From Pseudomonas cannabina (GTDB taxonomy: Bacteria > Pseudomonadota > Gammaproteobacteria > Pseudomonadales > Pseudomonadaceae), in the NCBI RefSeq assembly GCF_900100365.1, contig NZ_FNKU01000001.1, positions 2,356,001-2,420,000 of the forward strand: DNA of 64,000 bases. Direction: 5' to 3'. The notes under the pieces were generated by a model that did no database searches, was not told the DNA's origin, and worked only from the letters and a program-made list of their open reading frames with translations. Each line of letters opens with the position of its first letter. The first letter of the stretch is position 1. A program made the position numbers and the translations under genes. Shown here in pieces: positions 1-64,000 of the stretch.

Positions 1-1194
1 CAGTGGAAAACCGAATTCTTCACCGACGGCACTCTGAGCAACGGCGTCTTGCGTGGCAACCTGTACCTCAAGGGCGGTGGCGACCCCAAGCTGAACATGG
101 AAAAACTCTGGCTGCTGATGCGTGATCTGCGGGCCAACGGTGTGCAGCAGGTGACGGGCGATCTGGTACTGGATCGCAGCCACTTCGTCCAGCCGCAACT
201 GCCGGTGTTCAACGATGACGGCAACGATGACAACAAGCCGTTTCTGGTCAAGCCCGACGCGCTGATGGTCAACCTCAAGGCCCTGCGTTTCGTGACGCGC
301 AACGATGACGGCCGAATTCTGGTGTCGGTCGAGCCGCCGATTGCCACCATTCGCATCGACAACCAGGTCAAGGCGGTTGCCTCGAAACAATGCACCGGCG
401 ACGTGCGCTACAACCCGGTGACGCAACCGGACGGCAGCGTCAATGTGACCGTGACCGGTCAGTTGGGCAACGGCTGCAACTCGCAGACTTACCTGTCCCT
501 GCTCGATCACCCGACCTACGCAGCAGGCGCAGTTCGCGCCATCTGGCAGGAACTGGGCGGCACCATTCTGGGCAAGGACCGCGTCGGCGTATTGCCTGGC
601 AACGCCAAGCTGCTCGCCAAAGCATTTTCACCCGATCTGGTGGAAGTCATCCGTGACATCAATAAATTCAGTAACAACACCATGGCCCAGCAGCTGTTCC
701 TCAGCCTCGGCGAAGAGTTTCGCAACGAAGCCGACGGTGACGACGGCAAAGCTGCACAACGCGTGATCCGTCAGTGGCTGGCGAAAAAAGGCATCACTGC
801 GCCGCATCTGGTCATGGAAAACGGTTCCGGGCTGTCTCGCGCAGAACGCGTCAGTGCCCGCGAAATGGCGGTCATCCTGCAAGCCGCATGGCGCAGCCCA
901 TATGCCGCCGAATTCATGAGTTCGATGCCGCTGGCCGGGCTCGATGGCACGATGCGTAAACGCCTCAAGCGTACTCCGCTGCTCGGCGAAGCCCACATCA
1001 AGACCGGCACGTTGAACACAGTACGCGCCATCGCCGGCTTCAGCCGCGACAGCAACGGCAATACCTGGGCGGTCGTGGCGATTCTCAACGACCCGCGCCC
1101 TTTCGGTGCCTCGTCGATTCTGGACGAAGTGCTGATCGACCTGTACCGCCAGCCCAAACTGGCCAACACCACGGTTTCGATCCAGCAACAGTAG
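1..1194 (+). CDS. dacB: D-alanyl-D-alanine carboxypeptidase/endopeptidase (PBP4), 3' part
   Basis: The reading frame is open from the first base, so the N-terminus, including the SxxK serine, lies outside the window. What remains is about 397 residues of a class C low-molecular-weight penicillin-binding protein (peptidase S13), which acts in the periplasm cutting D-Ala or peptide cross-links in peptidoglycan. The second active-site motif is seen in KFSNNTMAQQLF (SNN) and the third in HIKTGTLN (KTG). The long insert between the first and second motifs, typical of PBP4, is present (YLKGGGDPKL and the region after it). It ends in QQQ with a TAG stop and is followed by a strong hairpin. Family assignment is secure; whether it is mainly an endopeptidase is taken from the family. 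Confidence 0.93.
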   Translation, partial: QWKTEFFTDGTLSNGVLRGNLYLKGGGDPKLNMEKLWLLMRDLRANGVQQVTGDLVLDRSHFVQPQLPVFNDDGNDDNKPFLVKPDALMVNLKALRFVTRNDDGRILVSVEPPIATIRIDNQVKAVASKQCTGDVRYNPVTQPDGSVNVTVTGQLGNGCNSQTYLSLLDHPTYAAGAVRAIWQELGGTILGKDRVGVLPGNAKLLAKAFSPDLVEVIRDINKFSNNTMAQQLFLSLGEEFRNEADGDDGKAAQRVIRQWLAKKGITAPHLVMENGSGLSRAERVSAREMAVILQAAWRSPYAAEFMSSMPLAGLDGTMRKRLKRTPLLGEAHIKTGTLNTVRAIAGFSRDSNGNTWAVVAILNDPRPFGASSILDEVLIDLYRQPKLANTTVSIQQQ

Positions 1195-1207
1195 AATCGC
1201 AACACCC

Positions 1208-1237
1208 GAACAGGTCCGCCGTGCAGCGGGCCTGTTC
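1208..1237. terminator. hairpin between convergent dacB and diguanylate cyclase genes
   Basis: A 12-bp stem (GAACAGGTCCGC pairing with GCGGGCCTGTTC, one G-U) closes a loop CGTGCA, 14 bases after the dacB stop. There is no clear T-run on either side, so it may need Rho or act only as a 3' stabiliser. Confidence 0.5.
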
Positions 1238-1283
1238 ATGTCGGATCAGCCTGTTTCAAATTCTGCCGGGCTCAGCCATCCAG

Positions 1284-3668
1284 TCAAAGCTGCTCCGGCT
1301 CGACGCGATCACGACCGCCCTGCTTCGCTGCATAGACGCCCGAGTCGGCGCGCAGCAGCATGGCGTCGATGCCCTCGCCCGCACGCCTGCTCGCGATCCC
1401 GAAGCTGGCCGTCACCACATGATCGACGCCTTCGATAACCTGATTGCGCAATGCCTCACGCAGGCTCAAGGCCAGTTGATAAGCCTGTGCGCTTCGCGTG
1501 CCCGGGCACACCACCATGAACTCTTCGCCACCCAGACGACAGAACACGTCGTCGCTGCGCAGTCGCTGGCTGATCTTTTCCGAAATCGACCTGAGCACCT
1601 GGTCGCCTGCAGCATGCCCGAAACGGTCATTGATACGCTTGAAGTGATCGACGTCGAGCATGATGATCGAAAGGTCACCCCCATGCCGGTCGATCCTTTT
1701 CAGCTCGGCCTGCATGCGATCCTGAAAAAAGCGCCGGTTATAGGCGCCGGTCAGTACGTCGGTGACCGACAGCGCTCGCAACTCCTGCTCGACGCGCTTG
1801 AGGTCGGTGATATCGGACACAAACCCGTGCCACAACACGCTGCCATCGGCCAGCCGCTCCGGCGTGGAGGCCGCGCTCAGCCAGCGCAGCCCCTTGCGTG
1901 GCAGCTCGACCCGGTACTCCTCGCTCCAGGCAGTGAGGTGCCTTGCGCTGGCAAGAATCGAGGTCCTGACCCGGGCAAGGTCGGCCGGCTCAATACGGCG
2001 CATCACTGCATCGGCGTCGCCGAGCAGTTGAGCCTCGCCCACCTCGAACAGTTCGCACATGCCCGCACTGGCGTACCTGAAACGCGCACTGCCATCGGTC
2101 GCCAAGTGGTATTGATAGATACCGCCAGGCACCTGAGAACCCAGCTTTTTCAGTAACTGTCCTTGCTCGGCAAGGGCCTGGTTGACGCGCTTGTGCTCGG
2201 TGACGTCGATGCACACGGCCAGATAGCCGGTCCACAGCCCCTGGTCGTCACGCACCGCAGTGACCAGCATATCCACCACCAGCGTGCTGCCGTCACTGCG
2301 TTGCAGCGTCCACTCCTGCGACGGATGCGTTCCATCCTGTACCGCGTCGAGGAACATCAGTTGGGCGGCGCTGATCGGCTGCCCGCGCTCCCGACTCAGG
2401 CTGCTGGCGCGGGCTTCGAGCTCGGCGGACTGATAGAGGTCCATGAGGTGGAACTTGCCCAGGATCTGTTCCTGAGGGTAACCGAGCATCTTCTCCGCGC
2501 CGACGTTGAACATGTTGATCAACCCGTCCAGATCGGTAGCGATGATCGCCACTTCGGTCGCGGCGTCGAGCACGTTGCGCAACTGCCCGTGCGCAGCGCG
2601 CAGTTGCAATTCACGCTGGCGCAGCTCGCGGGTACGTTGCGCAACACGCTGCAAGGCGCGCTGACGCTGGCTGATCAGGGTGTACAGCAAGGCGCTGAGC
2701 ATCAGGCTCAACAGCCCGCCCAGCCACAGGACCCGGCCCGGCATCATGATCTGATTGCTGAGGTTGAAAATCTGCGTCGGGCGAACCTCGATCAGGTAAT
2801 CCCTGTCGCCCAGGCTCAGCAGGCTGCTGGCGTACAGCCTGTTGTGGATGGCAGCCACCGGCGACTGGTAGACCGGCTCGGGTCTGGCCGGCGAACTGAG
2901 GTCCTGCATGGTCACCGCCAGGTTGTCCTGCTCTGCGGTGCCCACATTCATCAATTGCGCCAGGCTGATGACCGCCGTCACATACCCGTTCAGCTGCGCT
3001 GGGGTCCGGCCAGACGAGAACACTGGCGCCACCAGCAAAATACCGTAGGCGTCGGGCGGATCCAGCAAGCGAATGCGCGGCGTGGCGACAATTCGCTTGA
3101 GCAGGCGCGCACGTTCCAGCGCAGAGCGGCGCACCTGCTCCGAAGCAATATCGAACCCCAATGGCGATGGCGTTTTGCTAACGGTTTGCAGGAAGCGCAC
3201 CGGGAAGTACTCATTGCGCACACCGGCAATTTTCAGCGCGCCGCTGTCGGTCATCTCGCGTATGGCGTAATCGGTAATACCGTCCGCATGCGCCTGCTCC
3301 TCGAACGCAGCCCGCTCTTCTCTGGTGACGCGAGGGGTCCAGGCATACGCCTGGGTGCCCAGCAGTAATGGCGCGACGAAGCCGTCGAACTCCGATTGCT
3401 CGACTCGCTGGGAAAAGATGAAAAAGCGGCTCAGGGTGTCCAGCCGGGTAACCTGCCGGTCCAGACGCTCCTGAAGACGGCTGAAGCGCTCTGCTGCAAG
3501 CATGTCGAAACGCTGGTGGACCTGACGCTGATACAGCTCGTTGTCCGCCAGCGCCAGCATGACGGTCAGTGCAATGCCGATCAGAAAAGCCAGAACCGCT
3601 ACCAGCCATGCAGAGCGCTGACCATTGATAAAACTCAGAATTCTGAGTCTGAAACGTTTAGCGGTCAT
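1284..3668 (-). CDS. membrane diguanylate cyclase with CHASE, PAS and GGDEF domains
   Basis: A 794-residue signalling protein predicted to make cyclic di-GMP. Domains in order: a transmembrane helix near residues 19-41, a periplasmic CHASE-type sensor (about 75-290), a second transmembrane helix near 325-345, a short coiled coil rich in Arg/Gln, two PAS domains (the first ends with the PAC-like WTGYLAVCIDVTEHKR), and a C-terminal GGDEF domain (about 630-790). The catalytic motif is RLGGEEF, an active variant, and the inhibitory I-site RSDD stands exactly five residues before it, so product inhibition is expected. No EAL domain is present. It is monocistronic and convergent with dacB. The ligand of the CHASE domain cannot be read from sequence. 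Confidence 0.92.
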   Translation of the reverse strand: MTAKRFRLRILSFINGQRSAWLVAVLAFLIGIALTVMLALADNELYQRQVHQRFDMLAAERFSRLQERLDRQVTRLDTLSRFFIFSQRVEQSEFDGFVAPLLLGTQAYAWTPRVTREERAAFEEQAHADGITDYAIREMTDSGALKIAGVRNEYFPVRFLQTVSKTPSPLGFDIASEQVRRSALERARLLKRIVATPRIRLLDPPDAYGILLVAPVFSSGRTPAQLNGYVTAVISLAQLMNVGTAEQDNLAVTMQDLSSPARPEPVYQSPVAAIHNRLYASSLLSLGDRDYLIEVRPTQIFNLSNQIMMPGRVLWLGGLLSLMLSALLYTLISQRQRALQRVAQRTRELRQRELQLRAAHGQLRNVLDAATEVAIIATDLDGLINMFNVGAEKMLGYPQEQILGKFHLMDLYQSAELEARASSLSRERGQPISAAQLMFLDAVQDGTHPSQEWTLQRSDGSTLVVDMLVTAVRDDQGLWTGYLAVCIDVTEHKRVNQALAEQGQLLKKLGSQVPGGIYQYHLATDGSARFRYASAGMCELFEVGEAQLLGDADAVMRRIEPADLARVRTSILASARHLTAWSEEYRVELPRKGLRWLSAASTPERLADGSVLWHGFVSDITDLKRVEQELRALSVTDVLTGAYNRRFFQDRMQAELKRIDRHGGDLSIIMLDVDHFKRINDRFGHAAGDQVLRSISEKISQRLRSDDVFCRLGGEEFMVVCPGTRSAQAYQLALSLREALRNQVIEGVDHVVTASFGIASRRAGEGIDAMLLRADSGVYAAKQGGRDRVEPEQL

Positions 3669-3813
3669 AGACAGAAACTCATGACGCCAACGAACTGAAG
3701 CGTCAAGCTGGCTATTGATCTTTTATAGCTACTCGCCAGTAGTTTGCCTAGTGGACGATGAACAAACTTGTACAAAGGCACGACAAATCAGTTCACCGCC
3801 CGGTTTTTCCGGA

Positions 3814-6066
3814 TCAAGCGCGCGCCATGATTTTCCAGGCGCGGTGAATCTTGCCGTTGCGGGCAAAGTCCGGGTCGATGGTCTGCGCGGTGATGTCTTC
3901 GACCGCATAGCGCTGGCTGAGGTTTTCATCGAGCACGAACTTGCGGAAGTTGTTGGAGAAATACAACACACCGCCCGGGGCCAGACGCGCCATCGCCAGA
4001 TCGATCAGTTCGACCTGATCACGCTGCACATCGAAAATACCTTCCATGCGCTTGGAGTTGGAGAACGTCGGCGGATCGATGAAGATCAGCTCGTACTCGT
4101 CGCGATTGGCCTGCAGCCAGGCCATCACGTCCCCCTGCTCCAGACGGTTCTTGTCGGAAAAACCGTTGAGCGACAGGTTGCGCCGTGCCCAGTCCAGATA
4201 GGTGCGTGACAGGTCGACGCTGGTGGTGCTGCGTGCACCGCCCTTGGCGGCATGCACACTGGCCGTAGCCGTGTAGGCAAACAGGTTCAGGAAGCGCTTG
4301 CCCGCGGCCTCGCGCTGGATACGCATGCGCATCGGGCGGTGATCGAGAAACAGGCCGGTGTCCAGGTAATCCGTCAGGTTGACCAGCAACTTGACGCCGC
4401 CTTCGCTGACTTCCAGAAACTGCCCCTGCGCACTCTGACGTTCGTACTGTTTGGTGCCGCTCTGGCGCTCGCGACGCTTGATCACCACACGACTCTTGTC
4501 GATGTTCAGCGCCTGCGGAATGGCTGCCAGCGCGTCGAACAGTCGGGCCGAGGCTTTTTCCGGATCGATGGTCTTGGGCGCGGCGTATTCCTGAACGTGC
4601 ACCCAGTCGTGGTACAGGTCGATCGCCAGCGAATACTCGGGCATGTCGGCATCGTAGACGCGGTAGCAGTCGATGCCTTCACGGCGCACCCACTTGCCCA
4701 TCAGCTTGAGGTTCTTTTGCAGGCGGTTGGCAAACATCTGCCCGCCTTCGCTCAGGCGCGCCTGCTCGACCACCACCGGTTCCGGCTTGATCGGGTTGCC
4801 GTTCTTGTTAAGTTTACGCTCCACCACCTCGGCTTCGACCGGGTTCTCACGCTCGACCTGACGCTGCTCGGGGGTCCGGCGCTCGCCGGTGACGAACTGG
4901 TCAGGCGTGACCTTGATCAGCAACAATTTGCACGGCAAGGCGCCGTTCCAGAACGAATACTGTTTGTGGCTGCGAATGCCCATGCGCTTGCCCAGATCAG
5001 GCGCGCCGGTGAACACGGCCGCTTCCCAGTTAAGACACGCCTGACGCAGACGCTCGCCCAGATTCTGGTAGAGGTACAGCAGGCTGGCTTCATCACCCAG
5101 ACGCTCGCCATACGGAGGGTTGCAGATGACTAGACCTTTCTGGTTCTGATCCGGACGCGGCTCGAAGGTCGCGACTTCGCCCTGATAAACCTTGATCCAG
5201 TCGCTCAGGCCAGCGCGCTCGATGTTGTTGCGGCCTGGCTGGATCAGGCGCGGGTCGGCTTCGTAACCGCGAATCCACGAAGGGGTTTTCGCCAGGCCGG
5301 CCTCGGCACGCGCCAGCGCTTCGTCGTGCAGCTTGCGCCACAGCGCCGGCACGTGGCCGAGCCAGGCAGAGAAGCCCCAGCGCTCGCGCTTGATATTGGG
5401 CGCGATGTCGGCGGCGATCAGGCCTGCCTCGACCAGGAATGTGCCGACACCGCACATCGGGTCAGCCAGCGCGCCGCCTTCGGCAGCAATTCGCGGCCAG
5501 CCGGCGCGGATCAGGATCGCCGCTGCCAGGTTTTCCTTGAGTGGCGCTGCGCCCTGCTGCAGGCGATAGCCACGCTGGTGCAGGCTGTGACCGGAAAGGT
5601 CCAGCGACAGAATCGCTTCGCCGCGATCCAGGCGCAGATGGACACGCAGGTCCGGGTTGATCTTGTCCACCGACGGGCGCTCGCCTTCGGGCGTGCGCAA
5701 CTTGTCGACGATCGCGTCCTTGACCTTCAATGCACCAAAGTGGGTGTTGTCGATGCCCGAGCCATGCCCGCTGAATTCCACCGCGATGGTGCCTTCCGGT
5801 TCGAGATGGTCGTGCCACTCGACATCGAGTACGCCGTGGTAAAGGTCTTCGGCGTCCTTCATCGGGAACCGCTTGAGCACCAGCAGCACGCGGTTAGCCA
5901 GACGCGACCACAGGCAAAGCCGATAAGCGGTCTCCATGTCGGCCGAGCCGCGAATGGCCGAGGTGTGCTCGCGGGTTTCTTGCAGGCCAAGCGCGGTGGC
6001 TTCCTCGGCAAGCAGACCTTCAAGGCCTTTGGGGCAAGTGAGGAAAAGTTCGTAGCGATCCGACAT
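3814..6066 (-). CDS. rlmL: 23S rRNA (guanine-N2/N7)-methyltransferase RlmKL
   Basis: A 750-residue fusion enzyme that methylates G2445 (N2) and G2069 (N7) of 23S rRNA. The N-terminal half has a THUMP region and an RlmL methyltransferase with the NPPY motif (VICNPPYGER). The C-terminal half is RlmK, with IFIDPPTFSNSKRM as its catalytic loop. I chose the ATG giving MSDRYELFLTCP because family members begin there; the frame stays open 66 codons further upstream but that stretch is not conserved in character. E. coli RlmL is about 702 residues, so this is slightly long. The stop is close to the 5' end of the convergent-free gap before the diguanylate cyclase. Confidence 0.95.
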   Translation of the reverse strand: MSDRYELFLTCPKGLEGLLAEEATALGLQETREHTSAIRGSADMETAYRLCLWSRLANRVLLVLKRFPMKDAEDLYHGVLDVEWHDHLEPEGTIAVEFSGHGSGIDNTHFGALKVKDAIVDKLRTPEGERPSVDKINPDLRVHLRLDRGEAILSLDLSGHSLHQRGYRLQQGAAPLKENLAAAILIRAGWPRIAAEGGALADPMCGVGTFLVEAGLIAADIAPNIKRERWGFSAWLGHVPALWRKLHDEALARAEAGLAKTPSWIRGYEADPRLIQPGRNNIERAGLSDWIKVYQGEVATFEPRPDQNQKGLVICNPPYGERLGDEASLLYLYQNLGERLRQACLNWEAAVFTGAPDLGKRMGIRSHKQYSFWNGALPCKLLLIKVTPDQFVTGERRTPEQRQVERENPVEAEVVERKLNKNGNPIKPEPVVVEQARLSEGGQMFANRLQKNLKLMGKWVRREGIDCYRVYDADMPEYSLAIDLYHDWVHVQEYAAPKTIDPEKASARLFDALAAIPQALNIDKSRVVIKRRERQSGTKQYERQSAQGQFLEVSEGGVKLLVNLTDYLDTGLFLDHRPMRMRIQREAAGKRFLNLFAYTATASVHAAKGGARSTTSVDLSRTYLDWARRNLSLNGFSDKNRLEQGDVMAWLQANRDEYELIFIDPPTFSNSKRMEGIFDVQRDQVELIDLAMARLAPGGVLYFSNNFRKFVLDENLSQRYAVEDITAQTIDPDFARNGKIHRAWKIMARA

Positions 6067-6654
6067 GTGTATTCCAGGGCCTGAGCCGTCAGCGGCGGGC
6101 AACGCATTGCCCTGCCAGATTTGAACAGGCGTCTTTCGTGGAGAACGCCTGCGTGGCACGTGAGTGCCGGTCCACCGCATGATCCTGTCATGGCATATCA
6201 ATGCGGCAGTGAAGGTGCACATTAAACCAGATATCGAGGTCCGCAATGGCGGCAATAAAGGCACCGCTAAAAAGCCCGCCTCGGAAAGTCACATTTTACA
6301 GAGCGATTGATGACCCTTCGTCGCTTATGCAGGTAAGGCAAACAGCCACTACCTGAGGTTGATAAGCGATCTCAATTCGCCCGCAAAACCGCGTTTCAAC
6401 AGGGCTGAGTAAAAAATCACCTTTGAGACACCCCGCTGCTTATTGCTCGACAGATCATAATGTGACGCGCTTATGACAAAACGATCATTCCCAGCGACCT
6501 GCGGTTTGGTTAGAAATCAACTCAGGCCATCACTGCAACGGTGACGGCATCAAGGCCCGCCACGCCGGCAGCGGGCACCAACGGCAGAAGATTCTGCCCG
6601 ACCTCATCACGGGGTCTCAGGGATATTACAGTCAACAGTCGAGGGCATTACCCT
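6067..6654. other. 588-bp intergenic region between divergent rlmL and rmf
   Basis: No convincing gene. It must hold the promoters of rlmL (leftward) and rmf (rightward). The only clear structure is a 7-bp hairpin CAGGCGT/ACGCCTG with a 12-base loop at 6126-6151, in the rlmL leader. An in-frame extension upstream of rlmL and one upstream of rmf exist but lack conserved protein character. Confidence 0.5.
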
Positions 6655-6870
6655 ATGAGAAGACTTAAGCGTGATCCGTTGGAAAGAGCATTTTTACGCG
6701 GATATCAATACGGCGTTCATGGTAAATCCCGTGAGCTTTGCCCTTTTACTCTACCGTCAGTACGCCAGGCATGGATCAATGGCTGGCGCGAAGGACGCGG
6801 CGACAACTGGGACGGTATGACCGGCACTGCGGGCATCCACAGACTCAACGAACTTCACGCGGTCGGATGA
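6655..6870 (+). CDS. rmf: ribosome modulation factor
   Basis: A 71-residue basic protein starting MRRLKRDPLERAFLRGYQ, with the family's GYxxG, CPF and RQAWINGWREGR segments. RMF binds the 30S subunit near the anti-Shine-Dalgarno and forms inactive 100S ribosome dimers in stationary phase. The ATG at 6655 is preceded by GAGGG eight to twelve bases upstream; the frame is open for 38 more codons but RMF proteins begin at this Met. It is followed by a strong intrinsic terminator, so it is probably monocistronic. Confidence 0.95.
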   Translation: MRRLKRDPLERAFLRGYQYGVHGKSRELCPFTLPSVRQAWINGWREGRGDNWDGMTGTAGIHRLNELHAVG

Positions 6871-6977
6871 GGCGATTCACATCAAAGACTGTCAGGCCCT
6901 TGTCGGGGCCATCAACATGATTGACTGATTCACACCTGCACCATGCACGCCCGACCCGGGCGGCGGGCTAACGCCCA

Positions 6978-7005
6978 GGGGCTCTTTCGCAGAGCCCCTT
7001 TTTTT
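6978..7005 (+). terminator. intrinsic terminator of rmf
   Basis: GGGGCTC stem, loop TTTCGCA, GAGCCCC, then seven T residues. It lies about 110 bases after the rmf stop and just before the convergent pyrD stop. Confidence 0.9.
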
Positions 7006-7014
7006 GCCCTGGAT

Positions 7015-8046
7015 TCAGCCCGCTGTGCGCGGCATGGCCGCAATGGCGTCGACCGACTGGCGAATCAGCGCCGGGCCCTTGTAGATGAAGCCCGAATAAA
7101 TCTGCACCAGACTGGCACCGGCAGCGATTTTCTCGGCCGCATGCCGGCCTTCGGTGATGCCGCCTGCGGCGATGATCGGCATGCGACCGGCCAGTTCGCC
7201 GGCCAGCACCTTGACGATATGCGTGCTTTTTTCCCGAACCGGCGCGCCTGACAAACCACCGGCCTGATCGGCATGCGGCAGGCCATCGACGCCCTGACGG
7301 CTGAGCGTGGTGTTGGTGGCAATCACCGCGTCCATTCCCGACTCGATCAGCGCAGCCGCGACCAGCACGGTTTCTTCATCGGTCATGTCCGGAGCGATCT
7401 TGATCGCGAGCGGCACACGCTTGCCGTGCACTTGCGTGAGTTCCTGCTGGCGCAGGCTCAGGGCTTCGAGCAACTGTTTGAGCGAATCGCCAAACTGCAA
7501 ACTGCGCAAACCCGCTGTGTTGGGTGAGCTGATGTTGATGGTGACGTAGCTGGCGTGCGCGTAAACCTTGTCCAGGCAGATCAGGTAATCATCCACCGCG
7601 CGCTCGACCGGCGTGTCGAAGTTCTTGCCGATATTGATGCCCAGAATGCCACGGTACCTGGCCGCCTGAACCCTCGACACCAGATTGTCGACACCCAGGT
7701 TGTTGAAACCCATGCGGTTGATGATCGCCTCGGCATGCGGCAGGCGAAAGATTCGCGGCTTGGGATTGCCCGGCTGCGGACGCGGCGTCACAGTGCCGAT
7801 CTCGACGAAGCCGAAACCCAGCTGCGCAAAACCGTCGATGGCTGCGCCGTTCTTGTCCAGACCGGCCGCCAGGCCCACCGGGTTCGGAAACTCCAGGCCC
7901 ATGACGCTGACCGGCAGGTTCGCCGGTGACTTGCTCAGCAGGCCGTTGAGCCCCAGCCGCCCGCCTGCGCCGATCAGGTCCAGCGACAGGTCGTGCGAGG
8001 TTTCCGGGGATAGTTTGAACAGTAACTGGCGGGCCAGGTTATACAT
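7015..8046 (-). CDS. pyrD: dihydroorotate dehydrogenase (quinone), class 2
   Basis: A 343-residue FMN enzyme that oxidises dihydroorotate to orotate with quinone as acceptor at the inner membrane (pyrimidine synthesis). The N-terminal helix [19 protein letters not shown] is the membrane-binding extension of class 2 enzymes. Core motifs include [36 protein letters not shown] (catalytic Ser loop) and IAAGGI near the end. I placed the start at MYNLAR; 31 codons upstream are open but are not part of the family. It is divergent from the nasS promoter. Confidence 0.96.
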
Positions 8047-8146
8047 GGCGGAATGGGCTCGTGAGCAGCTGAATTCAGGGTGGCGATTATAGACGTGTGC
8101 GGGCGGCGCAGGCGAGGTGCGCGATAAACTTCTTGTCATGTGACGC

Positions 8147-8161
8147 TGGCATATGCCTTGC
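8147..8161 (+). promoter_or_regulatory. sigma54 (-24/-12) promoter of nasS-nasT
   Basis: TGGCATATGCCTTGC: GG at 8148-8149 and GC at 8160-8161 are separated by exactly ten bases, as required for RpoN promoters (consensus TGGCAC-N5-TTGC). The start of transcription would be near 8173, just before the leader hairpins. Nitrogen genes of pseudomonads are commonly NtrC/RpoN dependent, which fits. I did not find an unambiguous NtrC site upstream. Confidence 0.7.
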
Positions 8162-8176
8162 TTGAATCAGCGGCAG

Positions 8177-8265
8177 GCACTCGCTGCGACGAAGGAGCAG
8201 TGCATCGACAATGGCGTCGCTTCAGCCCCTTGCATTGGCATCGGGTCGGGCGACGCCTTTTTTTT
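8177..8265 (+). promoter_or_regulatory. ANTAR-type (NasT) antitermination leader of nasS-nasT
   Basis: A putative P2 hairpin CGAC (8206-8209), hexaloop AATGGC (8210-8215; A at 1, G at 4), GTCG (8216-8219). The 3' part of this hairpin is also the 5' arm of a terminator: GGCGTCGC (8213-8220) pairs with GCGACGCC (8250-8257), followed by eight T (8258-8265), 27 bases before the nasS ATG. P2 and terminator cannot form together, which is the known ANTAR mechanism. The P1 candidate is GCACT...AGTGC (8177-8203) with an inner GCT/AGC, but its loop does not fit the A1/G4 hexaloop, so P1 is weak here. Confidence 0.62.
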
Positions 8266-8292
8266 GGATGGGCCTTTTATGAAGTGCGCGGT

Positions 8293-9504
8293 ATGACTGA
8301 AAGAACCAGCAATGCTCTGGACTGGGTAACCGGCAGCGACGCGCCGGAAATGAACAGCCTCGACATCGGCTTCATGGCGTTGACCGACTGCGCCCCGCTG
8401 GTCGTCGCCGCGACACAAGGTTTTGCCCAGCCTTACGGGCTGAGCCTCAACCTCAAGCGCCAGACCTCATGGGCCGGGCTGCGCGACAGGCTGGTCAGCG
8501 GGCAGTTACACGCGGCACACAGCCTGTACGGCCTGATCTACGCCGTAGAACTGGGGATCGGCGGCGGCCCGGCGACTGATATGGCGATCCTGATGGGCCT
8601 CAATCAGAACGGACAGTGCATCAATCTGTCCCGCGAATTGCAGCAAGCGGGGGTGATCACTCCTGAGGCGCTCGACCACCGCGCGCACCAAAACGGCACA
8701 AGGCTGACCTTCGCGCAGACATTTCCGACTGGCAACCACGCCATGTGGCTGTATTACTGGCTCGCTAGCCAGGGTATCCACCCGCTCGACGACGTGAACA
8801 GTGTCGTGGTGCCGCCCACGCAAATGGCGCAACACCTGCGGGCCGGGCGCATCGACGGTTTTTGTGTCGGTGAGCCATGGGGCGCCAGCGCAGTGCAGCA
8901 ACAACTGGGGTTCACGATGGCCACTAGTCAGGCGATCTGGCCGGACCATCCGGGCAAGGTGCTCGGCTGCACGCGCGAATTCGTCGAGCGCAATCCCAAT
9001 ACGGCAAGGGCGCTGATCATGGCAGTGCTGGAAGCCAGCCGCTTCATCGAGCAGAACCCGCACAATCTTTACAGCACGGCGCAATTGCTCAGCAGCGCAG
9101 ATTATCTGGACACTTCGCTGGACTGCATCGAGCCGCGCCTGCTTGGCCATTACAGTGACGGCCTGGGCAATCATTGGCAGGACCCGCACCCCGTCAGGTT
9201 CCACAATCAAGGCCAGGTCAATTACCCATGGCTGTCCGATGGCATGTGGTTCATGACCCAGTTCCGCCGTTGGGGCCTGTTGCGCGAAGACCCGGACTAC
9301 CTGACCGTCGCCAGCCGCGTCCAGCAACTGGCACTGTACCGTCAGGCGGCCACTGCGCTGGGCATCGACGTGCCGGCTGGCAACCTGCGCAGCAGTCAGT
9401 TGATCGACGGCAAAGTGTGGGATGGCAGCGATCCGGCCGGTTATGCACGCAGCTTCAAACTTCACTCGCTGGCCGATTCCGCGCCAGCGGTTGCCAGTCG
9501 TTGA
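8293..9504 (+). CDS. nasS: nitrate/nitrite sensor protein NasS (NrtA-like, cytoplasmic)
   Basis: A 403-residue protein of the NrtA/SsuA nitrate-binding fold without a signal peptide (MTERTSNALDWVTGSDAP), so it works in the cytoplasm. In Azotobacter, Paracoccus and other pseudomonads NasS holds the antiterminator NasT until nitrate or nitrite is bound. Typical segments are LDIGFMALTDCAPLVVA and the GxxHAAHSLYGLIYAVELG region. nasT follows 14 bases after the stop. The ATG at 8293 follows the leader terminator directly; the upstream open frame runs through that terminator and is not coding. Assignment rests on fold signature plus the nasT partner. Confidence 0.9.
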   Translation: MTERTSNALDWVTGSDAPEMNSLDIGFMALTDCAPLVVAATQGFAQPYGLSLNLKRQTSWAGLRDRLVSGQLHAAHSLYGLIYAVELGIGGGPATDMAILMGLNQNGQCINLSRELQQAGVITPEALDHRAHQNGTRLTFAQTFPTGNHAMWLYYWLASQGIHPLDDVNSVVVPPTQMAQHLRAGRIDGFCVGEPWGASAVQQQLGFTMATSQAIWPDHPGKVLGCTREFVERNPNTARALIMAVLEASRFIEQNPHNLYSTAQLLSSADYLDTSLDCIEPRLLGHYSDGLGNHWQDPHPVRFHNQGQVNYPWLSDGMWFMTQFRRWGLLREDPDYLTVASRVQQLALYRQAATALGIDVPAGNLRSSQLIDGKVWDGSDPAGYARSFKLHSLADSAPAVASR

Positions 9505-9518
9505 CGGAGAACGTGAGC

Positions 9519-10094
9519 ATGCTGCGTATTCTGCTGATCAACGACACAGCCCGAAAAGTCGGCCGTCTCAAATCTGCACTGACTGAAGCCGGGTTCGATG
9601 TGATCGATGAGTCAGGGCTGACCATCGACCTGCCCGCCCGCGTCGAAGCGGTGCGCCCGGACGTGATCCTCATCGACACCGAATCGCCCGGTCGCGACGT
9701 GTTGGAACAGGTGGTGCTGGTCAGTCGCGACCAGCCTCGCCCGATCGTGATGTTTACTGACGAGCATGATCCGGGCGTGATGCGTCAGGCAATCAAATCC
9801 GGCGTCAGTGCTTATATCGTCGAGGGTATTCAGGCGCAACGGCTGCAACCGATTCTGGACGTGGCGATGGCCCGTTTCGAGAGTGATCAGGCGCTGCGTG
9901 CCCAGTTGCATGCCCGCGATCAGCAACTGGCCGAGCGCAAGCGCATCGAACTGGCCAAGGGGCTGCTGATGAAGATGAAGGATTGCAACGAGGAAGAGGC
10001 CTACACCCTGATGCGGCGTCAGGCGATGAGTCGTCAGCAAAAGCTGATTCAGGTGGCTGAGCAGATCATCGCGATGAGTGAGCTACTGGGTTGA
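9519..10094 (+). CDS. nasT: ANTAR-domain transcription antiterminator NasT
   Basis: A 191-residue protein with an N-terminal receiver-like domain (MLRILLINDTARKVGRL, and VILIDTESPG holding the central Asp) and a C-terminal ANTAR RNA-binding domain (ERKRIELAKGLLMKMKDCNEEEAYTLMRRQA). NasT released from NasS binds dual hexaloop hairpins in leader RNA and prevents termination. Such leaders are present upstream of three units in this window. It forms an operon with nasS (ribosome site GGAGA before the ATG) and ends in a terminator shared with the convergent lscA. Confidence 0.95.
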   Translation: MLRILLINDTARKVGRLKSALTEAGFDVIDESGLTIDLPARVEAVRPDVILIDTESPGRDVLEQVVLVSRDQPRPIVMFTDEHDPGVMRQAIKSGVSAYIVEGIQAQRLQPILDVAMARFESDQALRAQLHARDQQLAERKRIELAKGLLMKMKDCNEEEAYTLMRRQAMSRQQKLIQVAEQIIAMSELLG

Positions 10095-10101
10095 TTCAAC
10101 G

Positions 10102-10129
10102 AAGAACGCCTGCACAGGCAGGCGTTCTT
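10102..10129. terminator. bidirectional terminator between convergent nasT and lscA
   Basis: A perfect 11-bp stem AAGAACGCCTG / CAGGCGTTCTT with loop CACAGG, eight bases after the nasT stop and 24 bases before the lscA stop. T residues are few on both sides, so efficiency is uncertain. Confidence 0.7.
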
Positions 10130-10153
10130 GATGCCGAAGCGACGGGTGATCGG

Positions 10154-11401
10154 TCAGCTCAGCGTGACGTCCTTCATGGCAGGGATGTAACCGTAGTCGT
10201 ATTCCTCCTGCACGAACGAGCGGTCTCCTTTCAGCAGGATTCTCACTGTCGGCGCTTCGGTTCCGCCAATACGGTAATCCTCGCCTTCGGTCGGCACGCT
10301 GTCGATGAACGAGGTCACCAGACCATTCGGCATGACACAGTGCGAGTACGTCTGGAAGGGCTGCTCGGGCGGATTGCCCAGCACCAGACCGGAGGCATTC
10401 ATTGGCCGGTACGGACCGAACAGGTGCTCGCCGACAAAACCATAGACCCCATCCGGCCCGGTCACGCCATCCGCGTAGGTAAACTTGTGGCTGATGGTGA
10501 ACAGGTAATATTTACCGTCCTGAAAAACATAATGGGGCCGTTCGGTCTGATCATTGACGCCCACCGCAGTGACCAGCGGCGGAAGTATTTCCCATTCTTC
10601 ACCGCTAAGGTCTTTTGCAACGGCCAGGCCGATGCAGCCTACTTGAAATCTGGCACCGCCCACGTCTTCATGCCCCGGCGGTACAGGGCCAAGTTCGGTG
10701 ACACCCACAGTATGCGAACCGCGCTCGCCCGCCACATTACCCTCGAAGACCATGTACAACTTGCCATCATTGGGATCAATGAATGGACTCGGGTCACGAA
10801 AGTTCCAGGTCGAGTTTTGTGCTTCGGTTTGATAGTACGTACCGTCAGCGTCAAACAGAATCTTGACGTCGGTAAAGTCTTTCAATTCCACGCCCTTGTC
10901 GGACGTCACGATACGACCCCGAACTTTGGCAATTGATGCACCTGGCGTCACGCACGTGTAATAAAGATCGATATCGCCCTGGTCATTCAGAAGTATCGGT
11001 GTGCCTGCCCACTCTCGCGTGGTTGGCGATACGCCTTCGGCCATCACCCGGCCACCGAAAATCCAGTCCTTGCCGGTACGTGAATACCAGTAGCACATGC
11101 GCGCCCGGCCATGCCGGTCTTCCCAGTCGCGTTTGATGTCATAGCGACCGTTGGCGCCGAGGTACTGAGGATCATCGGGATGACGGTCGGCGGTCAGGGT
11201 CAGGATCACCGACCAGCCGTTGACCGAGACGACAGTGCCGTCCAGCTCGCGCAGCGGCATGGTGTCCCAGATGAATACGGTATCGCTCATGACCGGAAAG
11301 TCCGGACTGACCAGCGGCTGCGTGGTGGTCGGGTCGTTTTCGTTGACCTTCAGCGCATCGGCGCGGGACCAGACAGTCGGTGCGTAATTGATATTACTCA
11401 T
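10154..11401 (-). CDS. lscA: levansucrase LscA (GH68)
   Basis: A 415-residue glycoside hydrolase family 68 enzyme that makes levan from sucrose and releases glucose. The three catalytic residues are visible: nucleophile D46 (FIWDTMPL), transition-state stabiliser D203 (NFRDPSPF) and acid/base E287 (DQTERPHY). No signal peptide is present; P. syringae levansucrases are exported without one. The start [15 protein letters not shown], preceded by AAAGGAT, is that of LscA; the expressed paralogues LscB and LscC carry a different N-terminus of about 16 more residues and a phage-derived promoter region. LscA is reported to be silent in the strains studied. The gene sits between nasT and the nitrate transporter, with AT-rich DNA upstream, consistent with insertion into the nitrate region. 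Confidence 0.93.
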
Positions 11402-12097
11402 GATGATGTATCCTTTATTGGCGCCCTTCGGAGCAGCGCGGAGAGGAAGACAACACGGCCTGTACATTTGCATTGCCGAGTTGTATCTGAATGCAGGCTT
11501 CGCATTAGTGCCCGCACAGTGCAGGCATCAGGAAGCCGAGAAAAGAGCGAGTAACCGATTACTTTTTGCAAAGTAAGCATTTATCGAAATTGACAGACGA
11601 CCTTGAACTTCAGGCACGCTGATGAAGTAGTGCATCACCTTCTAATTGACGGATCGTGTCATTGACGGCAGAACGGATGCTGTCAGAGTTGCGACACAAA
11701 GTAAATTAAATATTCACCGCGCCGTCGTACGACAATATACGTAATACGCGAATTAATAAATATTCATACTTGTTGTATTATCGATATTAAGACCCACCTC
11801 GAACAACATCGAAACAGCATCATAGTGACAGCAATTAATACCACCAATGGTGGCACATGAAATAATAACCCCCGCATTGAACTTTAATAACATCTCAATA
11901 AAGCGACGCCGTATCGGCTCATTACCAACTCGGTGGAGGTGCTGAAGGGGGCAAAACTCTGGCTTGCCAGCACGCCCTTTTTTGCAGCGCCTTGACAGAC
12001 CACCGCTCGATCCAGGGTCATGGTTCAGCACGCTTCCGCTGCCTGGAAATCACTCAAAGCCGCTTGCAGCGTGCGGCTAACCCGCGTGCAGCTGGCT
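11402..12097. other. AT-rich intergenic region upstream of lscA, with a possible gene remnant
   Basis: About 700 bases with clearly lower G+C than its surroundings, especially 11690-11910. It must hold whatever promoter lscA has. No phage-like gene or transposase is visible. One short leftward frame (11753-12031) is described separately. Confidence 0.5.
11753..12031 (-). pseudogene. possible ankyrin-like remnant, unknown
   Basis: A 92-codon frame whose C-terminal half (EMLLKFNAGVIISC, then DAVSMLFEVGLNIDNTTS) loosely follows the spacing of ankyrin repeats (helix, LLLxxGADxN type ends). The N-terminal half is low in character. Codon use and base composition differ from neighbouring genes. It has no obvious ribosome site. 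It may be debris brought in with or before lscA, or a chance frame; I do not assign a function. Confidence 0.2.
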
Positions 12098-12113
12098 TGG
12101 CCCGTCTATTGCT
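12098..12113 (+). promoter_or_regulatory. sigma54 promoter of the nitrate transporter operon
   Basis: TGGCCCGTCTATTGCT, with GG (12099-12100) and GC (12111-12112) ten bases apart and a good match to TGGCACG-N4-TTGCW. Transcription would begin near 12124, only a few bases before the first leader hairpin, which supports both calls. Confidence 0.78.
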
Positions 12114-12127
12114 AGGGCAATGGCACC

Positions 12128-12212
12128 GGTAGCCAACGGCGGCTACCACCGATTACGACAAAGACGTCGCTCATCTCTTTTCGCCTCAGCGGACAGAGAG
12201 GCGGCGTTTTTT
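12128..12212 (+). promoter_or_regulatory. ANTAR-type (NasT) dual-hairpin antitermination leader of the transporter operon
   Basis: P1: GGTAGCC (12128-12134), hexaloop AACGGC, GGCTACC (12141-12147). P2: CGAC (12156-12159), hexaloop AAAGAC, GTCG (12166-12169), with outer GAT/ATC (12151-12153 and 12173-12175). Both loops have A1 and G4, the ANTAR recognition pattern. A terminator can form from CGTCGC (12165-12170) with GCGGCG (12201-12206, one G-U) plus inner TCTC/GAGA, followed by six T (12207-12212); a smaller alternative is CGCCTC/GAGGCG. The main terminator uses the 3' arm of P2, so the two are mutually exclusive. Confidence 0.82.
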
Positions 12213-12330
12213 GCGTTTGGCCCCGGCGATGGGGCCGGTGGAGTCGCCCGACACACTCCACCACAACGTCTGGAATAACCGTGTCGCGGCCATGGCCCGA
12301 CTGACCCCTAGCAGATGATGAGGTGTGCCA

Positions 12331-13542
12331 ATGGATACAAGCTTCTGGAAGGCCGGCCATAAACCGACCCTGTTCGCAGCCTTTCTGTACTTCGACCTGA
12401 GCTTCATGGTCTGGTACCTGCTTGGCCCGATGGCGGTACAGATCGCCACCGACCTGCAACTGACCACCCAACAGCGCGGCCTGATGGTGGCCACGCCGAT
12501 TCTGGCGGGTGCCGTGTTGCGCTTCTTCATGGGGCTGTTGGCCGACCAGCTGTCGCCCAAGACCGCGGGTATCATCGGCCAGGTGATCGTCATCGGTGCG
12601 CTGTTCGCGGCTTGGCAACTGGGTATTCACACCTACGGCCAGGTTCTGCTGCTGGGCCTGTTTCTCGGTATGGCCGGTGCGTCGTTTGCCGTGGCGTTGC
12701 CGCTGGCATCGCAATGGTATCCGCCCCAGCACCAGGGTAAAGCGATGGGCATCGCCGGTGCAGGTAATTCGGGCACCGTGCTGGCCGCGTTGATCGCGCC
12801 TGTGCTGGCCGCCAGTTTCGGTTGGGGCAACGTGTTCGGCCTGGCATTGATCCCGCTGGTGCTGACCCTGATTGCTTTCAGTCTGATGGCCCGCAACGCT
12901 CCGGAGCGCAGCAAGCCCAAGTCGGTGGCGGACTACCTCAAGGCACTGGGTGACAAGGACAGCTGGTGGTTCATGTTTTTCTACAGTGTGACGTTCGGCG
13001 GTTTTATCGGCCTGGCCAGCGCCCTGCCCGGCTATTTCAACGACCAGTATGGCCTGAGCCCGATCACTGCCGGTTACTACACCGCAGCCTGCGTGTTCGG
13101 CGGCAGCCTGATGCGCCCGCTGGGCGGCGCGCTGGCCGACCGTTTCGGCGGGATTCGCACACTGACCGTGATGTACGCGGTGGCGGCGATCGGCATCGCT
13201 GCGGTGGGTTTCAATCTGCCCAGTTCGTGGGCCGCATTGGCGCTGTTCGTCGCAGCTATGCTTGGCCTGGGTGCCGGCAACGGTGCCGTCTTCCAGTTGG
13301 TGCCGCAACGCTTTCGCAAGGAAATTGGCGTCATGACCGGGCTAATCGGCATGGCCGGTGGCATCGGCGGCTTTTTGCTGGCAGCCGGGCTGGGCACCAT
13401 CAAGCAGAACACCGGCGATTACCAGTTGGGCCTCTGGCTGTTCGCGGGGCTGGCCGTGCTGGCCTGGTTCGGCCTGCTGAACGTCAAGCGTCGCTGGAGA
13501 ACCACCTGGGGTTCGGCAGCGGTGACGGCGGCGCGGGTCTGA
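12331..13542 (+). CDS. nitrate/nitrite transporter of the NarK/NasA MFS family
   Basis: A 403-residue inner-membrane protein with about twelve hydrophobic helices. Signatures of the nitrate porter family include GMAGASFAVALPLASQWYPP and the repeated glycine-rich helices GIAGAGNSGTVLAALIAP and GLIGMAGGIGGFLL. It would import nitrate for assimilation. The start ATG at 12331 has AGGTG at a normal distance; the GTG two codons upstream is too close to it. It is the first gene after a NasT-type leader and is followed seven bases later by the phosphatase-kinase gene. Often called nasA or narK2-like in pseudomonads; I leave the symbol open because nasA is also used for the reductase. Confidence 0.92.
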   Translation: MDTSFWKAGHKPTLFAAFLYFDLSFMVWYLLGPMAVQIATDLQLTTQQRGLMVATPILAGAVLRFFMGLLADQLSPKTAGIIGQVIVIGALFAAWQLGIHTYGQVLLLGLFLGMAGASFAVALPLASQWYPPQHQGKAMGIAGAGNSGTVLAALIAPVLAASFGWGNVFGLALIPLVLTLIAFSLMARNAPERSKPKSVADYLKALGDKDSWWFMFFYSVTFGGFIGLASALPGYFNDQYGLSPITAGYYTAACVFGGSLMRPLGGALADRFGGIRTLTVMYAVAAIGIAAVGFNLPSSWAALALFVAAMLGLGAGNGAVFQLVPQRFRKEIGVMTGLIGMAGGIGGFLLAAGLGTIKQNTGDYQLGLWLFAGLAVLAWFGLLNVKRRWRTTWGSAAVTAARV

Positions 13543-13549
13543 GGCACCG

Positions 13550-15211
13550 ATGACGCTGCAACTGCGTTTTGCCGAGTTCAGTGCCAGCGGGCCGCGCGCG
13601 GAGAATCAGGACGCGCTGCGGCTGGTCACACCGGTGGCGGCGCTAGCGGCCAGCAAGGGCTATCTGTTCGCCCTTGCCGACGGCGTCAGCCAGTGTGCCG
13701 ACGGTGCACTGGCGGCCCAATCCACGCTGCAAGCGCTGGCGCTGGATTACTACGCCACACCGGAAACCTGGGGCGTGGCTCAGTCGCTTGACCGGCTGCT
13801 GCTGGCGCAGAATCGCTGGTTGCTGGCCAACGGCCTGATGACCACTCTCAGCGCCCTGGTGCTGCGCGGTCGACGCTTCACCCTCGCGCATGTCGGTGAC
13901 TGTCGGGTTTATCGCTGGACTGCCGGAACGCTCACGCGCATCAGCGAAGATCACGTCTGGGAACAGGCCGACATGCAGCACGTGCTCAAGCGCGCGCTGG
14001 GCCTCGATCAATACGTGGTCATGGATTACCTGAACGGCGAACTGTGCGCGGGCGAGCGGCTGTTACTGGTCAGCGACGGTGTCTGGGCAACGCTGGGCGA
14101 TGCCAGCATTCGCTCGATTCTTGGCGAGCACGACGACCTCGATGCGGCGGTGAAAACCCTGGTCAGCGCGGCCCATCTGGCGGGCAGTCAGGACAACGCC
14201 AGCGCGCTGCTGATCCAGGTCGACAGCCTCGGCGAAGATGACTTGGGCGATGCGTTGTTACAGTTGCAACAGTGGCCGCTGCCGCCTGCGCTCAAGCACG
14301 GCCAGATGTTTGAAGGCTGGAGCGTCGGCAGCGTCGTGGCGCAATCCCGGCAGTCGATGCTTTATCGGGTCAACGACGCACATGGCCAGCCCTGGCTACT
14401 GAAAACCCTGCCTGCCAGTCGCCATGACGAAGCCGGGGCTGGCCAGGGGCTGCTGCTCGAAGAGTGGTTTTTGCGCCGGGTTGCCGGGCGCTTCTTCCCC
14501 GAGCTGCACCCGCTCGCAGAGCGCCAGCACCTGTATTACGTGATGCGCGAACATTCCGGGCGCACCCTGGCCGAGCTGTTCGTCGCCGCTGGCCCTTTGC
14601 CGCTCGCGCAATGGCAGGACCTCTCGACGCGGCTGTTGCGCGCCAGCGGTCTGCTGCATCGACGCAATATCATTCATCGCGACATAAAACCGGACAACCT
14701 GCTGCTGGGTGACGATGGCGAACTGCGTCTGCTGGATTTCGGTCTGGCATTTTGCCCCGGCCTGTCAGCCGTCAATCCCGACGACTTGCCCGGCACACCG
14801 AGCTACATCGCGCCGGAAGCCTTCAACGGTGCCGAGCCTGCCCCGCAACAAGACCTTTACGCCGTCGGTGTCACGCTGTATTACCTGCTGACCGGCCATT
14901 ACCCCTACGGCGAAATTGAGGCGTTTCAACATCGTCGCTTCGCTACGCCGATCCCCGCCAGCCGCTACCGCCCCGATCTGCCGCAATGGCTGAGCCAAAA
15001 CCTCGACAAGGCACTGCAAGCCGATCCGCAACATCGCTATGAAACCGCCGAGCAATGGCTGCTGGAACTGGAACAGGCCGAACTGCGCCCGGTCGCTGCA
15101 CGGCCCCGGCCGCTGCTGGAACGCGAACCGCTGAAAGTCTGGCGCAGCGTGGCACTGGTTTCGCTGCTGCTCAATCTGCTCGTGGTGATCTGGCTCATGG
15201 GCCGTCATTGA
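13550..15211 (+). CDS. PP2C phosphatase-Ser/Thr protein kinase fusion with C-terminal membrane anchor
   Basis: A 553-residue protein with two opposing activities. Residues 1-230 are a PP2C-type phosphatase (AENQDALR, FALADGVSQ, HVGDCRVYRW, LLVSDGVW, GSQDNAS). Residues about 255-510 are a Hanks-type kinase: catalytic Lys in WLLKTLP, HRDIKPDNLLL, DFGLAF and GTPSYIAPEAF. A single hydrophobic segment (SVALVSLLLNLLVVIWLMG) ends the protein and probably anchors it to the inner membrane. The gene follows the nitrate transporter by seven bases, and the same fusion sits in the nitrate locus of P. aeruginosa, so it may act on nitrate uptake or reduction; its substrate is not known to me. Confidence 0.9.
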   Translation: MTLQLRFAEFSASGPRAENQDALRLVTPVAALAASKGYLFALADGVSQCADGALAAQSTLQALALDYYATPETWGVAQSLDRLLLAQNRWLLANGLMTTLSALVLRGRRFTLAHVGDCRVYRWTAGTLTRISEDHVWEQADMQHVLKRALGLDQYVVMDYLNGELCAGERLLLVSDGVWATLGDASIRSILGEHDDLDAAVKTLVSAAHLAGSQDNASALLIQVDSLGEDDLGDALLQLQQWPLPPALKHGQMFEGWSVGSVVAQSRQSMLYRVNDAHGQPWLLKTLPASRHDEAGAGQGLLLEEWFLRRVAGRFFPELHPLAERQHLYYVMREHSGRTLAELFVAAGPLPLAQWQDLSTRLLRASGLLHRRNIIHRDIKPDNLLLGDDGELRLLDFGLAFCPGLSAVNPDDLPGTPSYIAPEAFNGAEPAPQQDLYAVGVTLYYLLTGHYPYGEIEAFQHRRFATPIPASRYRPDLPQWLSQNLDKALQADPQHRYETAEQWLLELEQAELRPVAARPRPLLEREPLKVWRSVALVSLLLNLLVVIWLMGRH

Positions 15212-15323
15212 TTCACGACTTGCCAACCGGCAACCGCCCCGCTTCTGTGCGACCCGCCTCAACCCGGTGCAGAAACACACCTGACCGGCCATGTGATCCC
15301 CCGTCACACGGCCGATTGCGAGT

Positions 15324-15338
15324 TGGCACAAGCGCTGC
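15324..15338 (+). promoter_or_regulatory. sigma54 promoter of the nitrate reductase operon
   Basis: TGGCACAAGCGCTGC: GG (15325-15326) and GC (15337-15338) are ten bases apart and TGGCACA is a near-consensus -24 element. The start would be near 15350, 15 bases before the first leader hairpin. Confidence 0.72.
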
Positions 15339-15364
15339 ATGACCTGTTTCAGATCATTCATAAC

Positions 15365-15456
15365 GCGCAGCCCTCAACGATGAAGGCTGCGCCTCCCGAG
15401 ATAACGGGACCGGACAAAGGCGTCCCTATCAGGCAACTGACGGGACGCCTTTTTTT
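15365..15456 (+). promoter_or_regulatory. ANTAR-type (NasT) dual-hairpin antitermination leader of the nitrate reductase operon
   Basis: P1: GCGCAGCC (15365-15372) with GGCTGCGC (15385-15392), a one-base mismatch, then TC/GA closing hexaloop AACGAT (15376-15381). P2: GGAC (15412-15415), hexaloop AAAGGC (15416-15421), GTCC (15422-15425). Both loops have A1 and G4. The terminator AAGGCGTCCC (15417-15426) / GGGACGCCTT (15442-15451) with a run of T to 15456 shares the loop and 3' arm of P2, so P2 and terminator exclude each other. A further hairpin TCCCG/CGGGA (15394-15409) lies between them and may be an accessory element. Confidence 0.82.
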
Positions 15457-15504
15457 GTTTGCACGTACTGTGTCGAGCCCGCTATCTGGCGACTCGGAGG
15501 CAAG

Positions 15505-16734
15505 ATGAAAAAACTCAAACTGGTGATGATTGGCAACGGCATGGCCGGCGTGCGCACACTCGAAGAGTTGCTGAAACTAAGCGAAGACCTGTACGACATC
15601 ACGGTCTTCGGTGCCGAGCCGCACCCCAACTACAACCGTATTCTGCTGTCCCCGGTGCTGGCAGGCGAGCAGGACTTCGCGGACATCGTGCTCAACGATC
15701 TGGCCTGGTACGACACCCACAGTATTCAGTTGTTGCTCAACCGTCGGGTGGTGAAAATCGATCGGATCAAACGCCTGGTCATTGCCGATGACGGCACCGA
15801 GGCGCATTACGACCGCTTGCTGATCGCCACCGGCTCGCGCCCGTTCATATTGCCGATCCCCGGCAACACACTGGAAGGCGTGATCGGCTACCGCGACATA
15901 AGCCACACCCGGCAGATGATCGATACCGCCACCACGCACAAGCGTGCGGTGGTCATCGGCGGCGGCCTGCTTGGGCTGGAAGCGGCCAATGGCCTGAGCT
16001 TGCGTGGCATGCAGGTCACGGTGGTGCATAACGGTCAGACGCTGCTGGAACGTCAACTGGACAAGACCAGCGGCCTGATGCTGCAAGCAGCACTGGAACA
16101 GCGCGGCCTGAGTTTTCGTCTCAATGAACAGACCGAAGCCTTGCTCGGCGATGACCGCGGGCGCGTGCGAGCGGTGCAATTCAAGAACGGCGACGTCATC
16201 GACGCTGATCTGGTGGTCATGGCCGCCGGCATCCGCCCCAACACCGAGCTGGCCGAAGAGGCTGGCCTGCCTTGCAACCGTGGCGTCCTGGTCAACGACA
16301 CGTTGCAGACCTACGACCCGCGCATCTATGCCATCGGTGAATGCGTCAGTCATCGCGGCATCGCCTATGGCCTGGTCGCACCGCTTTTCGAACAGGCACG
16401 GGTCTGCGCCAATCACCTTGCGCAACTGGGTTTTGCCCGTTATCCGGGCTCGATCACCTCGACCAAACTGAAAGTCACCGGCATCGACCTGTTCTCCGCC
16501 GGCGACTTTCTCGGCGGCGAAGGCACGGAAAGCATCACCTTTTCCGACCCGTTCAGCGGGGTCTACAAGAAGCTGGTGATCAAGAACGACGTGCTGGTCG
16601 GTGTCTGCCTGTACGGCGACACCGCAGACGGCAGCTGGTATTTGCAGCAGATCCGCGACGGTCAGGGCATTGCAGCGATCCGCAACCAGTTGATGTTCGG
16701 CGAACCGGCCGCTGACGAGGTCGCCTGCGCATGA
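15505..16734 (+). CDS. NirB/NasC-like FAD-dependent NAD(P)H oxidoreductase, probable nitrate reductase electron donor
   Basis: A 409-residue flavoprotein matching only the N-terminal, FAD/NAD(P)H part of NirB. It has the first Rossmann motif MIGNGMAGVRTLEEL, the second VVIGGGLLGLEAANGLSLRG, the FAD-binding IYAIGECV, and a rubredoxin-reductase-like C-terminal domain. The [2Fe-2S] BFD and siroheme nitrite reductase domains of full NirB (over 800 residues) are absent. Ribosome site GGAGG precedes the ATG, and the stop overlaps the start of the nitrate reductase gene (ATGA). This favours a role as the small NADH-oxidising subunit (like Klebsiella NasC) feeding electrons to the reductase, rather than as a nitrite reductase. 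Confidence 0.85.
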   Translation: MKKLKLVMIGNGMAGVRTLEELLKLSEDLYDITVFGAEPHPNYNRILLSPVLAGEQDFADIVLNDLAWYDTHSIQLLLNRRVVKIDRIKRLVIADDGTEAHYDRLLIATGSRPFILPIPGNTLEGVIGYRDISHTRQMIDTATTHKRAVVIGGGLLGLEAANGLSLRGMQVTVVHNGQTLLERQLDKTSGLMLQAALEQRGLSFRLNEQTEALLGDDRGRVRAVQFKNGDVIDADLVVMAAGIRPNTELAEEAGLPCNRGVLVNDTLQTYDPRIYAIGECVSHRGIAYGLVAPLFEQARVCANHLAQLGFARYPGSITSTKLKVTGIDLFSAGDFLGGEGTESITFSDPFSGVYKKLVIKNDVLVGVCLYGDTADGSWYLQQIRDGQGIAAIRNQLMFGEPAADEVACA

Positions 16735-19451
16735 CCAGCCTGGCCATCAATCCTACACAGGTTACCGCCTCCACCTGCTGTTATTGCGGGGTCGGTTGCG
16801 GCGTGCTGATCGAACACGACGGGCAGAACATTCTGGGTGTCAGCGGCGACCCGGCGCACCCGGCCAACTTCGGCAAACTGTGCAGCAAGGGCTCAAGCCT
16901 GCACCTGACCGGCGATGTCGACGCGCGTGCGTTGTACCCGGAGCTGCGCCTCAGCAAAGGACTGGCGCGCAGCGTCACCGATTGGGATACCGCGCTAGAG
17001 CACGCTGCCAATGTGTTCGCCGACAGCATTCGCGAGCACGGCCCGGACAGCGTGGCGTTCTACATCTCCGGCCAGTTGCTGACCGAGGATTACTACGCGC
17101 TCAACAAGCTGGCGCGGGCGCTGGTCGGCACCAACAATATCGACAGCAATTCCCGACTGTGCATGTCGTCGGCCGTAGCCGGTTACAAACGCAGCCTGGG
17201 CGCAGACGCACCGCCGTGCAATTATCAGGACATCGAGCTGAGCGACTGCGTGCTGATCGTCGGTAGCAACATGGCTTACGCGCACCCCGTCCTGTTCCGG
17301 CGGCTGGAAGAGGCAAAAAGCCACCGCCCGCAGATGAAAATCATCGTCATCGATCCGCGGCGCACCGACACCTGCGAACTGGCAGACCTGCACCTGGCCG
17401 TCCAGCCGGGAACCGACGTAGCCCTGTTCCACGGCCTGTTGCATCTGTTGATACGCGACAAGCAAGTCGATCCGGATTTCATCGCCGCCCACACCCAGGG
17501 CTATGCAGAACTGAGCGCGCTGGCAGATAACTACCCGCCTGACTACGTGGCGACGCTCTGCGGTATTTCTGCGCAGCAGTTACACACCTGCGCGCGCTGG
17601 ATCGGTGAGTCACCGAGCGTTCTATCGCTGTGGTGCATGGGCTTGAATCAATCCAGCGCAGGCAGCGCCAAGAACAGCGCGCTGATCAATCTGCACCTTG
17701 CCACCGGCCAGATCGGCCGTCCTGGCGCAGGGCCCTTCTCGCTCACGGGTCAGCCGAACGCCATGGGCGGACGCGAAACCGGCAGCCTGTCTAACCTGCT
17801 GCCCGGCCATCGCGATGCCGGCAATGCCGAACACCGTGCCCAAGTGGCTGACTATTGGGGCGTCGACAGCTTGCCGGCCAACCCCGGCCTGTCGGCCATA
17901 GAACTGTTCGAGCAATTGCAGCGCGGCACGATCAAGGCGCTGTGGATCGCGTGCACCAACCCGGCACAATCACTGCCTGATCAGAACCGCGTCAGACAGG
18001 CGCTGGAAAGCTGCCCGTTCGTGGTGCTTCAGGAGGCCTTCAAGACCACCGAAACCGCACGCTTTGCCGATCTGCTGCTGCCTGCCGCCAGCTGGGGCGA
18101 GAAGGAAGGAACGGTGACCAACTCGGAGCGACGTATCTCCAATGTGCGCAAAGCCATCGCGCCCCCCGGTGAAGCGCGCGCAGACTGGGCAATCACTGTG
18201 GATTTCGCTCAGCGGCTGCAAAAACGCTTGCAGCCAGAAGCGCCTGCGCTGTTCGATTTCCAGACCCCTGACGCCTTGTTCGATGAATTCAAAGGCCTTA
18301 CCGCCGGACGCGATCTGGACATGTCCGGCATCGACCGCGCGCTCATCGACCGACAAGGCCCACAGCAATGGCCGTTTCCAGCGGGTGCGACAGCAGGCAC
18401 GCCACGCCTCTACGCGGACGCTGTATTCCCGACGGCTTCCGGGCGGGCGCAGTTCCTGTGCGACGCCTATGTCCCGGCCAGAGAACTGCGGGACACCGAG
18501 TACCCGCTCACGCTCAACACTGGACGTTTGCGTGATCAATGGCACGGCATGAGCCGCACCGGTACCGCAGCCCGTCTGTTCGGGCATGTCAGCGAGGCGG
18601 TGTTGAGCCTCGATCCGCAGGAAATGCAGCATCACGACCTGCTAAACGGCGATTTGGTGCGCTTGATCAGCCGCCGTGGCGCGCTTGTCGTACCGGTGAG
18701 CAGTGACGACAGCGTAGCGCCCGGCCAGGCATTTTTGCCGATGCATTGGGGTGACCGGTTCCTCAAGGGTGGTGTGAACAGCCTGACCCAGGCAGCGTTC
18801 GATCCGGTCTCCAAACAACCCGAGCTCAAGCATTCCGGGGTGAGAATCGAAAAAGCTCATTTACCCTGGCAGTTTTTTGCGCTGATCGAAGGCGATGTGC
18901 AGCAACGCATTGAAAAACTGCGCCCGCTGTGCGACGCATTCGATTACCTGAGCATGAACCTCAGCGGTCGCGAGCACTCGGCACTGATCATCAACGCCGC
19001 CAGTACGCAAGCGCCCGCTCCACAGCTGTTGCGCGACATCGACCGCCTGCTGGGCCTTGATGAAGGGCCGGTGATGGCGTACGACGACCCTGCGCGTTCG
19101 ATTGGCAAACGGGTGCGCATCGATGAGGGACGCATTACCGCTGTCCGTCTGGCGGGTGAAACCGTCGCCCGGCACTGGCTGCACACGCTGTGGCAGGCAG
19201 AGCACTTCGATGCGTCTCTGCGTCGCTGGTTACTGGCGCCGCTAAGCAGCGAGCCGGGCAAAGCCTCGGCGCAGCATCGGGACAAGACGTTGTGCAACTG
19301 CATGAACGTCAGCCAACGTGCCGTCATGAGCGGTATCGAACGCGGCCTGGACCTGAATCAACTCAAGACTCAATTAGGCTGCGGGACCCAGTGCGGTTCC
19401 TGTGTGCCGGAAATAAAAAGACTGATCAACACCGTGGCGGTCACTGAATGA
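16731..19451 (+). CDS. nasA: assimilatory nitrate reductase, catalytic molybdoprotein with C-terminal BFD-like domain
   Basis: A 906-residue cytoplasmic enzyme reducing nitrate to nitrite. The N-terminus has the [4Fe-4S] motif (CCYCGVGCGVLIE and GKLCSKG), followed by the bis-MGD molybdopterin domains (SNSRLCMSSAVAGYK, VQPGTDVALFHGLLH, molydopterin dinucleotide-binding domain near DQWHGMSRTG). The C-terminal 50 residues hold a BFD-like [2Fe-2S] site (LCNCMNV and CGTQCGSC), probably the entry point for electrons from the upstream flavoprotein. Length and domain order are those of NasA of Klebsiella and Pseudomonas. It overlaps its upstream gene by four bases and is followed ten bases later by cobA. 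Confidence 0.94.
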   Translation: MTSLAINPTQVTASTCCYCGVGCGVLIEHDGQNILGVSGDPAHPANFGKLCSKGSSLHLTGDVDARALYPELRLSKGLARSVTDWDTALEHAANVFADSIREHGPDSVAFYISGQLLTEDYYALNKLARALVGTNNIDSNSRLCMSSAVAGYKRSLGADAPPCNYQDIELSDCVLIVGSNMAYAHPVLFRRLEEAKSHRPQMKIIVIDPRRTDTCELADLHLAVQPGTDVALFHGLLHLLIRDKQVDPDFIAAHTQGYAELSALADNYPPDYVATLCGISAQQLHTCARWIGESPSVLSLWCMGLNQSSAGSAKNSALINLHLATGQIGRPGAGPFSLTGQPNAMGGRETGSLSNLLPGHRDAGNAEHRAQVADYWGVDSLPANPGLSAIELFEQLQRGTIKALWIACTNPAQSLPDQNRVRQALESCPFVVLQEAFKTTETARFADLLLPAASWGEKEGTVTNSERRISNVRKAIAPPGEARADWAITVDFAQRLQKRLQPEAPALFDFQTPDALFDEFKGLTAGRDLDMSGIDRALIDRQGPQQWPFPAGATAGTPRLYADAVFPTASGRAQFLCDAYVPARELRDTEYPLTLNTGRLRDQWHGMSRTGTAARLFGHVSEAVLSLDPQEMQHHDLLNGDLVRLISRRGALVVPVSSDDSVAPGQAFLPMHWGDRFLKGGVNSLTQAAFDPVSKQPELKHSGVRIEKAHLPWQFFALIEGDVQQRIEKLRPLCDAFDYLSMNLSGREHSALIINAASTQAPAPQLLRDIDRLLGLDEGPVMAYDDPARSIGKRVRIDEGRITAVRLAGETVARHWLHTLWQAEHFDASLRRWLLAPLSSEPGKASAQHRDKTLCNCMNVSQRAVMSGIERGLDLNQLKTQLGCGTQCGSCVPEIKRLINTVAVTE

Positions 19452-19461
19452 GGAATACGGC

Positions 19462-20220
19462 ATGAGCGCAAAAGTCTGGCTGGTAGGCGCGGGGCCCGGT
19501 GATCCGGAATTGTTGACCCTCAAGGCGGTACGCGCCCTGCGTGAAGCCGACGTGGTATTGATCGACGATCTAGTCAACCCAGCAGTGCTTGAATATTGCC
19601 CGGCTGCGCGCGTCATCGCCGTCGGCAAACGCGGAGGTTGCCGCTCGACACCGCAGGCCTTTATCCATCGCCTGATGCTGCGTTATGTCCGTCAGGGCAA
19701 ATGCGTGGTGCGCCTCAAAGGCGGCGATCCGTGTATTTTCGGACGTGGCGGCGAAGAGGCGCAGTGGTTGCAGGCGCACGGGGTTGCGGTAGAACTGGTC
19801 AACGGCATCACGGCGGGTCTGGCCGGCGCGACCCAATGCGGTATTTCGCTGACCCTGCGCGGCGTCAGCCGGGGCGTCACGCTGGTCACTGCGCACACTC
19901 AAGACGACAGCAGCCTCAACTGGCAGGCGCTGGCACAAGGCGGCACGACACTGGTGGTGTACATGGGCGTGGCGAAGCTGGCGGAGATTCGCAAGCAGCT
20001 GTTGGCGGGAGGAATGAACGGCGAAATGCCGGTGGCGATGATTGAAAATGCCTCGCTGCCTTGGCAACGCGAGTGCTGGAGCAATCTGAACACCATGCAG
20101 CAGGATGCGGCTGCGTTCGAGCTGAAAAGCCCTGCCATTCTGGTCATCGGTGCAGTCGCTGCTTTCAGCAACGAGCAGCGTCAGTCACTTGTCGACCAAC
20201 TGGGGCCGCAGGCGGGCTGA
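19462..20220 (+). CDS. cobA: uroporphyrinogen-III C-methyltransferase (SUMT)
   Basis: A 252-residue enzyme that methylates uroporphyrinogen III twice to precorrin-2, the precursor of siroheme (nitrite and sulfite reductases) and cobalamin. Signatures: VWLVGAGPGDPELLTLKA, the GGDPCIFGRGGEE loop and the GITAGLAG segment. It is a single-domain CobA without the CysG dehydrogenase/chelatase part. It closes the nitrate reductase operon (start ten bases after the nasA stop, ribosome site AGGA), which links it to siroheme supply for nitrite reduction. Confidence 0.95.
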   Translation: MSAKVWLVGAGPGDPELLTLKAVRALREADVVLIDDLVNPAVLEYCPAARVIAVGKRGGCRSTPQAFIHRLMLRYVRQGKCVVRLKGGDPCIFGRGGEEAQWLQAHGVAVELVNGITAGLAGATQCGISLTLRGVSRGVTLVTAHTQDDSSLNWQALAQGGTTLVVYMGVAKLAEIRKQLLAGGMNGEMPVAMIENASLPWQRECWSNLNTMQQDAAAFELKSPAILVIGAVAAFSNEQRQSLVDQLGPQAG

Positions 20221-20260
20221 AACCACTTTACGCGGCATGGCTGTTCAAATCGCAGACAAA

Positions 20261-20288
20261 GAAAAGCCCGGCCTGAGCCGGGCTTTTC
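20261..20288. terminator. bidirectional terminator between cobA and oprF
   Basis: A perfect 12-bp dyad GAAAAGCCCGGC / GCCGGGCTTTTC with loop CTGA. The A and T runs inside the stem serve as U-tracts in both directions, ending both convergent units. Confidence 0.92.
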
Positions 20289-20304
20289 AGTACAAGCGGG
20301 CTAA

Positions 20305-21339
20305 TTACTTAGCTTGAGCTTCTACTTGTGCTTCTACGCGACGGTTAACTGCGCGGCCAGCTTCAGTTGCGTTGTCAGCAACTGGGCGGGATTCGCCGTA
20401 ACCAACCGAGTTTACGCGGCCAGCGCCAACACCGTACTGGTTAACCAGAACCTGTTTAACGGCGTTTGCACGACGCTCGGACAGTTTTTGGTTGTAAGCG
20501 TCAGGACCGACGGAGTCAGTGTGACCTTCAACAGTGGTGGTGGTGGATGGGTACTGCTGCATGAAGTCAGCAAGGTTCTTGATGTCGCCGTAGCTGTTAG
20601 GCTTGACGACCGACTTGTTGAAGTCGAACTTGACGTCCAGCTCAACACGAACCACTTCAGCAACTGCCGGGCAGCCATCAGCGTCAACAGTTACGTTGGC
20701 TGGGGTGTCTGGGCACTTGTCGACGTTGTCGCACACGCCGTCGTTATCGCTGTCGGAGCACACTTCAGCTACTGGAGCCGGTGCTGCTTCTACTTTCTTG
20801 CTGCCGCCACCGAAGTTTACGCCGATACCGACGCTTGGCGCCCACTCGGTGTCACCTTGGTCGATGTTGTACTGAGCTTCAACGCCTGCACGGGCATAGA
20901 AGTTGTCAGTGAAGTACAGCTTGGCGCCGCCGCCGACGTTGGCGAAGGTCGAACCGTTACGACCGCTGCGAGCGTCTTGACCGATGCTTTGATCGGAGAA
21001 ACCAGCAGACAGGTACGGACGCAGCATGTCGCCTGGGTTGTTGAAGTGGTACAGAGCGTCCAGAGCGGTGTTCGCGCCCTTGATGTTCTTGCCACTGTCG
21101 CTACGGACGTTGTGAACTTCGTCGTAGCCCAGACGCAGTTCAACGTCGTCGGTCAGGAAGTAACCAACGGAGCCGCCGAACAGGTTGCCGTCGTTTTTGA
21201 AATTACGAGCGCTGTCGTAATACTCTTTCTTGGCGAAGCCTTCGATTTCGACTGCGCCTTGGCCTTGAGCCAGAGCGCCGAACGATGTTGCGGCAACAAT
21301 AGTACCAATGGCCAAGCCCAAGGTGTTTTTCAGTTTCAT
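20305..21339 (-). CDS. oprF: major outer-membrane porin / peptidoglycan-binding protein OprF
   Basis: A 344-residue precursor. Signal peptide MKLKNTLGLAIGTIVAATSFGALA, then an eight-stranded beta-barrel of the OprF type, a short Ala/Pro linker with a calcium-binding-like repeat (CSDSDNDGVCDNVDKCPD, four cysteines), and a C-terminal OmpA domain (VEGHTDSVGPDAYNQKLSERR) that binds peptidoglycan. OprF is a general porin and structural protein in pseudomonads. Its codon use is strongly biased, as for a highly expressed gene. sigX lies immediately upstream on the same strand; in P. aeruginosa part of oprF transcription depends on SigX. Confidence 0.97.
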   Translation of the reverse strand: MKLKNTLGLAIGTIVAATSFGALAQGQGAVEIEGFAKKEYYDSARNFKNDGNLFGGSVGYFLTDDVELRLGYDEVHNVRSDSGKNIKGANTALDALYHFNNPGDMLRPYLSAGFSDQSIGQDARSGRNGSTFANVGGGAKLYFTDNFYARAGVEAQYNIDQGDTEWAPSVGIGVNFGGGSKKVEAAPAPVAEVCSDSDNDGVCDNVDKCPDTPANVTVDADGCPAVAEVVRVELDVKFDFNKSVVKPNSYGDIKNLADFMQQYPSTTTTVEGHTDSVGPDAYNQKLSERRANAVKQVLVNQYGVGAGRVNSVGYGESRPVADNATEAGRAVNRRVEAQVEAQAK

Positions 21340-21360
21340 CCGTTAAATCCCCATCTGATG

Positions 21361-21389
21361 ATTATAAAGCAGTCCCACACAATGGGGAC
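21361..21389 (-). promoter_or_regulatory. possible oprF promoter region with GTCCC/GGGAC dyad
   Basis: Leftward, TATAAT (21361-21366) lies 21 bases before the oprF ATG. An inverted repeat GTCCC/GGGAC (21372-21389) overlaps the place of a spacer, and a TTGTCC at 19 bases upstream of the TATAAT could serve as a poor -35. SigX-type promoters are reported for oprF in P. aeruginosa, but I could not define the SigX motif here. Confidence 0.35.
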
Positions 21390-21445
21390 AACTCGTCGGC
21401 TAGTCTACCAGACCTTGCCAGTTCGTAAGAGATATTTGCACCGTA

Positions 21446-22036
21446 TTAAGTTTCGGCGATTCCCGCAAATTTCTCTCGTAATTTATCTAACGCCCGCTTG
21501 TAACGCATTTTCGTTGCGCTCAAGCCCATGTGCATGATGTCTGCGATCTCCTGGAACTCCAGTTCTGCAACAAAACGCAGGACCAGAATTTCCCGATCAA
21601 TCGGGTTCACATACACAAGCAAGCGATCGAGTCCGCCCCGCTCTTCAGGTTTGGGCGTCTTGTCTTCCGACGCTTCCTCAAGTGGATCCAGACTCAATGC
21701 GTCCATCAAGCGACGCTTACGCCGTTCCTTCCTGTACTGCGTGATGCACTCATTGTAGGTGATGCTGTAAAGCCAGGTTTTAAATTTAGATTTACCTTCA
21801 AAATTTTTCAACCCGTACAGCACCTTAAGCATCACCTCCTGACAGACATCGTCAGCGTCGCGATCGTTCCCTAAATAACGTGCACAGACGTTAAAAAGTG
21901 TTCGCTGATAACGACGCATCAATTCTTCATACGCCCGCGTCACATTGAACAGCTCAACATGGGCTCGCGCGACCAGCTCCTCATCAGAGAGCTCGCGTGG
22001 GTCGTAGCGCGTCGAAAACGGTTGAGGTTTATTCAA
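21446..22036 (-). CDS. sigX: ECF sigma factor SigX
   Basis: A 196-residue ECF sigma factor. Region 2 is about residues 20-95 (YLGNDRDADDVCQEVMLKVLYGLKNFEGKSKFKTWLYSITYNE has the conserved D-DVCQE and F-GKSKFKTWL blocks), region 4 about 135-190 (REILVLRFVAELEFQEIADIM and SATKMRYKRALDKLREKF). In P. aeruginosa SigX governs oprF, fatty-acid synthesis and envelope fluidity responses. No anti-sigma factor gene is adjacent, which is normal for this locus; the mechanosensitive protein CmpX upstream has been tied to SigX activity. Confidence 0.96.
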   Translation of the reverse strand: MNKPQPFSTRYDPRELSDEELVARAHVELFNVTRAYEELMRRYQRTLFNVCARYLGNDRDADDVCQEVMLKVLYGLKNFEGKSKFKTWLYSITYNECITQYRKERRKRRLMDALSLDPLEEASEDKTPKPEERGGLDRLLVYVNPIDREILVLRFVAELEFQEIADIMHMGLSATKMRYKRALDKLREKFAGIAET

Positions 22037-22118
22037 AACAAATCTTGCCGACAGTCAGGTCAATGTCCGCCATGGCCTGTATCGGCAGCGTGGCGGCATA
22101 GATTAGCAGGTTAGCCAC

Positions 22119-22949
22119 TTATCGGCTGCTTACTCTCTGCTCAAGAAGGATGCGATTGGAAAACGACACCAGCTCCCCCTCTTCTGTCAGCAATGTTGTC
22201 TTGACCGTACCGATCTCTTCAATCTGCCCTTCCGTATCGCCTATCTGTACCTGCTGGCCAACCTGAAACAGTTCGCGAACATAAATTCCGGCAATGATCT
22301 GCCCGGCGATTTCCCGACTCCCGAGGCCCAAGGCAAGCGCCACTGTCAGACCAACGGTAATCAAGGCAATCACGATAACGTGGTTGAGCAGGTCGGTCTT
22401 GACCTCAAGCTGGCTGATCGCGACCGAGATGCTGATGATTATGACCAGCCCCTGAGCAATTCGTCCCAAGCCTGCGGAATAATCTATTCCGACCCCTTCG
22501 GCAGCGCCGCGCACCAGCCCGTTGACCAGTTGCGCCAGCAATACGCCGACCAGCAAGACCAGTGCGGCACCGAAAACTTTCGGCAAATACAGCGCCAACA
22601 TGTCCAGCGTAGCCGACACTCGCTGCAAACCAAGCGACTCTGCTGCCGATACAAGAAAGATCAACAGCACGAACCAGTAAACGATCTTGCCGATCAGCGT
22701 CGAGACCGGCACTTTCACACCGGCCCGGCCAATGAGCTTGGTCAATCCGGTACCACTGACCAGACGATCCAGCCCCAGCTTGGCGAGCAATTTGGACAGC
22801 AGCGCGTCAAGCAGCTTGGCCACGACGAAACCCAGCAGTACCACGACCAGCGCGCCGAACAGGTTAGGGATGAAGTTGGCGACTTTGGTCCACAATGCAG
22901 TCATTGCAGCAAGAAGGCTCTGGGTCCAGAGATTCAATTCCACGCTCAA
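22119..22949 (-). CDS. cmpX: mechanosensitive ion channel family protein CmpX
   Basis: A 276-residue inner-membrane protein with four to five hydrophobic helices in the first 200 residues, a glycine/alanine-rich pore-like helix (VGLTVALALGLGSREIAGQIIAG) and a small beta-rich MscS-type domain (VQIGDTEGQIEEIGTVKTTLL). CmpX-family members lack the large MscS C-terminal domain. Its start overlaps the crfX stop (ATGA), so the two are translationally coupled. Confidence 0.92.
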   Translation of the reverse strand: MSVELNLWTQSLLAAMTALWTKVANFIPNLFGALVVVLLGFVVAKLLDALLSKLLAKLGLDRLVSGTGLTKLIGRAGVKVPVSTLIGKIVYWFVLLIFLVSAAESLGLQRVSATLDMLALYLPKVFGAALVLLVGVLLAQLVNGLVRGAAEGVGIDYSAGLGRIAQGLVIIISISVAISQLEVKTDLLNHVIVIALITVGLTVALALGLGSREIAGQIIAGIYVRELFQVGQQVQIGDTEGQIEEIGTVKTTLLTEEGELVSFSNRILLEQRVSSR

Positions 22950-23194
22950 TCAGCCTTATCGGTAGAACGCGCACCGGCCACGGTGCGGCGAGAAACAGGA
23001 GAAACGTGCGACGAACCGTTGTTCACGGCGATCATCAAGGCCTCTGACCAACGGCCCAGCAACCCGAACAACACACCGGCACCGACCTGGCGGTTGGCGG
23101 TCTTCAGGACACGTCCCAGACATGCATCGTCATCCCGGCTGGAGGATGAAGAATTGAGCATGTCGCGTAAAGATTCTTCAAACGGATCGTGCAT
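22946..23194 (-). CDS. crfX: small cytoplasmic protein CrfX
   Basis: An 82-residue protein starting MHDPFEESLRDMLNSSSSSRDDDACLGRVLKTANRQ. The middle LFGLLGRWSEALMIAVNNGS is amphipathic and the tail is polar. It is named from the syntenic P. aeruginosa gene between cmaX and cmpX; its biochemical role is not known. I chose MHDPFEE as start; the four-residue extension to an upstream start has no better ribosome site. Confidence 0.85.
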   Translation of the reverse strand: MHDPFEESLRDMLNSSSSSRDDDACLGRVLKTANRQVGAGVLFGLLGRWSEALMIAVNNGSSHVSPVSRRTVAGARSTDKAD

Positions 23195-23292
23195 CAGGCA
23201 CCTCACGTAATGTCAGTCAAAGACGCGACGCGAAAACAACAAGTCACACAGGCTCGGCAAAAAACCACGCGTTCGCGCTACTCCCGACCACT

Positions 23293-24288
23293 TCATACCC
23301 AGCGCAAACGCCTGAACAGCCACCACTGCCCCGCAGCCAGGGCAACGATGAGCAAGCACGCCACCAGAAAGCCATACGAGCTGTCCGAACCTGGAATGCC
23401 ACCGACGTTGATGCCCAGCAAACCGGAGAGAAAGCTCATCGGCAGGAAGATACCGGTAATGATGCCGAAGCGGTACATCGTGCGGTTCATGTGCTCGCGC
23501 AGGCGCCGGTCCTCGGACTCCAGCAGCAGGCCCACCCGCTCACGGGTCAATTCCAGCTCTTCGAGATAACGGGTCAGGCTGTTGTTCAGTTCGTTCCAGT
23601 AATCCGCGTCTTCATCCGCAAACCACGACAATTTGATACGCGAAAGCTGACCATAAATATCCCGCTGCGGCCCGAGAAAGCGACGCAGGCCCGCGGCGCG
23701 ACGGCGAATATGCAACAGTTTGCCGTGCTCAGGGTTATACCGTTCGTCGGCGTCGGTCTTTTCTTCCTCTTCGTCGACCGATTCCGTCAGTTCACCGACC
23801 AGATCCTGAACCTTGTCGGTGAGGTATTGCGCCAGATAAAGAATCAGCTCCGCCGCGTTCTTTGGCCCCTTGCCCTGCGCCAACAGGTCGATCAACTCTT
23901 CAGTGGCCCGTAGCGGCCGCAATCGCAACGAGATGACTCGCTGTGCGGCGGCAAAGATGCGCACCGAGACCATGTCTTCCGGCTCTGCACCGGGGTTGAG
24001 ATTCACCCCGCGCAGAAACAGCAGCAGTTCCTGATCCGGCAACGGCAGCATCCGCGGGCGGGTGTTTTCTTCGAGCAACAGGTCGCAGGCAAATTCGCTC
24101 AGGCCACTGGCCGTGCGCAGCCAGCCATGCGTCTGCGGGTGACTGCGATCCCAATGCAGCCAAAGACTTTCCTGCGGCTGCAACTGGAGTTCCTGCAGTT
24201 CGGTTCGAGCAATGAAACGCGCCCCGCCTTTACCGTCCAGAACGAGGGCATGAACCAGCCCCCACTGCGCGTTTGCTTCATCGAACAT
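23293..24288 (-). CDS. cmaX: CorA/ZntB-family metal transporter CmaX
   Basis: A 331-residue member of the CorA superfamily, closest in character to zinc transporter ZntB. A large acidic N-terminal cytoplasmic domain with long helices is followed by two C-terminal membrane helices (FGIITGIFLPMSFLSGLLGINVGG and SSYGFLVACLLIVALAAGQWWLF). The signature motif between them reads GIN in place of the GMN of CorA, as in many ZntB-like proteins. It ends in a basic tail. It is the upstream neighbour of crfX-cmpX-sigX-oprF as in other pseudomonads. Substrate (zinc, magnesium or other) cannot be decided from sequence. Confidence 0.9.
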   Translation of the reverse strand: MFDEANAQWGLVHALVLDGKGGARFIARTELQELQLQPQESLWLHWDRSHPQTHGWLRTASGLSEFACDLLLEENTRPRMLPLPDQELLLFLRGVNLNPGAEPEDMVSVRIFAAAQRVISLRLRPLRATEELIDLLAQGKGPKNAAELILYLAQYLTDKVQDLVGELTESVDEEEEKTDADERYNPEHGKLLHIRRRAAGLRRFLGPQRDIYGQLSRIKLSWFADEDADYWNELNNSLTRYLEELELTRERVGLLLESEDRRLREHMNRTMYRFGIITGIFLPMSFLSGLLGINVGGIPGSDSSYGFLVACLLIVALAAGQWWLFRRLRWV

Positions 24289-24299
24289 GGATACTTCGC

Positions 24300-24788
24300 T
24301 TATTCCGGCATCGTCAGAGGAGAGGGGGAAATAATAACGCCATTGTTGTCGGCGTAAAGGTACTCGCCGGGGCGGAAGGTCACGCCGCCGAAGGTCACCG
24401 GCAGATCGAGCTGCCCCACGCCGCGTTTTTCCGAGCGTTTGGGGTAGCTGGCCAGCGCCTGAACGCCCAGATCGGTCTGGGCCAGCATGTCCACATCGCG
24501 CACGCAGCCGTAGATCACCAGGCCTTCCCAGCCATTTCTGGCCGCTTTTTCAGCCAGCATGTCGCCCAGCAACGCACAACGCAGCGAACCGCCACCATCG
24601 ACGACCAGCACTTTGCCCTTGCCGTCGAGCTCGACCTGTTCCCTGACCAGCGAGTTGTCTTCGAAGCACTTGAGCGTCACGATCTGGCCGCCAAATGAAT
24701 CGCGTCCGCCAAAGTTGCTGAACATCGGCTCGACGACTTGCACCTGTTCCGGGTAGGCGTCGCACAGATCGGGGGTGATGTAGTGCAT
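24300..24788 (-). CDS. rraA: RraA family protein (ribonuclease E activity regulator A)
   Basis: A 162-residue protein, [18 protein letters not shown], with the family core [44 protein letters not shown] and VIYGCVRD. RraA forms a trimeric ring that binds RNase E and lowers RNA decay in E. coli. Many RraA-fold proteins are aldolases of the HMG/CHA type, but length and the GGGSLRCA block match true RraA. It lies between the hydrolase gene and cmaX, same strand, 11 bases from cmaX. Confidence 0.92.
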
Positions 24789-24879
24789 GAGGTTAACTCC
24801 TGTCAGGGCTGAGGCATGAAATCGCGAACAGAATGAAACCGACGCGACCGAATGACGCTAACCATAGCGACTTTAACCG

Positions 24880-25872
24880 CTAACTGCCCACTGCCGTCCG
24901 AAACTCTGCGACCTGTTCAGGAACAGACTGCTCATTGAGCCAGCCAAGCACCCGCGGCCAGACCTGTTGCTGTGCGGCTTTGCTGATCAGCATCTGCACA
25001 TGATTGAAATCTTCGCTGAAGCCGTGTTCGCGCCCCAGGCAGAGGAATTGCTTGTGCTGGTCACCGCCGATCTGGTCGAACAGCATGCGGCAGGCCCATA
25101 CCGGGTCCTGATGATCGCCCACGGCTGCAACCGCGAGAACCGGCACTTGTACCGCCTTCAGCCCGTCCCACCAGTGATTGTCGTGTTCGCCAAACCGCCC
25201 GAACAGGCCATGCCAGCGCAGACTTTCGAGTACCATACCGATCGGCTCGTCTTCCGGTCCACTTTTGAAACGCGGCCCGGAGATATGTTCGAAAGACCTG
25301 AGCAGCAAACGGGCCAACCATTGCAATGGCGGAATTTTCAGCGGCCAGTACGTGCGGCTGATCTGGCTGCCGAACAGTGCAACCGACGCCACGGCTTCCG
25401 TTCCCAGATAGTGGCCGCCCAGCGCCGCAGCCAACGTGGTGCCACCCAGTGAATGGCCGATCCAGTGCGGCACCTGGGCGCTTTGCTCGACAACGAACGC
25501 AGCGATGGCGGGCAAGTCAAACCGAGCGTACTGCGCGACGCAGTTGGCGCGGTAGCTCTGGTTGCGTGACGACAGGCCGTGCCCGCGCATCTCCGGAATC
25601 CACACGTCGTAACCGGCGCGGGCCAGATAAGCGCCCAGCCCGAAGCCTTTGGGTGAATACCAGAAGCGCCGGTTGGAAAAGCTGCCATGCAGCAGAATCA
25701 CGGGCACACCACGCACGTCGGGCTGATCGGCCCGCCCCAGACGGGTCACCACCAGTTCGACGCTCAGGTCAGGGCTGTTGGCGGGCTTCAGACGGTAAAC
25801 GTCCTCGACCAGATCGCCACAACGTTCGGCACTGATCAAGGCAACGGGGAAAAGCTGGCTGCTGCTCTGCAT
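24880..25872 (-). CDS. alpha/beta hydrolase (esterase/lipase-like)
   Basis: A 330-residue alpha/beta hydrolase. The oxyanion region is VILLHGSFSNRRFWYSPKG, the nucleophile elbow is IGHSLGG, and a candidate catalytic His is in LGREHGFSEDFNHVQ. There is no signal peptide. The start is set at MQSSSQLFPVAL, preceded by AAAGAGTGAT; 39 upstream codons run back into the ppsA terminator. Its position beside rraA and ppsA is conserved in pseudomonads (an uncharacterised esterase). Substrate unknown. Confidence 0.85.
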   Translation of the reverse strand: MQSSSQLFPVALISAERCGDLVEDVYRLKPANSPDLSVELVVTRLGRADQPDVRGVPVILLHGSFSNRRFWYSPKGFGLGAYLARAGYDVWIPEMRGHGLSSRNQSYRANCVAQYARFDLPAIAAFVVEQSAQVPHWIGHSLGGTTLAAALGGHYLGTEAVASVALFGSQISRTYWPLKIPPLQWLARLLLRSFEHISGPRFKSGPEDEPIGMVLESLRWHGLFGRFGEHDNHWWDGLKAVQVPVLAVAAVGDHQDPVWACRMLFDQIGGDQHKQFLCLGREHGFSEDFNHVQMLISKAAQQQVWPRVLGWLNEQSVPEQVAEFRTAVGS

Positions 25873-25940
25873 ATCACTCTTTATCTGGCTGGACAGACGG
25901 AATGGATCAAGGCGTTCGGGCACTCTCAATACACGCGCAT

Positions 25941-25967
25941 AAAAAAAGCGGCTTCCGAAGAAACCGC
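25941..25967 (-). terminator. intrinsic terminator of ppsA
   Basis: Read leftward: GCGGTTTC, tetraloop TTCG, GAAGCCGC, then seven T. It begins about 75 bases after the ppsA stop and ends about 70 bases before the hydrolase start. Confidence 0.9.
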
Positions 25968-26043
25968 CTCGTTCAAACACCTGATCCACATGACGGCTCA
26001 GGTGTTCTTTACGTCACATCGCCTGCACGGGTGATGCGTCAGA

Positions 26044-28419
<2,376 letters not shown>

Positions 28420-28611
28420 GGTGATCTCTCCACTAACTGTGTTTGTTGTTGGGAAAAGCTCATTCGCCCGGGCGCGTGTAGAGAGGCCTCGGGCGTGTGG
28501 GGTCGGGCAAAAGCCTGAACCTTGAAAAAAGCTGTACCTGCTGGCCCTCAGGGTCAACAAGCACGCCTATGATATCCAGAAATCGTCAACGGCTTAAGAT
28601 CAAGGACAAAA

Positions 28612-29430
28612 ATGAAACGATCTGCTTTCTTCATCTCCGACGGCACCGGCATTACCGCCGAAACCCTGGGACAAAGCCTGTTGGCACAATTTGAAAACAT
28701 TACCTTCAACAAGTTCACCAGGCCCTATATCGACAGCGTCGAGAAAGCGCGGGCGATGGTACAACAAATCAATAATGCCGCCGACAAGGACGATGTTCGC
28801 CCGATCATCTTCGACACCATCGTCAATCAGGACATCCGCGAGATTCTGGCGACGTCCAACGGCCTCATGATCGACATCTTCTCGACCTTCCTCGCGCCGC
28901 TGGAGCAGGAGCTTAGTTCACACTCCTCGTATTCGGTGGGCAAATCGCATTCCATCGGGCACAACTCCAACTATATGGAGCGCATCGAAGCGGTCAATTT
29001 CGCACTGGACAACGACGACGGCGCGCGTACGCACTATTACGACAAGGCCGACATCATCCTGGTCGGCGTATCGCGTTGCGGCAAAACCCCGACCTGCCTG
29101 TACATGGCCATGCAATTCGGCATTCGTGCGGCCAACTATCCGCTGACCGAAGACGACATGGAACGCCTGCAATTGCCTGCTGCGCTCAAGCAGCATCGTG
29201 AAAAGCTGTTCGGCCTGACCATCGACCCCGACCGCCTGACCGCCATTCGTCACGAGCGCAAGCCCAACAGCCGCTATTCAAGCTACGCACAGTGCGAATT
29301 CGAAGTGCGTGAGGTGGAAAGCCTGTTTCGCCGCGAGAACATTCCGCACATCAACTCCACGCATTTTTCGGTGGAAGAAATCTCCGCCAAGGTGCTGGTG
29401 GAAAAAGGCGTGGAGCGGCGTTTCAAGTAG
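28612..29430 (+). CDS. ppsR: PEP synthase regulatory protein (bifunctional kinase/pyrophosphorylase)
   Basis: A 272-residue DUF299 protein. PSRP inactivates PEP synthase by ADP-dependent phosphorylation of a Thr next to the catalytic His and restores it by phosphorolysis. The P-loop is [11 protein letters not shown] (about 152-160); the N-terminal [13 protein letters not shown] and the C-terminal [18 protein letters not shown] are family hallmarks. It is divergent from ppsA with a 192-base shared promoter region, and its stop lies five bases from that of the convergent prpF. Confidence 0.95.
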
Positions 29431-29435
29431 AGGGT

Positions 29436-30626
29436 TCAGTCGCCCAGTGGCGGCACACGCACCCATCCTTCCATCAGGGTTCGCGCGCTGCGGCTCATGA
29501 TCGCCTTGGTGACTGTCCATTCGCCGCCCTTCTGAAGAGCCTGAGCCCCGACCCGCAGCGTGCCGGACGGGTGACCGAAGCGCACCGCACTGCGCGGCTC
29601 GCCACCGGCGGCCAGACTGACCAGCGTTCCAGGGATCGCCGCCGCAGTACCTATCGCCACGGCAGCGGTGCCCATCATGGCGTGATGCAGTTTGCCCATC
29701 GATACGGCGCGCACCAGCAGGTCGATATCCTGCGCGGCGACAGGCTTGCCACTGGAGGAAACATAATCGGCAGGCGCGGCGACAAAGGCGACCTTGGGTG
29801 TGTGCTGGCGCGTGGCAGCTTCATCGATGCTGCCGATCAGCCCCATGCGCACGGCACCATAGGCGCGAAGGGTCTCCAGCCGGGCAAGTGCGAGCGGATC
29901 GGCGTTGATATCACCCTGCAACTCGGTGCCGGTGTAGCCGATATCAGCGGCGTTGACGAAGATGGTCGGGATACCAGCGTTGATCAGGGTGGCTTTCAAT
30001 GTGCCGAGACCGGGCACGTGCAGGTCATCCACCAGGTTGCCGGTGGGAAACATCGAGCCGCCGGCGCCGTCTTCATCCGCCGCAGGGTCAAGAAACTCGA
30101 GCTGCACCTCCGCTGCGGGGAACGTCACGCCATCCAGCTCGAAATCACCGGCTTCCTGTACCTCGCCATTGCTGATCGGCACATGAGCGATGATGGTCTT
30201 GCCGATGTTGGCCTGCCAGATGCGCACGACAGCAATGCCGTTCTGTGGCACGCGGCTGGCGTCGATCAGCGCATTGGTGATAGCGAACGAGCCCACGGCC
30301 GCAGACAGATTGCCGCAATTGCCGCTCCAGTCGATGAACGGCTTGTCGATCGACACCTGACCGAACAGGTAATCGACATCGTGATCGGGCTTGCTGCTGC
30401 GCGACACGATCACCGTCTTGCTGGTGCTTGACGTCGCCCCGCCCATGCCATCGATCTGCTTTTCGTAGGGGTCGGGGCTGCCGATGATTCGCAAGAGCAG
30501 CGCATCCCTTGCCGGGCCGGGCGTCTGCGCGGCTGCCGGCAGGTCAGTCAGCCTGAAGAAAACCCCCTTGCTGGTGCCCCCGCGCATGTAGGTGGCGGGG
30601 ATTCGGATCTGTGGTGAGTGAGCCAT
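29436..30626 (-). CDS. prpF: 2-methylaconitate cis-trans isomerase PrpF
   Basis: A 396-residue protein of the diaminopimelate-epimerase fold that isomerises 2-methylaconitate made by AcnD in the methylcitrate cycle. Start MAHSPQIRIPATYMRGGTSKGVFF, with the MRGGTSKG motif typical of PrpF; catalytic Lys and Ser region in GGATSSTSKTVIV. The frame is open 97 codons further upstream, through a REP element, and that part is not coding. It is the last gene of the prp operon, separated from acnD by 337 bases. Confidence 0.95.
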   Translation of the reverse strand: MAHSPQIRIPATYMRGGTSKGVFFRLTDLPAAAQTPGPARDALLLRIIGSPDPYEKQIDGMGGATSSTSKTVIVSRSSKPDHDVDYLFGQVSIDKPFIDWSGNCGNLSAAVGSFAITNALIDASRVPQNGIAVVRIWQANIGKTIIAHVPISNGEVQEAGDFELDGVTFPAAEVQLEFLDPAADEDGAGGSMFPTGNLVDDLHVPGLGTLKATLINAGIPTIFVNAADIGYTGTELQGDINADPLALARLETLRAYGAVRMGLIGSIDEAATRQHTPKVAFVAAPADYVSSSGKPVAAQDIDLLVRAVSMGKLHHAMMGTAAVAIGTAAAIPGTLVSLAAGGEPRSAVRFGHPSGTLRVGAQALQKGGEWTVTKAIMSRSARTLMEGWVRVPPLGD

Positions 30627-30729
30627 GAATTCGTTGTCCTGTTCAACGCTTGGGACCGAGGCGGCGATCTGCATTGCTCGCGAAGAGGCCATCACAGTCT
30701 CCAGACATGCGGTGTTTGAACCATTGCCT

Positions 30730-30841
30730 TCGTGAGCAAGCTCACTCCCACAAGGGACAATGCCCAGCCTGTAATTTCGTGGGACTAAAACTGCAGTATC
30801 AGGCGCAATAAAGATCCCTGTGGGAGTGAGCTTGCTCACGA
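30730..30841. repeat. REP-type inverted pair (BIME) inside the prp operon
   Basis: TCGTGAGCAAGCTCACTCCC (30730-30749, continuing ACAAGGGA) and its inverted copy TCCCTGTGGGAGTGAGCTTG (from 30815, continuing CTCACGA). Each copy itself contains the dyad GTGAGCAAGCTCAC. This is the common Pseudomonas REP core in head-to-head order. Confidence 0.88.
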
Positions 30842-30890
30842 AGACGTTGGACCAAACGCACTGTTTCTGGGCACTGTGCCAACGTCTTCG
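30839..30890. repeat. 12-bp inverted repeat with 28-base spacer
   Basis: CGAAGACGTTGG (30839-30850) and CCAACGTCTTCG (30879-30890) are perfect inverted copies abutting the right REP half. It could form a stem in the acnD-prpF transcript. Confidence 0.75.
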
Positions 30891-30963
30891 TGCCTGTACC
30901 AGCCTCTTCGCGAGCAATGCGGGTCGCCGCCCCGATCGCTCCCGCGAGACTTATATATAACGA

Positions 30964-33555
30964 TCAAGTCACGGTCGTAGCCTCCAGAAAATCCTGGGCA
31001 AAGCGCTGCAACACGCCGCCAGCCTCATAAATGGAGAGTTCTTCAGCGGTGTCCAGACGGCAGGTCACCGGCACTTCAATCCGTTCTCCATTCTTGCGCC
31101 GGATCACCAGCGTCAACGTGGCGCGCGGGGTGCGCTGGCCGATCACGTCGAAGGTCTCGCTGCCATCGATGCCCAGGGTCAGGCGACTGGTACCCGGCTT
31201 GAACTCCAGTGGCAAGACGCCCATGCCGACCAGATTGGTCCGGTGAATGCGCTCGAAACCTTCTGCTGCAATCGCCTCGACGCCCGCCAGCCTGACGCCT
31301 TTGGCCGCCCAGTCGCGGGACGAGCCCTGACCGTAGTCGGCACCGGCAATGATGATCAACGGCTGCTTGCGCGCCATGTAGGTTTCGATGGCTTCCCACA
31401 TGCGCGTGACCTGACCGTCCGGCTCCATGCGGGTCAGCGAACCTTTTTTCACCTTGCCATCGACTACCGCCATTTCATTGAGCAACTGCGGGTTGGCAAA
31501 CGTCGCGCGCTGGGCGGTCAGGTGATCGCCGCGGTGGGTGGCGTAGGAATTTAAATCTTCCTCCGGCAGGCCCATTTTCGCCAGGTATTCACCCGCTGCG
31601 CTGTCAAGCATGATGGCGTTGGACGGCGACAGGTGATCGGTGGTGATGTTGTCCGGCAGCACCGCCAGCGGGCGCATGCCCGTGAGCGTGCGCTCGCCGG
31701 CCAGCGCGCCTTCCCAGTAAGGCGGGCGACGAATGTAGGTACTCATCGGGCGCCAGTCATACAGCGGCTCGACCTTCGGCCCGGTGTGTTCGTCGATGGC
31801 AAACATCGGAATGTACACCTGACGAAACTGCTCAGGCTTGACCGACGCCTGCACCACGGCGTCGATTTCTTCGTCGCTGGGCCAGATGTCCTTGAGGCGG
31901 ATTTCCTTGCCATCGGCGACGCCCAGCACATCGTTTTCGATATCGAAACGAATGGTCCCGGCAATGGCATAAGCCACCACCAGTGGCGGCGAAGCCAGAA
32001 ACGCCTGCCTGGCGTAGGGATGAATTCGCCCGTCGAAGTTGCGATTGCCGGACAGTACCGCCGTGGCGTACAGGTCACGGTCGATGATTTCCTGCTGGAT
32101 CTGCGGATCGAGTGCGCCAGACATCCCATTGCAAGTGGTACAGGCAAACGCCACCACGCCGAACCCCAGCTGCTCCAACTCGGACGTCAGCCCCGCAGCA
32201 TCCAGATACAACGCCACGGTTTTCGAGCCGGGTGCCAGCGAGGATTTCACCCAAGGTTTGCGGGTCAGCCCCAGGCGGTTGGCATTACGCGCCAGCAAAC
32301 CTGCCGAAATCACGTTGCGCGGGTTACTGGTGTTGGTGCAACTGGTGATCGCCGCGATAATCACTGCGCCATCCGGCATCTGCCCCGGCACCTCGTCCCA
32401 CTGCCCGGCGATGCCTCTGGCCGCCAGGTCGGCAGTCGCCACCCGTGCATGCGGGTTGGACGGCCCGGCCATGTTGCGCACCACGCTGGACAGATCGAAA
32501 CTCAGCACGCGCTCGTAGTGCACCTCGCTCAGGCTGTCCGACCACAAGCCCGTATGCCGGGCGTACAGCTCGACCAGCTTGATCTGCTCGTCTTCGCGGC
32601 CGGTCAGGCGCAAATAATCGATGGTTTGCGCGTCAATGGAGAACATCGCTGCGGTCGCGCCGTATTCCGGTGCCATGTTGGAAATGGTCGCCCGGTCGCC
32701 GAGGGTCAGGCTCGACGCCCCCGCGCCGTAGAATTCCAGATACGCGCCGACGACTTTCTGCTGGCGCAGGTATTCGGTCAGAGCCAGCACCACATCGGTT
32801 GCGGTAATACCCGGCTGGCGGCGGCCGGTCAGCTCGACGCCGATAATGTCCGGCAAACGCATCCACGAAGCCCGTCCGAGCATGACGTTTTCGGCTTCAA
32901 GCCCGCCGACGCCGATGGCAATCACACCCAATGCGTCCACATGCGGGGTGTGGCTGTCGGTACCGACCAATGTGTCCGGGAAAGCCACGCCATCGAGCAC
33001 CTGCACCACCGGCGACATTTTCTCCAGATTGATCTGGTGCATGATGCCATTGCCGGGCGGAATCACTTCGACGTTCTTGAATGCGCGCTTGGTCCAGTCA
33101 ATGAAGTGAAAACGGTCCTCGTTGCGGCGATCTTCAATGGCCCGGTTCTTGGCCAGCGCCTGCGGATCGTTGCCGTCAGCCTCGACAGCCAGCGAATGAT
33201 CGACAATCAGCTGTACCGGCACCACCGGGTTGACCAGCGCCGGATCGCCGCCCTGCGAGGCAATCGCGTCGCGCAGCCCGGCGAGGTCCACCAGTGCGGT
33301 CTGGCCAAGAATGTCATGGCACACGACCCGCGCCGGAAACCACGGAAAATCCAGGTCGCGCTTGCGCTCGATGAGTTGTGTCAGCGACGCCGTCAGGGTT
33401 GCCGGATCGCAACGGCGCACTAGGTTTTCGGCCAGCACCCGCGAGGTATACGGCAATGTGGCATAGGCGCCGGGCCTGATCGCCTCGACAGCCGCACGGG
33501 CGTCGAAATAATCCAGTCGGGTACCGGGAAGCGGTTTGCGGAATTCACTGTTCAT
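30964..33555 (-). CDS. acnD: Fe/S-dependent 2-methylisocitrate dehydratase AcnD
   Basis: An 863-residue aconitase-family enzyme that dehydrates 2-methylcitrate; it needs PrpF to yield the proper methylaconitate isomer. Aconitase features: LVGTDSHTPHVDALGVIAIGVGG, the cluster cysteines in ITSCTNTSNPRNVI and CTTCNGMSG, and the swivel domain with GADYGQGSSRDWAAKG. AcnD plus PrpF replaces PrpD of enterobacteria, as in P. aeruginosa and Shewanella. It is 46 bases downstream of prpC. Confidence 0.95.
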   Translation of the reverse strand: MNSEFRKPLPGTRLDYFDARAAVEAIRPGAYATLPYTSRVLAENLVRRCDPATLTASLTQLIERKRDLDFPWFPARVVCHDILGQTALVDLAGLRDAIASQGGDPALVNPVVPVQLIVDHSLAVEADGNDPQALAKNRAIEDRRNEDRFHFIDWTKRAFKNVEVIPPGNGIMHQINLEKMSPVVQVLDGVAFPDTLVGTDSHTPHVDALGVIAIGVGGLEAENVMLGRASWMRLPDIIGVELTGRRQPGITATDVVLALTEYLRQQKVVGAYLEFYGAGASSLTLGDRATISNMAPEYGATAAMFSIDAQTIDYLRLTGREDEQIKLVELYARHTGLWSDSLSEVHYERVLSFDLSSVVRNMAGPSNPHARVATADLAARGIAGQWDEVPGQMPDGAVIIAAITSCTNTSNPRNVISAGLLARNANRLGLTRKPWVKSSLAPGSKTVALYLDAAGLTSELEQLGFGVVAFACTTCNGMSGALDPQIQQEIIDRDLYATAVLSGNRNFDGRIHPYARQAFLASPPLVVAYAIAGTIRFDIENDVLGVADGKEIRLKDIWPSDEEIDAVVQASVKPEQFRQVYIPMFAIDEHTGPKVEPLYDWRPMSTYIRRPPYWEGALAGERTLTGMRPLAVLPDNITTDHLSPSNAIMLDSAAGEYLAKMGLPEEDLNSYATHRGDHLTAQRATFANPQLLNEMAVVDGKVKKGSLTRMEPDGQVTRMWEAIETYMARKQPLIIIAGADYGQGSSRDWAAKGVRLAGVEAIAAEGFERIHRTNLVGMGVLPLEFKPGTSRLTLGIDGSETFDVIGQRTPRATLTLVIRRKNGERIEVPVTCRLDTAEELSIYEAGGVLQRFAQDFLEATTVT

Positions 33556-33601
33556 TGCGGGACTCGATCACGGAGTGTTCGGAATACGGGCGGGGAGCTC
33601 G

Positions 33602-34750
33602 TCAGCGGCTCCCCTGCCCCTTCCAGCGCTGTTCGATGGGCACGAAGCGGCGCTGTTCGACGCCGATGTATTCGGCGCTCGGGCGAATGATGCGGTTATT
33701 GGCGCGCTGCTCGAAAACGTGCGCGGCCCAGCCGGTCAGCCGCGAACAGACAAAGATCGGCGTGAACAGTTTGGTCGGGATACCCATGAAGTGGTACGCC
33801 GAGGCGTGGTAGAAATCGGCATTGGGAAACAGCTTCTTCTGCTCCCACATGACCTTGTCGATGGCTTCCGAAACCGGAAACAGCACGCTATCACCGACTT
33901 CATCTGCGAGTTTTTTCGACCAGCCCTTGATGACCTCATTGCGCGGGTCGGACTCTTTATAGATGGCGTGACCGAAGCCCATGATCTTTTCCTTGCGCTC
34001 CAGCATGCCCAGCGTGCCTTGAGTCGCCTCGTCTGCCGAGGCAAAACGCCGGATCATTTCCATCGCCGCCTCGTTGGCGCCGCCGTGCAACGGGCCGCGC
34101 AGGGTGCCAATGGCTGCCGTGACGCAAGAGAACAGGTCCGACAGAGTCGATGCGCACACCCGGGCAGTGAAGGTCGACGCATTGAATTCGTGCTCGGCGT
34201 ACAGAATCAGCGACACATCCATGACCTTGCGATGCAGTTCGCTGGGGGGCTTGTCCAGCAGCAGGTGCAGAAAATGCCCGCCGATGGAGTCTTCATCTGT
34301 GGTGCAGTCGATGCGCTTGCTGTCGTGGCTGAAGCGATACCAGTAACACATGATCGCCGGGAAGGCGGCGAGCAAGCGGTCAGTGGCGTCGCGCTGCTGA
34401 TCAAAGCTCAGCTCGGGCTCCAGCGTGCCAAGCATCGACGCGCCGGTGCGCATGACGTCCATCGGGTGGGTGTCGGCGGGAATGCGCTCCAGCACTTCTT
34501 TCAAGGCCTGTGGCAGATCGCGCAGGCTTTTGAGTCTGTGCATATAGGCGGACAACTGGCTTTGCGTTGGCAGTTCGCCATACAGCAACAGGTAGGCGAC
34601 TTCCTCGAACCGGGCCTCGGCGGCCAGTTCGCGAACGTCATAGCCGCGATACGTCAGCCCCGCACCGGCCATGCCCACCGTCGACAGCGCCGTCTGCCCG
34701 GCCACTTGCCCGCGAAGCCCGGCACCACTCAATATTTTTGCTTCAGCCAT
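33602..34750 (-). CDS. prpC: 2-methylcitrate synthase
   Basis: A 382-residue citrate-synthase-fold enzyme that condenses propionyl-CoA with oxaloacetate. Motifs: LTYRGYDVRELA near the start, LHGGANEAAMEM with catalytic His, GFGHAIYKESDPR, and the catalytic Asp region SRLTGWAAHVFEQR. The start MAEAKILSGAGLRGQ has GGAG eight bases upstream; a GTG four codons earlier is disfavoured. It sits between prpB and acnD; the 352-base gap to prpB holds REP elements. Confidence 0.95.
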   Translation of the reverse strand: MAEAKILSGAGLRGQVAGQTALSTVGMAGAGLTYRGYDVRELAAEARFEEVAYLLLYGELPTQSQLSAYMHRLKSLRDLPQALKEVLERIPADTHPMDVMRTGASMLGTLEPELSFDQQRDATDRLLAAFPAIMCYWYRFSHDSKRIDCTTDEDSIGGHFLHLLLDKPPSELHRKVMDVSLILYAEHEFNASTFTARVCASTLSDLFSCVTAAIGTLRGPLHGGANEAAMEMIRRFASADEATQGTLGMLERKEKIMGFGHAIYKESDPRNEVIKGWSKKLADEVGDSVLFPVSEAIDKVMWEQKKLFPNADFYHASAYHFMGIPTKLFTPIFVCSRLTGWAAHVFEQRANNRIIRPSAEYIGVEQRRFVPIEQRWKGQGSR

Positions 34751-35102
34751 GGTGTTCTCCACTATTGTTTTTGTGTGATGGGACGCAGAGCGTCACGAGA
34801 TAAATTCACACCTTAAGCGCTCATCGCTTGCATCAATCCCACTGGGCCCGGAAACGGGGCTCAAACCACTCCGCGTGGTAATGCATTTCGTGACGCTCCG
34901 CGTCACACATTGGAGCCTTGACACCTGATTCAGGCATACGAATGCGGGCCTGAGTTTCGATTACGTTTGCTTTCTCGCCAGGCTGGAGAATTGTGACGCA
35001 GAGCGTCACGAACTGCATGCCAACGCGGAGCATTGGCACGATAGTCATCTCAAGACCTGTGCATGACGTAGAAGAGGGAGCGACCCTCGCTTTCTATGCG
35101 CA
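34751..35102. other. intergenic region between prpB and prpC, filled with repeats
   Basis: No believable gene. A 71-codon leftward frame (34833-35048) is made up of repeat sequence and resembles the spurious DUF1534-type frames found in P. syringae repeats. Confidence 0.7.
34871..35042. repeat. inverted pair of REP-type elements between prpB and prpC
   Basis: One copy runs CCGCGTGG...ATGCATTTCGTGACGCTCCGCGTCAC (34871-34906); the inverted copy has GTGACGCAGAGCGTCACGAA...GCATGCCAACGCGGAG (34993-35030). A lone GACGCAGAGCGTC lies at 34782-34794. Related copies occur near 49240 and 49605, so this is a dispersed element. Confidence 0.85.
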
Positions 35103-35996
35103 TCAGCCCTTCTTCTGCGCAAACAACGCGTCCAGTTTCTGCTCGAATGTGTGGTAATCGATGGCGTCGTATAGCTCCATGCGGGTCTGCATGGTGTCGA
35201 TCACGTTTTTCTGGCTGCCGTCGCGACGGATCGCGCCGTAGACGTTTTCCGCGGCCTTGTTCATGGCCCGGAAAGCAGAAAGAGGATAGAGCACCAGCGA
35301 CACATCGGCCTCGCGCAGCTCATCCACGGTAAACAGCAGCGTCGCACCAAATTCCGTGATATTGGCCAGAATCGGCACGCCCGCGCGGTTGGCAAACTGC
35401 TTGTACATCGCCAGTTCGGTGATCGCTTCCGGAAAGACCATGTCGGCGCCCGCTTCGATACACGCCGCAGCCCGCTCCAGCGCCGATTCCAGGCCTTCGA
35501 CCGCCAGCGCATCGGTGCGCGCCATGATCACGAAGCTGTCATCGGTTCGCGCATCGACAGCCGCTTTGATGCGGTCGACCATTTCCTGCTGCGAAACGAT
35601 TTCCTTGTTCGGGCGATGGCCGCAGCGCTTGGCACCGACCTGATCTTCAATATGAATCGCCGCGGCGCCGGCCTTGATCATCGAACGCACGGTGCGCGCC
35701 ACGTTGAAGGCCGACGAACCGAAACCGGTGTCGACATCCACCAGCAGCGGCAGATCGCACACATCGGTGATGCGCCGCACATCGATCAGCACATCTTCCA
35801 GCCCGGTGATCCCCAGATCCGGAATCCCCAGCGAACCCGCCGCCACCCCCCCACCCGACAGGTAAATAGCCTTGAACCCGGCGCGTTTGGCGAGCAGCGC
35901 GTGATTGGCATTGATCGCGCCAACCACTTGCAACGGCTGCTCGCTGGTGACTGCATCGCGGAAACGCTGGCCGGGAGTAGTGTTGTTGGAACTCAT
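35103..35996 (-). CDS. prpB: methylisocitrate lyase
   Basis: A 297-residue isocitrate-lyase-superfamily enzyme that cleaves 2-methylisocitrate to pyruvate and succinate. The active-site loop KRCGH is at residues 123-127 with the acidic VDVDTGFG about 35 residues before, and FPEAI later. The start overlaps the stop of the GntR regulator (ATGA), so regulator and enzyme are co-translated. It is the first enzyme gene of the prp operon. Confidence 0.96.
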
Positions 35997-36712
35997 TGTT
36001 GACCTCGGTCGGAAGTTGCCTGGGAAGCCGCCTGATAATGGCGCTCGATGTTGCGCCTGGACGCGCCGATGTGGCGGCGCATCAACAATTCGGCCAGTTC
36101 GCCGTCGCGCTCGGCAATGGCGTCGAGAATCCGGTGGTGTTCGGCAAAGGCCTGACGCGGCCGGTTGGGCGTGGTGGAAAACTGGATTCGGTACATGCGC
36201 ACCAGTTGATAAAGCTCGCCGCAGAGCATCTGGCTGAGGGTGCGATTGCCGCTGCCCTGAATGATCCGGTAATGAAAGTCGAAGTCGCCTTCCTGCTGGT
36301 AATAGCCGATGCCCGCCTGAAACGCCGCGTCGCGCTCATGGGTGTCGAGCACGCTGCGCAGCTCATCTATTTCCGCCTGGGTCATGCGCTCGGCGGCCAG
36401 CCGACAGGCCATGCCTTCCAGCGATTCGCGAATTTCGTAAAGCTCGATCAGTTCGGCATGACTGAGCGCGACCACACGAGCGCCGACGTGCGGCACACGC
36501 ACCACCAGCCGCTGCCCCTCAAGCCGATGGATCGCTTCGCGCAACGGACCGCGACTGATGCCGTAGGTACGCGCCAGCTCGGGCTCGGAAATCTTGCTGC
36601 CCGGAGCGATTTCACCTTTGACGATGGCCGACTGAATGCGTCGGAAAACGTTCTCGGAAAGGGTTTCCGGATCGTCTTCGCTTGTCGCTGTTTTTTCGAC
36701 TGCCTTTAGCAT
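35993..36712 (-). CDS. GntR/FadR-family regulator of the methylcitrate operon
   Basis: A 239-residue regulator. An N-terminal winged helix-turn-helix ([27 protein letters not shown]) is joined to an all-helical FCD effector domain with metal-binding type residues ([30 protein letters not shown]). The start is set at MLKAVEKT (ATG 36712); an overlapping GTG three codons upstream is possible. It leads the prp operon and has a palindrome ATTGTCGACAAT upstream that is a likely operator. This type of prp regulator has been called PrpQ or PrpR; which effector it binds is not visible. Confidence 0.9.
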
Positions 36713-36783
36713 TGTCGACACTCTTTAGCTGCATAAGCGCAAATCTAGTCATAAACATCGTTCCAGTCAAAGACAAACCCATG

Positions 36784-36795
36784 ATTGTCGACAAT
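36784..36795. promoter_or_regulatory. palindromic operator ATTGTCGACAAT of the GntR regulator
   Basis: A perfect 12-bp palindrome 71 bases upstream of the regulator start. A second, partly conserved copy (ATTGTCGACA, 36711-36720) overlaps the start codon. The form TTGTCGACAA fits FadR-subfamily GntR operators. Autorepression of the prp operon is the likely role. Confidence 0.65.
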
Positions 36796-37012
36796 TTCCT
36801 GATAACGCCCGAGCCTTTGCCCTGAATCAAGCTGAACAGACACACCGGTAGATCACTGGCAGCCACAAGGCTTCATGCTAGACTGCGCGTCGCGTCTGTA
36901 CAGCGCGATCCGTGCGGGAGCCCGCGTTTGCGAGCTGCCTGCCTCACGTTTATCAGGCCCGTCCCGTTTGCGCCCTGACTCCCAAGGTTTTTTGCTCATC
37001 GCGCCAGGATTT

Positions 37013-37549
37013 ATGAGACTGACAACCCTTCCCGCCTGCTTCTACCTGCTGTTTCTGCCCGCCGTGACCCTGGCCGCCAGCAAAACGGTGTACGGCCTCA
37101 ATGAATACGCCAGGCTTAGCGATATCGACGTCGAAGTTCCGGCAAAACTCGACACCGGCGCCAAGACCGCATCACTGAGCGCCCGCGACATCAAGCATTT
37201 CAAGCGCAACGGCGAGAGCTGGGTGCGCTTTTATCTGGCCATCGACAGCAAACATATCCACCCTATCGAACGACCGCTCGCCCGGGTCAGCAAAATCAAA
37301 CGGCGCGCCGACGATCTCGACCCGGACGATGACAACAAGTACTCGTCACGTCCGGTGATCAGCCTGGCTATTTGCATGGGTGAAGTTTTACGCACCATAG
37401 AAGTGAACTTGACCGACCGAAGTGCATTCCAATATCCGCTTTTGATCGGCTCCGAAGCCTTGAAACACTTTGATGCGCTGGTCGATCCAAGTCTTAAATA
37501 CTCGGCAGGGAAGCCCGGCTGCGCTTCCGTCGCTCTAAACGCAGAGTAA
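37013..37549 (+). CDS. secreted retropepsin-like protease (RimK-associated Zn-protease/DUF785 family)
   Basis: A 178-residue protein with a signal peptide (MRLTTLPACFYLLFLPAVTLAAS) and an aspartyl-protease-like fold. The active-site-like motif is KLDTGAKTASLSA (DTG). Family members were first labelled ATP-dependent zinc proteases but the DTGA motif points to a retropepsin. The start at MRLTTL has AGGA five bases upstream. It is followed four bases later by the transglutaminase-7TM gene and then the ATP-grasp gene; this three-gene order is widely conserved in proteobacteria, but its function is not established to my knowledge. Confidence 0.82.
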   Translation: MRLTTLPACFYLLFLPAVTLAASKTVYGLNEYARLSDIDVEVPAKLDTGAKTASLSARDIKHFKRNGESWVRFYLAIDSKHIHPIERPLARVSKIKRRADDLDPDDDNKYSSRPVISLAICMGEVLRTIEVNLTDRSAFQYPLLIGSEALKHFDALVDPSLKYSAGKPGCASVALNAE

Positions 37550-37553
37550 ATTC

Positions 37554-39092
37554 ATGCGCTCTCTAACACTCCATCTGAAGATCCTGATCACTGCCCTGGT
37601 GACGCTGGGCATTGCGATCACGGCCTATCAGATACTGGCGCTCGGCATTCCGGTGACCGAAGACGAAACCGACGACCTGTGGAATATCGACGCCAAGGTC
37701 GAATTTGTCGCCAGCCCCAAGGATTCGGTGAAAATCCAGATGTTCGTGCCGCCGCTGGCCCACGATTACATCAGCCTGAACGAAAGCTTCATTTCGAATA
37801 ATTACGGGGTCAGCGTCAATCGCGCAGACGGCAACCGTCGTGTCACCTGGTCGACCCGCCGCGCCAACGGCAACCAGACACTTTATTACCGGCTGGTGCT
37901 GACCAAACGCTACAGCGGCGAAAAACCCAAAGTCAAAGGCCCGATCTTCCGCGACAGCCTGCCCGTCGGCGGGCCTGAGAAAATTGCGGCCGAAGCGCTG
38001 CTTGCGCCCATTCGCCAGCACTCGGCAGATGTCGAGACCTTCATCACCGAGGCAATCAAACGCGTCAACAACCTCAACGATGACAACGTCAAGCTGCTGA
38101 TGGCGGGCGATACCTCGGCGGCAAAGAAAGCCCAGATCACCGAACTGCTGTTGTCGATCGCGCACGTGCCGATGGAAAAAGCCCACACCATTCGTTTACA
38201 GGCAGAGCAGCCGCAGACCCCGGAGCTCTGGCTGCGCAGCTTCAATGGCAAGGAATGGCTGTATTTCAACCCGGACACCGGTGAAGCGGGTCTGCCGGAG
38301 GATCGCCTGCTGTGGTGGACCGGCGATGAAAATCTGGTCACGGCCGAGGGCGGCAAGAAAGTGCAGGTCACGTTCAGCCTGAACAACAGTGAAATGAACG
38401 CCATGCGCCTGGCCAAACTCACCGATGCCAGTACCGACTCGGACTTCCTGGCCTATTCGCTGTACGGCTTGCCGCTGCAAACCCAGCAGACCTTCATGAT
38501 CATGGTCATGATCCCGATTGGCGTACTGGTCATTCTGATCCTGCGCAACCTGATCGGCCTGCAGACACTGGGTACCTTTACCCCGGTGCTGATCGCCCTG
38601 GCATTCCGCGAGACGCAACTGGGCTTTGGTATTGCGCTGTTCACCGTGATTACCGCGCTGGGGCTGTCGCTGCGGTCTTATCTGGAGCATCTGAAACTGC
38701 AGATGCTGCCGCGCCTGTCGGTGGTGCTGACCTTTGTCGTGGTGCTGATTGCCGCGATCAGCCTGTTCAGCCATAAGCTCGGGCTGGAGCGAGGCCTCTC
38801 GGTGGCGCTGTTCCCGATGGTGATTCTGACCATGACCATCGAACGCCTGTCGATCACCTGGGAAGAGCGCGGTGGCAGCCACGCTATGAAAGTCGCCGTC
38901 GGCACGCTGTTCGCGGCGTCGCTGGCCCACCTGATCATGAGCGTGCCGGAACTGACCTACTTCGTCTTCACATTCCCGGCCGTGTTGCTGGTGCTGGTCG
39001 GTTTCATGCTGGCGATGGGCAGATACCGTGGTTATCGCCTGACCGAGCTGATTCGCTTCAAGGCCTTCCTCAAAGAGGAGAAAGTCAAGTGA
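37554..39092 (+). CDS. inactive transglutaminase-like domain fused to 7TM membrane domain
   Basis: A 512-residue inner-membrane protein. One N-terminal helix (LKILITALVTLGIAITAYQIL) is followed by a periplasmic part of about 290 residues with a transglutaminase-like fold lacking an evident Cys-His-Asp triad, then seven hydrophobic helices from about residue 320 to 495 (for example QTFMIMVMIPIGVLVILIL and GRGLSVALFPMV-type segments). It ends in a basic tail. The stop overlaps the GTG of the next gene. Placed between a retropepsin and an ATP-grasp ligase, it may be a membrane receptor or scaffold for a peptide. Confidence 0.85.
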   Translation: MRSLTLHLKILITALVTLGIAITAYQILALGIPVTEDETDDLWNIDAKVEFVASPKDSVKIQMFVPPLAHDYISLNESFISNNYGVSVNRADGNRRVTWSTRRANGNQTLYYRLVLTKRYSGEKPKVKGPIFRDSLPVGGPEKIAAEALLAPIRQHSADVETFITEAIKRVNNLNDDNVKLLMAGDTSAAKKAQITELLLSIAHVPMEKAHTIRLQAEQPQTPELWLRSFNGKEWLYFNPDTGEAGLPEDRLLWWTGDENLVTAEGGKKVQVTFSLNNSEMNAMRLAKLTDASTDSDFLAYSLYGLPLQTQQTFMIMVMIPIGVLVILILRNLIGLQTLGTFTPVLIALAFRETQLGFGIALFTVITALGLSLRSYLEHLKLQMLPRLSVVLTFVVVLIAAISLFSHKLGLERGLSVALFPMVILTMTIERLSITWEERGGSHAMKVAVGTLFAASLAHLIMSVPELTYFVFTFPAVLLVLVGFMLAMGRYRGYRLTELIRFKAFLKEEKVK

Positions 39093-40159
39093 TCGGCTGG
39101 TGGAAGACCTGGAAGGCGCTGGAGGCCCGCGGCATCATGGGCATCAACCGGCGCAACGCCGACTATGTGCTCAAGTACAACAAGCGCAGCCTGTACCAGA
39201 TCGTCGATGACAAGATCATCACCAAGGAACGGGCGATCGCGGCGGGCATTCACGTGCCGGAGATGTACGGTGTCATCTCTACGGAAAAGGAAATTGACAG
39301 CCTTGACGAGATCATCGCAGGCCGTAGCGACTTCGTGATCAAGCCCGCTCAGGGCGCTGGCGGCGATGGCATTCTGGTCATTGCCGACCGCTTCGAGGAG
39401 CGCTTTCGCACGGTGTCCGGCCGGATCATCAGCCACTCGGAAATCGAGCATCAGGTGTCGAGCATTCTGACAGGCCTGTATTCGCTGGGCGGCCATCGCG
39501 ACCGCGCGCTGATCGAATACCGGGTCGTGCCAGACCCGATCTTCAAAAGCATCAGTTACGAAGGCGTGCCCGACATCCGTATCATCGTGCTGATGGGCTA
39601 CCCGGTCATGGCCATGTTGCGCCTGCCGACCCGTCAGTCGGGCGGCAAGGCCAACCTGCATCAGGGCGCCATCGGCGTCGGCGTCGATCCGGCGACGGGG
39701 ATCACCCTGCAAGGCACCTGGCTGAACAGCATCATCAGCAAACATCCGGACACCGATCAGCAAGTGAATGGCGTGCAGTTGCCGAACTGGAATGGTTTCA
39801 TGAAGCTCGCAGCCGAGTGTTACGAGCTGTGTGGCCTGGGCTATATCGGTGTGGACATGGTGCTGGACAAGGACAAAGGCCCGCTGATTCTGGAACTCAA
39901 CGCCCGCCCCGGCCTGAATATCCAGATCGCCAATGATTATGGCCTGACGCTTCGTACGCAAGCCGTCGAAACACGACTGGAACAACTGGCCAGCGAGGGG
40001 CGTGTCGAGTCCGCCGAAGAAAGAGTCAGTTTCGTCCAGGAACTGTTCGGCCACATAGCTCAGAGCGTGAGTTCTGCTGACGCCCGGCAAACCTCCAGGA
40101 CAGACTCGCCACCAACACCACAATCCACGGCCACGCCCTCAAAACCTGAACGTCGATAA
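39089..40159 (+). CDS. alpha-L-glutamate ligase-like ATP-grasp protein
   Basis: A 356-residue cytoplasmic ATP-grasp enzyme of the RimK-like group. Nucleotide-binding blocks are FVIKPAQGAGGDGILVI and PDIRIIVLMGYPVMAMLRLP; the metal-binding C-terminal block is LILELNARPGLNIQ. Such enzymes join a carboxylate to an amine using ATP, often adding glutamate to a peptide. It starts with GTG inside the stop of the 7TM gene and its own stop overlaps the pabB ATG (TAATG), so all are in one operon. The last 40 residues are a Ser/Pro/Thr-rich tail with no domain. Substrate unknown. Confidence 0.85.
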   Translation: MIGWWKTWKALEARGIMGINRRNADYVLKYNKRSLYQIVDDKIITKERAIAAGIHVPEMYGVISTEKEIDSLDEIIAGRSDFVIKPAQGAGGDGILVIADRFEERFRTVSGRIISHSEIEHQVSSILTGLYSLGGHRDRALIEYRVVPDPIFKSISYEGVPDIRIIVLMGYPVMAMLRLPTRQSGGKANLHQGAIGVGVDPATGITLQGTWLNSIISKHPDTDQQVNGVQLPNWNGFMKLAAECYELCGLGYIGVDMVLDKDKGPLILELNARPGLNIQIANDYGLTLRTQAVETRLEQLASEGRVESAEERVSFVQELFGHIAQSVSSADARQTSRTDSPPTPQSTATPSKPERR

Positions 40160-41502
40160 TGCCCACCTGCTCGATACACCCCCTGCCCTACAGCGCCGAC
40201 CCGGCCGTGTTCTTTTCGCGGATCTGTGCGGCGCCGGGCGCGGTTCTGCTCGACAGTGGCAGACCGGTTGCCGAGCGCGGACGGCATGACCTGCTCAGCG
40301 CCTGGCCCTTGCAGAGCTTGACGGCGGCTGAAGGCGAAAGCGGCACTGCCTGTCTTCAGCGCCTGCGCGACAGCCTGGCATCGCTGGGGCATGCTGACTT
40401 GCCTGCCGACTGTACGCTGCCCTTTGCCGGCGGCCTGATCGGCTACCTGAGTTACGACTTTGGCCGACGTCTGGAGCCATTGCCCGACCGCGCCAGCGAT
40501 GACCTGCATCTGCCTGAAGCGCAGCTGGGGCTCTACGCCTGGGCACTGGTCAGTAATCATCAGGAAAAAACCAGCCAGTTGGTCTTCCACCCGGCGCTGG
40601 CCGACGCCGAACGTCTACGGCTGATCGACCTGTTCACGGCTGGTCATGTGCAGCCACACGCGTCTTTTTCGCTGAACCAGCCATTTCAGGCCAGTATCAG
40701 CGCGGCTGACTATCGCCTGGCTTTCGAGCGGATTCAGGCTTACATACAGGCGGGCGATTGCTATCAGGTCAACTTCGCGCAACGTTTTCAGGCGCAGTGT
40801 GCTGGCGATCCATGGGCGGCTTATTGCGCGTTACGGGCAGCCTGCCCGACGCCGTTTGCCGGGTATCTGGCGCTGTCGGGAGCCGATGCGATTCTGAGCC
40901 TGTCCCCGGAGCGCTTCGTGAAGGTCAGTTCAGGGCAGGTGGAAACCCGCCCCATCAAAGGCACCCGGCCGCGCGGTGCCGACAGCGCGCAGGACGCGGC
41001 ATTCGCCGAAGCGCTGCTCGCCAGCGAAAAAGACCGCGCGGAAAACCTGATGATCGTCGACTTGCTGCGCAATGACCTGGGCCGCAGTTGCAGGATTGGC
41101 TCGGTGCGGGTGCCGGAACTGTTCAGCCTGGAAAGCTACCCCAACGTGCACCATCTGGTGAGCAGCGTGACCGGCGAACTGGCCTCGGGCAACGATGCGC
41201 TGGACCTGATCGCCGGCAGTTTTCCGGGCGGTTCGATCACCGGCGCGCCGAAGATCCGCGCCATGCAGATCATCGACGAGCTGGAACCGACCCGCCGCAG
41301 CCTGTACTGCGGGTCATTGGTGTACCTGGATGTGCGCGGCGAGATGGACAGCTCGATTGCCATCCGCAGCCTGCTGGTCAAGGACGGACAAATCTCCTGC
41401 TGGGGCGGCGGCGGCATCGTCGCCGACTCGGACTGCGAAGCCGAGTACCAGGAAACCTTTACCAAGGTCCGGGTGCTGCTGGAGACGCTTGAGGCGCTTT
41501 GA
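40159..41502 (+). CDS. pabB: aminodeoxychorismate synthase component I
   Basis: A 447-residue chorismate-utilising enzyme that, with the PabA glutaminase, makes 4-amino-4-deoxychorismate for folate. Typical blocks: GDCYQVNFAQRF, PIKGTRPRG (the catalytic Lys of PabB rather than the Ala/Thr of anthranilate synthase), DLLRNDLGR, FPGGSITGAPKIRAM and GGGIVADSDCEAEY. It overlaps the ATP-grasp gene by one base, but family knowledge gives no functional link. Its 3' end faces thrH. Confidence 0.94.
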   Translation: MPTCSIHPLPYSADPAVFFSRICAAPGAVLLDSGRPVAERGRHDLLSAWPLQSLTAAEGESGTACLQRLRDSLASLGHADLPADCTLPFAGGLIGYLSYDFGRRLEPLPDRASDDLHLPEAQLGLYAWALVSNHQEKTSQLVFHPALADAERLRLIDLFTAGHVQPHASFSLNQPFQASISAADYRLAFERIQAYIQAGDCYQVNFAQRFQAQCAGDPWAAYCALRAACPTPFAGYLALSGADAILSLSPERFVKVSSGQVETRPIKGTRPRGADSAQDAAFAEALLASEKDRAENLMIVDLLRNDLGRSCRIGSVRVPELFSLESYPNVHHLVSSVTGELASGNDALDLIAGSFPGGSITGAPKIRAMQIIDELEPTRRSLYCGSLVYLDVRGEMDSSIAIRSLLVKDGQISCWGGGGIVADSDCEAEYQETFTKVRVLLETLEAL

Positions 41503-41534
41503 ACTGCGTCACTCGCTTGCAGCACTGTGCGCGT

Positions 41535-42152
41535 CTAAAGCACCAGATCCCGATTCGAGGCCTTGATGAATTCCTTCTTCAAATCCTCAAAGGTATGCAC
41601 CGCCGGAAACTGCGGAAACTCGCGAATCACGTTGTCAGGCGCGTGAAACAGGATGCCCGCGTCGGCTTCGCCCAGCATGGTGGTGTCGTTGTACGAGTCA
41701 CCCGCTGCGATGATTCGATAGTAGAGGCTCTTGAAAGCCAGTACTGACTGACGCTTCGGGTCCTTCTGACGCAATTGGTAACTGACCACGCGGTCGGTTT
41801 CATCGGTGATCAGCCGATGGCACAGCAGCGTCGGAAACCCCAGTTGACGCATCAGCGGCTGGGAGAATTCATAAAACGTGTCCGACAGAATCACTACCTG
41901 GAAGCGCTCGCGCAACCAGTCGACAAACTCCGCAGCGCCGTCCAGCGGCTTGAGGGTGCTGATCACTTGCTGAATGTCCGACAGCTTCAGACCGTGCTCG
42001 TCGAGAATGCGCAGGCGTTGCTTCATCAACACATCGTAGTCGGGAATATCTCGGGTGGAGGCGCGCAGGGATTCGATACCGGTTTTTTCGGCAAAGGCGA
42101 TCCAGATTTCCGGGACCAGCACACCTTCCAGGTCAAGACAGGCAATTTCCAC
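41535..42152 (-). CDS. thrH: phosphoserine phosphatase/homoserine phosphotransferase ThrH
   Basis: A 205-residue HAD-family enzyme. It dephosphorylates phosphoserine and can pass the phosphate to homoserine, which explains threonine prototrophy in thrB-less pseudomonads. The N-terminal CLDLEGVLVPE holds the nucleophile Asp; VVILSDTFYEF and AAGDSYNDTTML are motifs II and IV. The start is GTG at 42152 (read MEIACLDLEG), with GAGGAG upstream; this gives the exact family length. Divergent from cysH. Confidence 0.95.
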   Translation of the reverse strand: MEIACLDLEGVLVPEIWIAFAEKTGIESLRASTRDIPDYDVLMKQRLRILDEHGLKLSDIQQVISTLKPLDGAAEFVDWLRERFQVVILSDTFYEFSQPLMRQLGFPTLLCHRLITDETDRVVSYQLRQKDPKRQSVLAFKSLYYRIIAAGDSYNDTTMLGEADAGILFHAPDNVIREFPQFPAVHTFEDLKKEFIKASNRDLVL

Positions 42153-42292
42153 AGCACGCTCCTCACGAGTATTCACCCTCAAACGATGCGGCACTCTAGC
42201 CTTTGGCGACGGCCACTGAACAGTAGATTTTGTTACCATTGCCCTCATTACGAGCGCTTAAGCGCCACCTCTGGATTCAAGGAAGCCGCCTG

Positions 42293-43027
42293 ATGAGCCA
42301 ACCTTTCGATGTCGCCGAACTGGCGACGACTTATGCGAACAAATCTGCGCAGGACATTCTGAAGCTGGCCTTCGAGCATTTCGGTGATGAGCTGTGGATC
42401 TCGTTCAGCGGCGCTGAAGACGTCGTGCTGGTGGACATGGCCTGGAAACTGAACAAGAACGTCAAGGTCTTCAGCCTCGACACGGGGCGTCTGCATCCTG
42501 AAACCTACCGGTTCATCGAGCAGGTCCGCGACCACTACAAGATCGAGATTGAAATCATCTCGCCGGACCAGAGCAAGCTGGAGCCCTTCGTCAAGCAAAA
42601 GGGGCTGTTCAGCTTCTATCGGGACGGCCATGGCGAGTGCTGCGGGATTCGCAAGATCGAGCCGTTGCGTCGCAAACTGTCTGACGTCAAGGCCTGGGCC
42701 ACCGGTCAGCGCCGCGACCAGAGCCCCGGCACCCGCAGCGCCGTCGCTGCACTGGAAATCGACACCGCGTTTTCGACCGCCGAACGCACGCTGTACAAGT
42801 TCAACCCGCTGGCGCAGATGAGCAGTGAAGAAATCTGGGGTTACATCCGGATGCTCGAACTGCCCTACAACAGCCTGCACGAGCGCGGGTTCATCAGCAT
42901 CGGCTGTGAACCCTGCACGCGCCCGGTCCTGCCAAACCAACACGAACGTGAAGGCCGCTGGTGGTGGGAAGAAGCCACACAAAAAGAATGCGGCCTGCAC
43001 GCCGGCAACCTGATAGCGCGCGACTGA
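42293..43027 (+). CDS. cysH: adenylylsulfate (APS) reductase, iron-sulfur type
   Basis: A 244-residue assimilatory sulfate-reduction enzyme. The four cysteines of a [4Fe-4S] cluster are present as C116-C117 (GECCGIRK) and C205-x2-C208 (GCEPCTRP); the catalytic Cys is C233 in KECGLH. The cluster shows it uses APS rather than PAPS, as in P. aeruginosa. The start ATG at 42293 has AAGGA; 21 upstream codons are open but unlike the family. cysB, the regulator of sulfur genes, is convergent just downstream. Confidence 0.95.
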
Positions 43028-43032
43028 GGTCG

Positions 43033-43136
43033 CGAGCTGCAAGCTGGAGTCTGCGGGCGCCTACTTGCAGCTTACAACCCGAAACTTAAAGCTGCCTCTC
43101 ACGCTTTTACTTGCAGCTTGCAGCTCAAGGCTGCCC
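43033..43136. repeat. low-complexity GCAAGCTGC-type repeats between cysH and cysB
   Basis: Several imperfect copies of AGCTGCAAGCTG, CTTGCAGCTT and CTTGCAGCTTGCAGCTC in both orientations within about 100 bases. They can pair into hairpins and may act as a shared terminator for these convergent genes; no T-run is evident. Confidence 0.6.
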
Positions 43137-44120
<984 letters not shown>

Positions 44121-44257
44121 TCAAAGCAGATAAGCCCTATGGGCATCAGCGACGGTATATAACTGGATTAATGGTAGACGAATAATTCTAGAACTTTTTA
44201 TCACCTTTGTGAGGTGATCGCACGCTCGAATTCAACAAAACACCAAATTGACCTTCC

Positions 44258-44752
44258 TTACCTTCGCCCTTTGTTCAGCATGATAGGCACCATGTAGATC
44301 GGCACCTCGGAAAGCTGCAAAACCCTGGCAGCCGTACGACCAATCGCCCCCCCTTCCTCCACCCTGCGGCTGTGACTGCCGACCACCAGCAGGTCCACAT
44401 CCAGTTTCTGCGCCTGTTCAAGAATCACGCTGGAGGGCTCCCCCTGCATGACGCGCACGGTGCGGATGAAAGACAGGTCCTGATGACCCTCCCCCAGTTC
44501 CTCACGAAAGCCGTCAAGCATCCGTTGCTCTATCGCCTCCATGAAAGCACCCACGCCCTGGCTGTGCAGCTCAAGCAACGCATCCTTACCCAGATAACTC
44601 TGCAACACCGATTCGGCGAACAGCCCCATAGGCTCCACAACATGGATAACGTAAAGTCCGGCGTTGAAAGTCCGAGCCAGCGCCAACGCATGCTGCGTCA
44701 CGTAAGGCGCGTAAAGACCGAGGTCTGTGGCATATAACATCGATCGAACCAT
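44258..44752 (-). CDS. universal stress protein (UspA family)
   Basis: A 164-residue protein with one Usp domain. It begins MVRSMLYATDLGLYAPYVTQHALALARTFNAGLYVIHVVEP and has the ATP-binding signature VVGSHSRRVEEGGAIGRTAARVLQLSEVPIYMVP, close to G-2x-G-9x-G(S/T) but with a variant loop. A GGAGG ribosome site precedes it. Probable nucleotide-binding stress protein; trigger unknown. Confidence 0.9.
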   Translation of the reverse strand: MVRSMLYATDLGLYAPYVTQHALALARTFNAGLYVIHVVEPMGLFAESVLQSYLGKDALLELHSQGVGAFMEAIEQRMLDGFREELGEGHQDLSFIRTVRVMQGEPSSVILEQAQKLDVDLLVVGSHSRRVEEGGAIGRTAARVLQLSEVPIYMVPIMLNKGRR

Positions 44753-44826
44753 ACAACCTCCAAGACAACCGGAATGGCGGAGATTGAATCAGCTTAGCAG
44801 TGCATCCGCCGCTGCGATGGCGGCCT

Positions 44827-45747
44827 TCAGCGCTCGCCCGTCTCCAGCCTGACTTCGTTACTGATGCCGTGCGGAACATGCCCGGTCGCGACGACGTCAC
44901 GAGCCTGTTCGCAATGACCGGGCTGGTCATCGAAAAACACATCGGCAGCAAAGGCTTCCAGAAATGCCGACTTCTGCAAACCGCCCAGAAACAGTGACTC
45001 GTCCAGACGGATGTCCCATTCACGCAGCGTACGAATGACCCGCTCATGGGCGGGTGCCGAGCGAGCCGTGACCAGCGCGGTACGAATCGGGCAACTGGCG
45101 TCGGGAAACTCGCGCTGTAACCGATTCAGCGCGGCAAGGAACGGTTTGAACGGTCCACCGCGTAGCGGTTCGCGGGCCGACTCGCGTTCACTGGCCTGAA
45201 ACGCCGCCAGCCCGCCCGTCTGGTAGACGCGCTCCGATTCATCGGAAAACAGTACCGCATCACCATCGAAGGCGATGCGCAATTCAGCGCTGGCCGCACG
45301 TCGCGCACCGCCCGACAGAATGGTTGCGGCGGCAAATCCGGCATCCAGCGCGCTGCGCACGTCTTCTGCGTGTGTCGACAGGAACAGATGACAACCAAAC
45401 GCCGCGAGATAGGGGTACGGACTGCGCCCGCCCGCGAACGCAGCGCGCGTGATGTCCAGCCCGTAATGCTGAATCGAATTGAATACCCGCAGGCCGGTGT
45501 CGGCACTGTTGCGCGAGACCAGCACCACCTCGACCCGCGCCTGGCCGAGACTGGCGTTGAGGCTCAGCAGTTTTTCCACCAGCGGGAACGCATCGCCCTG
45601 CTCGAGCACTTCGTCCTCGTGCTCGATCTGATACTTGCGGTAGGCCTCGACGCCGTCAGCCATGTAAACCGCGTGGCTGTCGCGCAGATCGAACAGCGCC
45701 CGCGATGAAATAGCCAGCACCAGCTTGTGGTCGTTACTTTCCGCCAT
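44827..45747 (-). CDS. cytosolic 5'-nucleotidase (NT5C1-like family)
   Basis: A 306-residue protein of the 5'-nucleotidase family PF06189, related to animal cytosolic nucleotidase IA. Recognised from LVLAISSRALFDLRDSHAVY, EVVLVSRNSADTGLRVFNSI, GLDITRAAFAGGRSPYPYL and AFDGDAVLFSDESERVYQ, the last with HAD-type Asp residues, and the C-terminal VFFDDQPGHC. It would dephosphorylate purine or pyrimidine nucleoside monophosphates. Start MAESNDHKLV with GAGGG upstream, 19 bases after panE-like gene's stop, so the two form one unit. Confidence 0.88.
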   Translation of the reverse strand: MAESNDHKLVLAISSRALFDLRDSHAVYMADGVEAYRKYQIEHEDEVLEQGDAFPLVEKLLSLNASLGQARVEVVLVSRNSADTGLRVFNSIQHYGLDITRAAFAGGRSPYPYLAAFGCHLFLSTHAEDVRSALDAGFAAATILSGGARRAASAELRIAFDGDAVLFSDESERVYQTGGLAAFQASERESAREPLRGGPFKPFLAALNRLQREFPDASCPIRTALVTARSAPAHERVIRTLREWDIRLDESLFLGGLQKSAFLEAFAADVFFDDQPGHCEQARDVVATGHVPHGISNEVRLETGER

Positions 45748-45766
45748 GAACTTTCCCTCTTTATAT

Positions 45767-46723
45767 TCAGCGACGACTGCGATCGATAAATCCCAGCGCC
45801 TGATACAACGTGCGCACCCGCGGCATGTAGCAACCCGCCGCAAGCGCTGCGGCCAGCGGCCGGGCGTAGATGGCTTGCAGCTCCAGCGGGCGGCGCTCGA
45901 CCAGATCGTGGTACATGCTCGGTCTGTAGTCCGGCATGCTTTCGGTCACCGAAAACAGCTGTTCCGCGAAGCCTGCCGGCAATGCATGGCCACAGGCTTC
46001 GGCGCCTTGCACTACCTCATCCATCAAGGCCCTGACCAGCGCCCGGCTGTCGGGATCGGCCATCAGCTCGCGGGTACCCGTCTGCAACAACGCGGCCAGC
46101 CCGTTGTAGGGCACGTTCCAGACCAGCTTGCGCCAACGCGCCTGTTGCAGATTTTCCATGGTATGCGCTTCGACATCAGAGGCCCGGAACAACTCGGCAC
46201 AGGCCTCGACAATGGCCAGACGTCCGGCGTCATCGGCCGCCGGACCGCTGTGATAACCCACGCTGACCGCGCCAAAGGCCTGATGCACCACGTTGCCGGG
46301 AGCGACCCGGTGCACGCAAATGAAACACAATCCGCCTAATATATGCAGGCTGTCGGGCAGTACCGCACGCAACTCGTCTTCGACAGCCAGACCGTTCTGC
46401 AACAGCAGCACCTTTGCATCTGGCGCGGCTGCTTGCTGGATGATCGGCCCCAATGCCGCATTGCCGGTGCTTTTGGTGCCGACCAGCAACCAGTCGCACG
46501 GCGGCATGTCGGCGGCGGCGGAATAGGCTTTGACGGGCTTGAGGTGCAGTTCGCCATGTACGGCGCTGCTGATCTGTAGCCCGTCGCTTGCTACCGCTTC
46601 GAACTCGCTGCGCAACAGAAAATGCACGTCGAACCCGGCGCGCGCCAGCATCAGGCCGTAAAAACCGCCGATGGCACCGGTACCGATGATGCCGATTCGT
46701 GGCTGCTCTGGATGGACACTCAT
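45767..46723 (-). CDS. 2-dehydropantoate 2-reductase (ketopantoate reductase family)
   Basis: A 318-residue NADPH-dependent reductase. The Rossmann motif is IGIIGTGAIGGFYGLMLARAG. The catalytic Lys is in ARWRKLVWNVPYNGL and the substrate Glu/Ser region in RRPLELQAIY. It would make pantoate from ketopantoate for coenzyme A. Pseudomonads carry several paralogues, and I cannot say that this copy is the main PanE, so no symbol is given. It lies upstream of the nucleotidase gene on the same strand. Confidence 0.88.
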   Translation of the reverse strand: MSVHPEQPRIGIIGTGAIGGFYGLMLARAGFDVHFLLRSEFEAVASDGLQISSAVHGELHLKPVKAYSAAADMPPCDWLLVGTKSTGNAALGPIIQQAAAPDAKVLLLQNGLAVEDELRAVLPDSLHILGGLCFICVHRVAPGNVVHQAFGAVSVGYHSGPAADDAGRLAIVEACAELFRASDVEAHTMENLQQARWRKLVWNVPYNGLAALLQTGTRELMADPDSRALVRALMDEVVQGAEACGHALPAGFAEQLFSVTESMPDYRPSMYHDLVERRPLELQAIYARPLAAALAAGCYMPRVRTLYQALGFIDRSRR

Positions 46724-46950
46724 AACGTCTCTCTCGGCTGTCTGTGTGTTTCAGGGTGCGGCGTACACTATCCGTCGCAGCGCATCGTGTTGCAAATACC
46801 GATGCGCACAATGGCCGTCGACTCGTTTACTTATTGTCGAACAGCGCGATAACGCGCTAAGGTTCGGCTCCCCGCTGCGCTCAAACCTGCTGGGCCCCGC
46901 CGCACGGGGGACCGTTGGCGGCCAGTACCCGCGACCTGATGAGTAACACG

Positions 46951-48027
46951 ATGGCTGATTTACCGATTAATGACCTCAACGTTGCGTCCAACGAGACACT
47001 GATCACGCCGGATCAGCTCAAGCGCGACATCCCGCTGACCGATGCTGCCCTGCGCACCGTCAGCCAGGGCCGCGAAGTGATTCGCAACATTCTTGATGGC
47101 AACGACCACCGCCTGTTCATCGTGATCGGCCCCTGCTCGATCCATGATCTCAAGGCTGCCAAAGAATACGCCGAGCGCCTCAAAACGCTGGCGGCTGAAG
47201 TCTCCGACACCCTGTATCTGGTCATGCGCGTCTACTTCGAAAAGCCCCGCACCACGGTTGGCTGGAAGGGCCTGATCAACGATCCGTATCTGGACGACTC
47301 GTTCAAGATCCAGGACGGCCTGCACATCGGTCGTCAATTGCTGCTGGACCTCGCGGAAATGGGCCTGCCTACCGCAACCGAAGCGCTGGACCCGATTTCG
47401 CCACAGTACCTGCAAGACCTGATCAGCTGGTCGGCCATCGGCGCGCGCACCACCGAATCCCAGACCCACCGCGAAATGGCCTCCGGCCTGTCCTCGGCAG
47501 TCGGTTTCAAGAACGGCACCGATGGCGGCCTGACCGTTGCGATCAATGCCTTGCAGTCGGTCTCCAGCCCGCATCGTTTCCTGGGTATCAATCAGGAAGG
47601 CGGCGTATCGATCGTGACCACCAAAGGCAATGCCTATGGTCACGTGGTGTTGCGCGGCGGCAATGGCAAGCCCAACTACGACTCGGTCAGCGTTGCGCTC
47701 TGCGAACAGGCCTTGAACAAGGCAGGTATTCGCCCGAACATCATGGTCGATTGCAGCCACGCCAACTCCAACAAGGACCCGGCCCTGCAACCGCTGGTGA
47801 TGGAAAACGTCGCCAACCAGATTCTGGAAGGTAACGAGTCGATCATCGGTCTGATGGTCGAGAGCCATTTGAACTGGGGTTGTCAGTCGATTCCGAAGGA
47901 CCTGTCGGAGTTGCAGTACGGAGTATCGATTACCGATGCCTGCATCGACTGGGAAAGCACGGAAAAAACCCTGCGCAGCATGCACGCCAAGCTCAAGGGC
48001 GTGCTGCCGGCGCGCAAGCGCAGGTAA
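46951..48027 (+). CDS. 3-deoxy-7-phosphoheptulonate synthase (DAHP synthase, AroF/G type)
   Basis: A 358-residue class I enzyme joining PEP and erythrose 4-phosphate at the entry of the shikimate pathway. Motifs: FIVIGPCSIHD (metal Cys), RVYFEKPRTTVGWKGLIND, IGARTTESQTHREMASGLS and MVDCSHANSNKD. I set the start at MADLPINDLNV by comparison with the P. aeruginosa paralogue; MSNT four codons upstream is also possible, and neither has a strong ribosome site. Which aromatic amino acid inhibits it is not clear from sequence. A perfect terminator follows. Confidence 0.93.
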   Translation: MADLPINDLNVASNETLITPDQLKRDIPLTDAALRTVSQGREVIRNILDGNDHRLFIVIGPCSIHDLKAAKEYAERLKTLAAEVSDTLYLVMRVYFEKPRTTVGWKGLINDPYLDDSFKIQDGLHIGRQLLLDLAEMGLPTATEALDPISPQYLQDLISWSAIGARTTESQTHREMASGLSSAVGFKNGTDGGLTVAINALQSVSSPHRFLGINQEGGVSIVTTKGNAYGHVVLRGGNGKPNYDSVSVALCEQALNKAGIRPNIMVDCSHANSNKDPALQPLVMENVANQILEGNESIIGLMVESHLNWGCQSIPKDLSELQYGVSITDACIDWESTEKTLRSMHAKLKGVLPARKRR

Positions 48028-48059
48028 TGGCTTGATCGGGCATCGCGCAGTCACGAAAA

Positions 48060-48084
48060 CGCCGGGCAATTGCCCGGCGTTTTT
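48060..48084. terminator. terminator between DAHP synthase and acetyltransferase genes
   Basis: A 20-base palindrome CGCCGGGCAATTGCCCGGCG followed by five T rightward and preceded by four A, so it can stop both convergent transcripts. Confidence 0.92.
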
Positions 48085-48108
48085 CATGTTGCTGGTGTTA
48101 GCGACCCA

Positions 48109-48396
48109 TCAGAGTTTGGCAGCCTGTGACTGCAAGTCATGCAGCTCCATGTAGCGTTCGACATAAGAGCAGGATGGAATGACGGAATAGCCCATGGTGT
48201 CGGCGTAGTCCAGCGCTTCCTTGGTCAGGGCGGCGGCAATTCCGCGACCGCGCAAGGCGTCGGGCACGAAAGTTCGGTAGAAGTCCAGGGTCTGCTTGCC
48301 GAGATCCATGTACGTCAGGTAGGCACGGTGGCCATCGATAATAATTTCGAAATGGTGGCCGGTTTCATCATGGTGGATGGACAACGCCTCGCTCAT
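48109..48396 (-). CDS. small GNAT-type N-acetyltransferase (YidJ/GNAT_2-like)
   Basis: A 95-residue protein of the short acetyltransferase family (PF14542). The acetyl-CoA-binding block is FYRTFVPDALRGRGIAAALTKEALDYADTMGYSVIPSCSYVERYM. Family members are a reduced GNAT fold; substrates are unknown. The start MSEALSIHHDETGHHF has AGGAG eight bases upstream; the frame extends 22 codons further without family likeness. Confidence 0.9.
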   Translation of the reverse strand: MSEALSIHHDETGHHFEIIIDGHRAYLTYMDLGKQTLDFYRTFVPDALRGRGIAAALTKEALDYADTMGYSVIPSCSYVERYMELHDLQSQAAKL

Positions 48397-48866
48397 TGCG
48401 ACTCCTAGCGGGTCTTGGAATTTGACCCCTACCTTACCGATCTTTTTCCGGCGAAGGAACATCTACGCCACCCGTATCTGTTTATCGCCGGAAAGAGCAT
48501 TGCCGATCTCGACAAACAGCACGGATGGATAGTAGGCACCAATACTGAATATGCTCAAGCGCAGTCAGGGTAAAAACCATGAAATTGTCCGTCGGCCGAC
48601 CGACAGTCGGGCACTTCAAGTGCCTGTGCCTGCTGCGCGAGAGAGGACCAGGAACCCCGGATTCAGTCGGCGGCTCGATAAAAGTGGATAGTTTTCGTAC
48701 AGAACTCACAAGAAGTAACGCAGAACACTTTTAAAGCCGGGATTTTTAGCGGCTTCTTGCGCTGGGTCCGTTTACTTACTACAAACAATGGGTACTATGT
48801 ACGCCGGTCGTTTTCTCATTCTCGAGAGATGACTAATTTGAACAAAACTCCTTGAAGGTGAACACG
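48397..48866. other. intergenic region upstream of oprI
   Basis: 470 bases without a convincing gene. A 75-codon leftward frame (48482-48709) lacks family character. The right end is AT-rich and holds a likely oprI promoter. Confidence 0.5.
48771..48798 (+). promoter_or_regulatory. probable sigma70 promoter of oprI
   Basis: TTTACT and TACTAT are spaced by 16 bases, ending 68 bases before the oprI start. An alternative pair is TTGCGC (48757) with TACAAA at 17 bases. OprI is one of the most abundant proteins, so a good promoter is expected here. Confidence 0.4.
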
Positions 48867-49118
48867 ATGAACAACGTTCTGAAATTCTCTGCTCTGGCTC
48901 TGGCCGCAGTTCTGGCTACCGGTTGCAGCAGCGTATCCAAAGAAACCGAAGCTCGTCTGACAGCTACCGAAGACGCAGCAGCTCGTTCGCAAGCTCGTGC
49001 CGACGAAGCCTATCGCAAGGCTGACGAAGCTCTGGCTGCTGCTCAAAAAGCTCAGCAAACTGCTGACGAAGCCAACGAGCGCGCTCTGCGCATGTTGGAC
49101 AAAGCTAGCCGCAAGTAA
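48867..49118 (+). CDS. oprI: major outer-membrane lipoprotein OprI (Lpp-like)
   Basis: An 83-residue precursor. Lipoprotein signal [20 protein letters not shown] with the lipidated Cys at 20, then a continuous alpha-helical coiled coil rich in Ala, Glu and Arg in heptads ([24 protein letters not shown]), ending RMLDKASRK whose terminal Lys can be linked to peptidoglycan. It differs from the P. aeruginosa protein at only a few positions. Ribosome site AAGG precedes the ATG. Confidence 0.97.
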
Positions 49119-49137
49119 TAATCCTTCGGGGTTGTTG

Positions 49138-49171
49138 AAAGCCGATCCGGCAACGGGTCGGCTTTTTTTTG
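49138..49171 (+). terminator. intrinsic terminator of oprI
   Basis: AAAGCCGATCCG, loop GCAA, CGGGTCGGCTTT (one G-U), running into eight T. It starts 20 bases after the oprI stop. Confidence 0.92.
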
Positions 49172-49231
49172 TGTGTTTTTTGAGGTGGTTGCTCGCGTAA
49201 TGGGCGACGCTTCGCTTGAGCGATCTATCGG

Positions 49232-49295
49232 GACTGTGATTCTCGTTCCCACGCTCCGCGTGGAAATGCATTTCGTGACGCTCTGCGTCACACGG
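49232..49295. repeat. REP-type element (P. syringae family)
   Basis: CCCACGCTCCGCGTGG, AATGCATTTC, then GTGACGCTCTGCGTCAC: two short dyads as in the copies between prpB and prpC. Frames across these elements give DUF1534-like spurious peptides. Confidence 0.85.
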
Positions 49296-49363
49296 CGGCT
49301 CTGCGATTTCAGTGAAATTTCGGTTCGCCTTGAGGCACCTTTTCGCCCCTCGGCGAGTGACTT

Positions 49364-49530
49364 TGAAGGATCAAAGTAACCAAAATCCTGGCTCCGTTTC
49401 CGGCCCGACTTCGTCGGGTTCCTTCGTCCTGACACTGATCCGGGGGCCGCCGCAACGGGCCATCCATGGCCCGAATGCGGCTTGCTCGGCGTCCTGCCTC
49501 GCATCCCCCGGATCAGCGCCAGGCCTCAGC
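49364..49530. repeat. composite structured intergenic element
   Basis: Three nested dyads: CCCGACTTCGTCGGG (49404-49418), an outer perfect 12-bp inverted repeat CTGATCCGGGGG / CCCCCGGATCAG (49435-49446 and 49505-49516), and CGGGCCATCCATGGCCCG (49456-49473) inside it. No reading frame has protein character. I believe related segments are scattered in Pseudomonas genomes, but cannot verify here. Confidence 0.6.
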
Positions 49531-49601
49531 CGTCACTTACGTCGCAACCGGTGTCGTCAGTGATATCGCGGTAAAAAAAGCGCTTTGATTATCAACTATC
49601 G

Positions 49602-49655
49602 TGCGACGCTCCGCGTCGCATGCCGTTCTGGACGCTCTGCGTCCGACCGACTGCC
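49602..49655. repeat. REP-type element, diverged copy
   Basis: GCGACGCTCCGCGTCGC, ATGCCGTTCT, then GGACGCTCTGCGTCC, matching the two-dyad layout of the copy at 49232. It abuts the 3' end of the L,D-transpeptidase gene. Confidence 0.8.
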
Positions 49656-49688
49656 AACACGCGCTGGCACGAGAGGCAATTGGCCGCT

Positions 49689-50654
49689 CTACTGAAAAAT
49701 CACCGGTTCTTCCGCGCTCGCAGAAGCAACCCCCGGCACTGCGATCTCGACCGGCATGCCGTCTTCGGCTGCTACCACGTCGCGGACTCGATCCCAGTTC
49801 ATGCGCAGGTTGTTGGCGAGGTCGTCGCGTTTGAGCAGGGCGTTGATGACGGCGGTGTGTTTGTCGACCACCGATGGATTGCCCAGGTCGTCGACCGGCG
49901 TGTGCGCTTCAAGGTAGACCTTGCCGCCACTGATGCCGAATTTGTAGGGTTCGCTGATGATGCGCACGGTGGTGCCGACCGGGGCCATGTCGGCCAGTTC
50001 CAGTACGTTGTCGTTGTACATGCGGAAGCAGCCGTGGCTGGTGCGCATGCCGATGCCGAATTTCTTGTTCGAGCCGTGGATCAGGTAGCCGGACATCCCC
50101 AGACCGAATTTGAACGGCCCCAGCGGGTTGTCCGGGCCGGCAGGTACCACGTCGGGCAGCGGATCGCCATCAGCAGCATGCTCGGCCTTGATGGAAGCCG
50201 GTGGCGTCCAGGTCGGGTTTGGCGTCTTGGCGGTCACTTTGGTCACGCCAATGGGCGAGCCCCAGCCTTCACGGCCGACACCCAGCGGATAGGTGTGCAC
50301 CACATTCTGCCCTTTGGGGTAGTAATACATGCGGTATTCGGCCAGATTGATGACGATACCTTCGCGCGGACCCGGCGGCAGGATGAAACGGGTCGGCAGC
50401 ACAATATCCTTGCCTGCGCCCGGCAACCAGGGGTCTACACCCGGATTGGCGGCGATCATTTCCAGATAGCCCAGATCGTATTTCGTGCCCAGGTCGGCGA
50501 AGGTATCTTCATACCTGGCCTTGATCACCTGCACTTCACCGACGATGTCCTCACCGGGCGGCGGCAATGGAAACTCAAGTGCATGGACGGAGCTCGCCGC
50601 GCAGAGAGCAGCAAGTGACAGACAGCGGGTAACGGCTGGAATGCGCGACAACAT
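49689..50654 (-). CDS. L,D-transpeptidase (YkuD/ErfK family)
   Basis: A 321-residue exported enzyme. Signal peptide MLSRIPAVTRCLSLAALCAASSVHA, a LysM-like peptidoglycan-binding stretch (about 30-80), then the YkuD catalytic domain with HGSNKKFGIG and RTSHGCFRMYNDN, whose Cys is the nucleophile. Enzymes of this group attach Braun-type lipoproteins to peptidoglycan or make 3-3 cross-links. Its closeness to oprI, which ends in a Lys, suggests but does not prove a lipoprotein-anchoring role. Confidence 0.92.
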   Translation of the reverse strand: MLSRIPAVTRCLSLAALCAASSVHALEFPLPPPGEDIVGEVQVIKARYEDTFADLGTKYDLGYLEMIAANPGVDPWLPGAGKDIVLPTRFILPPGPREGIVINLAEYRMYYYPKGQNVVHTYPLGVGREGWGSPIGVTKVTAKTPNPTWTPPASIKAEHAADGDPLPDVVPAGPDNPLGPFKFGLGMSGYLIHGSNKKFGIGMRTSHGCFRMYNDNVLELADMAPVGTTVRIISEPYKFGISGGKVYLEAHTPVDDLGNPSVVDKHTAVINALLKRDDLANNLRMNWDRVRDVVAAEDGMPVEIAVPGVASASAEEPVIFQ

Positions 50655-50759
50655 CCGGAAAGATCCTTCGAGTAACGACGATAGAGACAAGTCTGGAAGT
50701 GTACACCTGCGCTCGCGGGATCGGTGATATCTGCGGTGAGCCTGCAGCCGATGATGACG

Positions 50760-51041
50760 CTAGAGTTCAGGCCAGATCGGATTCATCCCCCTGCGCTGCG
50801 CATCCATGATGGCCTTGCACAGAGGGCACAGACGCTCGTCGCGCATGGCCTGCAGTTCGACCGCAGACATTTGCGGCTGGGCAGGCAGCAACGTGCCGCA
50901 CAATGTCCGGTCGATGGAGCCGCCCAGTTCAAGCTGGCGCGCAATCAAATGCACCCGCACTTCCTGGCAGGCGAACAGATCCAGTTGTTCATGGGGTTCA
51001 AGCATTTGGTAGGCATACAAGGACCAGGCGGGACGCGGCAT
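50760..51041 (-). CDS. conserved hypothetical protein with CxxC motif
   Basis: A 93-residue soluble protein, MPRPAWSLYAYQMLEPHEQLDLFACQEVRVHLIARQLELGG in character, ending with LCPLCKAIMDAQRR. The CPLC pair resembles a zinc knuckle, with further Cys at the ACQEV and LCGTL positions. I do not recognise the family. Codon use is like the neighbours, and it stands alone between two leftward genes. Confidence 0.65.
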   Translation of the reverse strand: MPRPAWSLYAYQMLEPHEQLDLFACQEVRVHLIARQLELGGSIDRTLCGTLLPAQPQMSAVELQAMRDERLCPLCKAIMDAQRRGMNPIWPEL

Positions 51042-51097
51042 GGGGGGCTCCAGATCGGGGGCGCCACATTAGCCGAAAGCCCCCGCACAGGAAAGCC

Positions 51098-51703
51098 TCA
51101 AAGCAGCGGTTTCAGGCTCGGCCAGACATTTTCCAGCAGCTTGCCCTGCGCTGCCGCTGCGGGATGCAGGCCATCAGCCTGCATCAACTCGGGCACCCCG
51201 CCCACGCCTTCCAGAAAAAACGGCACGAACGGGACTTTTTTCTCCTCGGCCAGGCTGCTGTAAACCTCTTTGAACGCGTTGGTGTAACGCGGCCCGTAGT
51301 TGGGCGGTATCTGCATGCCCAGCAATAACACTTTTGCACCGGCTGCCCGAGAGCTGTCGATCATCGATGAAAGGTTTTGTTGCAATTGAGCGGGCTGCTG
51401 GCCGCGCAGCCCGTCGTTACCACCCAGTTCGAGAATAACCAGCTCGGGCTTATGCTCTGCAAGCAGCGCAGGCAAACGCGCCTGGCCTCCTGCGCTGGTG
51501 TCGCCGCTAATGGACGCATTGACCACCTTGTCGTCGTATCCTTCCCTCGCCAGTCGTTGTTCCAGCAGGCTCACCCACCCCACGCGGGTATCCAGGCCGA
51601 AAGCCGCACTGATACTATCGCCAACGATCAACACCGTGCCCGCCATTGCGCCCTGTGACAGCAGCAACGACCCCAGGCCAGCACTTAAAAACCACGCACG
51701 CAT
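51098..51703 (-). CDS. tesA: periplasmic SGNH esterase/lysophospholipase TesA
   Basis: A 201-residue precursor with signal peptide (MRAWFLSAGLGSLLLSQGAMA) and the four SGNH blocks: VLIVGDSISAAFG (Ser), SGDTSAGG (Gly), LGGNDGLRG (Asn) and DGLHPAAAAQ (Asp/His). It hydrolyses acyl thioesters and lysophospholipids in the periplasm. The start at MRAWF has GGAGAA upstream; the longer frame runs into the divergent ABC gene. The ATG codons of tesA and the ABC gene are only ten bases apart, so each promoter must lie inside the other gene. Confidence 0.94.
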   Translation of the reverse strand: MRAWFLSAGLGSLLLSQGAMAGTVLIVGDSISAAFGLDTRVGWVSLLEQRLAREGYDDKVVNASISGDTSAGGQARLPALLAEHKPELVILELGGNDGLRGQQPAQLQQNLSSMIDSSRAAGAKVLLLGMQIPPNYGPRYTNAFKEVYSSLAEEKKVPFVPFFLEGVGGVPELMQADGLHPAAAAQGKLLENVWPSLKPLL

Positions 51704-51713
51704 CGGATTCTCC

Positions 51714-52397
51714 ATGAGTGAAAGTATTCTCAGTGCCCAAAGCCTCAGCAAAGTGGTCCCCAGCACCGAAGGTGACCTGACTATCCTGCACGAACTCTCC
51801 CTGGAACTAAACAAGGGCGACACGCTGGCAATCGTCGGCGCCTCCGGTTCGGGCAAATCCACCCTGCTCGGCCTGCTCGCCGGGCTGGACCTGCCCAGTG
51901 CCGGCTCGGTGATTCTCTCGGGCCGCAACCTCAGCGAACTGGACGAAGACCAGCGCGCCAGAGTCCGCGCCGAGCACGTCGGTTTTGTCTTTCAGTCGTT
52001 CCAGTTGCTCGACAGCCTGAACGCGCTGGAAAACGTCATGCTGCCGATGGAGCTGGAAGGCCGCAAGGACGCCCGTGAAAAAGCCCGCAACCTGCTGGAA
52101 CGAGTCGGGCTTGGCCAACGCCTGACCCATACGCCACGGCAATTGTCCGGTGGCGAGCAGCAACGGGTTGCGATTGCCCGCGCCTTTGCGGCCGACCCGG
52201 ACGTGCTGTTTGCCGACGAACCCACCGGTAACCTCGACAGTCACACCGGCGAGCGTATCAGCGACCTGCTGTTCGAGCTGAACAAAGAGCGCAATACCAC
52301 GCTGGTGCTGGTGACCCACGATGAGCGTCTGGCCCATCGCTGTCGCCGTCTGATCCGTCTCGAAGGGGGCCGTCTGGTCGCCCCGCTGGAGCCTTGA
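51714..52397 (+). CDS. ABC transporter ATP-binding protein (YbbA/LolD-like)
   Basis: A 227-residue ATPase: Walker [11 protein letters not shown]-loop VFQSFQLL, signature [14 protein letters not shown], Walker [10 protein letters not shown] and the H-loop VTHDERL. The MacB/LolD-type subfamily works with FtsX-type permeases. Its stop shares a base with the start of the permease gene (TGATG). This gene pair next to tesA is conserved (ybbA-ybbP in E. coli); the substrate is not known, lipid or lipoprotein handling being the usual suggestion. Confidence 0.93.
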
Positions 52398-54913
52398 TGG
52401 CACGTTTGCCTTTTACCCGACTGCTGAGCCTTGCGGCCCGTCAATTGCTGCGCGATGCCCGCGCCGGAGAATTGCGGGTCTTGTTTTTTGCCCTGCTGGT
52501 CGCCGTGGCCGCCAGCACCGCCATCGGTTACTTCGGTGCGCGCCTGAATGGCGCGATGCTGTTGCGGGCGACCGAGTTCCTGGGCGCTGATCTGATTCTC
52601 GAAGGTTCGAGCCCGGCGCGTGCCGAGCAAGTCGAGGAAGGTAAACAGTTACAACTCAAGCACGCGCAGATTGTGGTGTTTTCCAGCGTGATCGCTACCG
52701 ACGCCGGTATCCAGCTGTCGAGCATCAAGGCGGTGGATGACGTTTACCCGTTGCGCGGTGAACTGAAAAGCGCCCCCGACCTGTACCAGCCCGAGCAGGC
52801 TGGCAGTGGCCCGAAACCCGGCGAAGCCTGGGCCGAGGCACGGCTGCTTCCGGCGGTCGACCTGAAGGTGGGCGACGACATCGATGTCGGCTCCAAAACC
52901 CTGAAACTGACCCGCATTCTGACTTATGAGCCGGACCGGGCCGGCAATTTCTATAGCCTGACGCCCAGGGTGATGATCAATCTGCAAGACCTGGCCGCCA
53001 CCGGTGTGGTTCAGCCTGGCAGCCGGGTCACCTACCGGGAAATGTGGAGTGGCCCGCCCGAAGCGCTGGCCGCTTACCGCAAGGCCATCCAGCCGGGCCT
53101 TGAACCGCATCAGGAAATCAAGGACGCCCGCGACGGCAGCCAGCAGATTGGCGGTGCGCTGGGCAAGGCCGAGCGTTACCTGAACATGGCCAGTCTGGTG
53201 GCTGTGCTGCTGGTCGGCGTGGCCGTGGCGCTCTCGGCGTCGCGCTTTGCCGCGCGACGCTTCGATGCCAGCGCCCTGCTTCGCTGCCTGGGCCTGTCGC
53301 GTGGCGAGACCATGGCACTGTTCAGCCTGCAATTGGCAATCATCGGCCTGCTCGCCAGCCTCAGCGGCGCATTGCTGGGCTGGCTTGCACAACTCGGGCT
53401 GTTCGCCCTGCTGCAAAACCTGCTTCCGGCCACTGTGCCAGCGGGCGGGCTGGTGCCGGCGATGGCAGGCATGGGCACCGGGCTGGTGGCGCTGGCCGGT
53501 TTTGCCCTGCCGCCACTGGCTGCTCTGGGCCGCGTACCGCCGTTGCGCGTGTTGCGCCGCGACATGCTGCCGATCCCCGCCAGTTCATGGCTGGTGTATG
53601 GCGCAGCGCTAATGGCGCTCGGTCTGATCATGTGGCGGCTGAGCCTGGACCTGGTCCTCACGTTTGCTCTGCTGGGCGGCGGCATTGTGGCGGCGCTGGT
53701 ATTGGGCAGCCTGTTATTGCTGGTGCTCAACAGCTTGCGCCGCCTGCTGGCCGGGGCGTCGCTGCCATGGCGGCTGGGTCTTGGGCAACTGCTGCGTTAT
53801 CCGCTGGCCGCCGCCGGTCAGTCACTGGCCCTCGGCCTGATCCTGCTATCGATGGGCCTGATCGCGCTGCTGCGTGGCGAATTGCTCGACACCTGGCAGA
53901 ACCAGTTGCCCAAGGACGCACCGAATTATTTCGTGCTCAATGTGTTGCCTGCCGACAAAGACAACTTCGCCCAGACCCTGAGCAAGCTTTCCCCTCACGC
54001 TGCGCCGCTCTATCCAGTGGTGCCGGGACGTTTGACCAGCATCAATGGCGAACCGGTGAGCAACTTTGTCACCAAGGACTCGCGCGGCGAAAATGCAACG
54101 CGCCGTGACCTGAGCCTGACCTGGGCGGCTGACTTGCCCGAGGGCAACGCCTTGACCGCTGGCAACTGGTGGAAAGACCTGCCCGCCTCCGGTCAGAGCG
54201 AAGCAACGCCCGGTGTGTCGATTGAGACCAAGCTGGCAGAGAGTCTGAACATCCACGTAGGTGATCGTCTGAGTTTCATTGTCGGCGGCCTGACACGTGA
54301 CGCGGTGGTCACCAGCCTGAGGACGGTGAACTGGGACACCTTCCAGCCCAACTTCTTCATGATCTTCCAGCCCGGCACATTGGCCGACCTGCCCACCACT
54401 TATTTGACCAGCTTCTATCTGCCTCCTGGCCAGGACAAGCAGATCGTCGAACTGTCGCGCGCCTATCCATCGATCAGCATTCTGGGCGTCGAAGCCTTGC
54501 TGGCGCAGGTACGCAGCATTCTCGATCAGGTCACCCTGGCGGTGCAGTTCGTGCTGCTGTTCGTGCTGGCGGCGGGCATCGCCGTACTGTTTTCGGGATT
54601 GCAGGCAACGCTGGACGAGCGCATCCGGCAAGGCGCGCTGCTGCGTGCGCTGGGTGCCGAGCGAGCACTGCTGATCAAGTCGCGGCGTATCGAGTTCGGT
54701 TTGCTGGGCGCCGCCAGCGGCGTGCTGGCGGCACTGGGCTGCGAGCTGGTGAGCTTCGTGCTGTATCGCTATGCATTTTCACTCGACTGGCAGCCCCACC
54801 CGTGGCTGTTGCTGCTGCCGGTGATCGGCGCGTTGCTGGTCGGTGGCGCCGGCGTATTCGGCACCCGCCGCGCGCTGAACGTCAGCCCGCTGACCGTGCT
54901 CCGCGAGGGTTGA
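52397..54913 (+). CDS. FtsX-type ABC permease (YbbP-like)
   Basis: An 838-residue inner-membrane protein with about ten membrane helices and two large periplasmic domains. One helix near the N-terminus (VLFFALLVAVAASTAIGYFGA), a MacB-type periplasmic domain, then two FtsX/MacB permease units (for example SLVAVLLVGVAVALSASRFAARRFDA and LAVQFVLLFVLAAGIAVLFSG). The ATG at 52397 overlaps the ATPase stop. It forms the exporter with the upstream ATPase. Confidence 0.92.
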   Translation: MARLPFTRLLSLAARQLLRDARAGELRVLFFALLVAVAASTAIGYFGARLNGAMLLRATEFLGADLILEGSSPARAEQVEEGKQLQLKHAQIVVFSSVIATDAGIQLSSIKAVDDVYPLRGELKSAPDLYQPEQAGSGPKPGEAWAEARLLPAVDLKVGDDIDVGSKTLKLTRILTYEPDRAGNFYSLTPRVMINLQDLAATGVVQPGSRVTYREMWSGPPEALAAYRKAIQPGLEPHQEIKDARDGSQQIGGALGKAERYLNMASLVAVLLVGVAVALSASRFAARRFDASALLRCLGLSRGETMALFSLQLAIIGLLASLSGALLGWLAQLGLFALLQNLLPATVPAGGLVPAMAGMGTGLVALAGFALPPLAALGRVPPLRVLRRDMLPIPASSWLVYGAALMALGLIMWRLSLDLVLTFALLGGGIVAALVLGSLLLLVLNSLRRLLAGASLPWRLGLGQLLRYPLAAAGQSLALGLILLSMGLIALLRGELLDTWQNQLPKDAPNYFVLNVLPADKDNFAQTLSKLSPHAAPLYPVVPGRLTSINGEPVSNFVTKDSRGENATRRDLSLTWAADLPEGNALTAGNWWKDLPASGQSEATPGVSIETKLAESLNIHVGDRLSFIVGGLTRDAVVTSLRTVNWDTFQPNFFMIFQPGTLADLPTTYLTSFYLPPGQDKQIVELSRAYPSISILGVEALLAQVRSILDQVTLAVQFVLLFVLAAGIAVLFSGLQATLDERIRQGALLRALGAERALLIKSRRIEFGLLGAASGVLAALGCELVSFVLYRYAFSLDWQPHPWLLLLPVIGALLVGGAGVFGTRRALNVSPLTVLREG

Positions 54914-55012
54914 GGCTAGAATCTGCTCAGCGTCATGCACAACGCCTCAAGAGTCAGAAATACGGGGCTTCTGCCCGGAGGGCGTGGGAACAACCGGGCG
55001 ACACTTAGCTTG

Positions 55013-55104
55013 TGTGGGAGCGGACTTGTCCGCGAAGGCTATGGTGGGAGCAACAAATTTTTTGCGGATGTACCATCCTCTTCGCGGACAAGTCCGCTCC
55101 TACA
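55013..55104. repeat. REP-type inverted pair downstream of the ABC permease
   Basis: TGTGGGAGCGGACTTGTCCG (55013-55032, continuing CGAAG) and the inverted copy TTCGCGGACAAGTCCGCTCC (55081-55100, continuing TACA). Each half has the dyad GCGGACTTGTCCGC. It lies between convergent transcription units. Confidence 0.88.
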
Positions 55105-55184
55105 AAAACCGAGAAATCACGGACAAGCGAAGCGTCGCCCGGTCCTCTCCTGTATCGCGGCAAATCCGCTGCGTTCAAGGTTTA

Positions 55185-55655
55185 CTATTCATAAACAATC
55201 GAGTTCACGAACCAGAGTTTCTCGCCCTCCGGTGTGTTGACCAGCACTTCGTCGCCGACTTCTTTCTTCAACAAGGCGCGAGCCATGGGCGAATCGATGG
55301 AGATGTAGTCGTTGCGGCCGTATATCTCGTCGTATCCGACAATCCGAAACTTTTTCAGATCACCCGCCTCGTTTTCGATTTCGACCCAGGCCCCGAAAAA
55401 CACCCGCCCTTCTTGCTCCGGCGAATAGCTGACCACGCGCATGTCTTCGAGCCGCTTGCGCAGGTAACGTACGCGGCGGTCGATCTCGCGCAGCAGTTTT
55501 TTGTTGTACTGGTAATCAGCGTTCTCGCTACGATCACCCAGCGAGGCCGCCCAGGCGACCTTCTGGGTGATGTCAGGCCGGTGCTCTCGCCACAGGTAGT
55601 CGAGTTCTTTCTTCAGGGCCTCATGCCCGTCCCTGGTGATGATCTTTGTACTCAA
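55185..55655 (-). CDS. greB: transcription elongation factor GreB
   Basis: A 156-residue factor that stimulates RNA polymerase to cleave backtracked transcripts. The N-terminal coiled coil contains GDRSENADYQYNKKLLREIDRRVRYLRKRLE with the acidic tip residues, and the C-terminal FKBP-like domain ends VGDEVLVNTPEGEKLWFVNSIVYE. The RVRYL-KRL form and length indicate GreB rather than GreA. The start is TTG (LSTKIITRDGH) with GGAG seven bases upstream; an upstream start would not fit. Confidence 0.94.
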   Translation of the reverse strand: MSTKIITRDGHEALKKELDYLWREHRPDITQKVAWAASLGDRSENADYQYNKKLLREIDRRVRYLRKRLEDMRVVSYSPEQEGRVFFGAWVEIENEAGDLKKFRIVGYDEIYGRNDYISIDSPMARALLKKEVGDEVLVNTPEGEKLWFVNSIVYE

Positions 55656-55700
55656 GACATTTCTCCGACCCTGCAAAAATCAATGCAACAGCATCAAGGG

Positions 55701-56030
55701 TTATCGACGCGCGACCTCATGCTGGATGCAGCCTTCGTAGTACACCTTGCTGACCGCGTCCGGCTTCAGGCGCGATTCGCTGTCGTACGTCTGCTCGGTG
55801 ATGCGCAAGGCCATCGGGCGCATCCACTGCTTGGCGAATTTGCGCGCCTGAAGCTTCTGCCGCGCCCCATAGCGAGTGACCCCCGACAGTTTGGAAGCCT
55901 GCGCACCACCTGCAATGGTCGAGCCCCAGCGGCACAGGTAACGCTCGTTTTCCGTGGCGTTTCTGGCCTGCGCGGAAAAAGCCAGCCCCGAGAGCGTCAG
56001 GCAAGCCAGAGCACAATAAACCAAACGCAT
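55701..56030 (-). CDS. small secreted protein of unknown function
   Basis: A 109-residue precursor with a clear signal peptide (MRLVYCALACLTLSGLAFSAQA). The mature part is basic and has two Cys (RYLCRWGSTIAGGAQAS and YYEGCIQHE) that may form a disulfide. I do not recognise the family. It lies upstream of greB on the same strand, 45 bases away, and downstream of another small unknown gene. Confidence 0.7.
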   Translation of the reverse strand: MRLVYCALACLTLSGLAFSAQARNATENERYLCRWGSTIAGGAQASKLSGVTRYGARQKLQARKFAKQWMRPMALRITEQTYDSESRLKPDAVSKVYYEGCIQHEVARR

Positions 56031-56134
56031 GCGATCACCACCTAATCCTTTGATAAGGCGGCGATTTTGCCTGCCGGATGGAACGCCGGGGGCCAGCACT
56101 GTGCCTTCTACTACAACGTTATGTCGCGTGGGGG

Positions 56135-56443
56135 TCAACCCAGCGTGATCAGCCCCTGACGGGCAATGCGGGTCAGGTCGCGAATGACCTGATCGACATC
56201 ACCCGCTTGTGGTGACTGCACCACGGCGAGGTCAAACTGATCGTTGGCAAAATGGCTCAATGACTGATGGGGATCGACAAACTGGATCAGAAACGCACAG
56301 GAGCCGCCGCGTCGGCGAGGCCAGCCGTCCAGATAGCGCAGCAACGTGGGCTGGTGAGCACCGCTGAGCAGGATTTTCGGGTTCTTGCGGGACAAGACCG
56401 TGCTGATCGGGGAAAGACGAATGAGGGGGCGCAGGTTGTTCAT
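56135..56443 (-). CDS. small protein of unknown function
   Basis: A 102-residue protein with KNPKILLSGAHQPTLLRYLDGW, then NDQFDLAVVQSPQAGDVDQVIRDLTRIARQGLITLG. The pattern hints at a reduced Rossmann-like fold but no motif is clear. Its codon use is normal and its end is 104 bases from the next leftward gene. Function unknown; the start MNNLRPLIRL is the only good Met. Confidence 0.6.
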   Translation of the reverse strand: MNNLRPLIRLSPISTVLSRKNPKILLSGAHQPTLLRYLDGWPRRRGGSCAFLIQFVDPHQSLSHFANDQFDLAVVQSPQAGDVDQVIRDLTRIARQGLITLG

Positions 56444-56587
56444 GGTTTTTCTCTGCCTCAGAAGCTTCGCTGGGCAGCGGTGAGAGGCAACACCGAACCA
56501 ACGTTTTAGCGGTATTTCGACAAGGTTTCAGCCCTGCCAGGCGCCCCGCAAGTAGTTGTTAAATCGGCGCTTGAGCTCGCATCCTAG

Positions 56588-56687
56588 GGAAGGTCTGAAA
56601 AAGCCTTTTCTTCAAAAGTCGAAGCCAGTAAATACAGGCGCTCCAGCCCGGTTCCTCTCCAAAAAAATGGGCTTTTTCAGAGGATAC
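56588..56687. mobile_element. 100-bp MITE-like element between CTAG direct repeats
   Basis: The ends are imperfect inverted repeats sharing the 12-base core TCTGAAAAAGCC (56594-56605, inverted 56670-56681); 15 of 19 end positions match. The element is bounded by CTAG at 56584-56587 and 56688-56691, as expected of a four-base target duplication. It encodes nothing. The end sequence recalls IS5-family termini, but the parent is not in this window. Confidence 0.6.
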
Positions 56688-56734
56688 CTAGAGAAACGTC
56701 CCATTCATTGTCAATTGTCATCCATGCCGGCGCC

Positions 56735-56776
56735 TTCACGCACAAGGCCCGCAGGGTAGCGGGCCTTGTGCGTGAA
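56735..56776. terminator. 18-bp perfect hairpin downstream of doxX
   Basis: TTCACGCACAAGGCCCGC and its exact inverse separated by AGGGTA, ending 10 bases from the doxX stop. No T-run follows on either strand, so it may protect the 3' end or stop transcription with Rho. Confidence 0.55.
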
Positions 56777-56786
56777 GCGTAGACGG

Positions 56787-57221
56787 TTATCGGGCGATGG
56801 CGCGATCCAGCGACAGCTTGCCGGCGCCTTCGATAAGGACCGCCAGCGCACCGCCGAGTAACGCCAATGCATATTCATAGCCGTTGTTGGCCATGAAAAA
56901 ACCGTTATGGATATGCACCGTGAAGATCGCTACCAGCAACAGCAGGATCACCACCACTGCGGCCGGACGCGCCAGCAGCCCGAGCAGCAAGCCAAGGCCG
57001 CCGAAGAATTCGGCGCTGCCAGACATCAACGCCATCAGATAGCCCGGTGTCAGGCCGAGGCTTTCCATGTACTGCGCGGTGCCTTCCAGACCATAACCGC
57101 CAAACGCTCCGAACAGTTTTTGACTGCCGTGGGCGACGAATGCGATACCGACAATGACGCGCAGAACAGTCAGGCCATAACCGGCGCGCGTGGTGAGAAG
57201 TGACTTGATCATTGTGTTCAT
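56787..57221 (-). CDS. DoxX family membrane protein
   Basis: A 144-residue inner-membrane protein with four helices. DoxX features: LRVIVGIAFVAHGSQKLFGAFGG, SAEFFGGLGLLLGLLARPAAVVVILLLLVAIFTVH and the C-terminal EYALALLGGALAVLIEGAG. The family is tied to redox stress responses and to thiosulfate:quinone reductase subunits; the substrate of this one is not known. I set the start at MNTMIKSLL; the ATG five codons upstream is also possible. Confidence 0.9.
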   Translation of the reverse strand: MNTMIKSLLTTRAGYGLTVLRVIVGIAFVAHGSQKLFGAFGGYGLEGTAQYMESLGLTPGYLMALMSGSAEFFGGLGLLLGLLARPAAVVVILLLLVAIFTVHIHNGFFMANNGYEYALALLGGALAVLIEGAGKLSLDRAIAR

Positions 57222-57327
57222 GAGGCGACGTTCCATGACGAATTAAGTGGGAGTGCCGCCATCATAATCAAATTTCCTCATGTAAAAATTCCAAATAACC
57301 GCCTATTCGCATCAACATATTCGATCA

Positions 57328-58749
57328 TTAGCGCATAAGCGGTTTTTTCGGGCCCTGCTTTTCCAGCGCATCACGCTCGCGATCAAACGCCAGATAGTAT
57401 TTGTTCACGCTGTTCACAAAAGCGACAACGTTGGCACCACCCTGCTCCATGGCCACTCGTTCGGTCTGAAAGAACCACTGATCGGGATTGAGCCCGCGCC
57501 GCCGTGCTTCTTCGCGCATGCCTTGTACGCGTTCCGGCCCGAGATTGTAGGCTGCCATGACGAACGCCATTCGCTCACGCTCGTTGACTTTTTTGCTGGC
57601 GAAGTATTTGCGCTGGATCAGCGCCATGTACCGCGAGCCGGCACGAACGTTGTCGTCGGCGCTCTGGATACTCGCTACACCGACACGTTTCGCCGCCGAC
57701 GGGGTAATCTGCAGCAACCCGGTAGCGCCGCCGCTGCCCTTGGCCGACGGGTCGAGTTTCGACTCCTTGAACGCCAGCGCGGCAAGGTCCAGCCAGTCCA
57801 TGCCCTGCGCATCGGCATGGCGTTGCAGCATGGGGCGCAGTTGTTCAAGGCGTTGCAGATTGTTGCGTACCAGCGGATTGTTGACTTGGTAGGTGTTCTT
57901 GTAAGCCTTCTCGAACGCCAGATCCTGCTGCGCCGACGGCTTGTAACCCTTGAGAAAATCATCGGCGCTAGCGCGCAGCACGGGCGCCTTGTCACTGACG
58001 AACCAACTGACGTCGCCCTGAGTCTGCAAGGTCAGGCCACGGTCAATTCGCAGCCTGGGCATGACCTTCGCCCAGCGCTCGGCAATGGGTTGCTCGACCA
58101 GGGTCATCGGGTAAATTCCGGCCTGGACCATTTCCAGCACGTCTTCGACTGCCAGGCTCGGGTCAACCCAGTCGATTTTCACCGGCGCCAGCTTGCGCAG
58201 TTCCAGTTGCCGATTGACCTGATGCAGCGCTTCGTCGGCGGCGCTGCCGGTAGGCAGGCTCAAGGTGCGCCCGGACAACTGATCGAAACGTCGCAGGCTG
58301 CGGTGACCGCGCACGCCGACCAGCACCAGCGGCACATCATGAATGATCGGCGCCCTGGCCTGAATGCCTTTGGCGGCCCTGGCATCGAGCAACTCACCGG
58401 GCGCGATCAGATCACCCTCGCCGCGCTGTAACGCCGTCAGCAACTGATTCTTGACTTTGGGGATGATCTTGAAGGTCACTTTCTGCCCGTCGCGGGCATG
58501 GCTGTTCAGGTACTGCTCGAACGCCTGCAAACGGTGATACTCGACGCCGATTTCCTGGCCTTTGACGTCGCCGGAGCTGTTGCGGCTCTGGTTGACCAGC
58601 ACGCGCAGCACTTTGCTGCTGCGAATCGCCGCCAGATCACGCGCCTGCGTGGCGTGCTGCACAGCCTCGGGACCGGCCTGGCGAGCAGCCGCGTGCAGCG
58701 GTGACAGTGACAGCAGACAGATGAAAGACACAAGCGTGGATCGGATCAT
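57328..58749 (-). CDS. MltF-like membrane-bound lytic murein transglycosylase
   Basis: A 473-residue exported protein. Signal peptide MIRSTLVSFICLLSLSPLHAAA, an ABC-type solute-binding domain (about 40-280) and a C-terminal SLT transglycosylase domain (about 310-450) with the catalytic Glu in FKESKLDPSAKGSGGATGLLQITPSAAK and the AYNLGPERV block. This layout is MltF-like. No lipobox Cys is seen, so it is probably periplasmic rather than lipidated. Paralogues exist in pseudomonads, so I give no symbol. Confidence 0.92.
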   Translation of the reverse strand: MIRSTLVSFICLLSLSPLHAAARQAGPEAVQHATQARDLAAIRSSKVLRVLVNQSRNSSGDVKGQEIGVEYHRLQAFEQYLNSHARDGQKVTFKIIPKVKNQLLTALQRGEGDLIAPGELLDARAAKGIQARAPIIHDVPLVLVGVRGHRSLRRFDQLSGRTLSLPTGSAADEALHQVNRQLELRKLAPVKIDWVDPSLAVEDVLEMVQAGIYPMTLVEQPIAERWAKVMPRLRIDRGLTLQTQGDVSWFVSDKAPVLRASADDFLKGYKPSAQQDLAFEKAYKNTYQVNNPLVRNNLQRLEQLRPMLQRHADAQGMDWLDLAALAFKESKLDPSAKGSGGATGLLQITPSAAKRVGVASIQSADDNVRAGSRYMALIQRKYFASKKVNERERMAFVMAAYNLGPERVQGMREEARRRGLNPDQWFFQTERVAMEQGGANVVAFVNSVNKYYLAFDRERDALEKQGPKKPLMR

Positions 58750-58929
58750 TCACTTCCCCGGGGCAAATGCCGGAAAGAAACAGGAAAAAGGAAATCTTGA
58801 GGTCACGCAGCAGCGTCGAACAGCGAGGAAATCGTCGAGCCTTCTGGCTCAATCGCTTGAATACTCAGCCTTTTCTTATTGTGGCCGCCGCTCTGGTATG
58901 CTCGGCAGCCTGCAGCTGGAGGTAGCACC

Positions 58930-59751
58930 ATGCAACTCATCGACATCGGCGTCAATCTGACCAACGCAAGCTTTGCCTCGCAGCGACAGGCGGTACTCGA
59001 CCGCGCCTACGCTGCAGGCGTCGCACAACTGGTGGTGACCGGCACCAGCGTCGAGGGCAGCGAACAGGCCTTGCAGTTGTGCCACGAGCTTGATGAAAGC
59101 GCGCAACGGCTGTTCTGCACAGCGGGCATCCATCCGCACTCGGCGAGCGGTTGGACCGGTGACACCGAGCAACAGTTGCATGCCCTGCTCAAGGAAAATC
59201 GCGTTCGCGCGGTGGGTGAATGCGGGCTGGATTTCAACCGCGACTTCTCGCCTCGCCCACAGCAGGAAAAGGTGCTGGAAGCGCATCTGGCCATGGCGGT
59301 AGAACTGCACTTGCCGGTATTTCTGCACGAGCGGGACGCCAACCAGCGCCTGCTGGAGATCCTGCGCGACTACCGTGATCGTTTGCCCGCCGCGGTGGTG
59401 CACTGTTTCACCGGCGAACGCACCGCGCTGTTCAGCTACCTCGACCTGGACCTGCACATCGGTATTACCGGCTGGATCTGCGACGAACGACGCGGCACCC
59501 ACCTGCACCCGCTGGTGGGCAATATCCCTCGCGGCCGGCTGATGCTGGAAAGCGACGCACCCTATCTTCTGCCGCGCAGCTTGCGTCCCAAGCCGAAAAA
59601 CGGTCGTAACGAACCCGCTTACTTACCGGAAGTGTTGCGCGAAGTGGCCTTGCACCGTGGCGAAAGTGAGGATGATCTGGCGCGGCACAGCACCGCCTGC
59701 GCCCGAGCGTTTTTCGCGTTGCCGACGCTGGACCAGCCAGCGGGGTCTTGA
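58930..59751 (+). CDS. tatD: TatD-family metal-dependent hydrolase
   Basis: A 273-residue TIM-barrel nuclease/hydrolase. It begins [12 protein letters not shown], as true TatD does (no N-terminal HxH as in YcfH). Metal ligands are in [34 protein letters not shown] and [10 protein letters not shown]. TatD has DNase and 3'-5' exonuclease activity in repair. GGAGG precedes the ATG. Divergent from the transglycosylase gene. Confidence 0.94.
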
Positions 59752-59916
59752 AGGATCGTTTTCTGCACCCGGCCATGAAGGTCTTGGCATCTGGCGGGCT
59801 ATCGAGCCGATAGAAAGGCTTGCCTCGCGGGTACTCAGGCTCGGGCTTACTCTTCAGTCACCACAACGGCACAAGGAAGGAAGCCACTGAATGCCCTGAA
59901 TGAAGAGGAAAGCTGT

Positions 59917-60144
59917 ATGCACAAGCCACGTCCCGACCTGCAATTGAACAAATGGCCCGAAAATGCCGACCGTGAAGATCAATCCGTCAGCCTGACCCTG
60001 TATCTGATCGCGGTGCCCCTGTTTATTCTGGCAACCCTGCTGATCCTCAACGGGCTGTTCTCTGAAAGCCTTTCGTCGACCGCCATTGGCGTGATCGGGG
60101 TCGTCGCAGCGCTGGTGATTCCGCGTATCACAGCGGACCAGTGA
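59917..60144 (+). CDS. small two-helix membrane protein of unknown function
   Basis: A 75-residue protein. A polar N-terminus is followed by two hydrophobic helices (SLTLYLIAVPLFILATLLILNG and TAIGVIGVVAALVIP). GAGGAA stands before the ATG. It lies 165 bases after tatD on the same strand and its stop is six bases from the convergent thioesterase. I do not recognise it. Confidence 0.65.
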   Translation: MHKPRPDLQLNKWPENADREDQSVSLTLYLIAVPLFILATLLILNGLFSESLSSTAIGVIGVVAALVIPRITADQ

Positions 60145-60150
60145 GACACA

Positions 60151-60948
60151 TCAACCAAACACGGTGACCGTCTGCCGACTGATCGCGATCAGCTCGCCAT
60201 GCGGGCTCCACAGTGCGGCGGCGGTATGGCCATAGCCATCGCGGGCGTGCTCGATGACCGCACGATAGCTGCACCATTGCAGAGTATCGAGCGCAGGCTG
60301 CGGCTGAACGAACTCGATGGTCCAGGTCAGCGAACTGCCGGGTGCCGGGGTGTCCAAGTGCGGTAATACCGCAGGTGGCCAGGTGTCGACCAATGCCAGA
60401 ATGTGCGCTTCGCTCATCGGTCTGGCGTGTTGCTCATCGCGCAACCGCACGTAGCCACCAATAGCCGGTGACCGGGTATTACTGAACGGCATACCGCCCA
60501 GCGCCCAGCGAATGTCCATGAAACGCAAATAGTCAGGCATCACGCCGCTGACAAACGGCAGTTCCGGGCAGTCCTCGACGGGCTTGAGGTCTGGCGCAGG
60601 TTCTGCAGCGACAGCGATCACCGACTCCCGAGGCGCACCGAAACTGCCCTGAATCAGGGTCATGACCTCGCCATTCTGCACGGCGCGCCCCACTACCTGA
60701 CTGACCGCCTTGCCATGGCGCAAAACCTCGACCTCGAACGCAATCGGCACGCCGGGCGCTGCCGGTCCGACGAAGGTAATGGCCAGCGAACGCACCGGCC
60801 GCCCTTCCGGCACCTGGGCACGCATTGCTTCATACGTCAGCGCAGCCATCAGCCCGCCAAAACAGGCTCGCCCCTGTGACCATTCAGCAGGAATGGTCAC
60901 AGAGCGCGGATGGTCACGGCCCGCATCGATCAGTTCGGAAAAGGTCAT
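60151..60948 (-). CDS. double-hotdog acyl-CoA thioesterase family protein
   Basis: A 265-residue protein of the 4HBT_3/TesB-like group. N-terminal half hotdog: WSQGRACFGGLMAALTYEAMRAQVPEGRPVRSLAITFVGPA and a C-terminal half with SSLTWTIEFVQPQ. TesB-type catalytic Asp candidates lie in the ALVDTWPPAVLPHLD segment. It probably hydrolyses acyl-CoA of unknown chain length. Monocistronic. Confidence 0.85.
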   Translation of the reverse strand: MTFSELIDAGRDHPRSVTIPAEWSQGRACFGGLMAALTYEAMRAQVPEGRPVRSLAITFVGPAAPGVPIAFEVEVLRHGKAVSQVVGRAVQNGEVMTLIQGSFGAPRESVIAVAAEPAPDLKPVEDCPELPFVSGVMPDYLRFMDIRWALGGMPFSNTRSPAIGGYVRLRDEQHARPMSEAHILALVDTWPPAVLPHLDTPAPGSSLTWTIEFVQPQPALDTLQWCSYRAVIEHARDGYGHTAAALWSPHGELIAISRQTVTVFG

Positions 60949-61078
60949 GGTTACTCCAACGGCTTGAACACCAATGAATGGATGATAACCATCCTCTTAC
61001 TCGAGTGCATGCACCATAACGGCCATTATTGCGGCCTGAATGACGCCTTTCAGTGAAAAACTTCGAGATTCTGTCGGC

Positions 61079-61855
61079 TCAGAAGCAGGCCTTGGCCAGT
61101 CGCTTGAGCGACGCCTCGGCTTTGCGTTCTGCGCGCACAATGCCGACCTGCCAACCGGCAACGCACGGTGCCAGATCGGCCTCTACTTCCGCTTGCGCCA
61201 GCCATTGCAAATGGTCATGCCAGTCGCCCAGTTCGCCTTGTGCAGATTTAAGGCGCGCCTGCATGTTTTTTGGTTGATGACTGAGTTCCGGGTAGGCCTC
61301 GGCGGCGTAGCGTACGCGCTTGATCAGCAGACGCAGGTCGTGTCGATCATGACCCGGTTCGGCGATGGCAACGCGCAGTTTTTGCCATTGCTTGTCCATG
61401 CGCTTTTCGATGGTTTTGCGCAGGCCACTCAGCATGCCCTGACGCTGCTGCACGCGAAGCATGGTCGGGAACTGGTCGAGCAGGGTCAGCAAGCGATTCA
61501 GTTCGGGAGAGGTCGCGACCTTGGGGCAAGCGCTGCTCAAATACTGATTACGCTTGAGTGCGGCCTCGTGCAGGCTCGCGTTCTCCACACTTTTCTGCTC
61601 CAGCAGCGCAGCAAGCACCTGCATGTCACGCAGCGGCGTGGTCACCTGGCCGACGGCCTTGGCCGCGTCTTCCAGTTGCGCCGCCCCGGAAATCTCGCGC
61701 AACGGCCTCAACACACTGCGCAGGCGGCGCACCGTGGTTCGCAAATCACGCAGCGCTTCGCTGTCGGTTGACGCCGCAAGGCGCGCCTGACAGGCAAGCA
61801 ATTTGACATCCAGTGACAGCACTTCAGCGACCAGATGATCGACCATTGACGACAT
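61079..61855 (-). CDS. CHAD domain protein
   Basis: A 258-residue all-helical CHAD protein. Conserved His and basic residues: ALRDLRTTVRRLRSVLRPL near residue 50, DRHDLRLLIKRVRYAAEAYPEL and ELGDWHDHLQWLAQAE. CHAD domains bind polyphosphate and often go with inorganic-polyphosphate enzymes; no such gene is adjacent here. The start MSSMVDHLV has AGGGG eight bases upstream. It lies 24 bases downstream of the transglutaminase gene on the same strand, likely the same operon. Confidence 0.88.
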   Translation of the reverse strand: MSSMVDHLVAEVLSLDVKLLACQARLAASTDSEALRDLRTTVRRLRSVLRPLREISGAAQLEDAAKAVGQVTTPLRDMQVLAALLEQKSVENASLHEAALKRNQYLSSACPKVATSPELNRLLTLLDQFPTMLRVQQRQGMLSGLRKTIEKRMDKQWQKLRVAIAEPGHDRHDLRLLIKRVRYAAEAYPELSHQPKNMQARLKSAQGELGDWHDHLQWLAQAEVEADLAPCVAGWQVGIVRAERKAEASLKRLAKACF

Positions 61856-61879
61856 GCAATTCCCCTTCGACAAAACCAT

Positions 61880-63883
61880 TCATGAATGCCTGTCCCTGAC
61901 AGCCGATAACCTCCATGGCAGACGCCGACGCAGTACGCGCAATGCACTCCGCAGACGGCCGGGCGACGTCAGCCGTCCAGCGTAACGCTGTGCCTGAAAC
62001 TCCCGGACAAAGGCGCTGATCGCTTCGGCATACTGCGGAAAATACAGCACTGCACGCTTGCAGAACGCATCCGCACCTTCACCCGGCATACGACGCAGAC
62101 CATGCCGGGCCAGCAAGCGTTCAAAGGCGTTGAACAGTCGCAACTGCGAATCGCTTTCGCGCAACCAGGGCTTGAACAGCCATAAGGCGACCAGGCCCAG
62201 TGAAAGCACGATGCCGGTCACGAAAACAGGCGCCTGAAACCCGGAAAACCAGCGTCCGAGAATTTGTAACTGCTGTTGTCCCTGATAGCCCAGGACCCAG
62301 CGTTGCCAGCCGTAGTTGAGGTTGTCCCAGCTCAGGCGCAGCGTGTTGATCCAGGCCACATTGCGATAGCGCAGCGCTGAAAGGGGTGAGTCCTGCAAAA
62401 AGGCCTCGTCTGCCGCCAGTGCCTGCTCCAGCCCTTGCTCGATACGTTGCGGTGCCACGGCAGCGGTCGGGTCGACACTGCGCCAGCCGATTCCCGGCTG
62501 CCAGTATTCGACCCAGGCGTGAGCGTCAAATTGACGTACGGTCAGGTACTGCCCGTCGGGGTTGAGTTCGCCGCCCTGATACCCGGCCACCACCCGCGCC
62601 GGAATCCCTGCGGCGCGCAATACGAAGGTCATGGCCCCGGCATAGTGGGCGCAGAAACCCTGACGGCTGACAAACAGAAACTCATCGATGCTGTCATTGC
62701 CCAGCGTGGTCGGCTTGAGCGTGTAGTGAAAGGGCTGGTCGCTGAAATAAGCGAGCATGCCGGCGACCAGGTCTTGCGGTGTGGAATAACGCCGACGCAG
62801 TTCATCGGCCCATTGTCGGGCCTGCGGGTTACCCTTTACGGGCAGTTGCAGGTCCTGACGCTGGATCTGCTCGCCGGGTTGAGGATCACGAATGCTTTGC
62901 GGCCAGGACTGCACGGCATACAACAGCGATTGCTCGACCGGCCGCCTGCGCTGCAAGCGAAAATCACTCATCTGGCGCACGTCCGGCAGCTGGGTTTCAG
63001 CGACGTCGAGGCTCGGCAGCCAAGGCCGCCCGCTCGCCTCCATGACGATGCTGTAGGCCAGCGGATCGCCACGCTTTTGCCATTGCGGGATCTGCACCGT
63101 CTGCGCCCGTGCAGACTGCGACCAGCGACGGCCGTCGAACTGCTCAAGGGTCAGGCCGCGCCAGTACAGTTGATTGCGGGCCGGTATCAGTCCCTCGAAA
63201 CTGGCCCGAAACACCAGCGCTGGCGACTTGCTCAGCTCGGCCATGTCGCCGGGGGCCATGTTGTCGGATAGACCGGTAACGCCTTTGTTGCTCGGCTGTG
63301 GCAACGACCAGAGCGGGTCCAGGCGCGGAAAGAACAGAAACAACAGCAGCATCAGCGGCACGGCCTGCGCCATCAGCTTGAAGGCCAGTTTGAGCGTGTC
63401 TGATGATTTGCTGGCCAGGTCCGACTGTTGCAGCCCGATCAGCGCTGCCAGCAATGCAGCGATGGGCAACAGGCTGAACAGCGCCCATAACAGGTTGTCT
63501 TCGAACAGGTAGCCGACGGCGACGCAAAAGAAACCGAGAAAGATCAGCACCCGTGCATCCCGACGGTTGTTCATTTCCAGCATTTTCAGAACGAAGGCGG
63601 CTACCAGCAGCGCAGCCCCGGCATCCAGCCCGACCAGGCTGCCACGCGCCAGATAAACGCCAGCGGCGGTGCTTACCAGCAAGCCGGCCTTGACCCAGTT
63701 GCCCGGCAAACGGGCACGCATGCGGAACACTTGCAGGCGCCAGAGTGTGCAGCCCAGCCACAGCATCATGATCGAGACCGGCACATGCAGCGCGAACGGC
63801 AACACCACCAGCGCCTGAGCGAGCAGCAGCCAAGTGAGGCTGACACGCGGAATCGGCGCGCTGACCACGACCTTGCTACTCAC
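61880..63883 (-). CDS. tgpA: TgpA-like transmembrane transglutaminase (DUF3488 + transglutaminase + DUF4129)
   Basis: A 667-residue inner-membrane protein. Five to six N-terminal helices (DUF3488, about 10-170), a periplasmic transglutaminase-like domain with triad Cys (SRQGFCAHYAGAM), His (FDAHAWVEYW) and Asp (RSVDPTAAV), another helix near residue 560 and a cytoplasmic DUF4129 tail. The P. aeruginosa homologue TgpA is essential for growth. The start is GTG at 63883 (VSSKVVVSAP), overlapping the stop of the upstream gene (GTGA). Confidence 0.9.
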   Translation of the reverse strand: MSSKVVVSAPIPRVSLTWLLLAQALVVLPFALHVPVSIMMLWLGCTLWRLQVFRMRARLPGNWVKAGLLVSTAAGVYLARGSLVGLDAGAALLVAAFVLKMLEMNNRRDARVLIFLGFFCVAVGYLFEDNLLWALFSLLPIAALLAALIGLQQSDLASKSSDTLKLAFKLMAQAVPLMLLLFLFFPRLDPLWSLPQPSNKGVTGLSDNMAPGDMAELSKSPALVFRASFEGLIPARNQLYWRGLTLEQFDGRRWSQSARAQTVQIPQWQKRGDPLAYSIVMEASGRPWLPSLDVAETQLPDVRQMSDFRLQRRRPVEQSLLYAVQSWPQSIRDPQPGEQIQRQDLQLPVKGNPQARQWADELRRRYSTPQDLVAGMLAYFSDQPFHYTLKPTTLGNDSIDEFLFVSRQGFCAHYAGAMTFVLRAAGIPARVVAGYQGGELNPDGQYLTVRQFDAHAWVEYWQPGIGWRSVDPTAAVAPQRIEQGLEQALAADEAFLQDSPLSALRYRNVAWINTLRLSWDNLNYGWQRWVLGYQGQQQLQILGRWFSGFQAPVFVTGIVLSLGLVALWLFKPWLRESDSQLRLFNAFERLLARHGLRRMPGEGADAFCKRAVLYFPQYAEAISAFVREFQAQRYAGRLTSPGRLRSALRVLRRRLPWRLSAVRDRHS

Positions 63884-64000
63884 GAGCGCTGACCGTACAG
63901 GGCCAGCGCGCGCAGGCAAGCTTCGCGGTGCGCGTCGCCGCTGTCCACCGACGACAGAAAACCCGGCAGCCGCAAGGCAAAGGGTTGACGTCGTTGCGAC
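63880..64000 (-). CDS. DUF58 family protein, C-terminal end only
   Basis: The leftward frame entering at the right edge reads ...FALRLPGFLSSVDSGDAHRE, then ACLRALALYGQRS and a TGA that overlaps the tgpA GTG. This tail (LRLPG, AHREACLRALALYG) is typical of DUF58 proteins, which regularly precede tgpA and follow a MoxR ATPase. Only about 39 residues are visible. Confidence 0.75.
   Translation of the reverse strand, partial: SQRRQPFALRLPGFLSSVDSGDAHREACLRALALYGQRS

Follow-up and report, generated by a model that had tools for sequence, protein, structure and literature searches.

The window analysed here is a 64,000-nucleotide stretch of a 6.39-Mb Pseudomonas genome whose neighbours in a nasS tree are P. 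avellanae, P. caricapapayae, P. congelans and P. amygdali. Its forward strand carries nasS (8293–9504), which encodes an NMT1-like binding protein (domain search) that we take to be the nitrate-sensing partner NasS on the basis of family knowledge and synteny with nasT and the nas genes. The start of nasT (9519–10094, same strand), the gene for a receiver–ANTAR antiterminator (PF03861, 60 bits; PF00072, 31 bits), follows 14 nt after nasS. A levansucrase-family gene (PF02435; 10154–11473) on the opposite strand lies between nasT and nasA and may be the cause of the nasA offset of approximately 4 kb found in four close relatives (versus approximately 2 kb in most others). Between nasA and nirB lies a gene (13550–15211) whose product combines PP2C-phosphatase and protein-kinase domains, and a match to it also follows nasA at three other loci (L147, L148 and L170).

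The region upstream of nasS, read on the same strand, has the layout of a transcription attenuator. A sigma-54-type −24/−12 promoter, GGCATATGCCTTGC (8148–8161; GG-N10-GC with GGCA...TTGC, identified by sequence pattern), precedes two hairpins: P1 (8177–8203), which is degenerate, with G at loop position 4 (G4) and one G·G mismatch in the predicted fold, and P2 (8206–8219; CGAC-AATGGC-GTCG), the loop of which has A at position 1 (A1) and G4. The 5′ arm of a predicted intrinsic terminator, GGCGTCGC (8213–8220), shares bases with the loop and 3′ arm of P2 and pairs with a downstream 3′ arm, GCGACGCC (8250–8257), which is followed by a run of eight T (8258–8265) as the U tract. Promoter, P2 hairpin and terminator are all present as described in the original prediction, including the bases common to terminator and hairpin. 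Because the terminator 5′ arm consists of the 3′ arm of P2 and some of its loop, P2 and the terminator are mutually exclusive. The nasS ATG (8293) lies 27 nt downstream of the end of the T run, a distance too short for a second promoter, so nasS transcripts initiated upstream all cross the switch; a scan of 8046–8300 found no sigma-70 promoter between the terminator and nasS. Taken alone, the leader folds moderately better than shuffled sequences (z = −2.0; 5 of 200 shuffles were as good). A generic terminator scan called no terminator at this leader, since it permits loops of 3–8 nt and the loop of the nasS terminator spans 29.

Conservation and covariation of the nasS leader

We compared the 80 closest named NasS loci (taken from the top of at least 597 matches and so biased towards relatives), all of which have a NasT match downstream of NasS. 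The promoter pattern precedes nasS in 79 of these loci and occurs in only 12 of 1,600 shuffled upstream regions. A search for the same leader in other pseudomonads, suggested with the original prediction, found P2 before nasS in 65 of the 80 loci, with a T run in range in the same 65 (in L033, from P. caricapapayae, the T run counted falls within an insertion); the hairpin, whose absence from close relatives would have spoken against the prediction, is present in the nearest relatives and missing from 15 loci. Simple patterns recovered all four elements, P1 included, in 60 loci. In a second set of the 30 best loci, which includes the window and probably overlaps the 80, P2 was found in 30 and the promoter in 29. 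Across the 80 loci (3.18 Mb, both strands), a P2-type hairpin with an overlapping terminator gave 196 matches, mostly at nasS, nasA and nirB, compared with 6 after one 100-bp block shuffle; a narrower pattern in fixed windows marked 64 (nasS), 65 (nasA) and 48 (nirB) loci.

To look beyond these loci we used a covariance model of 61 nasS leaders, the window among them. It matched 199 of 248 genomes of the family, a count that takes in nasA leaders. When 40 matched Pseudomonadaceae loci were inspected besides that of the window's own genome, 33 lay directly before nasS and 7 before nasA, and the nasS copies came from four genera of the family. Order-wide, the model matched 28 of 293 genomes; in the 15 matched genomes outside the family, each inspected at one locus, no NasS match exceeded 32% identity.

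The 61 aligned leaders were tested for covariation against 500 shuffles and slid controls. In P1, both partners have changed in seven of eight pairs; 80.6% of cells are paired, with the pair at columns 20/32 failing in 30 leaders; the terminator helix is paired in 96.2% of cells, and four of its nine pairs have changed on both sides. None of the 500 shuffles reached the covariation score of P1 and the terminator, and the slid controls scored lower. The three core pairs of P2 are uninformative either way, as they are invariant in all 61 leaders and their sequence belonged to the selection pattern; its outermost (fourth) pair, C-G in the window, is formed (as C-G or U-G) in only seven. In two leaders (L100 and L106), a P2 arm GGTGTC occurs with a terminator arm GGCACC, a compensated change. 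The P2 loop residues A1 and G4 were likewise part of the search pattern. The P1 loop played no role in the selection of rows; its A1 is kept in 59 of 61 rows, as is its G4.

Homologous leaders before nasA and nirB

The window contains two homologous leaders, both on the forward strand. One (12099–12212; P1 12128–12147, P2 12157–12168, T run 12207–12212) precedes nasA, here the gene of a NarK-family transporter, and the other (15312–15456; promoter from 15325, P2 15413–15424, T run 15450–15456) precedes nirB. An Rfam scan annotated the first as narK RNA (RF03032; 12099–12170) and the second as P11 (RF00625; 15312–15449). The nasS leader has no Rfam annotation because its scores fall below both gathering cut-offs: 27.4 bits (E = 0.0023) against narK RNA, for which the cut-off is 43.2, and 16.3 bits (E = 0.19) against P11, for which it is 70. 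Of seven relatives scanned, five had an Rfam narK RNA upstream of nasA, four had a P11 upstream of nirB, and none had its nasS leader annotated.

Searched against the whole 6.4-Mb genome (with 150 of 4,038 first-look candidates scored), the covariance model gave three matches only at E ≤ 1—the leaders of nasS (61.1 bits), nasA (43.1 bits) and nirB (28.4 bits). A separate profile of 60 relatives, from which the window was left out, ranked the same three at the top (E = 1.8e-13, 7.5e-8 and 0.0014, respectively), with the next match at 13316 (E = 0.093), and gave no matches on one block-shuffled window.

Like the nasS leader, narK RNA has a sigma-54 promoter-like start and a P1, followed by CGAC-A..G..-GTCG; its P1 has the A..G.. 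hexaloop seen in most nasS leaders. The Rfam consensus, however, has one hairpin and ends before the terminator, whereas the nasS leader comprises P1, P2 and terminator; and narK RNA guards a transporter gene, whereas the nasS leader guards the regulator. The nasS leader would work like narK RNA without belonging to the family by score. The P11 model also resembles the nasS leader in its promoter-like start, hairpin, GGACAAAGGCGUCC hairpin and terminator arm. Rfam files P11 as a gene and sRNA, but here it lies directly before nirB and resembles the nirB leader; given its promoter-like start, hairpins and terminator, the P11 'sRNA' looks like the nirB leader, both here and in four of the seven relatives scanned. 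Since the narK RNA and P11 models both open with sigma-54 promoter-like sequence, part of each 'RNA' is probably untranscribed. If NasT does act on the nasS leader, one probable NasT switch would unite two separately catalogued Rfam entries, narK RNA and the P11 'sRNA', with a third, uncatalogued copy at nasS.

Predicted autoregulation by NasT

In this family, NasS sequesters NasT and lets it go in response to nitrate. ANTAR proteins recognise two hairpins whose hexaloops carry A1 and G4, and in doing so keep an overlapping terminator from forming. Such dual-hexaloop antitermination is known from NasR/nasF, EutV/eut and NasT/nirB, in which, as in nearly all aligned nasS leaders (the window's own P1 keeps only G4), two A1/G4 hairpins are present and the second overlaps the terminator. 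The nasS leader differs from these systems in that the regulator would control its own operon: the genome's cognate ANTAR protein, NasT (PF03861 over cut-off), is encoded in it. Together with the rules for NasS/NasT and ANTAR proteins, the architecture shared with the nasA and nirB leaders makes NasT autoregulation the best reading, and we consider it likely that the nasS–nasT leader is a NasT-responsive transcription attenuator that provides positive feedback on its own operon. The proposal that the operon has its own NasT switch is strengthened by what we observe at the leader, namely its anatomy, exclusive pairings, covariation, conservation (65 of 80 loci) and the layout held in common with nasA and nirB. 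Binding of NasT to the leader, an effect of nitrate and feedback in vivo are what this layout predicts.

The switch would operate as follows. Sigma-54 polymerase and an activator, probably NtrC, would initiate transcription approximately 12 nt after position 8161. Unless NasT intervenes, the 3′ arm of P2 would pair with the downstream arm, the terminator would form and transcription would halt before nasS. With nitrate, NasT would be freed from NasS and its ANTAR domains would bind the P1 and P2 loops; P2 held by NasT would block the terminator, and nasS–nasT would be transcribed. Leakage would supply the first NasT, and the outcome would be a positive feedback that produces sensor and antiterminator together. 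For nasS–nasT, NtrC as the activator, the release of NasT by nitrate and the A1/G4 rule are assumed from what is known of the family. A scan with an NtrC consensus found no convincing site upstream of nasS in the window or the 65 loci. The best match in the window (10/14 at −182) is marginal, was equalled in 9% of shuffles and lies inside the divergent pyrD gene; the same stretch recurs in many of 20 loci compared, and over the 65 loci the best score averaged 8.75 versus 8.32 in shuffled sequences.

It had also been proposed that a weaker switch at nasS than at the structural operons would give an ordered response. In paired comparisons of terminator energies, nasS had the weaker terminator in 26 of 54 loci when set against nasA and in 19 of 46 when set against nirB. 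With no consistent direction in these energies, we rejected a generally weaker nasS switch as a rule, and the ordered-response idea is unsupported.

Could the attenuator obey some factor other than NasT, such as AmiR or a general elongation factor? Two ANTAR proteins were found in the genome, NasT and an AmiR, the latter with an AmiR N-terminal domain (G000:C1:2201268-2201426), but AmiR adjoins an open reading frame for an AmiC-kind periplasmic-binding protein approximately 160 kb from the nas genes, whereas nasT is the adjacent cistron and the loop positions and layout of the nasS leader are those of the nasA and nirB leaders. Control by another factor is therefore extremely improbable. The leader might otherwise be a passive by-product, that is, a duplicated copy of the nasA leader with no regulatory role, as its scattered absences (at least seven changes in 81 rows) would allow. 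We regard this as very unlikely, given that compensation within P1 and within the terminator stem, like the conserved loop positions, points to selection, and that the leader precedes nasS in four genera of the family.

A further alternative concerns the window's own clade and turns on P1. Most relatives have a canonical P1 (CC-A..G..-GG), from which the window differs by a loop A1→G change and one C→G change in the stem. Leaders of canonical form occur, for example, in P. protegens FD6 (L050) and at several P. fluorescens loci. The original prediction was right that this hairpin is degenerate, but the 10-base loop it described is not necessary, as the predicted fold has a C-G-closed hexaloop, GACGAA, with a 1×1 G·G mismatch above a longer stem. 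L172, the closest relative found among 398 genomes, has the same GACGAA loop and C→G stem change, whereas L173 and eight other relatives compared have canonical P1 loops. By this sequence comparison, P1 degeneracy marks the window together with L172 and is no general trait of nasS leaders. The altered P1 makes a NasT response less certain in this strain than in its relatives, and the window's clade may respond more weakly or not at all. It is possible, though we are inclined to doubt it, that the attenuator is decaying there: with P1 lost, NasT would bind poorly and the terminator would constitutively dampen nasS–nasT, autoregulation holding for the relatives. The changes shared by the window and L172 would fit such decay, as would the loss or degradation of the element in further lineages (L077, in which the leader is gone, L081 and L085). 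Against it, the window and L172 each retain an undamaged P2, terminator and T run, the window's P1 is still predicted to fold into a long stem capped by a hexaloop that keeps G4, and A1 is also G in the P1 loop of L104.

Lineages without the nasS copy

Nine of the 15 loci that lack P2 before nasS belong to one clade, with records of P. putida, P. monteilii and P. huaxiensis among its members; the remaining six are scattered on the tree, on which at least seven changes are needed, five of them forced by starred branches. A match to the promoter pattern is retained in 14 of the 15 (that of L095 has a different context and may be due to chance). All 15 have a P2-type hairpin before nasA, so the nasS copy is absent by itself while the nasA copy stays; in L094, L095, L102 and L111 the nasA P1 is also visible, and the T runs there have only three or four bases. 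Judged from gene offsets, the loci that have lost the nasS copy are not strictly those without nirB nearby. The presence of the nasS leader in other genera favours loss over gain, which change counts alone cannot separate.

Autoregulation by NasT would have a precedent in principle. In the ami amidase operon (AmiC–AmiR), the ANTAR antiterminator is encoded within the operon that it antiterminates, so positive feedback of this kind is known. There, the regulators ride behind a structural gene, whereas nasS–nasT is a two-gene sensor/antiterminator operon with its own copy of the switch; to our knowledge, a switch in this circuit position has not been described. If the reading is correct, nitrate itself sets the amount of NasS and NasT in many pseudomonads, and induction curves, nasT and nasS mutants and complementation experiments would need to be read differently. 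Lineages that lack only the nasS copy and keep the nasA switch would be natural controls for comparing an open with a closed loop. A wider picture, which we put forward as speculation and think unlikely to hold as a whole, is that nitrate perception in most pseudomonads forms a closed positive-feedback loop from NasT to nasS–nasT with a possibly all-or-none or history-dependent response, that the loop was opened in the P. putida group and in several single lineages when the nasS copy alone was lost, and that the window's clade perhaps runs on a single intact hexaloop hairpin.

Several loci show variants of the leader. In L081 (P. libanensis) we identified by eye an apparently decayed copy, CAC-ATAGGC-GTG, in which A1, G4 and pairing are kept and the T run is broken. 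An insertion of approximately 160–225 nt separates P2 from the terminator 3′ arm in L033 and in L003, a relative, and in a third relative (L181) the same insertion begins at the same P2/terminator junction. Ten Pseudomonas loci among the matches listed (L203–L212) encode a second NasS-like protein (58–62% identical), and the sequence extracted around it contains no NasT match. By eye this protein has a twin-arginine-like signal, so it probably binds nitrate after export. All ten loci have the promoter pattern, both hairpins (P1 and P2) and a T run upstream of its gene.
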